Of a stretch of 46,035 nucleotides of DNA, positions 1-46,035 are shown in pieces. The position numbers were made by a program, and so were the translations under genes. Source of the DNA: Peptococcaceae bacterium (lineage in GTDB: Bacteria; Bacillota; Desulfitobacteriia; Desulfitobacteriales; Syntrophobotulaceae); assembly GCA_012520405.1 (NCBI GenBank), contig JAAYOJ010000204.1:1-46035 (forward strand), written 5' to 3'. Numbering within the stretch: position 1 is the stretch's first letter; each line of letters opens with the position of its first letter. Under the pieces are notes generated by a model. It was not told where the DNA came from, made no database searches, and worked only from the letters and a program-made list of their open reading frames with translations.

Positions 1-50
1 TCTATTCTCATGGCCAATCTTTCCTGCTGGGAAGTATGAGAAAAGAATAA
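1..50 (+). CDS. Possible 3' end of an upstream gene (partial)
   Basis: Frame 3 is open from the window edge to a TAA at 48-50 and reads YSHGQSFLLGSMRKE. A strong hairpin follows at 77-104, which fits the end of a gene lying mostly outside the window. With only 15 residues no family can be assigned, and the frame could be open by chance. Confidence 0.3.
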   Translation, partial: YSHGQSFLLGSMRKE

Positions 51-76
51 TTTCCTTATTACACTCTTGCAAATTG

Positions 77-104
77 AGCCAGCGAACTATTAAGTTTGCT
101 GGCT
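77..104 (+). terminator. Hairpin, probable terminator
   Basis: A 12-bp stem (AGCCAGCGAACT pairing with AGTTTGCTGGCT, one G.U pair) surrounds a 4-nt loop. It is followed by an AT-rich stretch rather than a clean T tract. It lies 27 bp after the possible end of an upstream gene and just before the carD promoter, so it probably separates two transcription units. Confidence 0.5.
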
Positions 105-126
105 TAAATATTATATCCGGCCCATA

Positions 127-155
127 TTGCATGTCTATTACCTTTGGGATATAAT
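127..155 (+). promoter_or_regulatory. Sigma-A type promoter for the carD-like gene
   Basis: A -35 element TTGCAT at 127-132 and a perfect -10 TATAAT at 150-155 are separated by 17 bp. The expected transcription start is near 162, leaving a leader of about 68 nt before the ATG at 230. No conserved RNA structure is evident in the leader. Confidence 0.65.
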
Positions 156-229
156 AATAAGTTTTGTTATCCTAGTCATTATGTGATATGCTTAATAGAG
201 AACAGTATTAATTCTGGGAGGCTAAACAT

Positions 230-757
230 ATGTTCCAAGTTGGTGACCAGATCGTCTATCCTCTTCATGGGGTCGGCTATATAAAAGCAATTGAGGAAAA
301 AGAGATTTTAGGGGAAAATAGAACCTACTATATTGTTTGTATGCCACGAACAAACATGCAAATCATGATACCCAAAGACAAAGCGACAAGTGTTGGCGTC
401 AGAAAACCAGTGGAACCATCGGTATTTGATGATATTATATATAATTTTGACCAAGGACCCACTGATCCGCAGCTTTTCAAAAATCAAAGATATTGTAATG
501 AGCTGAATAAGAAAAGAATAAAAAGCGGCGATATTTATAAGGGCATAGAAATAATTCGTGATTTAACTCGTAAAAGTCATCTTTCTAAACTGGGAAAAGA
601 TGATACTAAAATGCTGGAAGATGCCCGTTATATGTTTATTACCGAGCTTATGCATGTAAGAAGCTTATCCGAAGAAAAGGCTACGGATCTGCTTGATTCT
701 CTGTTAGAGTCCGAAATTATCGTTCCTGAAAACGAAATCACAGAAGCTGTAAAATAA
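230..757 (+). CDS. CarD/CdnL-family transcriptional regulator
   Basis: A 175-residue protein of the CarD_CdnL_TRCF family. Family members bind RNA polymerase beta through an N-terminal Tudor-like domain and stabilise the promoter open complex. Here the N-terminal domain (about residues 1-60) starts with the family signature FQVGDQIVYPLHGVGYI. The rest (about 65-165) is predominantly helical, as in CarD C-terminal DNA-binding domains. The start is supported by GGGAGG at 215-220. It is a single-gene unit with its own promoter and a strong terminator at 778-816, so it is probably not cotranscribed with the trehalose genes. Small CarD-like regulators of this size are common in Firmicutes; the target genes cannot be read from the sequence. 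Confidence 0.85.
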   Translation: MFQVGDQIVYPLHGVGYIKAIEEKEILGENRTYYIVCMPRTNMQIMIPKDKATSVGVRKPVEPSVFDDIIYNFDQGPTDPQLFKNQRYCNELNKKRIKSGDIYKGIEIIRDLTRKSHLSKLGKDDTKMLEDARYMFITELMHVRSLSEEKATDLLDSLLESEIIVPENEITEAVK

Positions 758-777
758 TTAAAGGAATTACTATGCTG

Positions 778-816
778 AGAAGTTCTTTACCTCTTTGGTA
801 AAGGCTTCTTTTTTTT
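778..816 (+). terminator. Rho-independent terminator after carD-like gene
   Basis: A stem of about 12 bp with one imperfection (GAAGTTCTTTACC against GGTAAAGGCTTC) around a TCTTT loop is followed by eight or more T residues. It lies 20 bp past the stop codon. Confidence 0.85.
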
Positions 817-915
817 AATAGTTGATTTTTCCTTCCTTTAATGCTCTTTATTCTTTTAATGCTCTTTTTGTATAAAATCTAAGAGGAAAATAATTAAATG
901 TCAATAATCTATTAT

Positions 916-943
916 TTGTGTTATAGTAAAATATAGATAATAT
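916..943 (+). promoter_or_regulatory. Candidate promoter for the otsAB fusion gene
   Basis: TTGTGT (916-921) and TAATAT (938-943) are separated by 16 bp in a very AT-rich stretch about 100 bp upstream of the ATG at 1043. The match is moderate and other alignments are possible. Just upstream, a 13-bp element TTTAATGCTCTTT occurs twice (837-849 and 855-867) with an 18-bp period. Confidence 0.35.
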
Positions 944-1042
944 AGAAATTGTTGATAAATAATCTGCATTTACCCCCATAAAACAATTATCCCCAGCAAA
1001 TATCCCTACTCTTAATTAACATAGAGTTAAGGAGGGAAAAAG

Positions 1043-3250
1043 ATGAGCAAAATTATTATTATTTCTAACCGTTTACCGGTTACCGTAAAAAGAAATAGCC
1101 AGGGACTTGAGTATTATAAAAGCATTGGGGGACTGGCTACAGGTTTAAAAAGCTATCACCAACAAGCCGATAGTATTTGGGTGGGATGGCCGGGGATAGC
1201 GAATGAAGAAATGAATGACAGAGAGAAAAAAATTATACAGAAAGAACTGCGCAAAGATTACCAGTGTCTTCCTGTTTTTTTATTTAGCGAAGAAATTGAT
1301 CAATACTACAATGGATTTTGCAATAAAACCATTTGGCCTTTATTTCACTATTTTACAAGTAAAACCCAATATGAAATTGAGACTTGGGAAGCATATAAAC
1401 AAGTTAATGAAAAATTCTTTAAAGCGGTAGAAGCTGTAATAGAAAGCAATGACATTATATGGGTACATGATTATCACTTAATGCTCTTGCCGAAAATGAT
1501 AAAAGAGAAATTTCCCGACACCCAGATCGGCTATTTTCTTCATATACCTTTCCCATCATTCGAAATCTACCGCTTGCTTATTTGGCGCGAAGAAATACTG
1601 CGTGGTCTTTTAGGGGCAGACTTAATCGGCTTTCACACTTACGACTATGTCCGGCATTTTTTAAACAGCCTACATCGGCTTCTGGGTTTGGAATATAACA
1701 TGAATCGCATAAGCTGTGAAGACCGTTACATTCAAGTTGATGCCTTCCCCATGGGTATTGATTATGAGTTTTTCTCTAAACCCCGAAATAACGATTCTTT
1801 TCCGGAAGAAGTTAAATGTATTATTGAAAATAAAAATAATATGCGCATGATTTTATCTATAGATCGTTTAGATTATACCAAAGGCATTAAAGAACGACTC
1901 AAGGCATTCGGCCGCTTTCTTACTCAGAATCCGGAGTATCGGGAAAAAGTCAGGCTAAATTTGATTGTAGCTCCTTCCAGAGTAGAGGTCGATTACTATG
2001 ACAAGTTAAGAAGAGAAATCAAAGAAGTGGTCAGCGGCCTAAACGGTAAATTCGGCACCTTTAGCTGGATGCCTGTTTGGTTCTTCTTCCGTTCCTTCTC
2101 CCAAGAAAGCTTAATAGCCTTATATAGGGATTCAGACGTATTATTGGTCACACCCCTCCGCGATGGTATGAACTTGGTTTGCAAAGAATATATTGCTAGC
2201 AGAACAGATTATGAAGGAATGGTGGTTATCAGTGAAACGGCAGGGGCAGCCAGTGAACTGGGTGAAGCTGTTGTGGTTAATGCCAATGATTACGATGCTA
2301 TCGCCCGGGGGTTAAAAATGGCCTTGGATATGCCCCGCGAGGAAAAAATAGCCAGAAACAAAATAATGCATCGCCGTATAAAGCACTATAATGTTGATTT
2401 TTGGGCCGATGACTTTTTAAATGCACTCAAGCGTACTGTTATGAATTCAACTCAAACTATCGCTCAAAAAAGCATGAAAAAAGATAGCAAGCTTATTGAA
2501 AGGGCCTATCAGAAAGCCACAAAACGTATTTTTTTCCTGGATTATGATGGTACCTTGGTAGGCTTTACACCATTGCCCGAACAGGCAAAACCGGACGAAG
2601 AGTTAAAAGGTTTATTGCAAAAATTGGTTGATGATCCTAAAAATACAGTGGTTATTATCTCGGGACGGGAAAGATATTCCCTGGAAGAATGGTTTGGCGA
2701 CTTAAAACTACATATTGTCGCTTCTCACGGCTTATGGATCCGTCACCCCGGACAAGAGTGGACCATGACCATGTCCTTGGATAATAACTGGAAAGAATCC
2801 ATTCGTCATATTCTGCAAATGTATACGGACCGGATACCGGGATCAATAATCGAAGAAAAAGACTATTCTCTGGCCTGGCATTACAGGCAATGTGATCCTG
2901 TTACCGTCTCCTTAAAACTTACAGAAGTTAAGGAAACACTACTTTCTATGATCCAAGCTGCCACTCTTGGACTCCAGGAAGGCAATAAAGTTTTAGAAAT
3001 TAAGGATAACAGGGTTAATAAAGGGTTCGGTGCTTCAGCCTTTCTTCGAGATCAGAATTATGACTTTATTTTCGCCGCAGGGGATGACCATACGGACGAG
3101 GATTTATTTTCAGCACTGCCACCGGATGCTTTAACCGTTAAAATCGGCTTAGGCAAAACCAATGCCCGCTATTTCCTCAAGTCTTGGCAGTCTATGCGGT
3201 TTATTCTTCAAAGGTTTGCAGACCTCAGCAGTTTTTCCGATATATATTGA
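1043..3250 (+). CDS. otsAB: Bifunctional trehalose-6-phosphate synthase/phosphatase
   Basis: A 735-residue fusion predicted to make trehalose from UDP-glucose and glucose-6-phosphate in the cytoplasm. Residues 1-470 are a GT20 synthase domain: SNRLPVTV near the N-terminus, GGLATGL, the HDYH motif near residue 143, RLDYTKGI near 275 and VTPLRDGMNLVCKEY near 375. Residues 490-735 are a HAD-type trehalose-phosphatase: nucleophile motif FFLDYDGTL near 496, ISGRERYSLEEWF, ASHGLWIR, KGFGASAFL and GDDHTDEDLF. Both halves keep their catalytic motifs, so both activities are expected. A strong AAGGAGGG ribosome binding site supports the start. It is followed by the GH65 and phosphoglucomutase genes. 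In many bacteria these two activities are separate proteins, which makes the fusion notable. Confidence 0.92.
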   Translation: MSKIIIISNRLPVTVKRNSQGLEYYKSIGGLATGLKSYHQQADSIWVGWPGIANEEMNDREKKIIQKELRKDYQCLPVFLFSEEIDQYYNGFCNKTIWPLFHYFTSKTQYEIETWEAYKQVNEKFFKAVEAVIESNDIIWVHDYHLMLLPKMIKEKFPDTQIGYFLHIPFPSFEIYRLLIWREEILRGLLGADLIGFHTYDYVRHFLNSLHRLLGLEYNMNRISCEDRYIQVDAFPMGIDYEFFSKPRNNDSFPEEVKCIIENKNNMRMILSIDRLDYTKGIKERLKAFGRFLTQNPEYREKVRLNLIVAPSRVEVDYYDKLRREIKEVVSGLNGKFGTFSWMPVWFFFRSFSQESLIALYRDSDVLLVTPLRDGMNLVCKEYIASRTDYEGMVVISETAGAASELGEAVVVNANDYDAIARGLKMALDMPREEKIARNKIMHRRIKHYNVDFWADDFLNALKRTVMNSTQTIAQKSMKKDSKLIERAYQKATKRIFFLDYDGTLVGFTPLPEQAKPDEELKGLLQKLVDDPKNTVVIISGRERYSLEEWFGDLKLHIVASHGLWIRHPGQEWTMTMSLDNNWKESIRHILQMYTDRIPGSIIEEKDYSLAWHYRQCDPVTVSLKLTEVKETLLSMIQAATLGLQEGNKVLEIKDNRVNKGFGASAFLRDQNYDFIFAAGDDHTDEDLFSALPPDALTVKIGLGKTNARYFLKSWQSMRFILQRFADLSSFSDIY

Positions 3251-3331
3251 TTAACTAACTACTCTTAAAAGGTTACTTTGGATCTAAATTATGTTAAGAT
3301 TCAGAAAATAATATATTGAGAGGGAATTAGT

Positions 3332-5680
3332 ATGTCCAAGCCTGCCATGATAAAAGAGAGTATCTATGAAATTAACAATTTAAAACTGGATCCATATCAT
3401 ATTTCATTAAATGAAGCTTTGTTTCATAACGCTAATGGTTACATCGGTGTGCGCTATGACTTTGAAGAGGGTTATCCGGAAGAAAACAGTTATGTTCCCA
3501 GTCAGTATATTAATGGTTTTTATGATTTCACACCGATGAAGCAGGCTGAAAATTTATATGGGTTGGTAACAGAAAAACAAACAATGTTAAATATTGCGGA
3601 TACCCAATCCATTAAACTCTTTTTAGGCGATGAATCCTTCAGTATGTTTAGGGGCACGGTTCTTACAAGCAGACTATGGGTAGACATGGCCAAGGGAGTA
3701 ACCGTCCGCAAGGTGATCTGGCGATCCCCCCAAGGTAAAGAAGTGGAACTTACCATCACCCGCATGACTTCCTTTCATCAACTTTCCCTTTTTACCATCC
3801 AGTATGAAGTACTGCCGCTTAATTTTACAGCTGAGATTCGCTTTGAGTCCGCTCATAACGGAAATGCTGTTAACTATGTTGATCCGGAAGATCCCCGAAT
3901 GGCTGATGAATGCTTTCGCTATTTAATGCCTATTAGTTGTGAAATAAAAGATGGGGCATCCTTTATTACCTCCGCTACCTCCAGGTCGGGCCTGGAAGTT
4001 TGCAGTTGTGTCAAAAATGTTTTGTCTCAGGAACACCAGCAAGAATTTTTTATTGGTGACCATCTCACCGTTTGCGAATTTAAAACGGAAGCTATCCAGG
4101 GTAAAAAGATAGAACTGATTAAATATGCTGTTTTTTGCGATAGCATACGCAGCGCTAAGGCTAGAAAACAAGCCGAACTGGAAATAAACAAAGCCTTGGC
4201 TATCCCCTTATCGGAGCTCTATCAAAAACAGGAGGAATACCTGGCGGCCTATTGGAATAATTGCCGTGTTGAGATCGATGGGGATTCTGATTCTAATTTA
4301 AGTATCCGCTATAGTCTTTATCAGCTTATTCAGTCCATAGGTAAAGACCCTTTTAGTAATGTTCCGCCTAAGGGATTAAGCGGAGACGGCTATGAGGGGC
4401 ATTACTTCTGGGATACCGAAATGTACATTCTTCCTTTTCTGACCATCACTAATCCTGATCTGGCCAAAACACTGCTGGAATACCGCTATGCGACTTTAGA
4501 TTCGGCCAGGGAAAATGCTAAAATATTAGGCCATAACCAAGGCGCCCTTTATCCCTGGCGAACAATAAGCGGTCGAGAATGCTCCGGCTATTTCCCTTCA
4601 GGGTCGGCCCAGTACCATATTAATGGTGACATCGCCTATGCGCTTATCGCTTATTATTTAGCAACCAAAGACCAAAATTTCCTATTGGAAAAAGGAGCGG
4701 AAATAATCTGGGAAACAGCCCGCTTGTGGATGGACACCGGAAATTTCTATCAAGGAAAATTCCACATTAATAATGTAACCGGCCCGGATGAGTACACTTG
4801 TATTGTAAACAATAATTACTATACCAATCTGGTAGCTCAGTATAATCTGCAGTGGGCTGTAAAAGTTTATCAGCTGCTCAAACCATATACCGGTTTTCAG
4901 GCTTTAATCGAAAAAATCGGCTTAGAACAAGAGGAAATCAACAATTTTCAAAAAGCCGCTGATAATATGTACTTACCCTATGATGAAAGCCTAAAAATTA
5001 ATCCCCAGGACGATTCTTTCTTACAAAAACGAGAATGGGACCTGGCAAGAATCCCTAAGGAAAAGTTTCCGCTACTTCTTCATTATCATCCGCTGCATTT
5101 ATACCGGCATCAAATATGCAAACAAGCAGATACAGTCATGGCTCATTTTATTTTGGAAGATGCTGAGACACCGGAAACTATTTACAATTCTTTTCAGTAC
5201 TATGAAAAAATCACTACCCACGACTCATCTCTCTCCTACTGCATCTTCAGTATTATGGCCGCCCGCTTAGGCCTGATAGAAAAAGCCTATGAATACTATG
5301 AGATTACTGCCAATTTGGATTTGCAAGACAAACACCATAATACTGTGGATGGCATACATGTTGCCAATATCGGCGGCAATTACATGGCTATTGTTTATGG
5401 GTTCGGCGGATTCCGCCTAAAGGAACAAGGTATATTTTTGGCTCCGGTCTTGCCTCCGAAATGGAGAAGTTATAGTTTTAAGCTTTCCTATGAAGGCAGT
5501 GGGATAATAGTTGAAGTCAAACCGGATCACTGTCTCTTGCGCCTAGAAAGCGGAAATCCCAAACAGATCACGGTATATGGGAAAGCCTATCTGCTGCAAC
5601 ATACACTTAAGATCGACAGACCGAGTAATAATTTTGTTTCGGCCGGCCACCGCCCGGAATGGAATGAACACAGCCCTTGA
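3332..5680 (+). CDS. Glycoside hydrolase family 65 disaccharide phosphorylase
   Basis: A 782-residue GH65 protein, the usual length for the family. GH65 phosphorylases split alpha-glucosides with inorganic phosphate, giving beta-glucose-1-phosphate and glucose (or glucose-6-phosphate for phosphorylated substrates). An N-terminal beta-sandwich (about 1-270) precedes an (alpha/alpha)6 barrel containing GHYFWDTEMY, PWRTISGRECSGYFPSG and NVTGPDEYT. The Glu of GPDEYT is residue 487 and is the expected general acid. The phosphate-site region reads DGIHVANIGGNYMAIVYGFGG. The next gene encodes beta-phosphoglucomutase, which fits a phosphorylase rather than a hydrolase. The substrate is not certain: trehalose or trehalose-6-phosphate is favoured by context, while kojibiose, maltose and nigerose phosphorylases share these motifs. 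It lies 81 bp after the otsAB stop, with AGAGGGA before the ATG. Confidence 0.85.
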   Translation: MSKPAMIKESIYEINNLKLDPYHISLNEALFHNANGYIGVRYDFEEGYPEENSYVPSQYINGFYDFTPMKQAENLYGLVTEKQTMLNIADTQSIKLFLGDESFSMFRGTVLTSRLWVDMAKGVTVRKVIWRSPQGKEVELTITRMTSFHQLSLFTIQYEVLPLNFTAEIRFESAHNGNAVNYVDPEDPRMADECFRYLMPISCEIKDGASFITSATSRSGLEVCSCVKNVLSQEHQQEFFIGDHLTVCEFKTEAIQGKKIELIKYAVFCDSIRSAKARKQAELEINKALAIPLSELYQKQEEYLAAYWNNCRVEIDGDSDSNLSIRYSLYQLIQSIGKDPFSNVPPKGLSGDGYEGHYFWDTEMYILPFLTITNPDLAKTLLEYRYATLDSARENAKILGHNQGALYPWRTISGRECSGYFPSGSAQYHINGDIAYALIAYYLATKDQNFLLEKGAEIIWETARLWMDTGNFYQGKFHINNVTGPDEYTCIVNNNYYTNLVAQYNLQWAVKVYQLLKPYTGFQALIEKIGLEQEEINNFQKAADNMYLPYDESLKINPQDDSFLQKREWDLARIPKEKFPLLLHYHPLHLYRHQICKQADTVMAHFILEDAETPETIYNSFQYYEKITTHDSSLSYCIFSIMAARLGLIEKAYEYYEITANLDLQDKHHNTVDGIHVANIGGNYMAIVYGFGGFRLKEQGIFLAPVLPPKWRSYSFKLSYEGSGIIVEVKPDHCLLRLESGNPKQITVYGKAYLLQHTLKIDRPSNNFVSAGHRPEWNEHSP

Positions 5681-5693
5681 GGAGGTCGCAGCT

Positions 5694-6329
5694 ATGAAAT
5701 ACCGAGCTGTTATTTTCGATTTAGACGGTGTAATCTGTGATACGGACCGTTATCACTATTTAGCCTGGAAAAAAATTGCCGGGGAAATCGATGTGCATTT
5801 TGACGAAACTATAAATAATAAGCTCCGAGGTATCGGCCGCCTGGAGAGCTTAGAAATCATGTTTGGATCACGAAGTGAAGAGTTCTCAGAGCCAAAGAAA
5901 CATGAGTTAGCTCAAAAGAAAAATCAATACTACCGTAAATTGTTGCAAAGCATGTCTCCTCAAGACCTTGACCCCGACATAAAAGCAACCTTGGATCAGA
6001 TTAAAACCCAAGGTCTTACAATTGCAATCGGGTCTTCCAGCAAAAATGCCCGCTTGATCTTAAAGCAGATTGGCCTGGACAATTACTTTGACGCTGTTTC
6101 AGACGGTACGAATATATCCCGTTCCAAACCTGACCCGGAAGTGTTTTTAAAAGCTAGCGCCTATCTGGGGATTGAAGCACCCTACTGTTTAGTGGTGGAA
6201 GATGCCAAATCCGGCCTGGAAGCGGCAATAGCCGCTAAAATGGATACAGCGGCTATTGGAGACGCGGTTAAGTATGGACTTGCCGATTATCAGTTAGAAA
6301 AACTCTCTGATTTGCTGAAATATGTATAA
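5694..6329 (+). CDS. pgmB: Beta-phosphoglucomutase (HAD superfamily)
   Basis: A 211-residue protein expected to convert beta-glucose-1-phosphate from the upstream phosphorylase into glucose-6-phosphate. The catalytic motif is FDLDGVICDT, with nucleophile Asp9 and acid/base Asp11. The cap domain carries LRGIGRLESL, typical of beta-PGM. The core continues with GSSSKNA, SRSKPDPEVFLKA (Lys motif) and VVEDAKSGLEAA (metal-binding acids). The start is placed at 5694, where GGAGG at 5681-5685 is correctly spaced, 13 bp after the GH65 stop. A longer upstream frame would overlap GH65 and adds residues unlike the family. It is convergent with glucokinase, with only 18 bp between the two stops and no clear terminator. 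Confidence 0.9.
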   Translation: MKYRAVIFDLDGVICDTDRYHYLAWKKIAGEIDVHFDETINNKLRGIGRLESLEIMFGSRSEEFSEPKKHELAQKKNQYYRKLLQSMSPQDLDPDIKATLDQIKTQGLTIAIGSSSKNARLILKQIGLDNYFDAVSDGTNISRSKPDPEVFLKASAYLGIEAPYCLVVEDAKSGLEAAIAAKMDTAAIGDAVKYGLADYQLEKLSDLLKYV

Positions 6330-6347
6330 TTTAAAATATGTATATTT

Positions 6348-7358
6348 TTAAGCGAGAGTCCTTCTTAAGGCCAAATGAGCAGCCCCTAAAAGAGGAGTGT
6401 TTTCTTCCAGAATAAGATATACAGGAATTTCCGCTAAAAAATTGCTGAACCTTCCTTTATCTGCAAAAGCAGCTTGAAAGGTTCCATCTTTTAATTTATC
6501 TATGATTTTTGGCGGGATTCCACCTCCCAGATAAACCCCGCCCTGAGCAAAGGATTTTAAAGCTAAATTTCCCGCTTCAGCACCCAGAAGACGGACAAAA
6601 ATATGAAGCGCCTCCACACAGAGCCGACATTCCTTAGCTAGGGCTTTATTACTTATTTCTTGTGGACTGAGGTCTTTAAACGCTGCTTCTCCGTTACCCT
6701 TAACTTCATCCCGATCCCGCAGAAAATCATAGATATTGGTCAGTCCTTCACCGGAAAGAAGTCGCTCGTAGCTGACATGCCCGTATCGCCGGTGTAAGAA
6801 ACGCCATAATTCCAGATCTTCCTCAACCTGAGGAGCAAAGTCAGCGTGGGCCCCTTCCGTTGGGTAAACCTGACCTCCAATGATAAGGGATTCCCCAAGG
6901 CCGGTGCCAGGAGCAATCACCGCCCTGTTTAAGGGCCCACTGTTTAACGACACACTGTTTAGTAATTCCTCGTTCAAAGCTTTCCCACTAAGCAAATGAA
7001 GAGCCCGGTCCGGCAAGACGGAAATACCATAACCCAAAGCAACAAGGTCGTTGCTCCAGCCTACTATAGGTATAAATCCCAGCTGTTCGCGTAAACTTGC
7101 CAGGTCAACTGTCAGTTCTAAATTGGTAAAACGGCAGTTATCCCCGGAAATCGGCCCGGCCAAGCTGAACCAGGCAGCCTTAATTTTTTCGGACTGCCAA
7201 AGATTATTTTTACGAAGATAATCGGTAGTCGCCTCTGGCAAGGAGGTAAGCTGTCTGCTCGGGTATTTGTGCAGGTCAACCATTTCCAAACTATGATTAA
7301 CAGGCTGGAAAAGAGCAAACCTGGCATTCGTACCGCCGATGTCGGCTGCTAAAATCAT
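6348..7358 (-). CDS. glk: Glucokinase (Glk family, non-ROK)
   Basis: A 336-residue ATP-dependent glucokinase of the proteobacterial-type Glk family (PF02685). The N-terminal phosphate loop is ADIGGTNARFALF. It also shows SLAGPISGDNCRFTNL, APGTGLGESL, EGAHADFAPQ (sugar-contacting region), YLGGGIPPKI and NTPLLGAAHLALR. Many Firmicutes use ROK-type glucokinases, so this type is worth noting. It could phosphorylate the free glucose released by the neighbouring GH65 phosphorylase, completing recovery of both glucose units of trehalose as glucose-6-phosphate. The ribosome binding site is weak (GGGTGATGGG just upstream). It lies 46 bp downstream of the radical SAM gene on the same strand and may be cotranscribed with it. 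Confidence 0.88.
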   Translation of the reverse strand: MILAADIGGTNARFALFQPVNHSLEMVDLHKYPSRQLTSLPEATTDYLRKNNLWQSEKIKAAWFSLAGPISGDNCRFTNLELTVDLASLREQLGFIPIVGWSNDLVALGYGISVLPDRALHLLSGKALNEELLNSVSLNSGPLNRAVIAPGTGLGESLIIGGQVYPTEGAHADFAPQVEEDLELWRFLHRRYGHVSYERLLSGEGLTNIYDFLRDRDEVKGNGEAAFKDLSPQEISNKALAKECRLCVEALHIFVRLLGAEAGNLALKSFAQGGVYLGGGIPPKIIDKLKDGTFQAAFADKGRFSNFLAEIPVYLILEENTPLLGAAHLALRRTLA

Positions 7359-7404
7359 AACCCATCACCCATCCCCTATGCTTTCAGAGCTTAACTACTT
7401 CTCG

Positions 7405-8550
7405 CTACACGAACCTTTTGATAATTTCATCACAAATTTCATCAATATTGCTTTCATTGATATTATGTGTTTCCATTATTTTTTCAACTTGCTTCCTTTT
7501 GAAAGGATCATACAAGTCATTCAGGTAGAACATCCTGCCGGTCCGTCTACCGATTCTAAATATATTTTGCTCCTTAGTATCAAGAGCCAGGAACTTCTCA
7601 ATAATCTGAATCATGCGCTCCTTATCTTCAGGAAACTTTCCTTCTACTTCTTGGAGTAAATTTATCATATGATCACTTATTAAATAACTGGTAACACCTT
7701 CAAGGTGTTTGATCACATACAGTAATTCTTTCACCATATCTATATCATTAGTTCTGGTGAAAACCCCGTTTTGATAATCCTCAAATAGTTCAATTCTTTG
7801 ACGCATGGCAAATGTTCTAATACGGATAAAGTCCGGATTAATTTGATTGAGAGCATCTGCCGTTTCAGCGGCATTTTCATGAGAGTACTCTTTACCGCCT
7901 ATACCGGGCATAAAATACTCGGACAGTTCAATGCCCGCTCTTTTTACTTTTTGCCCGGCAATAATATGCCCTTCTTTATCCACACCCTTTTTAATTAGCT
8001 CCAAGATCCTAGTGCTGCCTGTTTCCATCCCAACATGAATTCTGTTCAAGCCGGCAGCGGCTAAAGCCGCCATGTTCTCGTCACTAATCTTAGCAAGGGT
8101 TTGTGATCTTCCATAGGTAGTGATCCTCTCAATACTAGGGAAGTTTTTCCTGAGGTATTGTAGAATTTCTACCATTTTTTCCGGTTTGATAATCAAGCTA
8201 TTAGCATCTTGCAAAAAAACGGATTTCATGCCGCTTGCATACCATTCCTGGGCCATGTAAAAAGCATAGTCATCTCGGGATTGCTCCAAAGCCAGGCTTG
8301 GTATTTGGCCCTGAGAACGGCTTAACTCATCCGTCCATTTTTTGATTTGATCAATATCCTGCAAGACATGTTCGACAGGGCGAACACTAAATTTTTTATT
8401 CTTATAAAGATAGCAAAATTTACACCTGTTCCAAGGACAATTTCTCGTCAATCTAAGCAATAAGCTCCGAGCTTCACTTGGCGGCCTAATAGGGCCAATT
8501 TCGTAGCCATCGTATACTGCCTCCACTTTTTTTACCACTTTTCTCCTCAC
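7405..8550 (-). CDS. Radical SAM protein with CX4CX2C cluster motif
   Basis: A 381-residue radical SAM enzyme. The cluster motif near residue 39 reads NCPWNRCKFCYLY, so the cysteines are spaced CX4CX2C instead of CX3CX2C. This belongs to a widespread uncharacterised group I recognise by the TRNCPWNRCxFC signature, annotated generically as radical SAM. Downstream are GLNRIHVGMETGS (SAM-binding strand region) and GIELSEYFMPGIGG. No B12-binding domain and no second FeS cluster domain are evident. The substrate is unknown. The start is GTG at 8550; an AGGAGG only 2 nt away would suit a slightly later GTG (codon 5, 8538), which has its own AGGAG, so the true start is one of these two. The DUF1285-like gene lies 91 bp upstream. 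Confidence 0.8.
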   Translation of the reverse strand: MRRKVVKKVEAVYDGYEIGPIRPPSEARSLLLRLTRNCPWNRCKFCYLYKNKKFSVRPVEHVLQDIDQIKKWTDELSRSQGQIPSLALEQSRDDYAFYMAQEWYASGMKSVFLQDANSLIIKPEKMVEILQYLRKNFPSIERITTYGRSQTLAKISDENMAALAAAGLNRIHVGMETGSTRILELIKKGVDKEGHIIAGQKVKRAGIELSEYFMPGIGGKEYSHENAAETADALNQINPDFIRIRTFAMRQRIELFEDYQNGVFTRTNDIDMVKELLYVIKHLEGVTSYLISDHMINLLQEVEGKFPEDKERMIQIIEKFLALDTKEQNIFRIGRRTGRMFYLNDLYDPFKRKQVEKIMETHNINESNIDEICDEIIKRFV

Positions 8551-8641
8551 AACCTCCTGGTTTTTTCTTATAAAATAATTTTATATTCTTTATAGGATAG
8601 TTTTATTATATCTCATGTTATGGATTATTTCATTATACCTC

Positions 8642-9079
8642 CTATCTCAGCTCGATAACCGGCCATTCATTGCCGCCGTAATTGATATAATATTGACCTT
8701 TCCGTTCTATGGCCTTTTTTCCTAATTCGTTATAAGCGGCATGGGATAATTTCGTATCACCAGGCCAAATCAGAGTAATATAAGGAATATTGTTTTTTAT
8801 AATCATATTGCCACTGGGCAAGGGCATTTCCCGCCCGTCATAAAGCAAAATCATAAGCTGGCCGTCTTGTTCGGTGACTGATTGAACAAAAAACGGAGCA
8901 TCTTCTACTTGTACCGGGTACCATTGATTCTGCCAGACAATGTAGTATTGGTTATCGCTTTCTTTTCTTAAATGGGAAGCAAATAGTTTAACAATATCTT
9001 TCCTGGTCATTAACACACCGTCAGCATACCATTGTCCATTTTTATCAATGAAAATTTCAGGAACAGGCAAATTTTCCAA
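8642..9079 (-). CDS. DUF1285-like protein
   Basis: A 145-residue protein. Its N-terminal part (PEIFIDKNGQWYADG, then TRKDIVKLFASHLRKE and VQVEDAPFFV) matches my memory of the DUF1285 signature: an IDxxGxWyxdG start, an xRxdIvxLFaxhLrr helix and a VEDAPF strand. Function is unknown for the family. Residues 85-145 add strands ending with a QYYINYGGNEWPVIEL segment that resembles the first half (WYADGV, YYIVWQNQWYPV), hinting at an internal repeat. The start is TTG at 9079, chosen for the AAAGGAGG seven nt upstream. No signal peptide or membrane segment is visible. It shares its strand with the radical SAM gene downstream. Confidence 0.6.
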   Translation of the reverse strand: MENLPVPEIFIDKNGQWYADGVLMTRKDIVKLFASHLRKESDNQYYIVWQNQWYPVQVEDAPFFVQSVTEQDGQLMILLYDGREMPLPSGNMIIKNNIPYITLIWPGDTKLSHAAYNELGKKAIERKGQYYINYGGNEWPVIELR

Positions 9080-9282
9080 AGTAAAGACCTCCTTTAAAAA
9101 ATTAGATTTTAGAATAGGCTTTTCTTGTTTCCTGTCAATACTATTATTGCAGGTTTTTAAAGAAAAATACCTGAAGCCTGAATTAGCAATGGGCCCGAAT
9201 AATTATTGTCAGACATTTGGTTTCTGTTCATCAAATCGTCCTTTCAAAAGATAGGGAGAAGGACGGCCATCTGAGTTATATA

Positions 9283-9311
9283 AAAAAAGACGGTAGAGAA
9301 ACCCACCGCCT
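9283..9311 (-). terminator. Terminator of the small-ORF unit
   Basis: On the minus strand GGCGGT and ACCGTC form a stem around a 10-nt loop, followed directly by seven T residues. It lies about 26 bp past the stop of the 44-aa frame at 9337-9471. Confidence 0.55.
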
Positions 9312-9336
9312 TAATACTAAACTTGTTCTTAAAAGG

Positions 9337-9471
9337 TTAGCTATAAAGATGTGCCTTCTCCCGTTTAATACTATTTAGTTGGTTTAAATGAGCGCACTTA
9401 TCTCTGTAGACATTGTCCATAACAGGAATCATGCAAACAGCTGCACTCTTCATTCCGACAAAGGCACACAT
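9337..9471 (-). CDS. Small Cys-containing protein, 44 aa (hypothetical)
   Basis: I do not recognise this protein. It starts MCAFVGMKSAAVCMIPVMD and contains three cysteines (positions 2, 13 and 26) with a basic C-terminus. Its reality is supported by context. A plausible promoter (9503-9531) lies just upstream, GGGGG is placed 7-9 nt before the ATG at 9471, and a terminator at 9283-9311 closes the unit. The whole transcript would be about 210 nt, so it could instead be a small RNA. A longer in-frame extension to 9534 would run through the promoter and is unlikely. Confidence 0.42.
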   Translation of the reverse strand: MCAFVGMKSAAVCMIPVMDNVYRDKCAHLNQLNSIKREKAHLYS

Positions 9472-9502
9472 CTTTACACACCCCCTTTTAATGCTTAGAA
9501 AT

Positions 9503-9531
9503 ATGGTACTATGTTTAATGGGAAAAATCAA
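9503..9531 (-). promoter_or_regulatory. Candidate promoter for the 44-aa small protein unit
   Basis: On the minus strand TTGATT (9531-9526) and TACCAT (9508-9503) are 17 bp apart. Each matches the sigma-A consensus at 4 of 6 positions. The predicted transcript starts near 9496, 25 nt before the ATG at 9471. Confidence 0.4.
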
Positions 9532-9626
9532 CATATATATATTCCCTAATTAGAATCTGTTTAGAAGGATATTTAAGATCTAAGGTTAAATAATCCTTAT
9601 AAACTAATTGCCAGGGAGGTTGGATT

Positions 9627-10418
9627 ATGGAAAACTTGATTGAAAGAACAGCTCAACACTTAGCTAAATGCCAATATGCGGTGGCTTTAACCGGCGCCGG
9701 GATTTCTACGGAATCGGGTATACCCGACTATCGGGGTCCGAAAGGTGTTTGGGTTAAAAACCCGGAAGAGGAAAGAAAAGCTTATCAAATCTATGATTTG
9801 TTCCAGAAAAGCCCAGAAGCCTACTGGCAAGAAAGTCTGGAAAATCCTCGCTTTAAAGGTATGTTGAAAATGAAGCCCAACCCTGGCCATTATGCCTTGG
9901 TTGAGCTTGAAGAGATGGGCATACTTAAAGCTATTGTAACCCAAAATATTGATAACCTACATGCTAAAGCCGGTTCACGCCGGGTATTGGATTATCACGG
10001 CAATCTTGCCAAGTTAAGATGTGAAAGCTGCCATAGCCGTTATCCGGTAGAAGAATTTGATCTAAAGAAAATATTTTATCAAGAAAGAAAAGTTCCTTTG
10101 TGCCGCAACTGCGGCTATCCTCTAAAATCCGATGTGGTTTACTTTGGAGAACCCATCCCTCAAGATATAGCCACCTTAAGCTGGGAAGAAGCTCAGAAAT
10201 GCGATGTGATGTTAATCTGTGGAACTTCAGCCACTGTTTACCCCTTTGCCAGTCTGCCTTTTTCAGCTAAAAACAGACCTGGGGTAATCATTGTCGAAGT
10301 CAATGCTGAACCAACCCCTTTAACCCAAGATAAAATCTCGGACTATCTAATCCAGGGCAAAACCGGAGAAATATTACCGCAAATAGTTAAAAGGGTAAAA
10401 GAGTTGAAAAAGGAGTAA
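9627..10418 (+). CDS. SIR2-family NAD-dependent protein deacylase
   Basis: A 263-residue sirtuin. The NAD-binding motif is GAGISTESGIPDYRGPKGVW (about 23-42). TQNIDNLH (about 104-111) and the catalytic histidine in DYHGN (about 124) follow. The structural zinc is held by Cys132, Cys135, Cys159 and Cys162. CGTSATVYPFASLP is the second NAD-contact region. Acetyl- or acyl-lysine removal from proteins is the family activity; substrates are not predictable. The start has GGGAGG seven nt upstream. The gene is convergent with tyrS, with a single base between the two stop codons. The AT-rich DNA upstream is shared with the divergent 44-aa unit. Confidence 0.9.
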   Translation: MENLIERTAQHLAKCQYAVALTGAGISTESGIPDYRGPKGVWVKNPEEERKAYQIYDLFQKSPEAYWQESLENPRFKGMLKMKPNPGHYALVELEEMGILKAIVTQNIDNLHAKAGSRRVLDYHGNLAKLRCESCHSRYPVEEFDLKKIFYQERKVPLCRNCGYPLKSDVVYFGEPIPQDIATLSWEEAQKCDVMLICGTSATVYPFASLPFSAKNRPGVIIVEVNAEPTPLTQDKISDYLIQGKTGEILPQIVKRVKELKKE

Positions 10419-10419
10419 G

Positions 10420-11643
10420 CTATTTCAGTACTGCTTTATGATAGGTTTTTTTGCCCTTGCGTATTTTGACACCGGATTTTAATTGCTCGGAAGTAACAGT
10501 AAATTCCGTAGATAAAACTTTTTCATCATTCACAAGTACGCCCCCTTGTTGAATCAAGCGTCTTGCTTCTCTCCTCGAGGGAGCTAAACCACAAGCGATC
10601 ATCAAATCCACAATATCAATAACCCCTTCCGACAAGCTTTCCGCTGGAATTTCCGTGGTTGGCATATTGGAATCATCTGAACCTCCTGCAAAGAGAGCGT
10701 GGGAAGCGGTCAGGGCTTTCTGCGCTTCTTCTTCCCCATGGACCAACTTGGTCAATTCATAGGCCAGAATTTCCTTAGCCTCATTGAGCTGGCTTCCTTC
10801 CCATTTATCCATGGCCTCAATTTGTTCCAGCGGCAAGAAAGTAAGCATCCGTAGGCATTTTAAAACATCAGCATCAGCAACATTGCGCCAATATTGGAAG
10901 AATTCAAAAGGTGGGGTTTTATTAGCATCAAGCCAAACAGCGCCTTTAGCCGTCTTACCCATTTTTTGTCCTTCAGAATTCATAAGTAGAGTAATGGTCA
11001 TGGCATAGGCATCTTTACCCAGTTTGCGACGAATCAGTTCCGTACCGCCCAGCATATTGGACCATTGATCGTCGCCACCAAACTGCATATTACAATCATA
11101 ATTCTGAAAAAGATAATAAAAATCATAGGATTGCATAATCATGTAGTTAAATTCCAAAAAGGACAGGCCCTTCTCCATTCTCTGCTTATAACATTCGGCC
11201 CGCAACATGTTGTTCACAGAGAAGTGAGGCCCTACTTCCCGTAACAACTCAATGTAATTCAGCTCCAAAAGCCAGTCCGCATTATTAACCATAATGGCCT
11301 TATCCTCACCAAATTCGATGAATTTCTCCATCTGCTTTTTAAAGCACTCGCTGTTATGCTCGATGGTTTCAGGAGTCATCATGGAACGCAGATCTGTACG
11401 ACCCGATGGATCACCAATATAGCCCGTTCCTCCTCCTATAAGCACGATGGGTTTATTCCCCGCCATCTGCAAACGTTTCATAAGGCTTAAAGCCATAAAA
11501 TGGCCTACATGCAAAGAATCGGCAGTGGGATCAAATCCAATATAAAATGTAGCCTTGCCGTTATTAACAAGTTCTCTAATTTCTTTTTCGTCGGTAACTT
11601 GGGCGATAAGGCCCCGAGCTACCAGTTCATCATAAACAGTCAT
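10420..11643 (-). CDS. tyrS: Tyrosyl-tRNA synthetase
   Basis: A 407-residue class I aminoacyl-tRNA synthetase that charges tRNA-Tyr. The HIGH-type motif is HVGH in [16 protein letters not shown], the tyrosine-site strand is [11 protein letters not shown] with [10 protein letters not shown], and the KMSKS-type motif is KMGKT. The C-terminal S4 RNA-binding domain occupies the last 70 residues or so ([19 protein letters not shown]). I place the start at the second Met (11643), because GAGGGG directly abuts the first ATG (11649) but is 7 nt from the second. No T-box leader is visible in the 90 bp upstream, which is unusual for a Firmicute tyrS. That short gap follows mrpG, so read-through from the mrp operon is possible. 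Confidence 0.95.
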
Positions 11644-11734
11644 ATTCATACCCCTCTACAAGAATATTTTAAAATATAATACCCAATAAAAAAATATAAA
11701 TATATATTGTTCCAGAAAGCAGATATAAACCTAC

Positions 11735-12103
11735 CTATTCCGGAATTTGATCATCATTACTCCAATAAGCTTTTAAATCGTCCCGGACACTTATCTCTGC
11801 CATTGGTACCTTTGATCGATAAGCAGCTCGTAAGGTTACATGACTGGAAACAGGAGCGGTAAGAAACACAAAGAAAATTCCTAAAAAAAGTTTTATACTG
11901 AAGTAGCCTTCGGCAAATATGAAAAAAAGAAAGGTTCCCAAAAGAACAAACAAAACGCCCAGCGTGGAGCTTTTGGATAGCGCATGCGCCCGGTTATAGA
12001 TATCGGGTAAGCGAATAAAGCCAATGGCACTAAGAAAACCAAAGATAGTTCCAATCAAAATCATAATGGCGATACCAAATTCAATCAGATTGTTTACGTT
12101 CAA
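11735..12103 (-). CDS. mrpG: Mrp Na+/H+ antiporter subunit G
   Basis: A 122-residue, three-helix subunit of the Mrp complex. The family signature SAIGFIRLPDIYNRAHALSKS is present, with typical helices on both sides (IEFGIAIMILIGTIFGF and GVLFVLLGTFLFFIF). The frame is open from a GTG at 12112. The AAAGGGG upstream overlaps that codon but is 8 nt from a TTG at 12103, so I favour the TTG start. The gene overlaps the end of mrpF (stop at 12081) by about 23 nt, which suggests translational coupling. It is the last gene of the mrp operon; tyrS begins 92 bp downstream on the same strand. Confidence 0.88.
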   Translation of the reverse strand: MNVNNLIEFGIAIMILIGTIFGFLSAIGFIRLPDIYNRAHALSKSSTLGVLFVLLGTFLFFIFAEGYFSIKLFLGIFFVFLTAPVSSHVTLRAAYRSKVPMAEISVRDDLKAYWSNDDQIPE

Positions 12104-12365
12104 TAACAACACCCCTTTCGATATATCTAGACAAGGCTATAGTCCCCACAAAGGAAAGTATTCCCAGAAGCAGCACCACTTCAAAAAAGGCAGTGCTCCT
12201 CAGTAAAACAGAAAGAATAGCTATTCCGGCAATCAAATAAGTCCCCATGGCATCTAAAGCCTGCACCCGCTCAGGTGCTGTAGGGCCCTTTACCAAACGA
12301 TAAATCATTGCCAAGATGGAAAGAGCCAGAAAACACAAGGATAAGAACAATAACCACTTGACCAT
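12081..12365 (-). CDS. mrpF: Mrp Na+/H+ antiporter subunit F
   Basis: A 94-residue protein with three predicted membrane helices. It contains the MrpF landmark RLVKGPTAPERVQALDAMG after the first helix. The start ATG follows the mrpE stop TAA without a gap. An AGGTGACTAGG stretch inside the mrpE end serves as ribosome binding site. It is part of the small-subunit cluster E-F-G needed for a complete Mrp complex. Confidence 0.9.
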   Translation of the reverse strand: MVKWLLFLSLCFLALSILAMIYRLVKGPTAPERVQALDAMGTYLIAGIAILSVLLRSTAFFEVVLLLGILSFVGTIALSRYIERGVVIERKQSD

Positions 12366-12842
12366 TTACCTAGTCACCTTCTTAATAGCTTCTTCAAATT
12401 TATCTTTGGATTGAATAACCTCATAACTCAGTTCCGGAACATCCATAACATGGGTATAAAACAAATTTTTATCATGAGAAATTTCTACGACCACAGAACC
12501 TGGGGTTAAGGTAATCAAGAGGGCCAGTAAGGTAACTTCCACATCGGTCTCCAGACTGGTTTCAATGGCCATTATACCAGGTTTAATTCTGATTTTAGGC
12601 CTGATAATTTCACGTATAACTAAAACTGCAGAAACTAGTACTTCACGCATAAATATAAGAAGGAGTCTCACAGCTGCGTACAATGTTAGCAGATAGAATT
12701 TGGAAGGAAAGAAGCGCCGTAAAATAAACAGGACAAATATACCAAATAAATAACCACTAATAAAGGTTAATGCGCTCCAATCATCTTGAAAAAACATCCA
12801 CAAAAATCCGATAAATAAATTTATTAATACTTGCATAGGCAT
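12366..12842 (-). CDS. mrpE: Mrp Na+/H+ antiporter subunit E
   Basis: A 158-residue subunit with two or more N-terminal hydrophobic segments (LINLFIGFLWMFF, GYLFGIFVLFILRRF, AAVRLLLIFMREVLVSAVLV). A soluble C-terminal part contains the MrpE hallmark TLTPGSVVVEIS. GAGGTAG five nt before the ATG gives a good start. It sits 28 bp after mrpD and abuts mrpF. Confidence 0.9.
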   Translation of the reverse strand: MPMQVLINLFIGFLWMFFQDDWSALTFISGYLFGIFVLFILRRFFPSKFYLLTLYAAVRLLLIFMREVLVSAVLVIREIIRPKIRIKPGIMAIETSLETDVEVTLLALLITLTPGSVVVEISHDKNLFYTHVMDVPELSYEVIQSKDKFEEAIKKVTR

Positions 12843-12870
12843 TAAAACTACCTCTTTCCGTCAACCAATA

Positions 12871-14352
12871 CTAAAGTTTGCCTCCAAGCACTGCATCTAT
12901 ATATCCTTGAGAATCCAGTAACCCCGCTGCTGCTATATCTACATATTCATGTATTACTTCCGCCCCTAAACCCAAGGCGATTGTTAAAGCTGTGAGAATG
13001 GCGATGGGAAGCAACAAGCCGTCGGTGGTTACTTTTTCCGTCTCTTCGGTAAGAGCGGGTCCCCAGAAAGCATTCATAAAAATTTTCATGACAGAATACA
13101 ACACCATTAGACTTGTCAAAAGACCTATGCTACCGAGCCAAAAATACTCGGACTGAAAGGTTCCTTTAGTAATGAAAATTTTACCTATAAAACCGCTTAA
13201 GGGCGGTATGCCCGATAAGGACAGGGCCGCAACAAAGAACATCCAACCCAATTGAGGATGCAAACGGATCAGGCCGCTCATTTCTTTAATTTTAGTGGTA
13301 CTGGTTAGATGGATTATTGTTCCCCCTAGGAGGAAAAGAAGAGCTTTCACAATCATATCATGAATCAGATAATATACCGTGCCTCTCATTCCCACCAGGG
13401 AGAAAGAAGCAAATCCGGCCAATATAAAACCAACCCCTACCACCACATTATAAGTAAGTATTTTTTTAAGGTCCCAATAAGCTACAGCTCCCATAGCCCC
13501 TAAAACCATAGACACTGCAGCCAAAATCCCTATAAACAGGTGGGTAACGCTCAGGTCATGATAAAAGACAAGGGAAAACATGCGGATAATCGCATAGACT
13601 CCTACTTTTGTTAACAAAGAAGCAAATATTGCCGCTATGGCCGTAGGCGGGGCACTGTAAGAGTCAGGAAGCCAAAAGAAGAGAAACAATCCGGCTTTAA
13701 TACTAAACACTATTAAGAACAAAAAAGAAACTGCTGTTAAGAGTCCATCCTGTCCTGCTGCCGCTACCCGGACAGACAGATGAGCCAGATTTAAAGTTCC
13801 TAACATGGCGTATAAGTAAGCAATAGCTACAAGGAATAAGGAAGATGTTATCATATTGATTAAAATATACTTGACAGACTCCCTGAGCTGGATCTTTGTT
13901 CCCCCTAAGGAAATCAAAACATAAGAGGCAACAAGCATAACCTCGAAACAAACAAACAAGTTAAAAATATCTCCCGTCAAAAAAGAGCCATTTACTCCTG
14001 CTAATAAAAATAAAGTCAAGGGATAAAAATAATATTTTTCTCTCTCCATACCAAGTGAAGAAAAAGCATAGCATAAGCAACAAAAGGTGACAATCGCCGT
14101 GACCAAAACAAGCAAAACAGCAAACATATCGGCTGCCAAAGTAATACCAAAAGGAGCCTTCCACCCGCCTAAATAAAGGGCTTGAACCCCCGTAAGCTTG
14201 ATTTGATCCATCAAACAAACAGCTACTATCCCAATAAAGGCCGTGGTCAAAAGACTTAATAGCCGGTGAAGCCAAAGTATATTTCTAAAAATAACCATTA
14301 CCATTCCAACTATGACGGGAACCGCAATAGGCAACACAAGTAAATTATTCAT
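12871..14352 (-). CDS. mrpD: Mrp Na+/H+ antiporter subunit D
   Basis: A 493-residue membrane subunit homologous to NuoN/NuoM-type proton channels of complex I, with about 14 hydrophobic segments. The key charged membrane residues of the family are visible: Glu in FVCFEVMLVASYVL and Lys in LLTKVGVYAIIR. A further DLKKILTYNVVVGVG segment carries the lysines of the discontinuous helix region. I place the start at the second Met (14352), where AAGGGG is 8 nt upstream; the first ATG at 14358 is too close to it. The start lies inside the 3' end of mrpC, so the two genes overlap by 8 nt. Confidence 0.93.
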   Translation of the reverse strand: MNNLLVLPIAVPVIVGMVMVIFRNILWLHRLLSLLTTAFIGIVAVCLMDQIKLTGVQALYLGGWKAPFGITLAADMFAVLLVLVTAIVTFCCLCYAFSSLGMEREKYYFYPLTLFLLAGVNGSFLTGDIFNLFVCFEVMLVASYVLISLGGTKIQLRESVKYILINMITSSLFLVAIAYLYAMLGTLNLAHLSVRVAAAGQDGLLTAVSFLFLIVFSIKAGLFLFFWLPDSYSAPPTAIAAIFASLLTKVGVYAIIRMFSLVFYHDLSVTHLFIGILAAVSMVLGAMGAVAYWDLKKILTYNVVVGVGFILAGFASFSLVGMRGTVYYLIHDMIVKALLFLLGGTIIHLTSTTKIKEMSGLIRLHPQLGWMFFVAALSLSGIPPLSGFIGKIFITKGTFQSEYFWLGSIGLLTSLMVLYSVMKIFMNAFWGPALTEETEKVTTDGLLLPIAILTALTIALGLGAEVIHEYVDIAAAGLLDSQGYIDAVLGGKL

Positions 14353-14683
14353 TCCCATAACCCCTTAATTGCTCTACGTCATCCGTCCCTAGTACTTTAT
14401 TAGCTCGATAACTTAAAACCAAAAAGAGAGCTGTAGTAGCAAAGTTAATTACAATAGCTGTTAATAAAAGAGCCTGAGGCAAGGAATCTACAAAAGTGGT
14501 TTCCTTAAGACCCAGGAGTGGAGGGCCTCCCTTTTTTAAGCCTCCCATAGTAAGAAGCAGTAAATTCACTCCATGCCCTATTATGGAAATCCCTAAAATA
14601 ATCCGCAGTATGTTTTTGGATAAAATTAAATAAGTTCCGATAGCAAATAATATTCCAACAACGATTGACATACATGTTTCCAT
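14345..14683 (-). CDS. mrpC: Mrp Na+/H+ antiporter subunit C
   Basis: A 112-residue NuoK-like subunit with three membrane helices. It shows the family region RIILGISIIGHGVNLLLLTMGG followed by LPQALLLTAIVINFATTALFL. The ATG overlaps the mrpB stop (TAATG), indicating translational coupling, since there is little of a ribosome binding site of its own. Confidence 0.92.
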   Translation of the reverse strand: METCMSIVVGILFAIGTYLILSKNILRIILGISIIGHGVNLLLLTMGGLKKGGPPLLGLKETTFVDSLPQALLLTAIVINFATTALFLVLSYRANKVLGTDDVEQLRGYGNE

Positions 14684-15108
14684 TAACGATCATCACCTAT
14701 ACTCATAATAATAGTCATTGATGTCCCGATCACTGCCAGGGCAACTCCTACATCAAATAAAACAGCCGTTGCCATCTCGGTTTCTCCAAAAAACGGCAGA
14801 TTAACATGTCCAAAAACCTGGTATAAAAAGGGCTTACCGTTTATCATTCCTCCGACCCCTGTAAAAACAGCAATTAAAACCCCAGTACCGGCAACTTTTT
14901 TAAAATCTACAGGAATATTCTTACGAACTTTCTCTATACCATAAACGAGAAAGAGTAAAACAATAGCTGCTACAAAAGCAAGCCCCCCAATAAATCCTCC
15001 TCCAGGCTGGTGATGCCCCGAAATAAAGAGATTGATAGCAAAGGTCAGTATTATTACCACAGCTACCTTGGAAACTGTCCTTAAGATTACATCATTTGGT
15101 TCCTTCAT
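14683..15108 (-). CDS. mrpB: Mrp Na+/H+ antiporter subunit B
   Basis: A 141-residue MnhB-domain membrane protein with four helices. It shows the hallmark LFISGHHQPGGGFIGGLAFVAA and a C-terminal FDVGVALAVIGTSMTIIMS helix. The start is put at the second of two close Mets (15108), seven nt after GGAGG. The 5' end overlaps the end of mrpA. Confidence 0.92.
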   Translation of the reverse strand: MKEPNDVILRTVSKVAVVIILTFAINLFISGHHQPGGGFIGGLAFVAAIVLLFLVYGIEKVRKNIPVDFKKVAGTGVLIAVFTGVGGMINGKPFLYQVFGHVNLPFFGETEMATAVLFDVGVALAVIGTSMTIIMSIGDDR

Positions 15109-17509
15109 TCTCATTCCTCCCTGCCAAGCGAAGCTTGATCAGTGCATATACTCCTAATCCTGCCATGGACAACACCAAGATTTCCAACATGGTATCAAAG
15201 CCGCGGAAATCTACGAGGATAGCGTTAACAATATTGTTGGCCCCTGCCAGTTCATTGGCATTTTCATAAAAATGCGAAATAGATTCATATAAGCGATTAC
15301 TATTAGCGGACAAAGCTACCATCGTCACAACAAGGCCAATACCAACCGAAATCACTGCATTAACAGCTTTAAAACCTACAGAACTGATTTCCTTTTTGAA
15401 TTTTGGTAAATGGTAAATACATAATAAGAATAACACCGTAGTGACTGTCTCCACCACTAATTGAGTAAGGGCCAGATCAGGAGCCCTAAACAGGGCAAAA
15501 AAGAAAACTACAAAAAAGCCTAAGGTCCCAACAGCGACTATGGAAGTGAGCCTTGATTCGGCAAAAAGTACAATCAGGGCACAAATAATCATTGCTATAA
15601 GGAATGCTAATTCATAAAGGTTAATAGCTGAATCTCCGGAAAAATCAAAGGATAAGCCATTAAGGAACAAGGCCGCTCCTCCCACCACCAAGATGGTAAA
15701 TCCAAAAATATAAACCAGATAATCCCTGACGAAGGCTGTCATATAGCGCTTGGTTATGGATAGGGAGTACTTCTCCATTTTTTCCAGCCCCGCGGCATAG
15801 ATATTGTTCAAGGTCAAAACTTGGGGATAGAAGCGATAAATACGGCGCCATTTAGGTAAAGTTTTGTACAAAAGTGTTCCCCCAAGTACTACCCCAATAG
15901 TCAGGAGTAAGGCTGGATTAACCCCGTGCCAAGGGCTAATTTCGATCTGTAAGGAGGCAGATTCAGCCAGAGTTGGTAAGACCGCTTCCCAGGCAGGCTG
16001 CAATAAATATTGAGATAAGGCATTGGGGAAGAAAAATATTAGTATGACCAAGCCGGCCAGTATAAGGGGAGATAATAACATGCCAAAGGGAGCTTCATGA
16101 GCTTTCTTTTTTAGCTTGGGACCTTTTTGTTTCCCGGTAAAAGTTTTAAATAGAATAATCATACAGTAAACAAAGGTGAAGGTACTGGCCAACCAAGCAA
16201 CAGCTACTAGAATGTTTCCCCAAGTTTGCATATGGAAAAAAGGCAGTTGGGCTGCCTGCCAAACAGTGGAAAAAAACATCTCCTTACTCAAAAAACCATT
16301 AAAAGGAGGCAGTCCGGCCATAGCAAAGCTTCCAGTCAGGGCCAGTAGAAAGGACACAGGCATAAAATGCATTAAACCACCTAATCTACGAATATCCCTT
16401 GTCCCTATTTCATGGTCAATAATGCCCACAACCATAAACAGACAACCTTTAAAAGTAGAATGATTCACCAAGTGAAAAATGGCTGCAAAGATGGCTAGGG
16501 CATATACCTCTTCCTTGTTGGCAACCCCAAAATGCAAGGCAGCAGATCCTAAGCCCAGCAGGCTCATAATCAAGCCTAATTGACTAATAGTGGAATAAGC
16601 CAATAAGGCTTTTAAATCCGTCTGCCTTATGGCATTAAAGGAACCATATAGCAGGGTAATGAGGCCGACCCCGGCCACCAGCCAAAACCATGTGGCCACA
16701 CCGCCGAAAATAACAGTTAAACGTGCAACCAAATAAATACCTGCTTTCACCATAGTGGCGGAATGCAAATAAGCACTGATGGGAGTAGGTGCCTCCATGG
16801 CATCAGGTAACCAAATACTAAAGGGGAATTGGGCCGATTTGGTAAAGGCTCCTAGCAAAATCAAGATCATTGCCGGGATAAAGTAGGGATGAGCTTGGAT
16901 AAGTCCCAGGTTACTTATCATTTCCCGAATGCTATAAGTACCTGTGATCAGGGAAAGAAGGATAAAGCCCGCCAGCATGGATAAACCGCCAAAAATAGTA
17001 ATGAGTAAAGATTTTTGAGCGCCGGATCTGGATTGTTCCCGTTCGAACCAATAAGCGATCAACAGAAAGGAAGAAATGCTGGTTATTTCCCAGAATACAT
17101 ATAAAACAAAGATGTTATCGGCAAAAACAAGCCCTAACATCGCCCCCATAAATAGGAGCATATATATATAAAAATTGTGTAAGGCCTCTTTTTTCTTGGA
17201 CATATAATAAATAGAATACAAAATAACCAGAAAACCAATTCCGGTAATAATCAGCCCAAAGGTAAGGGACAGGCCATCAATATAGGCAGTTAAATTAATA
17301 TTATAAGACGGAATCCAAGGAAGGGTTAGAGAAATTGTCTTTCCTGCAGCAATAGAAGGAATATAAGATAAGAGATAGCCGAAAACTAATAAGGGAACAA
17401 AAAGAATAAACCAACCAGTATGTATTCGTTGGTTGAATTTTTTGTAGAGAAAGGGAACCAAAATTGCATAAAATAATGGTAAAGAGATTGCGAGATGAAA
17501 AGAGAACAT
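15092..17509 (-). CDS. mrpA: Mrp Na+/H+ antiporter subunit A
   Basis: An 805-residue NuoL-like subunit, the usual size for Firmicute MrpA. It has about 20 membrane segments. Family-critical charges are visible: Glu in VFWEITSISSFLLIAYW, Lys in HSATMVKAGIYLVARL, and a His-rich loop region at IFHLVNHSTFKGCLF. The C-terminal part (about 610-800) holds the MbhD/MbhE-like extension (APDLALTQLVVETVTTVLFLL and NAILVDFRGFDTMLEI). The complex exchanges cytoplasmic Na+ for protons, supporting alkali and salt tolerance, and may conserve energy in an anaerobe. AGGAGGAGG precedes the ATG. It is the first gene of mrpABCDEFG. Confidence 0.95.
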   Translation of the reverse strand: MFSFHLAISLPLFYAILVPFLYKKFNQRIHTGWFILFVPLLVFGYLLSYIPSIAAGKTISLTLPWIPSYNINLTAYIDGLSLTFGLIITGIGFLVILYSIYYMSKKKEALHNFYIYMLLFMGAMLGLVFADNIFVLYVFWEITSISSFLLIAYWFEREQSRSGAQKSLLITIFGGLSMLAGFILLSLITGTYSIREMISNLGLIQAHPYFIPAMILILLGAFTKSAQFPFSIWLPDAMEAPTPISAYLHSATMVKAGIYLVARLTVIFGGVATWFWLVAGVGLITLLYGSFNAIRQTDLKALLAYSTISQLGLIMSLLGLGSAALHFGVANKEEVYALAIFAAIFHLVNHSTFKGCLFMVVGIIDHEIGTRDIRRLGGLMHFMPVSFLLALTGSFAMAGLPPFNGFLSKEMFFSTVWQAAQLPFFHMQTWGNILVAVAWLASTFTFVYCMIILFKTFTGKQKGPKLKKKAHEAPFGMLLSPLILAGLVILIFFFPNALSQYLLQPAWEAVLPTLAESASLQIEISPWHGVNPALLLTIGVVLGGTLLYKTLPKWRRIYRFYPQVLTLNNIYAAGLEKMEKYSLSITKRYMTAFVRDYLVYIFGFTILVVGGAALFLNGLSFDFSGDSAINLYELAFLIAMIICALIVLFAESRLTSIVAVGTLGFFVVFFFALFRAPDLALTQLVVETVTTVLFLLCIYHLPKFKKEISSVGFKAVNAVISVGIGLVVTMVALSANSNRLYESISHFYENANELAGANNIVNAILVDFRGFDTMLEILVLSMAGLGVYALIKLRLAGRNENEGTK

Positions 17510-17546
17510 CTATCCTCCTCCTTTAAAGCACTATGGTCAATAGTAT

Positions 17547-17575
17547 TTTATATAATTCAATCAATAATTATCCAA
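17547..17575 (-). promoter_or_regulatory. Candidate promoter for the mrp operon
   Basis: On the minus strand TTGGAT (17575-17570) and TATAAA (17552-17547) are 17 bp apart. This would start transcription about 30 nt before the mrpA ATG. The -35 is weak. It faces away from the usp promoter at 17609-17637. Confidence 0.4.
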
Positions 17576-17608
17576 TCATATTTTTCCGTCATAAACTGAA
17601 TCATAAGA

Positions 17609-17637
17609 TTGACTGTGAATGAAGTATAAGTTATATT
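17609..17637 (+). promoter_or_regulatory. Sigma-A type promoter for the usp gene
   Basis: TTGACT (17609-17614) and TATATT (17632-17637) have a 17-bp spacer, matching the consensus at 5 of 6 positions each. The start point would be near 17644, about 37 nt before the ATG. Confidence 0.65.
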
Positions 17638-17680
17638 CATACATAAAGCTAATCTCACTATATCTCAAGGAGACTGTAAA

Positions 17681-18364
17681 ATGTGTAAAAAGAAAACACG
17701 CATGGACGAACGCATTCTCGTTTGTGTATATTATGGGCCCAATGGGGAACGGCTAATCCAGCGTGGCTGTAAAATTGCTCATATGCTTGACTGCCCACTC
17801 TATATCTTGACTGTTGACCCCAAACCAGTTGATGAAATGGATGCCGAAAAGTCAGATTATATCGCTAAATGGAAAAATATGGCCGAAAAGAACGGTGCTG
17901 ATGCCTTTATTCTGAAAGACAAGGAAGAACGTCCTGTTTACAAAGTAATTGCTGAAGTCGCCCGCGAAAAAGGAATAACTCAGATAATTATTGGCCAGAC
18001 TGTCCACAGTCGCTGGGAACAAATCGCTAAAGAGTCCATTGTTAATTCCTTATTACGAGAAATTCCTTTTGTTGATCTCCATATTATTTCAGTTGCCCGC
18101 CATCTTAAAGATTGCGATAGTAATTATGCCAAAGGTGTACGGGCTTACCTGGTGAAAGAAGACGAAGGCTATCGCCTAACTTTTAAACATGCCAAGAATG
18201 TTGTGTATGAAGGTATTTTTTTTAAAGCAATCGGAACGGACTTTAATAACGGGATATTTAAGTTCATAAAAGAAAAGGAAACATTACAAGTAGAAGTAAT
18301 AGAAGATATAGTTAAAGATTTTACCAATACGGAACTGGAAACCAGTGACGAAACAGACTACTAG
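17681..18364 (+). CDS. Universal stress protein resembling the KdpD USP domain
   Basis: A 227-residue cytoplasmic protein. Residues 9-140 form a USP-type nucleotide-binding fold: RILVCVYYGPNGERLIQRG (first strand and helix), LYILTVDP, ITQIIIGQTVHSRW (the usual GxS/GxT region) and SIVNSLLREIPFVDLHII. The last segment closely recalls the USP domain inside KdpD potassium-sensing kinases, but no kinase is attached. The last 80 residues are an unassigned, mostly hydrophilic extension. AAGGAG supports the start. It is divergent from mrpA, with 171 bp between them. A role linked to cation homeostasis is attractive but inferred from position only. Confidence 0.65.
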   Translation: MCKKKTRMDERILVCVYYGPNGERLIQRGCKIAHMLDCPLYILTVDPKPVDEMDAEKSDYIAKWKNMAEKNGADAFILKDKEERPVYKVIAEVAREKGITQIIIGQTVHSRWEQIAKESIVNSLLREIPFVDLHIISVARHLKDCDSNYAKGVRAYLVKEDEGYRLTFKHAKNVVYEGIFFKAIGTDFNNGIFKFIKEKETLQVEVIEDIVKDFTNTELETSDETDY

Positions 18365-18396
18365 TAATAAATAATTGCAATCGTTCTTTGCTACTT

Positions 18397-18442
18397 AAAA
18401 ATTTAACCCTTTCCTTTTAACTGGGAAAGGGTTAAATTTTTT
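18397..18442. terminator. Strong, probably bidirectional terminator
   Basis: A long stem (AAATTTAACCCTTTCC with GGAAAGGGTTAAATTT) around an 8-nt loop is flanked by A residues on the left and T residues on the right. It ends the usp unit and, read on the other strand, could stop transcripts from the MATE gene 170 bp away. Confidence 0.85.
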
Positions 18443-18610
18443 AATTCCATTTGGATTTACATGTAATGACAAACCCTCTCTTTTCTGAACCATCTCCTAA
18501 TGTTACTCTTTTATAATATTATAAATTAAGTAACTTTACAAGTTATATCTTACCAGGCCACGCCTTGCCCTTCGCCGTCTAAAATTACTTATCTACCTTA
18601 AAATCATAAA

Positions 18611-19996
18611 CTAAAGGGTTAGATTACGAGTTACATTTTTAAGCCAACGTCCGGATTTTAAACGTAGAAGACCCAAGGTGCATTTAGCTAATTCTTCTAT
18701 TACGGCCAAACCATAGACAATATAAACAGGAAATTGAAATACAAAGGCACCTAAGATGGTCAAGGGAACTCCAATAAACCACATAGTAAAGCCTTCAATG
18801 AGAAAGGCATGGGCTGCATCTCCCCCTCCTCTTAAAACACCCACTATTAGCATAATACCCAATACCCTTATGAAGAAAACTATGGAAATAATAAATAAAA
18901 TAATCTGGGAACTATATTTTACAGTTTCAGAAACATTATAAAAACTAAGCATGGCCGGTGAAGTTACGGCAATAAGCAGTCCTAAGACAATACCTACGCC
19001 TACTGATAGGAAAGAAAATCTCTTGGCATATTGTTTCCCCAGCCATTCTTTTTCCGCCCCGATACTGTTGCCTATCATGACCGCCGCTGCACCGGACAGC
19101 CCAAAAATCACAACCATAAATAGATTGTTTATAGTATTGCAAATCTGGATAGCAGCAACTTCCTGGGTACCCATCCTGCCATAAACCGCTACATACACTA
19201 AACTGGCCAGTCCCCAACACATATCGTTTAAAATTACTGGGAAAATAGTACGATAAGCTTTTCTGATAAAGCCAAAACTTAAATCCAACAGTTCCCTTAT
19301 CGAAGCCGCCAGCACTCCCTTGCCAATATAAACGGAGGCCACCAGGATTGTTGACTCCATTACCCTCGCAATCAGGGTCGCGATAGCAGCACCTTCTACC
19401 CCCAGCGCCGGCGCCCCCCAATTACCGAAAATCAAAATGTAGTTCAATAAGGTGTTGACAATAAGAGCAATAAAACTTATCAGCATAGGTTGAACTGCAT
19501 TACCTATAGAACGAAGAGCAAAGCTATAAACAAAGGTAATGCCGGTAAAAAGATAACTGATTAAGACAATTTGCAAGTAGTTAGCGCCCAATTCTATAAC
19601 CGGCTTATCATTATTAAACAGAGACATAACCCCAGTCGGATTGAGAAAACCAAAAATCATAAACACTGAAGAAACAAGAATAACGGACAATAGGCCTATA
19701 CCTAATATTCTTTTAATATTCACGATGTCTCTCTTACCCCAGAATTGAGCAATGAATACGCTGCAGCCGGCGCACAAACCGATTAGAAACATATTAAAGA
19801 AAAAAAAGTATTGGTTGGCAATCCCTACAGCCGCAATTTCAACTTCACCTAATCTCCCTACCATTACCGTATCAATAAGATTCAAAAAGGAAGAGATAAA
19901 GTTTTGAACCATAACAGGCAGCGCAATAGCCACCATGGTTTTGTAAAATTCTTTCTTATTAAAACTTTCTTCATTAAGTTGAGCTAATCCAGCCAT
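18611..19996 (-). CDS. MATE-family multidrug/sodium antiporter
   Basis: A 461-residue transporter with about 12 membrane segments arranged as two MatE halves. Family landmarks include ALPVMVQNFISSFLNLIDTVMVGRLG at the N-terminus and APALGVEGAAIATLIAR in the first half. The second half has a matching AVMIGNSIGAEK region. Family members export cationic drugs or metabolites using Na+ or H+ gradients; the substrate is not predictable. TGGAGGA precedes the ATG. It is a single-gene unit whose upstream region holds a 10-bp dyad at the presumed start point. Confidence 0.9.
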   Translation of the reverse strand: MAGLAQLNEESFNKKEFYKTMVAIALPVMVQNFISSFLNLIDTVMVGRLGEVEIAAVGIANQYFFFFNMFLIGLCAGCSVFIAQFWGKRDIVNIKRILGIGLLSVILVSSVFMIFGFLNPTGVMSLFNNDKPVIELGANYLQIVLISYLFTGITFVYSFALRSIGNAVQPMLISFIALIVNTLLNYILIFGNWGAPALGVEGAAIATLIARVMESTILVASVYIGKGVLAASIRELLDLSFGFIRKAYRTIFPVILNDMCWGLASLVYVAVYGRMGTQEVAAIQICNTINNLFMVVIFGLSGAAAVMIGNSIGAEKEWLGKQYAKRFSFLSVGVGIVLGLLIAVTSPAMLSFYNVSETVKYSSQIILFIISIVFFIRVLGIMLIVGVLRGGGDAAHAFLIEGFTMWFIGVPLTILGAFVFQFPVYIVYGLAVIEELAKCTLGLLRLKSGRWLKNVTRNLTL

Positions 19997-20048
19997 GTAG
20001 TCCTCCAGGTATTTAACTATATAATCCTTTTAAAAAAAGCAACAGTAA

Positions 20049-20075
20049 AACCACTTTGTCCGGTTCAAAGTGGTT
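20049..20075. promoter_or_regulatory. Perfect 10-bp dyad at the MATE gene promoter
   Basis: AACCACTTTG and CAAAGTGGTT form a perfect inverted repeat around a 7-nt spacer. On the minus strand a TATAAT lies a few bases upstream (near 20083-20088), so the dyad covers or immediately follows the likely transcription start of the MATE gene. It could be a repressor operator or a 5' stem-loop. No T tract directly follows it, so it is less likely to be a terminator. Confidence 0.5.
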
Positions 20076-20202
20076 AACATTATTATAATATACCATAAGC
20101 TAAAAAGAATTAAAAATCTTTTTTATTTCCCAAATTATGGCAGTAAAAGTCTTTGTTGAATAAGCTGTATTAACATCATTTTTTTTGATATGAGGGGAGA
20201 AC

Positions 20203-20919
20203 ATGAAAAAGCTTCCGTATAAAAGAAAGTTTATTGTCAGCCAAACTTTTCTCAATCCAAGTAATCGCTATGTATCCGGAGTTCACCTTGGAGTAGACTT
20301 AGTTGGCCTGGAGGATAAAAACATTTATGCCATAGAGGATGGAATCGTAGTAACTGCCTATCACGACTCAGCTTTTGGAAACACAGTAGTCGTTCAACAA
20401 CCTGACGGGCTTTACTCCCGTTATAGTCACTTAGAAACCATCAAAGTTACCAGTGGAGAAAGCGTAATTGGTGGCCTCACAATAATCGGAATAGAGGGGA
20501 AAACGGGGCATGTAGTTGGATCAGGCGATACAAGACATTTGGATTTAAGAATTTCCAAAGTGCCTTACCACACCAATAATATTAACCAGTATTATAACCC
20601 CTGTGAATATCTTGGATTTCCCAATGAATTATATCATGTAGTAACACCGGAGGGAGATAAAATGGAAAAAATTCAAAACGTAATCTTGTGTTATTCAGAA
20701 ATCGATAGACGGGCTGCGGGCTATTTAGCAGACCACCTCAAATGTAAAATCATTGAACCCGATTTACTTCCAACTTCCGTCTTAAATGACCTGTTTGAAA
20801 ATATTTATGTTATTGGATCTTCGGCCAAACCTGTAGCCAAAGCGATTAATATTTACGGTAAAGATAGGTATGAGACTTGTCTAAAAGTAATAACTAAAAT
20901 TCGAGAAGCAAGAGGATAA
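20203..20919 (+). CDS. LytM/M23-like protein with a CWB2-like C-terminus
   Basis: A 238-residue protein without an obvious signal peptide. Residues 10-135 look like an M23 (LytM) peptidase fold: HLGVD gives the first metal-ligand pair (His28, Asp32), RYSHLE gives the expected catalytic His76, and the usual HxH is HLD (His112, Asp114), so the third zinc ligand is altered. Residues 155-238 resemble one cell-wall-binding-2 repeat (IYVIGSSAKPVAKAI and IYGKDRYETCLKVI). It could be a cytoplasm-made lysin of phage or spore type, or a catalytically altered wall-binding protein. GAGGGGAG precedes the ATG. A terminator follows at 20940-20973. Confidence 0.65.
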   Translation: MKKLPYKRKFIVSQTFLNPSNRYVSGVHLGVDLVGLEDKNIYAIEDGIVVTAYHDSAFGNTVVVQQPDGLYSRYSHLETIKVTSGESVIGGLTIIGIEGKTGHVVGSGDTRHLDLRISKVPYHTNNINQYYNPCEYLGFPNELYHVVTPEGDKMEKIQNVILCYSEIDRRAAGYLADHLKCKIIEPDLLPTSVLNDLFENIYVIGSSAKPVAKAINIYGKDRYETCLKVITKIREARG

Positions 20920-20939
20920 GTTTCGTTTAAGAATTAAGT

Positions 20940-20973
20940 AAAAGGAAGGTGTTTGAAATATCTTCCTTTTTCC
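20940..20973 (+). terminator. Terminator after the LytM-like gene
   Basis: AAAAGGAAG and CTTCCTTTTT pair around a 12-13 nt loop, and the stem ends in a T run. It is about 20 bp after the stop at 20919. Confidence 0.65.
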
Positions 20974-21038
20974 ACACATAACTTTTACTAAACTCTTAAG
21001 GAATTTCAAGCTAATTGTATCACATTGGCAAGGCCTTC

Positions 21039-21046
21039 CATATTAT
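21039..21046 (+). promoter_or_regulatory. Possible sporulation-sigma -10 element
   Basis: CATATTAT matches the CATANNNT shape of sigma-E/sigma-K -10 elements. An AC sits 15 bp upstream, one base short of the usual sigma-K spacing. It lies 50 bp before the Cys-rich gene, whose composition is coat-like. The motif is short and could occur by chance. Confidence 0.25.
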
Positions 21047-21095
21047 GAATTAAGCCTAGTAAAACTTAAGAAAACCATGAGGAGTGATTCAAAGA

Positions 21096-21707
21096 ATGGC
21101 TAACCAAGTAAATCCTGGCCCCTGCCCTCCCGAAGGCTGTCCATCTCCGACTCAAATAGACTGCATCGTCGTAGATAAAGTATATGATAGCTGTTATCAG
21201 ATTGAGGACAGATCAAGAATAACGTCAGTCACCACGGGAACGGATAATGACTGGCCTACGGGGGACTTTACTGTAGGACAGGTGGTACCTTGCGCTTTGA
21301 CTGCCGGTTCCGAGATTAGTTGTACAGAAATATCAAGAGTTCCTGGCGAGGACGGATTTGTTACCGTTACAGTTCTAGTATCAGTACCATTGACTCTTAC
21401 AAACCCCAATGCTGAGGAAGAGACAGTGGACAGAGTATTCAACTTCACTAAAACCGCAGTGCTATGTTGCCCGTCAGGAGTAGATCCAGATTGCTCCAGA
21501 AGTACACTTCAATATTGCAATTGCGTAATTACTCAGGTCGGCGTTGACACGGTAGAAGTAACTTGTGATTTCCAAGTATGTCTCATTTTAGAGTGTATTC
21601 TGACCGTGCAATTACTCGTCCCATCTTATGGCTTCTGTACTCCGGCACCTTGTACTGCGCTGCCACCAAGTGCTTGTCCTCCTTCCCCGCCCCCGCAATG
21701 TTTTTAA
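21096..21707 (+). CDS. Cys-rich, coat-like hypothetical protein
   Basis: A 203-residue protein with 18 cysteines, a Pro/Cys-rich head (GPCPPEGCPSP) and tail (PSACPPSPPPQC), and a beta-rich, Thr/Val-rich middle. The IDCIVVDKVYDSCYQ segment recalls a group of Cys-rich proteins of spore-forming Peptococcaceae and Clostridia, and the composition suits a disulfide-crosslinked surface or spore layer. No signal peptide is present, which fits assembly from the mother cell. I do not know a characterised homologue. The start is ATG 21096, about 10 nt after GAGGAG; the in-frame GTG at 21084 overlaps that site. A hairpin terminator follows at 21721-21744. Confidence 0.6.
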   Translation: MANQVNPGPCPPEGCPSPTQIDCIVVDKVYDSCYQIEDRSRITSVTTGTDNDWPTGDFTVGQVVPCALTAGSEISCTEISRVPGEDGFVTVTVLVSVPLTLTNPNAEEETVDRVFNFTKTAVLCCPSGVDPDCSRSTLQYCNCVITQVGVDTVEVTCDFQVCLILECILTVQLLVPSYGFCTPAPCTALPPSACPPSPPPQCF

Positions 21708-21720
21708 TACCCTATTATAT

Positions 21721-21744
21721 AAATGCAGACCTAGGTCTGCATTT
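21721..21744. terminator. Terminator after the Cys-rich gene
   Basis: AAATGCAGACCTAGGTCTGCATTT is a perfect 24-bp palindrome, 14 bp after the stop codon, followed by an AT-rich stretch. Confidence 0.6.
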
Positions 21745-21766
21745 ATATTTATGCCCTAAACTTTTA

Positions 21767-21794
21767 AAGCCGAAGCAAAATCACTTCGGCTTTA
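21767..21794 (-). terminator. Terminator at the end of the minus-strand unknown pair
   Basis: AAAGCCGAAG and CTTCGGCTTT form a 10-bp stem around an 8-nt loop, overlapping the stop codon region of the gene ending at 21792. On the minus strand TTTAAAAG follows the stem. Confidence 0.6.
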
Positions 21795-22847
21795 CTCATT
21801 CGTTTCAGTTAATTGTTCTAGTTCTTTAAAGCTTTCAATAAACGATCTCTCACTTTGTTCCTTGGCTGGGATCGAACTACTTTCCGGTAGCTTTTTGTTT
21901 AAGAATTCATTGCTTCGAAAAGTACTTTTGCTAATAACATGCGAAGCTGATTGGCTATTTAAATAATACTGGTTATAAAAAGGCTGAATCACACTTGATT
22001 TTGGTCTTGTAAAATAATTAACCTGACTGCCGGCCGGAGGAATAAAAGCTTTAAATTTGGGAGGGTTATTATTCTTAGCCTGTTTTCTTCTTAGAGCACT
22101 GGTGAGGTTCTGTTTAGAATATGAAGAATTCAAAGACGGGGAATTATGGGATGGAGTTTTTTTGGAGGAAGACCGGCTTGTTTTTTCCCAGCATTCTTTT
22201 ACTATGTTGATTTCTGCTGTTGAATATTGACGTCCATACAAGCAAAGTATACAGCCAACCATTTTTTGGGCTAAAAAGTTTAACGTAGTTTTCATAGCAT
22301 CCGGGTTTTCAAATTCTATTAAAATAGAGGGTACAGGGCTATAAATAGTATTATAGTACTTAAAAGCAAAGAAATGTCTCCAGTAAGAAGTAATGTTATA
22401 GGTAAAAGCATGGTTGTCATTATCTGTTTGCTTGGTTAAACCACCAATTAAAGCCATACTCTTTTCTTTGGCTTTTAAGGAGTAATATAAATTTAGGATA
22501 CAAACATCAGATATCACTGTAAAATCCTTACGCATGGTCATAATAAGCTGCATGTCCAGTAGATCTGTTAAATCGCTACGATGTTCTGATGTCCGATCAA
22601 GAATCGCATTCGCTCCCTGCCGATCGAGCAAATTCTTTAATTTCTGAGCAAACTCATCTGCCACGACGTTGGTAGTCAAAAGTTTAAGCAGGATAGTAAC
22701 ATTAAATAACTGCGGAAGAAGCTGCCAGGAAACATCATCCAGCTGAATATAAGGGATATCTTTTTCATCACAGGCCTTTAAAAAGGTGGGAAGATCTTTA
22801 TCTGATACCCCCTTCCACAACTTATCATGAAGATAAAGGTCAGGCAT
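21792..22847 (-). CDS. Hypothetical protein, possible degenerate amidase fold
   Basis: A 351-residue protein I cannot assign. The segment SPVPSILIEFENPDAMKTTL with a following helix recalls the end of N-acetylmuramoyl-L-alanine amidase domains (vPavLvE, NpeDA). DRQGANAILDRTSEHRSDLTD recalls their GaxVxlTR strand. The zinc-binding His and Glu positions are not evident, so if related it is likely inactive. Residues 230-351 are basic and low in complexity (Ser, Asn, Lys, Gln rich), suggesting a disordered tail. AGAGG lies about 8 nt before the ATG. It lies 103 bp downstream of another unknown gene on the same strand. Confidence 0.55.
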   Translation of the reverse strand: MPDLYLHDKLWKGVSDKDLPTFLKACDEKDIPYIQLDDVSWQLLPQLFNVTILLKLLTTNVVADEFAQKLKNLLDRQGANAILDRTSEHRSDLTDLLDMQLIMTMRKDFTVISDVCILNLYYSLKAKEKSMALIGGLTKQTDNDNHAFTYNITSYWRHFFAFKYYNTIYSPVPSILIEFENPDAMKTTLNFLAQKMVGCILCLYGRQYSTAEINIVKECWEKTSRSSSKKTPSHNSPSLNSSYSKQNLTSALRRKQAKNNNPPKFKAFIPPAGSQVNYFTRPKSSVIQPFYNQYYLNSQSASHVISKSTFRSNEFLNKKLPESSSIPAKEQSERSFIESFKELEQLTETNE

Positions 22848-22950
22848 ATCTTTTCCTCTCTTTCCAAGGAATTAAAACGTACAATTTATATTATGCTGCC
22901 TTGCATGCAGTGTGCCTAGTAGTGATATCCATCTGGAAAGAGAGCTCGTT

Positions 22951-23955
22951 TTAAAGTTTTTTTATCTTAGGCGACCGGCACCTGTCACCTTGCAGAGTTA
23001 ACTTATGTTGATAAAGCATGGCTGAAAATTCTTTGTAGGAAAGAATTACAGGGTGCTGCAATAAACAGCCCTTAATTTTGGGGAGACAGATAAATGATGT
23101 CGGATAGTTATTAACTGTATAAATGTCTACAAAAAAAACGGGTGAAAATACATCAGATCTATGAAGTTCTGACCAGTTTTGTCCAATATCATAGGAATAA
23201 GCATAATAAAAATCGCCGGGAGTTGAAAGCAGGAACAGTAAATCCTGTTGAGCAAGGAGTAAATGAAAAGATAGTCCCGAACTGAATTCAAGGGACTTGT
23301 ATTCTTTCGACCATTGCTTTTTTGTTGATAAACATATTTTCAAAATCAATAAACCAGCAGAAGAGCTTGTATTTTTGAGTACCAGTATGACTGCATCCGG
23401 CAATCTCCAATGTTTTTCTATTCTATAATCCTTCGTGCTGAAAATAACACTCTCTTGGACCTTTTGACCGTTCTCACGGTTAAAGATCGTTTCCAGCAAC
23501 ACATTACCGGTATTATTAACTGCATATATAAAAAGTTTATCCCCTTTTACCCCAAAAAAAAGAGGAAGAAAATCAGAGTTATGGGTATAAAGTTCTGTCA
23601 CTTTACAGTCTCCTTGGGATTGGCAGGTTAACACAGAAAAAGTACCAGAGATCTGAAACATTACCAAGAGATTGTTTTCAGTATCAATATACGTAAATAA
23701 CCGTTCCCCCTGGATATGGGGTAATATTTCTTTTTGCCAAACACTATTATCCCAGATCAAATGAAGCATTGTAGCGTTTTGATTTATCAAAAGATGCAAA
23801 TGGCTGTTTTGGTCAATAGCATAAGAAACTTTGCTGCTATGCCGGACTTCAATCGGTTGCGTAATTAACTGATAACAAAAGCCAGATTCAAAACTATTTA
23901 TCAGCCAAAGGTCTTTGGCTGGGGTTTGAAAACAACATGTTTTTAAAGCTTGCAT
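22951..23955 (-). CDS. Hypothetical beta-propeller-like protein
   Basis: A 334-residue protein, not recognised as a named family. Its composition is almost entirely short beta strands. One Asp-box-like motif (SYDIGQNWSELH, compare SxDxGxxW of BNR repeats) occurs near residue 260, so a propeller is a reasonable guess. No signal peptide or membrane segment is visible. The start at 23955 has a GAGGTGA that is rather far upstream (about 13 nt), so the exact start is uncertain. It is probably in one unit with the 351-aa gene downstream. Confidence 0.5.
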   Translation of the reverse strand: MQALKTCCFQTPAKDLWLINSFESGFCYQLITQPIEVRHSSKVSYAIDQNSHLHLLINQNATMLHLIWDNSVWQKEILPHIQGERLFTYIDTENNLLVMFQISGTFSVLTCQSQGDCKVTELYTHNSDFLPLFFGVKGDKLFIYAVNNTGNVLLETIFNRENGQKVQESVIFSTKDYRIEKHWRLPDAVILVLKNTSSSAGLLILKICLSTKKQWSKEYKSLEFSSGLSFHLLLAQQDLLFLLSTPGDFYYAYSYDIGQNWSELHRSDVFSPVFFVDIYTVNNYPTSFICLPKIKGCLLQHPVILSYKEFSAMLYQHKLTLQGDRCRSPKIKKL

Positions 23956-24173
23956 ATTTATGGTTTGTCACCTCGTAAACGGGAGTCAGTAGAACAATTA
24001 CCAATATTAAAGATCTGGATATTAAGGGTCTATTAATATGATTTATGAATGTGGATCAGAATTAGAACAATTAGAGAAAAGGAGTCACTGAAAACAAACT
24101 GCCTTAATAAAATAAACAAAAGAGCCAGTCACTTAACGTTCCGGAGAGAATAATAGCAAAGGAGTAGGATAAA

Positions 24174-24434
24174 ATGTCATGGTATTTTCAAAACAAAAAT
24201 CAAATTGATTCAGCACTCCTGATTATTACCAATATGTCAACCAAAGAAGACTTTCTAAAGATTAAGAATGAGTTTATGAGTGTCGAGGGAATTAAGGATG
24301 TTAAATATTATCCCAGCAAAAGAATTCAAGTTCTCTATGACAACGGAAAAATTACTCTGCAGCATCTTACCATGATTTTAGATAAAACAGGTTACAAATA
24401 TGTAAAAAGGGCCTGCAGAAACTGTATGAAATAA
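24174..24434 (+). CDS. Small HMA-like protein with a C-terminal CxxC
   Basis: An 86-residue protein with a beta-alpha-beta-beta-alpha-beta pattern like heavy-metal-associated domains. Strand SALLIITNM is followed by a helix, then GIKDVKYYPSKRIQVLYDNGKI, a helix and GYKYV. The metal-binding loop that normally carries CxxC reads NMSTKED, so it lacks cysteines. A CRNC pair sits at the very C-terminus. It may bind a metal differently or act as a protein-interaction module. AAAGGAG is well placed before the ATG. It is a monocistronic gene with a strong terminator at 24468-24503. Confidence 0.6.
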   Translation: MSWYFQNKNQIDSALLIITNMSTKEDFLKIKNEFMSVEGIKDVKYYPSKRIQVLYDNGKITLQHLTMILDKTGYKYVKRACRNCMK

Positions 24435-24467
24435 AGCACGCTGCTTGACCCAACACTTTAAGCATAG

Positions 24468-24503
24468 AAAAATCCCGGCAAACTACTAAATCACCGGGAT
24501 TTT
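24468..24503. terminator. Bidirectional terminator
   Basis: AAAAATCCCGG and CCGGGATTTTT form an 11-bp stem around a 14-nt loop, with A and T runs at either side. It serves the small HMA-like gene and can serve the flavoprotein gene ending at 24610 on the other strand. Confidence 0.85.
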
Positions 24504-24609
24504 TCCACCGTATTCATTCATTAGGGATGCAAAATTAGAGATTCTTTGTTCTGAAACAATCGAAATATATTGGTTGGTATCAAAGGCAGGCACATTATAG
24601 AAAAAGAAA

Positions 24610-25845
24610 CTAATAGGCTGCATTCTGACCGGCAATAAACCCTGATGACCAAGCCCATTGAAGATTAAAACCACCGCACTTTCCATCGATATCTATTATC
24701 TCCCCAGCGAAAAACAAACCTTTGATCAGTTTAGATTCCATAGTGTTTTGATTAATTTCTCTGGTATCAACCCCGCCCGCTGTTACTTGGGCGCTGGGCC
24801 AGCTCCTGGTCCCTCTGATTTTAAATCTCCAATCCTTTAGAATATCAATAATATTTTCCCTTTCCTTAGCGGACAATTCGGCCACTGGACATTTAAGGTC
24901 ATTAATACCCGCTTCCAGCAATACCACCGGTATTAATCTTTTATTGATAAGACCCACAAAGCTAAAGTCAACAGCTTTCCTGGGGGCCATCCCAAATCGT
25001 TTGGAAATAAGTTTACTTAGCTCTTCTTTAGACATCATGTCCATAATAGTTACTTTCAAATAAGCTTCTTGGCCTTCTTTTAATAGTTTTCCAGCCATTC
25101 TGCTTATTTGCAGAATAGGCGGCCCGGAAATTCCATAATTGGTGAAGAGAATATCTCCCCTATCCTTGGTTAGAGATTTGTTGTTATGTATAACTTCAGC
25201 AGTCCCTACAAATTTGACGCCGTCTAGACGTTTAAAATAGGGCCCTTCCAACATCAATTGGACGAGAGCGGGGAAGGTATCACAAACAGAATGTCCCAGC
25301 TTTTGGGCTAACTTATATCCCTGGCCGTCGGAACCACTTGCGGGCATAGCCTTGCCACCCGTAGCGATAATCACCCTGTCTCCCGTATATTCTTTGCCAT
25401 TGCTGGCCATGATTACAAACTTTTCTTTTTTCTTGGTTAGGGCTTCGACAGCGGCATCACATATAATATTAACTCCCAGTTCCTCCAATTCATACAGAAG
25501 AACATCCAGAATACTGGAAGCCTGGTCGGACATAGGGAAAACTTTTCCTAAGTCCTCCACTTTGTGGGCAATACCTAATTTCTCAAAAAATTTAATAGTG
25601 TGATCTACTGTAAAGTTTGCTAAAGCACTATAAGCAAATTTGGGGTTATTGCCACTATAACAAGCGACATCGGCATTTATATTAGTAAAGTTGCAGCGGC
25701 CATTGCCTGTAGCTAATATTTTTTTCCCTACCCGTGAATTTTTTTCTAAAATTGTAACGTCGGCACCCAGTCTTTTGGCAGAAATAGCAGCCATCATGCC
25801 GGCTGCTCCTCCCCCAATCACAATCACCCGTTTTTTATTACTCAT
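24610..25845 (-). CDS. BaiN/YhiN-family flavoprotein (HI0933-like)
   Basis: A 411-residue FAD-dependent oxidoreductase. The N-terminal Rossmann motif IGGGAAGMMAAISAKRLGA is followed by NSRVGKKILATGNGRCNFTN, the family hallmark. ATGGKAMPASGSDGQGYKLA and a C-terminal FAGEIIDIDGKCGGFNLQWA (second FAD contact) complete the signature. The family is widespread and often annotated as aminoacetone oxidase family or NAD(P)/FAD-dependent oxidoreductase; BaiN was proposed to act on bile acids, but most members have no known substrate. GAGGTA precedes the ATG. It is downstream of the cardiolipin synthase gene on the same strand with 53 bp between. Confidence 0.88.
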   Translation of the reverse strand: MSNKKRVIVIGGGAAGMMAAISAKRLGADVTILEKNSRVGKKILATGNGRCNFTNINADVACYSGNNPKFAYSALANFTVDHTIKFFEKLGIAHKVEDLGKVFPMSDQASSILDVLLYELEELGVNIICDAAVEALTKKKEKFVIMASNGKEYTGDRVIIATGGKAMPASGSDGQGYKLAQKLGHSVCDTFPALVQLMLEGPYFKRLDGVKFVGTAEVIHNNKSLTKDRGDILFTNYGISGPPILQISRMAGKLLKEGQEAYLKVTIMDMMSKEELSKLISKRFGMAPRKAVDFSFVGLINKRLIPVVLLEAGINDLKCPVAELSAKERENIIDILKDWRFKIRGTRSWPSAQVTAGGVDTREINQNTMESKLIKGLFFAGEIIDIDGKCGGFNLQWAWSSGFIAGQNAAY

Positions 25846-25898
25846 ATAAATACCTCAATAACATATTTTAGTCCTAAACATTTTAGCCATAGCCGAAG

Positions 25899-27437
25899 TC
25901 ACATCAAAGGAGCAAACACTCGTAAAATAAACCTCATTAACTTTTTATACCATTTGACTTTCTCAAGTTCTTGCAAAGTTATTTCTTGACATTGCTCTAA
26001 GGTCTTCAGAAAGTCATTATACATATCCTTAATTATATTACAACCATATAACCAAACCCCACATTCAAAATGCAAGAATAGGCTTCGATAATCCATATTA
26101 ATTGTTCCGACTACCCCGTATTCATGATCGGCTACAAAAGTCTTGGAATGAATAAATCCGGGAGTGTATTCATAGATTTTAATCCCTTCTTCCAAAAGAA
26201 TTTTATAGTAGGAGCGGGTAACTGCATGTACATACCATTTATCAGGTATATGAGGAGTAATAATCCGGACATCCACCCCTCCCTTAGCGGCCGTAGTCAA
26301 AGCCGTAACAATCTCATTATTGATTATTAAATAAGGGGTTGTAATATAGAGATATTTTTGAGCCTTATTAATTAGGTTAAAGTAAATTGTTTCCCCGACG
26401 GATTCATTGTCTAAAGGACTATCGGAAAAGGGCTGGACAAAACCAAAGTTGATATTGTCTTCCTCTTTATCGTTCTCTGCGTAATCTTTAAGTTTATACT
26501 GTTCATAATCTTCATCTATACCCTGTAGATAATCCCACATTGTTAAGAACATAACCGTGAGGCTCCAGGCGGCCTTTCCTTTAATCATAATGGCCGAATC
26601 CTTCCAGTGCCCGTACAATTCTTTAGCATTAATGTATTCATCAGCCAGATTCGCGCCCCCGGTAAAAGCCGTCTGTCCATCGATGACGGCAATTTTACGG
26701 TGATCTCTGTTATTATGCCGCGGAGATAAAATAGGAATAACAGGATTAAAAACACAACACTTGATGCCTAGTTCTTCCAAATAGCGATTGTAATTATAAG
26801 GTAAGGCAGTCAAACAGCCGAAGTCATCGTAAATAACCCGGACATCGACACCTTCCTTAACCTTGTCCACTAAGATCTCCAGAATACTATCCCACATTAC
26901 CCCTTCTGCAATAATAAAATACTCTAAGAAAATATAATGGCGGGCTTTTTTCAGTTCTTCCTTAAGTCTTTCAAACTTTTGTTCGCCTGTAGATAAATAC
27001 TCACAATAAGTTTCCCGATATGGAGGATAGTAAGAATAATTCTGAATATATCTTGATTGGTTGCCGGCACTATTATTCCTTTGATCAAGCTCAGCAATAA
27101 TATCCGGTTGAGGCTGAAGTGTGTCTTTGGTTTTTTCAAAAATGGTTTTCATACTACGCTTTCTTCTGTTACTTAACTTATCAACGCCGAAGAAAAAATA
27201 AAAGAATCCTCCAAAAATTGGGAAAATTAAAATGGGAATAATCCAAGCAATTTTGTAGATAGGATTACTTCTACTATTAAGAATAAACAGTACAGCTAAT
27301 AAGCTGATAATTACACTGCCCGCATAGAAGAAAGCAAAATAGTCATAGAACCATAGAATAACACTTATTAAGGCTAAGAGCTGCAACGCTAAGGCTATAA
27401 GAGTAATTAAAACCCGGCTGTTTAATAGTTTTTTCAA
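25899..27437 (-). CDS. cls: Cardiolipin synthase
   Basis: A 512-residue membrane enzyme of the phospholipase D superfamily that condenses two phosphatidylglycerols into cardiolipin and glycerol. Two or three N-terminal hydrophobic segments (within residues 8-85) anchor it. Two HKD motifs are intact: DHRKIAVIDGQTAFTGGANL in the first half and IHSKTFVADHEYGVVGTINMD in the second. The length matches Firmicute Cls. The start is TTG at 27437 with AGAGGG six nt upstream. It may be cotranscribed with the flavoprotein gene. Confidence 0.93.
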   Translation of the reverse strand: MKKLLNSRVLITLIALALQLLALISVILWFYDYFAFFYAGSVIISLLAVLFILNSRSNPIYKIAWIIPILIFPIFGGFFYFFFGVDKLSNRRKRSMKTIFEKTKDTLQPQPDIIAELDQRNNSAGNQSRYIQNYSYYPPYRETYCEYLSTGEQKFERLKEELKKARHYIFLEYFIIAEGVMWDSILEILVDKVKEGVDVRVIYDDFGCLTALPYNYNRYLEELGIKCCVFNPVIPILSPRHNNRDHRKIAVIDGQTAFTGGANLADEYINAKELYGHWKDSAIMIKGKAAWSLTVMFLTMWDYLQGIDEDYEQYKLKDYAENDKEEDNINFGFVQPFSDSPLDNESVGETIYFNLINKAQKYLYITTPYLIINNEIVTALTTAAKGGVDVRIITPHIPDKWYVHAVTRSYYKILLEEGIKIYEYTPGFIHSKTFVADHEYGVVGTINMDYRSLFLHFECGVWLYGCNIIKDMYNDFLKTLEQCQEITLQELEKVKWYKKLMRFILRVFAPLM

Positions 27438-27560
27438 ATGATTCCCTCTTATTCTTAATTTTTTCTACATAAAGTATTAGGTCGGTAAAGGCCAGTTTTT
27501 CATAATGTTTAAGCTTTTTAATCATATATATATAAGAAAAAAACACTAGGAGTGTTAATT

Positions 27561-28979
27561 ATGCTGCCAAAAATTAGAGTCAGCTTGCGCCCCCTTGTTC
27601 ATAACATAAATTTACCTACAGTTTTGAAAACAGCTATTCTTCCGGGTGATTCAGCCGAAAGATTATTTATTGCGACCCAGGCGGGAGAAATCTTATACCA
27701 AGCAGATGGAGGTTGGCGGACTTTATTAAATATTGGCCCTCGAATCATCAGGTTGGGTGCAAATGGTCGAGGATACGATGAACGGGGACTCCTTGGGCTA
27801 GCGTTTCATCCCGAATTTTATTATAATGGCCTGTTTTACCTTCATTATTCGGTAGCAGGAACCCAAGGACCAGGTGCTTTGTCAAAATCTTTTAAACCTA
27901 ATCCCTGCGACCCTAAAAGCCTAAACCTGAAATGGACAAACAGAGAGGTTAGATATGATCATATTGATACAGTGGAAGAATGGATCTTGCAAGCAAATGC
28001 AGGACCCCAAAAAAGACGGACCTTACTTAATTTGAGAAGACCTTTTTATAACCATAATGGGGTTAATAGCCTAAACTTTTCACCCGAAAATGGAAAGCTT
28101 GTTTTAACTACAGGTGACGGCGGATCAGGCTATGATCCCTTTAATTTAAGCCAGAACAATATGGAAATCGCCGGTAAAATAATTGAAATTGATATCTCTA
28201 AACCTAGCTTTGTCTCTAATCCCCCTGCAGTTACACTTTTTCATGAACTTCCCGTCCCTATTCAGGAAACGCTAACCGTAATTGCCAAGGGGGTGCGTAA
28301 TATATCCGGCCTTTCCTATCAATGGTCTTATGATCGGTGGATTAAATACATAGGAAATGTCGGGCAAGATCTGGTAGAGTCCATCTATGCATTTGTTGCC
28401 TATAAACCGATTCCGGTTACCCAGCTTATCCAAGCTTCGTTAAGGAAAACTTCACCCGCCGCAGAAGGATTAATTAACTTTGGCTGGCGAGGATGGGAAG
28501 GAGACTTTCCTACTTCCACTATAACAAACTGCTCGATAAATCCGTCTCTAGAACAAAAAACCATTGCTTATTACGAAGAAACAGTTAAAATTTCCGGTCA
28601 ACGCCTCCGGCCCCTAAGCTGTTATTATCATCAAGATCCTAGGCCCGATAAATTTGGGGGAACTGCTCTTACAGGAGTCCAGCCCTATATGGGGAATTCA
28701 ATCCCGGAATTAAGAGGAAGTGTGGTGTTTATCGATCTTGCCCGTAAACAAAGGACTCCGGCTCCTTCTACAGGAGTTTTAGCCTATACAAGAATGTTCC
28801 CGGATTGTAAGTGTCAAGATTTTAGTGTTATAGAAACCGATTATAGTTTTGGGTCTCAAACGGCTTATTATGTTAGTTTGGGAACAAACATGGATCAAAG
28901 CAGGCTATTCTTAGGGGTTTATGGCTCTAGAAAAGTGACTGATTGGAATCAAGGTACTGTTTTGGAAATAGTTCCTTAA
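27561..28979 (+). CDS. PQQ-dependent sugar dehydrogenase-like beta-propeller
   Basis: A 472-residue protein of the soluble glucose/sorbosone dehydrogenase-like family (GSDH). The recognisable parts are LPGDSAERLFIATQAGEI, YDERGLLGLAFHPEFYYNG (catalytic-region motif of the family), NHNGVNSLNFSPENGKLVLT followed by GDGGSGYDP, and INFGWRGWEGDFP. Typical members are secreted quinoproteins, but no signal peptide is visible here and no PQQ genes are nearby. It may be a cytoplasmic or spore-associated propeller without quinone chemistry. AGGAG eight nt upstream sets the start at 27561; an in-frame GTG at 27552 overlaps that site. Its stop codon shares the TTAA at 28976-28979 with the convergent MoaE-like gene. 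Confidence 0.75.
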   Translation: MLPKIRVSLRPLVHNINLPTVLKTAILPGDSAERLFIATQAGEILYQADGGWRTLLNIGPRIIRLGANGRGYDERGLLGLAFHPEFYYNGLFYLHYSVAGTQGPGALSKSFKPNPCDPKSLNLKWTNREVRYDHIDTVEEWILQANAGPQKRRTLLNLRRPFYNHNGVNSLNFSPENGKLVLTTGDGGSGYDPFNLSQNNMEIAGKIIEIDISKPSFVSNPPAVTLFHELPVPIQETLTVIAKGVRNISGLSYQWSYDRWIKYIGNVGQDLVESIYAFVAYKPIPVTQLIQASLRKTSPAAEGLINFGWRGWEGDFPTSTITNCSINPSLEQKTIAYYEETVKISGQRLRPLSCYYHQDPRPDKFGGTALTGVQPYMGNSIPELRGSVVFIDLARKQRTPAPSTGVLAYTRMFPDCKCQDFSVIETDYSFGSQTAYYVSLGTNMDQSRLFLGVYGSRKVTDWNQGTVLEIVP

Positions 28980-29377
28980 TTACTTTTTTGTTCTATTTCA
29001 GTAACACACTCGCTTTTAATCTTTTCAACCAGAAATTGCAGAGCATCAACAACGTGTGGTCTGATGTCACCGCCAATCAACACATACATTATGTCATCGC
29101 CAAGTTCGAGCTGCCCTTCATTAAGCCAAACCCTAACATGGAAAATGCCGTCCATTTTATATGTTTCGGCAATAGCTGCCTCAACCTTGGCCGCATCGTA
29201 AGTAAATACCATTCCCTTTACCGTCGAACCATCGTCAATTCCCTGCCGTACCTTGGCTTTGGGCGTTTGGCGCACAACACCATTATGAACTAAAAACATC
29301 CCTTGTTGTAAAGCCTTAGCATGAGCTTTTGCTTCTTTAAGCCATTGATCGATTGATGGTGGTTGTTTTTTCATCAT
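28976..29377 (-). CDS. MoaE-like protein
   Basis: A 133-residue protein. The segments VHNGVVRQTPKAKVR, VEAAIAETYK, VWLNEGQLELGDDIMYVLIG and DIRPHVVDALQFLVEKIKSE follow the order of the MoaE family: GaxVRxxx, helix, HrxGxlxvGdxxvxv, Rxxafxaxxxxxdxxk. MoaE is the catalytic large subunit of molybdopterin synthase. The usual K(x)PxWKxE end is replaced by a short SECVTE tail, so activity as MPT synthase is doubtful. No moaD or other cofactor gene is adjacent. AAGGGG lies about 11 nt before the first ATG. Confidence 0.6.
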   Translation of the reverse strand: MMKKQPPSIDQWLKEAKAHAKALQQGMFLVHNGVVRQTPKAKVRQGIDDGSTVKGMVFTYDAAKVEAAIAETYKMDGIFHVRVWLNEGQLELGDDIMYVLIGGDIRPHVVDALQFLVEKIKSECVTEIEQKSN

Positions 29378-29442
29378 AAACTAAGACACCCCTTATTATT
29401 TTAGTTATATATTCCCAGCCCCAAAGCAAAGGAGGCGGTATT

Positions 29443-29466
29443 GAGAAAGTATTTCGTTGGTATAAT
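29443..29466 (+). promoter_or_regulatory. Extended -10 promoter candidate before the DUF6512-like gene
   Basis: TTGGTATAAT contains TATAAT at 29461-29466 with an upstream TG, as in extended -10 promoters; there is no good -35. It lies about 150 bp before the ATG at 29615. The same stretch could also be read as a 27-codon TTG-initiated frame (29441-29524, MRKYFVGIII...) after AAAGGAGG. I judge the promoter slightly more likely than a peptide. Confidence 0.35.
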
Positions 29467-29614
29467 TATAGGATTTTTTTACGTTTATCTCAATCGCAGC
29501 TTGAAGTGTAGAAAAAGAGACTAAAAGGAAAAACTAATTATAACTGAATTATTGAACATAATACTAAAGAATGAATTATTGGGCTCAAATAAATCCATAT
29601 TGGAATGGTGTATT

Positions 29615-30208
29615 ATGAACAAGAAAACAAAAAAAAGCATCTTAAAATGGGAGCTCTCCGGAATCTTTTTTCTGGTTATAGTTGGATTTTTATTAAGTTT
29701 CCTTTATGAATGGTCCAATAAATCCCCTCTTGTCGGTATTATTGCCCCGGTAAACGAAAGTGTTTGGGAACATTTAAAACTTGGATTTTGGTCATTGATT
29801 ATGTTTTCAGTGCTTGAGTATTGGTTTATCAAAAACAAAACCCATAACTTCTTTGGAGCCAAAGGTTTAGGAATTCTAATTTTACAGGGAACTGTTCTTA
29901 TTATTTACTACACCTATACTATGTTTGCCGCAGAGCCGGTTTTAGTAATCGATATTTTAGCCTATATACTGGGCTGCATCCTATGCCAGCTAATCGGCTA
30001 TCGGATACTGACTAAGAAAAGTGTCTTCAAGACCCTAAACCTTATAGGTCTGTTTCTGCTCTTTCTCCATGCCATTTTACTTATAGCCTTTACCTTCTTC
30101 CCACCCAAGCTGCCAATTTTTCAAGATCCTAAAACTCTAACCTATGGAATTTATAGAACTTCTTTGCTTTCCAAAATAATTTGCTGTTTTTCGTTACCTC
30201 TTTGTTAA
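29615..30208 (+). CDS. DUF6512-like small membrane protein
   Basis: A 197-residue protein with about six hydrophobic segments. The N-terminal ELSGIFFLVIVGFLLSFLYEW and the following GIIAPVNESVWEHLKLGFW are the signature I associate with DUF6512. Function is unknown. I start it at 29615 (MNKKTKKS), because that is where family similarity begins and only a weak GGTG precedes it; an upstream extension to 29552 is possible. Its stop overlaps the stop of the convergent gene by four bases. Confidence 0.65.
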   Translation: MNKKTKKSILKWELSGIFFLVIVGFLLSFLYEWSNKSPLVGIIAPVNESVWEHLKLGFWSLIMFSVLEYWFIKNKTHNFFGAKGLGILILQGTVLIIYYTYTMFAAEPVLVIDILAYILGCILCQLIGYRILTKKSVFKTLNLIGLFLLFLHAILLIAFTFFPPKLPIFQDPKTLTYGIYRTSLLSKIICCFSLPLC

Positions 30209-30714
30209 TAATAAAACCATTTAGTCGGTAACAAGAAGGTCCAAGGCATTGTAACAATGGCAATGGTAATCGCGACTTTTAACCTTACTGATTTTTCTTT
30301 AATTTGTTCTTTAAAGGTAACTTTGTAATTAAATATAAATATTAACGCTGCTGCTACCAGCATAGCAAATATTATTAGTATAACAGCCATAGCATTGCTA
30401 AAGGGATCATAATTTATTCCTGAAATCAAATCTCTAGGTAGTCCCAAAGAGTCTCCTAAAATTCCAACTATGAACAGTATGGCAGCGCCTATGATGTCAG
30501 CCAAAAAACCAAATAGCCAAACCTTAACTATACTACCCTTGTAAAATTCTTTAAGATTCTTTTGTTCATTAGCTAGCTTGAATATAAAGAAGCAAGCTAT
30601 AACAACCAATGAATCTATAAGGAAATTACCTATAAGAGTTAGAAATATAACCGGCGGAAAAAATAGTAAAAACCAGATCGGAAAAATTACATTGTATACT
30701 TTTAACGGTTTCAT
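30205..30714 (-). CDS. Hypothetical membrane protein
   Basis: A 169-residue protein with four or five predicted membrane helices (IFPIWFLLFFPPVIFLTLIG, FLIDSLVVIACFFIF, VWLFGFLADIIGAAILFIVGI, AMAVILIIFAMLVAAALIFIF, and a C-terminal AITIAIVTMPWTFLL). I do not recognise a family. AAGGAG seven nt before the ATG supports it as a real gene. It is convergent with the DUF6512-like gene. Confidence 0.6.
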   Translation of the reverse strand: MKPLKVYNVIFPIWFLLFFPPVIFLTLIGNFLIDSLVVIACFFIFKLANEQKNLKEFYKGSIVKVWLFGFLADIIGAAILFIVGILGDSLGLPRDLISGINYDPFSNAMAVILIIFAMLVAAALIFIFNYKVTFKEQIKEKSVRLKVAITIAIVTMPWTFLLPTKWFYY

Positions 30715-30876
30715 TATTTAGCTCCTTTGATAGTTTATTGCTCTTATTTCTATGGCCCCATACCACATCCCTTCTAACTTCGAAAAATAAAACTAATTCG
30801 ATCTCGCATACATTACATGATATCCTGAGTATAAACTAACACAACTTCTGATTTCTTTATCATAAACTTGCACAGT

Positions 30877-30901
30877 AAAACAGTCCACAGGACTGTTTTT
30901 A
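30877..30901. terminator. Hairpin, possible terminator
   Basis: AAAACAGTCC and GGACTGTTTTT pair perfectly around ACA and end in five T residues. No gene on the plus strand is seen immediately upstream, so it may be a second, backup terminator for the feo operon read on the minus strand, or the end of an unseen small RNA. Confidence 0.45.
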
Positions 30902-30967
30902 CCGTAATCGTGTTCTTTGCTACGTGACCGGGTGAATGGAGTATTTGGGCAAGTTCAATGGTTAAAA

Positions 30968-30997
30968 CAAGATGTCTTCAAAAGCATGAAGACATCT
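30968..30997 (-). terminator. Terminator of the feo operon
   Basis: A perfect 12-bp stem (AAGATGTCTTCA with TGAAGACATCTT) around a 6-nt loop is followed on the minus strand by GTTTT. It is about 75 bp past the stop of the Cys-rich peptide. Confidence 0.65.
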
Positions 30998-31071
30998 TCC
31001 TAAAGTATCTGGTTTATTTACTCTCCGGTTCGGGCTTAATCCCAACATTTTCAGATAGCCGTAAATAAATA

Positions 31072-31236
31072 CTATTGTTGGGATTTATCCATACATCCGA
31101 ATTGTTCGGAATGTTCGCAGCATGCATTGCACCCGCAACACCTTGTACCTCTTTTTTTGTCTTTCACAATTTTATAAACCGCAAGTGATATCAACAGCAC
31201 TACGATACCAACTATAACAAAATCAGCTGTACTCAT
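31072..31236 (-). CDS. FeoB-associated Cys-rich membrane protein
   Basis: A 54-residue peptide found by translating the gap downstream of feoB. It starts MSTADFVIVGIVVLLISLAV, a single membrane helix. A basic stretch (YKIVKDKKRG) and a cysteine cluster, CCGCNACC, then CMDK, follow. This is the architecture of the FeoB_associated family, encoded next to feoB in many Firmicutes and Bacteroidetes and thought to assist ferrous iron handling at the inner face. GAGGTG lies 7 nt upstream of the ATG, and the gene starts 14 bp after the feoB stop. Confidence 0.85.
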   Translation of the reverse strand: MSTADFVIVGIVVLLISLAVYKIVKDKKRGTRCCGCNACCEHSEQFGCMDKSQQ

Positions 31237-31250
31237 AATTTCACCTCGCC

Positions 31251-33257
31251 TTATACCGTTTGGATCTGGCCGGAAGCTTGCTTATTTCTCCTGCCTTTTC
31301 TCATAAGGTAAACAACAATTCCGATAATAGCGGCTACAGCGACAAGTCCCGCGCCAAAGCCTTCCCCTAATGTACCGACAGTAATTAGAGTTCCAATCTG
31401 GTATACAAAGAAAGCTAAAACATAACCCATCCCTAATTGAAAACCAAGAGCCCCAAACAGCCACTTGCGTGATTCCATTTCGGAGTTCATGGCACCTATA
31501 GCTGCAAAACATGGCGGTGTAAAGAGATTAAAGACCAGATAAGCAAGCCCCGCTGCCGCACTAATACCAAAAATTGCATTAACTTCAGCACTACCGCCAA
31601 CCAGAGCAAATTCTTCAGTGTCAATAAAATTGCTTACAGCAAAAGTAACTGCTAAAGTGCCTACCACGTTTTCCTTGGCAATAAATCCTGTTACTGCTGC
31701 TGCCGCAAACTGCCACAGACCAAAGCCAAGTGGAATAAATAATATCGCTAAAGGAGTTGCTAAACTGGCCAAGATACTTGTCTCCGGAGCATTTTCGGCA
31801 ACTACTTGGAATTGCCAGTCGAAGCTCTGCAAGATTTGTATGACGGCGTTGCAAACCAGAATAATGGTACCGGCTTTAATAATAAATGCTTTGGCTCGCG
31901 AAAACATGGAGATGGTTGCCCTCTTGATACTTGGAACCCTGTATTTCGGTAGTTCCATAATAAAATAAGACTTTGAATAATCTCCGGTGATTTGTCTAAT
32001 AATTAGCGCGCTGATAATAATAACCAAAATGGCGAGGAAATACATAGAAGTTCCTACCCAGGCCTTCTCGCCAAAGAATACACCGGCGAAAAGGGCAATG
32101 ACTGGGAGTTTAGCACCACAAGGCATAAAGGGAGTCAACATTGCCGTGGTGCGTCTTTGCCTTGCGTTCTTTATGGTTCTGGTGGCCATAACACCGGGTA
32201 TGCTGCAGCCGGTACCAACTATCATAGGAATAATTGATCTGCCGGACAAGCCAACTTTTTTAAAGAATCTATCCATGACAATAGCAACCCGGGCCATATA
32301 GCCACTGTCCTCCAAAAGCGCCAAACAGAAAAATAAGACCATAATCAAGGGCAAAAATCCAATGACCGCCCCGACACCGCCAATAATTCCATCAAGCAAC
32401 AAGGCGCCCAGAACAGGATTTACTTCTTCTCCTAGTAGTGAAGCTACGCCCTCATACAGTAAATCAATCCAGCCCACAAAGACATCAGCCAGCAATGGTC
32501 CAACCCAGGACTGAGAAATTGAAAATACTAAGTAAATAACTGCTGCAAAAATCGGTATCCCCAGCCACTTGTGAGTAATGATACGATCAGCCTGATCTTG
32601 AATAGTTTGCCTCTCCGGACTTATCTTCTTCCGCTCTACTTCCGTTACAAGGGAGTTAACAAAAGTATAGCGTTTTTTATCCACTTTCTCAGATTCTTCC
32701 TTGGATAAAGCTTTTGTAGCGCTCAGTTTAAGCGGAGCTTCTTGTTTCTTGTCGGACTTACCGGCAGCGATTACCGCCTTTATTAGTTCAGGCAAACCGT
32801 TATTGGTCGCTTTAGTCGATATAGTTCGAATAACGGGACATTTCAATTTTTCACTTAAAACCGGAACATTTATTGTAATACCCGATTTCTCAGCCAAATC
32901 GCTCTTATTAAGGGCCACCACAATTGGTATCCCCAGTTCCAGTAATTGAGTAGAGAAAAACAAACTTCTGCTTAGATTGGTCGAGTCTACGATGTTGATA
33001 ATCACATCGGGCCTTTCATTTTGAATAAAGTCTTTGGTAACCGTCTCTTCACTCGTATAGGGCGACATGGAGTAGGCACCAGGCAAGTCCACCACAACTA
33101 GATTCTCGTTGTTAGGGTTAAGACTCTGTTTAACCTTACCTTCCTTCTTCTCAACTGTTACCCCAGGCCAGTTTCCGACATGCTCTATTTTGCCCGTAAT
33201 TGCGTTAAACAAAGTTGTTTTACCACAATTAGGGTTTCCTGCTAATGCGACTTTCAT
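31251..33257 (-). CDS. feoB: Ferrous iron transporter FeoB
   Basis: A 668-residue Fe2+ transporter with an N-terminal GTPase domain. G1 is GNPNCGKTT, G3 is DLPGAYS and G4 is NKSD. A helical GDI-like domain precedes a membrane part with two gate domains (FLPLIMVLFFCLALLEDSGYMARVA and a matching LFIPLGFGLWQFAAAAVTGF) and the Cys-containing segments IVGTGCSIPGVMATR and FTPPCFAAIGAMN. The start is put at 33257 (MKVALAGNP), where GGAGG is 5 nt away; an in-frame ATG at 33281 has no such site. It lies in the operon feoA-feoB-Cys-rich peptide, 73 bp after feoA. Confidence 0.95.
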   Translation of the reverse strand: MKVALAGNPNCGKTTLFNAITGKIEHVGNWPGVTVEKKEGKVKQSLNPNNENLVVVDLPGAYSMSPYTSEETVTKDFIQNERPDVIINIVDSTNLSRSLFFSTQLLELGIPIVVALNKSDLAEKSGITINVPVLSEKLKCPVIRTISTKATNNGLPELIKAVIAAGKSDKKQEAPLKLSATKALSKEESEKVDKKRYTFVNSLVTEVERKKISPERQTIQDQADRIITHKWLGIPIFAAVIYLVFSISQSWVGPLLADVFVGWIDLLYEGVASLLGEEVNPVLGALLLDGIIGGVGAVIGFLPLIMVLFFCLALLEDSGYMARVAIVMDRFFKKVGLSGRSIIPMIVGTGCSIPGVMATRTIKNARQRRTTAMLTPFMPCGAKLPVIALFAGVFFGEKAWVGTSMYFLAILVIIISALIIRQITGDYSKSYFIMELPKYRVPSIKRATISMFSRAKAFIIKAGTIILVCNAVIQILQSFDWQFQVVAENAPETSILASLATPLAILFIPLGFGLWQFAAAAVTGFIAKENVVGTLAVTFAVSNFIDTEEFALVGGSAEVNAIFGISAAAGLAYLVFNLFTPPCFAAIGAMNSEMESRKWLFGALGFQLGMGYVLAFFVYQIGTLITVGTLGEGFGAGLVAVAAIIGIVVYLMRKGRRNKQASGQIQTV

Positions 33258-33330
33258 AGTGTCCTCCTCTAAGACATGCAAACTAAATCTATTTTTCAGC
33301 CGGTACTACCTTTCACTGGCTTAGCGTACT

Positions 33331-33543
33331 TTAGACCATAATAGCGTTTGCTAAGTCCTCATCTATACTGTACCTTGCATCTTTGATATTGATTATATAA
33401 TTAGAAGCCAATTTAGATATAATAGTTACTTTTTCCCCTGGATAGCAACCAAGCGCAAATAAAAACTCTCGAATACCTTCATGCTCGGTATTAACGCCAT
33501 TCACTACATATGGTGTATTTAGCTTTCCTTTTGATAATGCCAT
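33331..33543 (-). CDS. feoA: FeoA family protein
   Basis: A 70-residue SH3-like protein. The core reads REFLFALGCYPGEKVTIISKLASNYIINIKDARYSIDEDLANAI, the FeoA pattern (LG..pG..v.....  ....v.v...r.ald..la..I). It is thought to interact with FeoB and modulate Fe2+ uptake. AAAGGAG eight nt before the ATG at 33543 decides the start over the upstream in-frame GTG at 33561. Confidence 0.88.
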   Translation of the reverse strand: MALSKGKLNTPYVVNGVNTEHEGIREFLFALGCYPGEKVTIISKLASNYIINIKDARYSIDEDLANAIMV

Positions 33544-33648
33544 GTCTCTATCTCCTTTCACAGTAAAATTCCGAATAATTAAAGAGCTTTCAATATTTTT
33601 AAGACATTAAATATTTCTATTAAATTTAATTCTACTTAACTTAATTCT

Positions 33649-33677
33649 ATTATATTGTTATTGAGAATGAGTGTCAA
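33649..33677 (-). promoter_or_regulatory. Consensus sigma-A promoter of the feo operon
   Basis: On the minus strand a perfect TTGACA (33677-33672) and a perfect TATAAT (33654-33649) have a 17-bp spacer. This is the best promoter in the window. It gives a leader of about 100 nt before feoA. Confidence 0.85.
33662..33676. promoter_or_regulatory. Fur-like box overlapping the feo promoter
   Basis: TGAGAATGAGTGTCA fits the 7-1-7 Fur pattern TGATAATNATTATCA: 6 of 7 in the first arm and 5 of 7 in the second. It sits within the -35/spacer region, where bound Fur-iron would block RNA polymerase. Iron repression of feoAB is the established logic in many bacteria; here it is inferred from the site alone. 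A DtxR-type operator is an alternative reading. Confidence 0.6.
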
Positions 33678-33690
33678 TATCAAAATACTC

Positions 33691-33731
33691 AAAAAAATAC
33701 CCCCGATATCAAAAAATGTATATCGAGGGTT
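33691..33731 (-). terminator. Terminator of the rubredoxin-hcp operon
   Basis: On the minus strand ACCCTCGATAT pairs with GATATCGGGGG around an A/T-rich loop and runs into TATTTTTTT. It ends 14 bp before the feo -35 element, insulating the two units. Confidence 0.8.
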
Positions 33732-33770
33732 GGAGTTGAGCGAATACTACTGTAGTTATTTAACTGTTTA

Positions 33771-35399
33771 TTAAGCCATAAACAATTCTATATCCTCATC
33801 AACTGTGCCGATACCGGCAATGCCGAATTTCTCAACTAAAACTTTAGCTACATTGGGAGACAGGAAGCCCGGCAAAGTGGGGCCAAGGTGGATATTCTTT
33901 ATACCAAGATACAGCAGGGCCAGCAATACTATTACAGCTTTCTGCTCGTACCAAGCAATATTGAAGGCAAGCGGTAGTTTATTAATGTCGTCCAGGCCGA
34001 ATACTTCTTTCAGCTTCAGAGCAATTAAAGCCAGTGAATAGGAGTCGTTGCACTGTCCGGCATCCAATACTCTGGGAATTCCACCGATATCCCCCAGATT
34101 AAGCTTATTATAGCGATACTTTGCACAGCCGGCGGTGAGAATAACAGTGTCCTGCGGTAGTTTTTGGGCAAATTCGGTGTAATATGCCCTGGATTTCATA
34201 CGTCCGTCACACCCAGCCATAACAAAGAATTTTTTAATGGCGCCGGATTTGACAGCGTCAACCACCTTGTCCGCCACAGCCAGCACCTGATTATAGGCAA
34301 AGCCACCTACAATGCTACCGGTTTCAATTTCATCCGGAGCAGGAAGAGTCTTGGCAAGAGCAATGATCCCAGAAAAATCTTTCTTGCCCTTTTCATCAGG
34401 CATAATGTGTTTGCAGCCCGGGAAACCGGTGGAACCGGTGGTGAAAATTCTGTTTCTAATCTCTTCGCTTCTGGGCGGCACGATACAGTTAGTAGTGAAC
34501 AAAATAGGCCCATGGAAAGATGCAAACTCATCCAGCTGCTTCCACCAGGCGTTGCCGTAATTTCCGACAAAGTGGCTGTATTTTTTAAAAGCAGGATAAT
34601 AATGAGCGGGCAACATTTCGCTATGGGTATAAACGTCCACGCCCGTATCCTCGGTCTGTTCAAGCAGCTGTTCCAAGTCAACCAAATCGTGACCGGAAAT
34701 CAGGATTGCCGGATTTTTTCTTACTCCGATATTCACTTCCGTAATCTCGGGCTTGCCGTACCTGGAGGTGTTGGCTTCATCGAGAAGGGCCATAGCCTTT
34801 ACACCATATTCCCCTGTTTTCAGCGTCAACGCCACAAGGTCATCGGCGGTGAGGGAATCATCCAGCAATGCTGCCAGGGTCTCATAAATATAGGCATTAA
34901 TCTCTAGGTTCTCCTTACCGATATTCTGAGCATGTTCCGTATAAGCAGCCATGCCCTTGAGACCGTAAGTAATCATTTCTCGGAGGGAACGCACATCCTC
35001 GTCTGTAGTGGCCAACACTCCGACGGAGGCAGCCTTTTCCAGCATAGACGCTCTGGAATTAGCGGTAAAGGTCGCGGCGTCGTGCAAGGTTCCGACATCA
35101 ATCGTTTTTTTGAGTTCATCACGGATGGCGAGCATTTTCATAATCTGTTTTTCTATAGCATCTTCGTCAAAATTAGCATTGGTGATTGTCATGAAGAGAC
35201 TGCTTAGTACTTCATAATTCGTATCACCAAGCTTTTTAACATCCAATTTCCCTTTAACTACAAGCTCCGAAATTCCTTTCAGCGTGTAGATTAGTAGGTC
35301 CTGCAGACGGGCGAGCTCTTCATTTTTTCCACATACACCACGGACTGTACAGCCTTTTCCCCCCGCAGTCTCCTGACACTGATAGCAAAACATACTCAT
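33771..35399 (-). CDS. hcp: Hydroxylamine reductase (class I hybrid cluster protein)
   Basis: A 542-residue cytoplasmic FeS protein. The N-terminal cysteines read [19 protein letters not shown], spacing CX2CX8CX5C, the class I arrangement found in anaerobes that binds a cubane cluster. Hybrid-cluster ligands are in the second half: [41 protein letters not shown] and [17 protein letters not shown]. Hcp reduces hydroxylamine in vitro; in vivo it is linked to nitric oxide detoxification (NO to N2O). The rubredoxin gene is 27 bp upstream, and this pairing suggests an electron donor. GGAGGAAG precedes the ATG. Confidence 0.95.
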
Positions 35400-35426
35400 A
35401 TTCGCTTCCTCCTCTAAAATGAATGT

Positions 35427-35591
35427 TTAGTCTTCAACCGGTTCAAAATCGTCTTTGCCTACAAAACAAATCGGGCATTGCCAATCATCGGGAAGGTCTT
35501 CAAATTTTGTGCCAGGCGCTACCCCGCCGTCAGGATCGCCGATCTCCGGGTCGTAAACATAACCGCAGGGTATACATTGATATTTTTTCAT
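35427..35591 (-). CDS. Rubredoxin
   Basis: A 54-residue rubredoxin found by translating the gap upstream of hcp. It starts [20 protein letters not shown] and contains the usual [16 protein letters not shown]. Four cysteines bind one iron. The residue after the fourth cysteine is Phe (CPICFVGKD) where rubredoxins almost always have Gly, so one knuckle is altered. AAGGAGG lies 7 nt before the ATG. It is cotranscribed with hcp and may deliver electrons to it. Confidence 0.93.
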
Positions 35592-35641
35592 ATACTACCT
35601 CCTTTGTTTTTAATGTTTAATCACTCAACTAGGAATACATT

Positions 35642-35650
35642 ATTATACCA
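35642..35650 (-). promoter_or_regulatory. Extended -10 promoter for rubredoxin-hcp
   Basis: On the minus strand TGGTATAAT combines a perfect -10 with the TGn extension; the -35 region is poor. The predicted start near 35635 gives a leader of about 45 nt. I see no clear FNR- or Rex-type palindrome nearby. Confidence 0.5.
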
Positions 35651-35748
35651 TTTTCGTGCTCCTTTTGCTATTTATACCTACATTGTTAAAATTTTTCTCT
35701 TAAAAGTCAAATATGAATGGAAAGCTCGATTTTGTCGTCTAATAACAG

Positions 35749-36636
35749 TTAGGACGTTCTTGTAAGCTTTTTGCCTGCTGTTGAGCATGGAACCGGCTTT
35801 CTCCGGTCAAAAACATAATTGCTGGCGTTCTTATCATGAAGTAAGGATAGAGCTTCATCTAGGCCTTCACCCAACTCATCAAGGGAATGGGCATCAGAAC
35901 CTACGGTAAACACTTTTATTCCCGATTTTATTGCTAAATCCAAAATCTCTTTGGTTGGATGAAATTCTTTTAAACCTCTTCTACGGCTTGAAGTATTGAT
36001 TTCAATTCCCATTTCTCTCTTTTCCATTTCTTTAAATACCGGTTCTATAGCTCCACGATGAAGAGTGTAGGCATTAACACCTAAAAATTGAACGCCATAT
36101 CTCCTATAAAGATCAATATGGGCGATGCAATCAAAAAGATTTGTTTTCACTGCTTCCATTAATACTGCAAAATATTCTTCCCGTACTGTAGCAGCACTCC
36201 TGCTCTTAAAATAGTACGGGCTTTCTTTTTTGGAAGAAATAGAAAGGTGGTCCAGACAGTGAATTGCGCCCATAACAAAATCGAAGGGGTAGTTATTAAC
36301 AATTTTTTCAATATAATTTTCCTCACCGGGGCAATATCCTATCTCTACGCCGGCCTTAATTTTAAGGCCGGATTCTTTAAATTCAGTTTGGGCCTGGGTA
36401 ATTTCCCTAAAATAACTGTCCAACCAGTTAAGCTTGTAAACAGAGTGTTTTACTCCATTTAGCCTGACGAAGTTATCCTTTGCTTTTCGCTCAGGATCCA
36501 ATTCAATATGAGTGCAAAAACAAATCTCCCTCAATTTCAAAGCTAATGCTTTATGGCAAAAGTCCTTTATAGTAGCGGCAGAGGCATCTATGGAATAATT
36601 GGGGTGAACATGATAATCGGTTTTATAATTATGCAC
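35749..36636 (-). CDS. PHP-domain phosphoesterase (HisK-like)
   Basis: A 295-residue polymerase-and-histidinol-phosphatase (PHP) domain protein. Metal-binding motifs follow the family order: YHVHPNYSIDA at the N-terminus, FCTHIE, AGVEIGY, MGAIHCLD, IAHIDLYRR and VGSDAHS. Histidinol-phosphatase of histidine synthesis is the best-known member of this size. No his genes are near, so another phosphoester substrate is possible. The start is GTG at 36636 with GGAGG upstream. The gene follows the terminator-like hairpin at 36673-36706, which leaves little space for its own promoter. Confidence 0.75.
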   Translation of the reverse strand: MHNYKTDYHVHPNYSIDASAATIKDFCHKALALKLREICFCTHIELDPERKAKDNFVRLNGVKHSVYKLNWLDSYFREITQAQTEFKESGLKIKAGVEIGYCPGEENYIEKIVNNYPFDFVMGAIHCLDHLSISSKKESPYYFKSRSAATVREEYFAVLMEAVKTNLFDCIAHIDLYRRYGVQFLGVNAYTLHRGAIEPVFKEMEKREMGIEINTSSRRRGLKEFHPTKEILDLAIKSGIKVFTVGSDAHSLDELGEGLDEALSLLHDKNASNYVFDRRKPVPCSTAGKKLTRTS

Positions 36637-36672
36637 TATTACTTCCTCCTTTAATATCCCCCACTATTCTTA

Positions 36673-36706
36673 CAAAAAAATAGAGAATATAATCCCCTAT
36701 TTTTAT
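36673..36706 (-). terminator. Terminator of the solute-binding/LuxR unit
   Basis: On the minus strand AAAAATAGGG and CTCTATTTTT pair (one G.U) around a short A/T loop and continue into T residues. It lies about 55 bp past the LuxR-type stop. Because the PHP gene starts only 40 bp further on, the hairpin could also act as an attenuator for it. Confidence 0.55.
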
Positions 36707-36760
36707 AAGTGCTATTAAATTATTTGCAATAAGAATATTATAGCATATTGAGCGTGCTGT

Positions 36761-38395
36761 TTATTTATAATCCCATCCCATCTCTTTCAACTTATTGACA
36801 TATTTCAGCAGGTCTTGTCTGGAGGAAACATTGAGCTTCATATAGATACGCTTATTATGGGTTTTTATGGTATTTATGCTCAGGCAGAGAATTTGCGTGA
36901 TTTCTTTAGCTGTATAGCCTTGTACATAGAGATTAAAAACAGCTCGTTCCGCAGGCGAAAGGGTCTTGGTGTTATTTACGAATTCCTTAAACACCGTTTC
37001 AGATAAATCTGCCTCGGACTTTAACGAAGGTTCTTCATTTTGGACCGAAAGGAACTGAATAAGATCATCTATCTCAGGAATTTTCGTGACAGGATTACGG
37101 CTAAAATCCTTAGATTTAATAATATCCAGCCCTTCCGTTATGGGTTTCAGATAGCGGCGGCTGATGAGGGAAGATAACACAACTCCAACGATAAATAAAA
37201 TCAAGCAGAGAAAAGTCAAACGCATCTTTGCATAGGTAAGTTGTGAAGTCACATCTTTTTGTGGCAACATGATGGCTACAGCCCATTTTTGATCTTCAAA
37301 GACTGATCCTTTAGGATAAAGCTGAACCTCCTCATGTAAGCCGATAAAAGCAATATCTTTTTCCAGGACATAGGTAGATAAAGATTTCGGGCCCTTGGCA
37401 ATCCAGAGGGACTGGCCGGGCAATCCGCTGTCATGAGCAAGATATCCTCCTGCAAACAAAGCTTCTGAGCTATGGAGCACAGTATCTTTAAAGGGAGAAA
37501 GCATAGAGAAAATACGACTGTAGTTACTATTATCGGGCATATAGGTAAGCTTAAACAACATAGAGCTGACCTCAAAGCCACACACTCCAAACACATTGCC
37601 GTAAGAATCAAGGAGAGGTATGGAACACAGCATAACTTTTTCACTGGTCCCCGGTAAAATAAGCGAGGGGCTCCAATAATACAGGCGAGAAAGTGGAAGC
37701 CGGTATTTTTTGGCCCGCTCCAATGGCAATTGATAATAGCATGCCCCCCTTATATCCATTTCCATAGCCCATTGGGAATGGAGAGGAAGGGAATTTTTAC
37801 GGGCAATATTCGGAAAGCCGCGAAGAACCTGAATCGTAGGAGCGGATGAACTTATAATATTCGGTTCCATATTCTTTAAATATAAGCCCGCTCGAGAGTA
37901 GGCGGCATTTTCTAAATTAGGGTTCACCGTGGCATCTAAAATAACAAAGACACCACTACTCTTGGCCTTCTGCAGAGAAAATAAAAGGCGTTCGTATTCA
38001 TTTTCTATGATATCTTCTAAAAGCTCAGGATGGTTAGGCAAATCCTTAATCTGAAGCCCACGATTCAGAAGATTTTTTTCCATACTTTCAGATAAGCCTC
38101 TGGACAGATCCACCGCATAAACGGAAAGGTTCCCAAACTGTTTATAAATATCATCTCTCATATAGGATAGTTCTCTTTGCATTGCTTTAATGTTTTCATT
38201 TTGCCCGGCGGTGAAGGAGCCTGTTCCCAAGAGAATTACAATAACACCAAAAAGCATGGTAAATACAAGCACGATTAAAAATAAAAACAGCCTAAGGCGC
38301 ATAGGAATACCAAAAGTATTGGCATTTTCTAAAATTTTCCATAAATTATGAACCTTCGTTTTTAGGGATAATTCTTTAAGGAACAACTCAATCAC
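36761..38395 (-). CDS. Membrane-anchored LuxR-type regulator with extracellular sensor
   Basis: A 544-residue one-component regulator. A first membrane helix (about 32-58, RLRLFLFLIVLVFTMLFGVI) leads into a large extracytoplasmic domain of some 330 residues. This has a helical start and paired alpha/beta halves like double-Cache sensors (DATVNPNLENAAYSRAG; SIPLLDSYGNVFGVCGFEVS). A second helix (about 391-416) returns to the cytoplasm. After a short linker, residues 478-540 are a LuxR/FixJ HTH (LSPAERAVFNLYVQGYTAKE, then SINTIKTHNKRIYMKL). No kinase, receiver or HAMP domain is evident. It lies 12 bp after a solute-binding lipoprotein gene, which suggests that the two cooperate in ligand sensing. 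Confidence 0.8.
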   Translation of the reverse strand: MIELFLKELSLKTKVHNLWKILENANTFGIPMRLRLFLFLIVLVFTMLFGVIVILLGTGSFTAGQNENIKAMQRELSYMRDDIYKQFGNLSVYAVDLSRGLSESMEKNLLNRGLQIKDLPNHPELLEDIIENEYERLLFSLQKAKSSGVFVILDATVNPNLENAAYSRAGLYLKNMEPNIISSSAPTIQVLRGFPNIARKNSLPLHSQWAMEMDIRGACYYQLPLERAKKYRLPLSRLYYWSPSLILPGTSEKVMLCSIPLLDSYGNVFGVCGFEVSSMLFKLTYMPDNSNYSRIFSMLSPFKDTVLHSSEALFAGGYLAHDSGLPGQSLWIAKGPKSLSTYVLEKDIAFIGLHEEVQLYPKGSVFEDQKWAVAIMLPQKDVTSQLTYAKMRLTFLCLILFIVGVVLSSLISRRYLKPITEGLDIIKSKDFSRNPVTKIPEIDDLIQFLSVQNEEPSLKSEADLSETVFKEFVNNTKTLSPAERAVFNLYVQGYTAKEITQILCLSINTIKTHNKRIYMKLNVSSRQDLLKYVNKLKEMGWDYK

Positions 38396-38407
38396 CTAAA
38401 TGCATTT

Positions 38408-39832
38408 TTATCTGCCAAAGATCAGATCGTTGATAAAATGTTCACAAACCCCTTTAGACACACTGTCAAAAACCGCCTCGGGGTCTTGGTCTTGGTCTTG
38501 GATCTGTTGTTGGTATTTTTCCTTGGAAGAAGATGCAGTGGCTATTAAACGTTCCTCATAGTCTTTCTGCATTTCATCAAACCCTTCTACAACAGGGGGT
38601 ATATAAAAATCATAGTCTTGCTGCATCTGGATCACCGTAGTGCGGAGAGCAGCGATTCGAGCATCGGTATAGCTTTCAATCCCATTGTCCATAACATTGC
38701 CATAAGCTTCTTTGGTCACAGGAAGATAGCCCGAGCCCGTGGAAGAAACAAAGGTCAGATTTTGCTTTGTGGCTGTAAACCATTTCAAAAAAACAACCGC
38801 CGCATATTCTTTTTCCGGGGTGGAGTTCATAACGCACATCCCGCTGCCCCTCTGTATAGCGACCTTTTTTCCTCCCTCAAAGACAGGATAAGGTAAGATA
38901 GCATACTCAGCCGGCTCAGTTGTGTTATCCCCATAGGTAATGATTGGGGAGAAAAATAAGACCCCGGCCGTAGAACCAGTGCTACAGACTACATCGCCGG
39001 TTTTGGCAAGGTCAGAAGCATAGCCATTAAAGATAGCAATGTGGCCCCGAACAGCGGGGGAATAATAACAATTCCAGATCCGTAAAAACTCAGGCGCTGA
39101 AAGCTGAAGCCGTCCATCCTTAATAAACTCTTTACCTAACTGCTTATAGCCTACTTGAGCAAGATTAAACAAGGAATCAGGGACATAAAAGGCCTTGCCG
39201 TCGTTAGCAATTTCCGGGGTTTGCTTATCAGTCCACTCATAATATTTCTCTGCGGCTTCCAGTATCCCTTCAAAAGTTGCTAAGCTATCTAAACTAATTC
39301 CGGTCTCTTCGGAAAATCGATTGAAAATGGTTTTATTAACAAAAAGAACCTCTGTGGATTTAGCGAAAGGAAATACATAAAGCTTTTTATCGGTCAAACG
39401 CCCCTCTTCCAAGAACTGGGGTATATAGGCAGCGAGCTCCTCCTCAGTAAAAAAGGGGTCCAGCTCAAGAAGCAAATCCTTTTCTGCAAGAATCAAAGCG
39501 GTTTTAGGGTAAACCGTAGAAATATCCGGTAAGGCAGGTGCTCCGGGATCACCGTTAGCTGCCATGGTAAGCTTTTTGTGGAGATCAGCAGAGCCGGATA
39601 TGGAGGTTACGCTAAGAACAATACCCTCCTCCGCTCCCACAGTCGCATTGAATTCATCCACCATAGCGTCCATGGTGTCCTTCATTTGCCCTCCGAAATT
39701 ATGCCATATAGTTAACGTCACAGGTTGCTTAGGACTGAGCAGCTTTTTACTTTGGCAGCCGGTAAGCAACAGGAGGAAAGTCAATAGGCAAATAAAGGCG
39801 GTATAAAACTTCCTCCTCTTTTCTCTATGCAC
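38408..39832 (-). CDS. Extracellular solute-binding lipoprotein (ABC family 1-like)
   Basis: A 474-residue substrate-binding protein. The signal peptide ends in the lipobox LLTGC, so it is anchored to the outer face of the membrane. VTLTIWHNFGGQMKDTMDAM and DPGAPALPDISTVYP, then VFPFAKSTEVLFVNKTIF, are typical of carbohydrate-type binding proteins. VFLKWFTATKQN is the usual late segment. No permease or ATPase gene is adjacent; the only partner is the membrane LuxR-type gene directly downstream. That suggests a sensory rather than a transport role, though an unlinked transporter is possible. The start is GTG at 39832, with AAGGGGG eight nt upstream. Confidence 0.85.
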   Translation of the reverse strand: MHREKRRKFYTAFICLLTFLLLLTGCQSKKLLSPKQPVTLTIWHNFGGQMKDTMDAMVDEFNATVGAEEGIVLSVTSISGSADLHKKLTMAANGDPGAPALPDISTVYPKTALILAEKDLLLELDPFFTEEELAAYIPQFLEEGRLTDKKLYVFPFAKSTEVLFVNKTIFNRFSEETGISLDSLATFEGILEAAEKYYEWTDKQTPEIANDGKAFYVPDSLFNLAQVGYKQLGKEFIKDGRLQLSAPEFLRIWNCYYSPAVRGHIAIFNGYASDLAKTGDVVCSTGSTAGVLFFSPIITYGDNTTEPAEYAILPYPVFEGGKKVAIQRGSGMCVMNSTPEKEYAAVVFLKWFTATKQNLTFVSSTGSGYLPVTKEAYGNVMDNGIESYTDARIAALRTTVIQMQQDYDFYIPPVVEGFDEMQKDYEERLIATASSSKEKYQQQIQDQDQDPEAVFDSVSKGVCEHFINDLIFGR

Positions 39833-39916
39833 CCGAAAAACCCCCTTTTATTTAATTTTTAAGTTACTATATCCTTTTTACCAGATATTGGACAGAATTA
39901 AAACACCTTTGAGAAA

Positions 39917-39983
39917 AAAATCACCCCAAAATCACCCCTTAAAATCACCCCATCTATAGCTTTATTCATCTCATGGGGTGATT
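39917..39983. repeat. Cluster of TCACCCC elements in a divergent promoter region
   Basis: AAAATCACCCC occurs at 39917-39927, 39928-39938 and 39941-39951, spaced 11 and 13 bp. An inverted copy GGGGTGATT lies at 39975-39983. Repeats at about one helical turn, in a gap between divergent genes, look like an operator array. No strong -35/-10 pair is seen on either side, which fits activator-dependent promoters. The nearby membrane LuxR-type protein is the obvious candidate binder. Confidence 0.65.
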
Positions 39984-40047
39984 ACAACTCCCAAAATTAA
40001 TTACACAATGAACTTATGAAAACCATTTGCAAGAAAGGAGTTAAAGC

Positions 40048-40800
40048 ATGAAAAAAGTTTTTACAGTTTTCGTTTCTTTGTCCATCATCCTCTTCTTCCT
40101 GCTTAGCGGTTGTGGAGGCAGCCAAGAGACCGGCAAAACTGCGGAGCAAAAGTCTGCCGCCCAGCAAGGACAATCCCAAGCTGCAGAACCACCCGCTGAA
40201 GAACAGGAGGCTTCGAATGGTTCGGAAGAAGAAGCCCAGGCGGAAGAGGCGGAAGAGCCTGAAGAGCCTGAAGAGTCCGCCACTATGCCCGAAATGGGAG
40301 ACCGGCTGGCAAAGGCCTACAAAGATTTAATGGCCAGCGGCAAGTATTATATGAAATACCGCATGACCGCTGATGGGGAAAGCATTGACGCGGAAATTGC
40401 CTACAATGGTGATGATTTTGCCACCAAAACCGTGGTGGGCGGCACGGAAAACCGTATGATTATCAAAGACAAAAAGATGTATATGATTGATCACGATACC
40501 AAGACGGTTATGATTATGAGCTCTGCGGATTTTGAAGAGGAAGAAGAAGATATTGACTACGCAGGATTAGTCTTTGTAAAAGACGGACAGGGAGATTTCC
40601 TGGGCCAAACTCTCCCCTATGAAGAATATTCCGAAGATGGCACCCTCGTAAAATACTTCTTCCAGGGTAATAAACTGGTAGGCATGGAAATGAATATCGA
40701 CGGAATGATCCAAGTGTTAGAGATTTTCGAATTGAGCGGAAATATACCTTCCGGTATGTTTGACATCCCCAAAGATTATGAACAGCAAAATATAGGCTAA
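40048..40800 (+). CDS. Lipoprotein with Glu/Ala-rich linker (hypothetical)
   Basis: A 250-residue lipoprotein. The signal peptide ends in LLSGC. Residues 25-80 form a low-complexity acidic linker rich in Glu, Ala and Pro. The folded part (about 80-245) alternates strands in the manner of LolA-like or DUF4412-like outer-surface proteins (YYMKYRMTADGESIDAEIAY, MIIKDKKMYMIDHDTKTVMI); this fold guess is weak. AAGGAG lies 7-8 nt before the ATG. It is the first gene of an envelope operon running to the window edge, divergent from the solute-binding gene across the TCACCCC array. Confidence 0.7.
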   Translation: MKKVFTVFVSLSIILFFLLSGCGGSQETGKTAEQKSAAQQGQSQAAEPPAEEQEASNGSEEEAQAEEAEEPEEPEESATMPEMGDRLAKAYKDLMASGKYYMKYRMTADGESIDAEIAYNGDDFATKTVVGGTENRMIIKDKKMYMIDHDTKTVMIMSSADFEEEEEDIDYAGLVFVKDGQGDFLGQTLPYEEYSEDGTLVKYFFQGNKLVGMEMNIDGMIQVLEIFELSGNIPSGMFDIPKDYEQQNIG

Positions 40801-40862
40801 ACCATAATATGTCAAATTATCAGAAAACTAATAATTTTTAAAAAAGTGAGGAGAGATTGATA

Positions 40863-41207
40863 ATGAGTGAAAACCAAATAAACAACCTTGATGTTCCGGA
40901 GTTTGATCCTGAAGACATTGAAAAAGGAAAAACCATGGCAGGTCTTGCCTATATCTTATTTTTCCTCCCCCTCATTGTTTGTCCGGATTCTTCTTTTGGA
41001 AAATTCCATGCCAATCAGGGTCTTTTGCTTTTAATTACCGGCGTTGTCGGTACCGTAGTTTTAAGCATTATCCCTATTATCGGCTGGATACTGTTGCCTC
41101 TTTTTTCCCTAGTGCTTCTGGTCTTTGTGATAATAGGACTTATCAATGGGCTGCAAGGAAAAGTAAAACGGCTACCGCTCATTGGCAAATTTAATATTAT
41201 TAAATAA
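40863..41207 (+). CDS. Small membrane protein (DUF4870-like)
   Basis: A 114-residue protein with a hydrophilic N-terminus and three hydrophobic segments (MAGLAYILFFLPLIV, GLLLLITGVVGTVVLSIIPII and LPLFSLVLLVFVIIGLI). The FGKFHANQGLLLLI segment recalls DUF4870-type proteins, in which an F-H-A-x-Q motif precedes a helix. The function is unknown. The start ATG at 40863 is set by GAGGAG nine nt upstream. It lies 62 bp after the preceding lipoprotein gene, in the same orientation. Confidence 0.65.
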   Translation: MSENQINNLDVPEFDPEDIEKGKTMAGLAYILFFLPLIVCPDSSFGKFHANQGLLLLITGVVGTVVLSIIPIIGWILLPLFSLVLLVFVIIGLINGLQGKVKRLPLIGKFNIIK

Positions 41208-41244
41208 TCGATAGACAAGGAATTCATGGAAAGGAGATTTCTTT

Positions 41245-41736
41245 ATGAAAAAAGCCTTTATCCTTTGTCTGATACTTGTTCTCATTCTTATTCCAGCAGG
41301 CTGTAAAAGCCCATCGGAGATGGCTGCCGAAAAGTTAACTGAAAAAGTTTTAGAAGATATAACCGGAGGCAAGGTCAATGTTGATGGGGAGAAGGTCACC
41401 ATAGAAACAGAGGATGGTTCTGAATTATCCCTAGGAGGCAATGAATGGCCTAAGGATAAGCTCGGTAAGGCTATCCCCAAACTGGATGGGAAGGTAACCT
41501 ATGTAGCCAACTCCGATGCATTGTGCATGATTACCGTGGAAGGTATCAAGACTGCGGAATTTGAAAAATATCTGGAAAAAGTCAAAGACGCAGGTTACAC
41601 CCAAAATGAAGTCAGCTACTCGGATAGTTCATCCAAGGCCTACATGGCTACCAATGCCGATGATATTGCTTTCCAACTCACTTACCTGATTGAAAGCGAA
41701 GAGGTCACTATAACCGTTGGCAAAAACCAAAAGTAA
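41245..41736 (+). CDS. Small lipoprotein, single WP-type domain (DUF6591-like)
   Basis: A 163-residue lipoprotein with lipobox IPAGC. After a short helical stretch, one domain (about 72-160) shows the order EWPKDKLGKAIPKLDGKV, a strand, AEFEKYLEKVKDAGYTQ, more strands. The same order occurs in the next gene, so they are paralogues. It resembles proteins I have seen labelled DUF6591, with unknown function. AAGGAG precedes the ATG. Confidence 0.7.
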   Translation: MKKAFILCLILVLILIPAGCKSPSEMAAEKLTEKVLEDITGGKVNVDGEKVTIETEDGSELSLGGNEWPKDKLGKAIPKLDGKVTYVANSDALCMITVEGIKTAEFEKYLEKVKDAGYTQNEVSYSDSSSKAYMATNADDIAFQLTYLIESEEVTITVGKNQK

Positions 41737-41760
41737 GAATACCGAAAGGAATGACTATAA

Positions 41761-42522
41761 ATGAAAAAATATTTTATTGTCATCTTAGCCATTTTCCTTA
41801 TTTTCGCCCTTATACCCGGTTGCGGAGATAACTCAGAAAAAAACCAGGGGCCTTCGGAGGCTCTAAATGAGCTGGAAGAAGCCGGTGAAGCCCTTGAAGA
41901 TCTTGAAGAAGCTATGTCCTTCTTAGCAAACCCTGGCTGGCCAACGGGCAAAATCTCCGATAAAATTCCCGAGTACCCTTATGGTGAAGTAACCAATTCC
42001 GGAGACTTTGGAGACGGAGAATATGCCATCACAATCTCCCCCACCAATAAAGAGGAATTAGAAGAGTATTTTAATCTTCTTGAATCACAGGGCTTTACCA
42101 TTACCGATGCGGGGCGTGGGGCAAGACTAGGTACTGTCGCCATTCGCACCCAATTTAAATCCTCTGATACCTTGCAACTGATCGTTTCGGATTTGGGGAC
42201 ATCCGAGTGGCCTGCTTTCCCCGGAGAGCTTCTTCCTCCCGATAAAGGAATCCTCTATGGCGAACCCTATATCGTCGAGTTATCCGATAGTGATAAGGCC
42301 AGCGGTCATTATTATTCAGCCAGCTTCACTCTTATAGATCTCACCGAAGAAGATGGCTATGCCTTTGTAGATAAGCAAGTGGACAATGGCTGGTCTGGCG
42401 GCTATGATATGGCCTCCAAAGAAGTCCAAATTGACGGTGTGACTTGTGAATTGATGTTTCAATTCGTCCAGTATGATGACGAGCAAGCTGACTTTATTTT
42501 AGAGGCATGGGCAAAACAATAA
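41761..42522 (+). CDS. Lipoprotein with a duplicated WP-type domain
   Basis: A 253-residue lipoprotein with lipobox IPGC and a short acidic coiled stretch (ALNELEEAGEALEDLEEA). The first domain (about 58-142) starts GWPTGKISDKIPEYPYGEV and contains LEEYFNLLESQGFTI, paralogous to the preceding gene. A second, more diverged copy (about 148-253) starts EWPAFPGELLPP and contains YAFVDKQVDNGWSG in the equivalent helix. AAAGGA lies upstream of the ATG, 24 bp after the previous stop. Its role is unknown; the membership in this operon points to the cell surface. Confidence 0.7.
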   Translation: MKKYFIVILAIFLIFALIPGCGDNSEKNQGPSEALNELEEAGEALEDLEEAMSFLANPGWPTGKISDKIPEYPYGEVTNSGDFGDGEYAITISPTNKEELEEYFNLLESQGFTITDAGRGARLGTVAIRTQFKSSDTLQLIVSDLGTSEWPAFPGELLPPDKGILYGEPYIVELSDSDKASGHYYSASFTLIDLTEEDGYAFVDKQVDNGWSGGYDMASKEVQIDGVTCELMFQFVQYDDEQADFILEAWAKQ

Positions 42523-42555
42523 TTTTCTCAACAGGTTCTGAAAGTTGGTGACTTA

Positions 42556-45500
42556 ATGTCTTTTCGGAAAACCATAGCAGTGATATTAAGCATTTTATTA
42601 GTGGCCGGAAGTCTTGGCGGCTGCAACAGCGAAACTGCAGTCAACACCCTTAGTGAAGTAAATAAAGAAGACGAAAAATATAAAGATCTCCAACCACCTA
42701 AGACCGGCCCTGTGGGGGAATGGGATATTCCCATTCCCGAAATCAATCCCTTGGGTTCTCAAGATCTTTATTATTCAACGCATTATAATGAACTGGAAAG
42801 CCATGGAGTAAACTATATCGATAATTTCGTTGAAAACAATATTACCTTAAATGGAGAAACCTGGACCTTAGAAGTGGAAGATCCTTCAGGTGCTCCCCTC
42901 TACTTCCTAAAAAAATATGCTGAACAAAATAAGATGAAGATCTTTAGCAGTTATTACGGGGATCGTTTAACCTTCCAACTGGCCAAAGACGAGGATAGCC
43001 TCTGGTGGGGTGACGCCCAGGCCGATAATAACGGCTATAGATTAACCGTGGTAAAAGAACTCCGTGTCCCCGTAGGCAAGGAAAAGAAATTTACCCTGGC
43101 TGATTTAGACCCGGAGGTTGACGAGATTTCCTTTGTAACCTCCAGCTCAGGCGAAAAATTCCAATCCGCAGCCTTGAAACTTCCAGATGGGGAACTTAAT
43201 CTCACAATCCACGGAAACAATTCTTCTAGCATGGTGACTCGCCGCATTTATAAATCGTATCAATTTTCAGCCCATAAATCCAAGGAATTTGTCATCGATG
43301 ACCTGCCCCAAGGGCAAGGGGACTTGACTTGGGAATTTTCTTGGAGAGACAATTCCAAGCCTTCCGAGTTTTCGTTTATGTTGGCTGAGTTACAGGACCT
43401 TCCTTCTGTGAAACTGGGGGATGAGCTTGGTGCCCTTAAGGTATGCGGTGTTCCTTTTGGTGATGTGGTTGTTGAACCCCAAGACGGTCTAGAAATTAGC
43501 CATATAGACGACTATTCCATAGAAGGAGATCTTACCCCTGAAGGAGATACCCTCTTCTGGCTACCATCAGGTCTATGGAATTTGGTCCTCACTGACTTAA
43601 CCGCGGGACTTACAGGAAGCACGACACGGCTTGTTCCCGTCAATGCTGGGGAAATCACCACCTTAACCTTACCCACCTCTTTAAAAACTGCCTATACCAA
43701 TCTCAACACAATTTTTGCGGAGCCTGAAGACCTTACCGGGGGCATAACAATCCTCGAAACTAAAGATTCCGGGAGCCAAGCCACCATCTCCCTGGAAGTC
43801 AATGATCCGCAAAAACGCGATGTTTTTCCCACCATAGAAAACACCGTTATCACAGAAGGGGGTAAAGAAGTAGAGATTACGGATATCACCCGGCAGATCA
43901 CCCCTCCAAGTGTAGTTTTGGTCTTAGACTCTTCCGGTTCTATGAAGAAAGAAATGGCTGCTACGCTGGAAGCTGCCAAGGAATTCATCAATAACTTACC
44001 GGATAATAGCTATATCAAAGTAATTGACTTTGATTCCAGAGTCAAAGTTCTGCCTGGGGAAACCAAGGAAGATGTAATTAAAAGTCTCTCTTCCGTGGTT
44101 GCCGAAGGCTCTACCGTGCTTTTTGATGCCACTTTAGAGGGCTTACGCCAACTGGCAGACAAAGCTCGACCTACCTTAGTGGTCTTTGCTGACGGTGCTG
44201 ATTCCAGTCTGGATGGCCAGGGCGTAGGCAGCAGGGCTGATAAAAGACAAGTCCTGGAAAAAATCGAGGAGGCCAACATCCCCGTCTTCACCATCGGCTT
44301 TGGTGAAAATCCCGATGCTACAGCTATGAAGGAGTTCGCAGCAGCTTCCGGCGGACGGTATTTCAGCGCTAAAGACGAAAAGGCTCTCACCGAAGTTTTT
44401 ACAGCAATTAGCGGAACCTTTGGCAACTCTTTTGTAATGACCTATAACCGTCCCAAGGAAGCCAGTTTTACCGAGACCCCTGTGATCTCTCTAGTTTTGG
44501 ATGTCTCCGGCTCCATGGACACAGACCCTGCCGAAGAGGAGGGCTGCGACTTCCGTATAGATAAGACCAAAAAGCTCTTCCATGACTTTATCCTCAAGCT
44601 CCCCGAGAACTATCTCACCCAACTGATCAGCTTTCAAACCAGTGTTGTAGGTTCACCCATTATCAAGCTGGGACAGATCACCACTCAAGATAAGGGTCAA
44701 CTGCTACAGAGTCTAGGTGAACTCAAAGCATACGGCGGGACTCCTATCCTACGGGCCTTAACCATTGCCTATGAGAATATTCGAGCAGTACCTTCCAACA
44801 AGAAAGCCATCGTATTTCTCACCGATGCCGCTCTCGAGGTGGATGAAGATGAAAAGGCCGAGTTTGAAAAAATTATCGCCCAAATTAAGGAAGACAATAT
44901 TGCGGTACTCTGGGCCGGCATAGGAGTAGAGGAGCATAAGGAGGCATTTGCCAAGGCCGCCTCTCTCTCCGAAGGTAGCTATGTCGTTACCGAAAATGCA
45001 GAGGGCTTGCAGGCTTCCCTAAACGATCTGCTGGCTTCCATCGAAAAGATGAATACCACTCAGGAACTCCCCCTAACCATTCAAATCAATGACAAAGACC
45101 CTACAGGTAGCCTCTTGAGCTATGCCACCACTGAGTATGTGAATTTTACGGCGCCTCCGAAATCCGGTGAAATTATCGCCCCTGATGTAACGCAAATCTC
45201 CACCGGAACTCCCCTGAAGCGTTATGACAGCCAGACTGCTGCCCTGGTCACCGGAACGGGTATTCCCGGCATGGATACCATTCTTACCAAAAGAATTCCC
45301 ATTAATAGCCAAACCAGTAATAAAGCTATGGAGCTTACCGTTAAAGAAGCCTATTACTTTAGCAAATTCAAGGGTTTGGAACCCCCTGCGAATAAGCAGT
45401 TTTTAGCCCTTGAACTGCAATTGAAAAATATCACTCCCGACAAAATCCCTTACCTAATCCCCAGCTTTAGCTCCCATTTTTATGTGAACATCAATAATGA

Positions 45501-46035
45501 AGGCAGCTATCCCGCTTCACAGGCAACCTGGCTGACAGAAACTCCCCTTTCTTTACCCGGAGAACCGGAAGTAACCCTTTCTCCGAAAGAGGATTTAACA
45601 GGAACCCTGGTATTTGTTATTCCTGATGAGCCGGTAACCCAGACCTCCCTACATTTCTATGATTTAGGATACGAACACATCCACCTCCCTTTAATTGGCA
45701 AGATGGATAAAACATTTCAACAATTAGATGAATTGCCCGTGAAGGCACCTGCTAAGATTACCGATGCCTTTTCCATAGCTGTCACAGCTTCTAAACTAGT
45801 GGATAAGGTGGATATTTACCCCACAAAAGAGCGCAACGATCTGCTTTACCAAATAGTTGAAGCAGATTTCACCACCAAAGTCCAGGCCCTGCTCGATATT
45901 CAGCCTCATGAACGCTTATGGTTAAGAATCCATACTGCCAACGGTCCTCTGCTTACTAAAATGAGTGAGGTTACTAACGTGATGCCCTTTGGCTTTGCCT
46001 CCCCGGTAATGCTGGCCCCCTCTTCCATTAATAAA
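42556..46035 (+). CDS. Large lipoprotein with two vWA domains (3' end outside window)
   Basis: An open frame of 1160 codons from ATG 42556 that runs off the right edge. The signal peptide ends in lipobox LGGC. An N-terminal region (about 45-430) has no family I recognise. The first vWA domain starts near residue 450 with a complete MIDAS: DSSGS at 458, Thr in GSTVLFDATL, Asp in FADGAD. A second vWA domain starts near 643 with DVSGS at 649, GGTPILRAL and LTDAALE. Residues about 925-1055 resemble a DUF4352-type immunoglobulin fold (FLALELQLKN, LPGEPEV, TGTLVFVIPDE). A weak GGTG precedes the start, 33 bp after the previous stop. Such vWA domains bind metal and mediate protein contacts; this is probably a surface adhesion or scaffold protein. 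Confidence 0.85.
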   Translation, partial: MSFRKTIAVILSILLVAGSLGGCNSETAVNTLSEVNKEDEKYKDLQPPKTGPVGEWDIPIPEINPLGSQDLYYSTHYNELESHGVNYIDNFVENNITLNGETWTLEVEDPSGAPLYFLKKYAEQNKMKIFSSYYGDRLTFQLAKDEDSLWWGDAQADNNGYRLTVVKELRVPVGKEKKFTLADLDPEVDEISFVTSSSGEKFQSAALKLPDGELNLTIHGNNSSSMVTRRIYKSYQFSAHKSKEFVIDDLPQGQGDLTWEFSWRDNSKPSEFSFMLAELQDLPSVKLGDELGALKVCGVPFGDVVVEPQDGLEISHIDDYSIEGDLTPEGDTLFWLPSGLWNLVLTDLTAGLTGSTTRLVPVNAGEITTLTLPTSLKTAYTNLNTIFAEPEDLTGGITILETKDSGSQATISLEVNDPQKRDVFPTIENTVITEGGKEVEITDITRQITPPSVVLVLDSSGSMKKEMAATLEAAKEFINNLPDNSYIKVIDFDSRVKVLPGETKEDVIKSLSSVVAEGSTVLFDATLEGLRQLADKARPTLVVFADGADSSLDGQGVGSRADKRQVLEKIEEANIPVFTIGFGENPDATAMKEFAAASGGRYFSAKDEKALTEVFTAISGTFGNSFVMTYNRPKEASFTETPVISLVLDVSGSMDTDPAEEEGCDFRIDKTKKLFHDFILKLPENYLTQLISFQTSVVGSPIIKLGQITTQDKGQLLQSLGELKAYGGTPILRALTIAYENIRAVPSNKKAIVFLTDAALEVDEDEKAEFEKIIAQIKEDNIAVLWAGIGVEEHKEAFAKAASLSEGSYVVTENAEGLQASLNDLLASIEKMNTTQELPLTIQINDKDPTGSLLSYATTEYVNFTAPPKSGEIIAPDVTQISTGTPLKRYDSQTAALVTGTGIPGMDTILTKRIPINSQTSNKAMELTVKEAYYFSKFKGLEPPANKQFLALELQLKNITPDKIPYLIPSFSSHFYVNINNEGSYPASQATWLTETPLSLPGEPEVTLSPKEDLTGTLVFVIPDEPVTQTSLHFYDLGYEHIHLPLIGKMDKTFQQLDELPVKAPAKITDAFSIAVTASKLVDKVDIYPTKERNDLLYQIVEADFTTKVQALLDIQPHERLWLRIHTANGPLLTKMSEVTNVMPFGFASPVMLAPSSINK

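Follow-up and report, generated by a model that had tools for sequence, protein, structure and literature searches.

A solute-binding lipoprotein paired with a LuxR-headed membrane regulator: a candidate kinase-free signaling circuit in Clostridia and relatives

The window, by which we mean the whole stretch of 46,035 nucleotides analyzed here, comes from a Peptococcaceae bacterium and carries on its minus strand a gene for a solute-binding protein (SBP) and, 12 bp downstream, a gene for a membrane regulator (Table 1). The SBP belongs to the SBP_bac_8 family (Pfam, 1.1e-29) and carries an LLTGC lipobox. Its AlphaFold model (pLDDT 88.4) matched UgpB, sugar and dinucleotide-binding SBPs in the PDB, and the protein combines the fold, export signal and lipobox of a sugar/UgpB-type ABC SBP. 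A previous sequence-only reading had described a lipobox-carrying ABC-type binding protein gene 12 bp from a sensor gene, which the open reading frames and Pfam bear out. On the other side of the pair lie genes for a PHP-domain phosphoesterase (35749-36636), a hydroxylamine reductase (prismane; 33771-35399) and FeoB (31251-33281), with no sign of linkage between these neighbors and the pair.

The regulator has two predicted transmembrane (TM) helices, at about residues 34-58 and 398-420, which by hydrophobicity and the structural model would bracket about 340 amino acids. This portion has the dCache fold, a long helix with two PAS-like modules: Foldseek matched the AlphaFold model (pLDDT 80.7) to many dCache ligand-binding domains in the PDB with E values of about 1e-7 to 1e-5. 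The order TM helix, Cache-like domain, TM helix and LuxR-type helix-turn-helix (HTH) had been proposed from the letters alone and proved right, with the Cache assignment resting on the fold and not on Pfam, in which the window regulator gave no dCache_1/Cache match and its GGDEF-headed relatives gave weak matches below the cut-off. The HTH scored 51.4 bits against a curated GerE cut-off of 23.5 (E 8.5e-14), placing it in the LuxR/GerE family. No kinase or receiver domain was found by Pfam in the 544 residues; with TM helices and a DNA-binding domain in one chain, the protein is a transmembrane one-component regulator.

Table 1. Features of the pair, its candidate operator and the divergent operon (window positions).
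Feature	Position	Strand	Basis
Membrane one-component regulator, 544 aa: TM1, dCache sensor, TM2, LuxR-type HTH	36761..38395	-	Pfam, hydrophobicity, AlphaFold
LuxR/GerE HTH, residues 478-532	36800..36964	-	Pfam; segment LSINTIKTHNKRIYMKLNV nearly invariant among core group
Extracytoplasmic dCache-fold sensor domain, about residues 59-397	37205..38221	-	AlphaFold model and Foldseek PDB matches; TM limits inferred
Orphan solute-binding lipoprotein, SBP_bac_8, 474 aa	38408..39832	-	Pfam, alignment, AlphaFold, PDB matches
Binding-protein lipobox LTGC, Cys26	39755..39766	-	Sequence, alignment
Operator half-site GGGGTGATT on SBP sense strand, 11 bp from previous (39930..39938)	39919..39927	-	Conserved repeats
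Operator half-site GGGGTGATT on SBP sense strand, 13 bp from previous (39943..39951)	39930..39938	-	Conserved repeats
Operator half-site GGGGTGATT on SBP sense strand	39943..39951	-	Conserved repeats
Operator half-site GGGGTGATT (left arm AATCACCCC on SBP sense strand)	39975..39983	+	Conserved repeats
Candidate target: 250-aa lipoprotein, first gene of divergent operon	40048..40800	+	Conserved divergent neighbor
Candidate target: DUF4870-like small membrane protein	40857..41207	+	Pfam; conserved divergent neighbor
Candidate target: DUF6591 lipoprotein	41245..41736	+	Pfam; conserved divergent neighbor
Candidate target: 253-aa lipoprotein	41761..42522	+	Conserved divergent neighbor
Candidate target: very large VWA-domain lipoprotein, runs off window	42556..46035	+	VWA 1.1e-24

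We determined how regularly the two genes occur together. A regulator query against genome contigs yielded 26 loci, of which one was spurious; L055, which matched part of the HTH only, was dropped. Searches with the sensor domain alone found matches in 12 of 83 genomes of the organism's own class and in 43 of 391 evenly sampled genomes of the class of Sinanaerobacter, the genus of the culturable S. chloroacetimidivorans BAD-6, which carries locus L044. Among sensor genes of at least 430 codons whose upstream sequence exceeds 1300 nt (n=51, not all independent cases since some loci are closely related, e.g. L166 and L170), an SBP gene of the same family lies directly 5' on the same strand in 50 across Clostridia and relatives, separated from the sensor gene by -23 to +168 bp. 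As the SBP was absent from the sensor-domain queries, the pairing is not a search artefact. Two loci lack the SBP: L167, which keeps operator and regulator, and L169, whose regulator is split and which falls outside the count of 51. The pairing is thus near-obligate by computation, and the failure of co-conservation that would have spoken against the initial proposal did not appear. The SBP of L043 (705-2078) has no lipobox cysteine and may be anchored by an N-terminal helix instead of lipid. In some loci the 3' end of the regulator gene is overlapped or followed by a gene for a second, small HTH protein (L046:9496-9852 and L074:1440-2030), and the protein of L074 likewise resembles the LuxR HTH.

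Sugar and glycerol-phosphate SBPs of this type would ordinarily serve a linked or cognate permease, and one explanation of the locus is an ordinary uptake cassette in which permease and ATPase are encoded elsewhere, the regulator is attached, and the SBP serves mainly for transport. Some known SBPs have no linked transporter genes (PMC9602780), and the UgpB/sugar-type fold is in keeping with uptake. The genomic record points the other way. Between 28 and 46 kb of the window we saw no gene for a permease, ABC ATPase, kinase or receiver, as the sequence-only reading had stated, and a motif scan of the loci revealed no MalF/MalG-type permease beside any pair, so that homologous pairs do not regularly carry permeases. 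ABC genes occur near the pairs of L049/L050 and L045, and were rejected as cognate transporters because they encode an ABC-2 exporter and a housekeeping ECF module, respectively. The organism's own draft genome (95.8% complete) holds one copy of the SBP family and 11 BPD_transp_1 permeases; the ten strongest, which were classified, resemble permeases for sulfonate/taurine, molybdate, betaine and polar amino acids, with no sugar/UgpB (glycerol-phosphate) type among them. We therefore consider an uptake cassette very unlikely.

The more distant sensors are 700-1030 aa long and carry GGDEF, GGDEF-EAL or hybrid histidine kinase heads at their C termini, and every non-LuxR-headed sensor with upstream sequence has an SBP. 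The SBP and sensor trees agree closely (r=0.95 over 49 pairs; 0.95 within LuxR and 0.91 within other heads, against a shuffled maximum of 0.44 for LuxR), an agreement that is in itself no proof of contact because the two genes travel together. LuxR heads form a single split in both trees. The pattern suggests that SBP plus dCache form the input unit and that the head is what varies.

Upstream of the SBP gene, repeats at 39917-39983 that the initial reading had singled out as possible binding sites are real and conserved in relatives; in the window they comprise three copies of AATCACCCC/T and one inverted GGGGTGATT. The conserved array is a palindrome, AATCACCC-NNN-GGGTGATT; at many loci tandem GGGGTGATT half-sites follow at intervals of 11-13 bp, with the first of them about 23 bp beyond the palindrome. 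The window copy has a degenerate inner right arm, so that one inverted half-site and three tandem ones remain. At a threshold of at least 8 matching bases out of 9, AATCACCCC/GGGGTGATT half-sites stand before the SBP gene at 25 of the 27 core LuxR loci, where shuffles gave an expectation of 2.06 and a maximum of 6. By contrast, half-sites were found before the SBP gene at none of eight LuxR loci with diverged HTHs and none of 14 loci with other heads. Within the HTH, segment INTIKTHNKRIY hardly varies across the core LuxR group and differs in the diverged group. Together, these results indicate that the presence of the site follows the DNA-binding head, not the SBP gene, and phylogenetic footprinting supports the conserved half-site array as the predicted DNA target of the regulator.

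Loci with diverged HTHs have different repeats upstream of the pair (L166:2869-2960, GGGGTAGG; L164:2254-2273, TTTATCACCC; L165:2199-2279, GGGTGGGG). The repeats TGGGGTAGGAAAA in L166 and TTTATCACCC, twice, in L164 are suggestive and too few for a claim; possibly these are operators that changed together with the HTH. In genome G042, near-palindromes of the form TATCACCC...GGGTGATA adjoin large MalT-like LuxR genes and were set aside as apparently another system. Palindromes TATCACCCNNNGGGTGATA and similar lie there at L082:6115, L082:12083 and L083:11603, near MalT-like LuxR proteins of 827 and 849 aa, which suggests that G042 has a further LuxR system whose operator is similar.

Allowing one mismatch at most, we found 0-3 copies of the palindrome in each of 17 whole genomes, and a reversed control gave no hits in any of them. 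The pattern misses the window's own site because of the degenerate inner right arm. In the organism's own genome no second strong operator was found beyond the local site, and the only other candidate was an unrelated weak palindrome. Most genome-wide sites lie at the pair locus or before genes of the same target families, namely DUF4870 proteins, small lipoproteins and the large VWA lipoprotein; the two remaining sites have no clear target. We treated one site, G095:C54:539, as chance since it overlaps a coding start, and a double site in G097:C352 was set aside as lacking a clear target.

The divergent operon listed in Table 1 is kept, with the same target families, in about 20 core loci, and its members recur elsewhere with operators of their own. 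DUF4870 relatives have one in L056 (5180, within the locus) and in L102 (1474, an unlinked DUF4870 gene with a lipoprotein gene). Large VWA lipoprotein genes are preceded by one in L084, L085 and L104; unlinked VWA lipoprotein relatives in genomes G001 and G087 carry it. In L106 the operator stands before a lipoprotein gene 2.4 kb from the pair, whose product is related to the lipoprotein encoded divergently from the pair in L056. In several genomes the divergent operon extends into conserved genes for a set of zinc-ribbon proteins (L041 3714-5215, L044 3715-5277 and L107 3117-4630), and AIM24-family genes run in the same direction as the divergent operon in L035 and L036.

The best reading of these observations, to which we assign a probability of about 0.7, is a membrane transcription factor gated by a binding protein and controlling itself and a regulon of surface lipoproteins; within it, contact, signal direction and DNA binding are inferences, and regulation may be of either sign. 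The lipid-anchored SBP would catch a solute outside the cell and, in its liganded (or unliganded) form, dock on the dCache domain of its partner. Docking would alter the dimeric state of the membrane regulator, whose cytoplasmic LuxR HTHs would then bind or release the operator, an inverted pair with tandem GGGGTGATT half-sites at a divergent promoter. The operator would control the SBP-regulator operon itself (autoregulation) as well as the divergent operon, which encodes surface lipoproteins, a DUF4870 membrane protein and the large VWA lipoprotein. An outside signal thus probably reaches DNA through one membrane protein.

It is common for dCache domains to bind small ligands on their own, and the sensor's fold relatives are dCache domains that bind small molecules directly. 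The sensor might accordingly bind the signal alone, with the SBP a regulated product, either a scavenger or part of a transporter encoded elsewhere, that stands outside the signal input; L167, which retains operator and regulator in the absence of an SBP, fits such an arrangement. However, the SBP gene also lies directly upstream of sensors with GGDEF, EAL and histidine kinase heads, where the operator is absent, and shared regulation therefore does not explain the linkage. Against a role as transporter part, moreover, stands the finding that none of the ten permeases classified in the organism's own genome is of a matching type. Direct sensing by the dCache domain alone is, on this evidence, unlikely.

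Within the preferred reading of a binding-protein-gated transcription factor, the regulator might instead be a repressor, or might need proteolytic release, with the operator array acting as a roadblock and not as an activation site. A promoter scan placed candidate promoters on either side of the operator depending on the species. The operator lies near the SBP start, with better promoter candidates upstream, in L044, L046, L049, L050, L052, L054, L056 and L159, as expected of a roadblock, whereas in the window, L036-L038, L042, L043, L045 and L152-L155 it lies 5' of a -10 box whose -35 is poor, an activator-like arrangement. We hold this variant to be possible but doubtful.

Several known systems share parts of this design. 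In NspS/MbaA, a polyamine SBP works with a GGDEF-EAL receptor that has a cyclic-di-GMP output; the GGDEF- and GGDEF-EAL-headed relatives found here look alike as SBP-gated receptors, a likeness of architecture, whereas direct DNA binding is predicted for the LuxR-headed clade. The nearest precedent is ChiS of Vibrio cholerae, a hybrid sensor kinase with chitin uptake genes as targets, in contrast to the kinase- and receiver-free regulator described here. In both cases an SBP acts, or would act, on a membrane-anchored DNA-binding protein: CBP, a chitin-binding periplasmic SBP, activates membrane-bound ChiS (PMC11856585), and Pchb activation by ChiS needs two helically phased sites (PMC13316777). 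ChiS carries a cryptic HTH variant (PMC8092284), whereas the present family combines a standard LuxR HTH with a transporter-less SBP in Clostridia and relatives. According to passages in PMC9602780 and PMC6321045, the SBPs of XylFII-LytS and LuxP-LuxQ present ligand to a membrane sensor, which signals through a kinase, unlike the LuxR-headed regulator. CadC, ToxR and TfoS are likewise one-component regulators that act from the membrane, and the main text of a survey of transmembrane transcription regulators mentions neither LuxR, Cache nor solute-binding partners (PMC10269533). Among open-licence papers, a scope that makes this weak evidence, we found no description of the LuxR-headed family.

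The circuit from SBP to LuxR-headed regulator put forward in the sequence-only reading thus gains from the pairing, the lack of a linked permease and a DNA target predicted by footprinting, while its novelty narrows to the LuxR-headed, kinase-free form. That form appears new; SBP-gated receptors and membrane-bound transcription factors are known separately and, in ChiS/CBP, together (PMC11856585). We consider it reasonably likely that Clostridia and relatives share an SBP/dCache cassette with interchangeable outputs, one clade of which, headed by LuxR, is a family of kinase-free SBP-gated transcription factors that has an operator code of its own and whose regulon comprises VWA and other surface lipoproteins.

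SBP-gated receptors surveyed so far comprise chemoreceptors, sensor kinases, cyclic-di-GMP enzymes and Ser/Thr kinases (PMC9602780); if our reading is true, that list would gain a new output, and the shortest, in the form of a plain DNA-binding regulator. With four kinds of output behind one input pair, nature would in effect have run a domain-swap experiment, and target prediction and reporter assays would be straightforward thanks to the short conserved operator. For uncultured anaerobes, the system would make conserved surface genes of unknown function accessible through their regulation, among them those for DUF4870 and DUF6591 proteins and large VWA lipoproteins.
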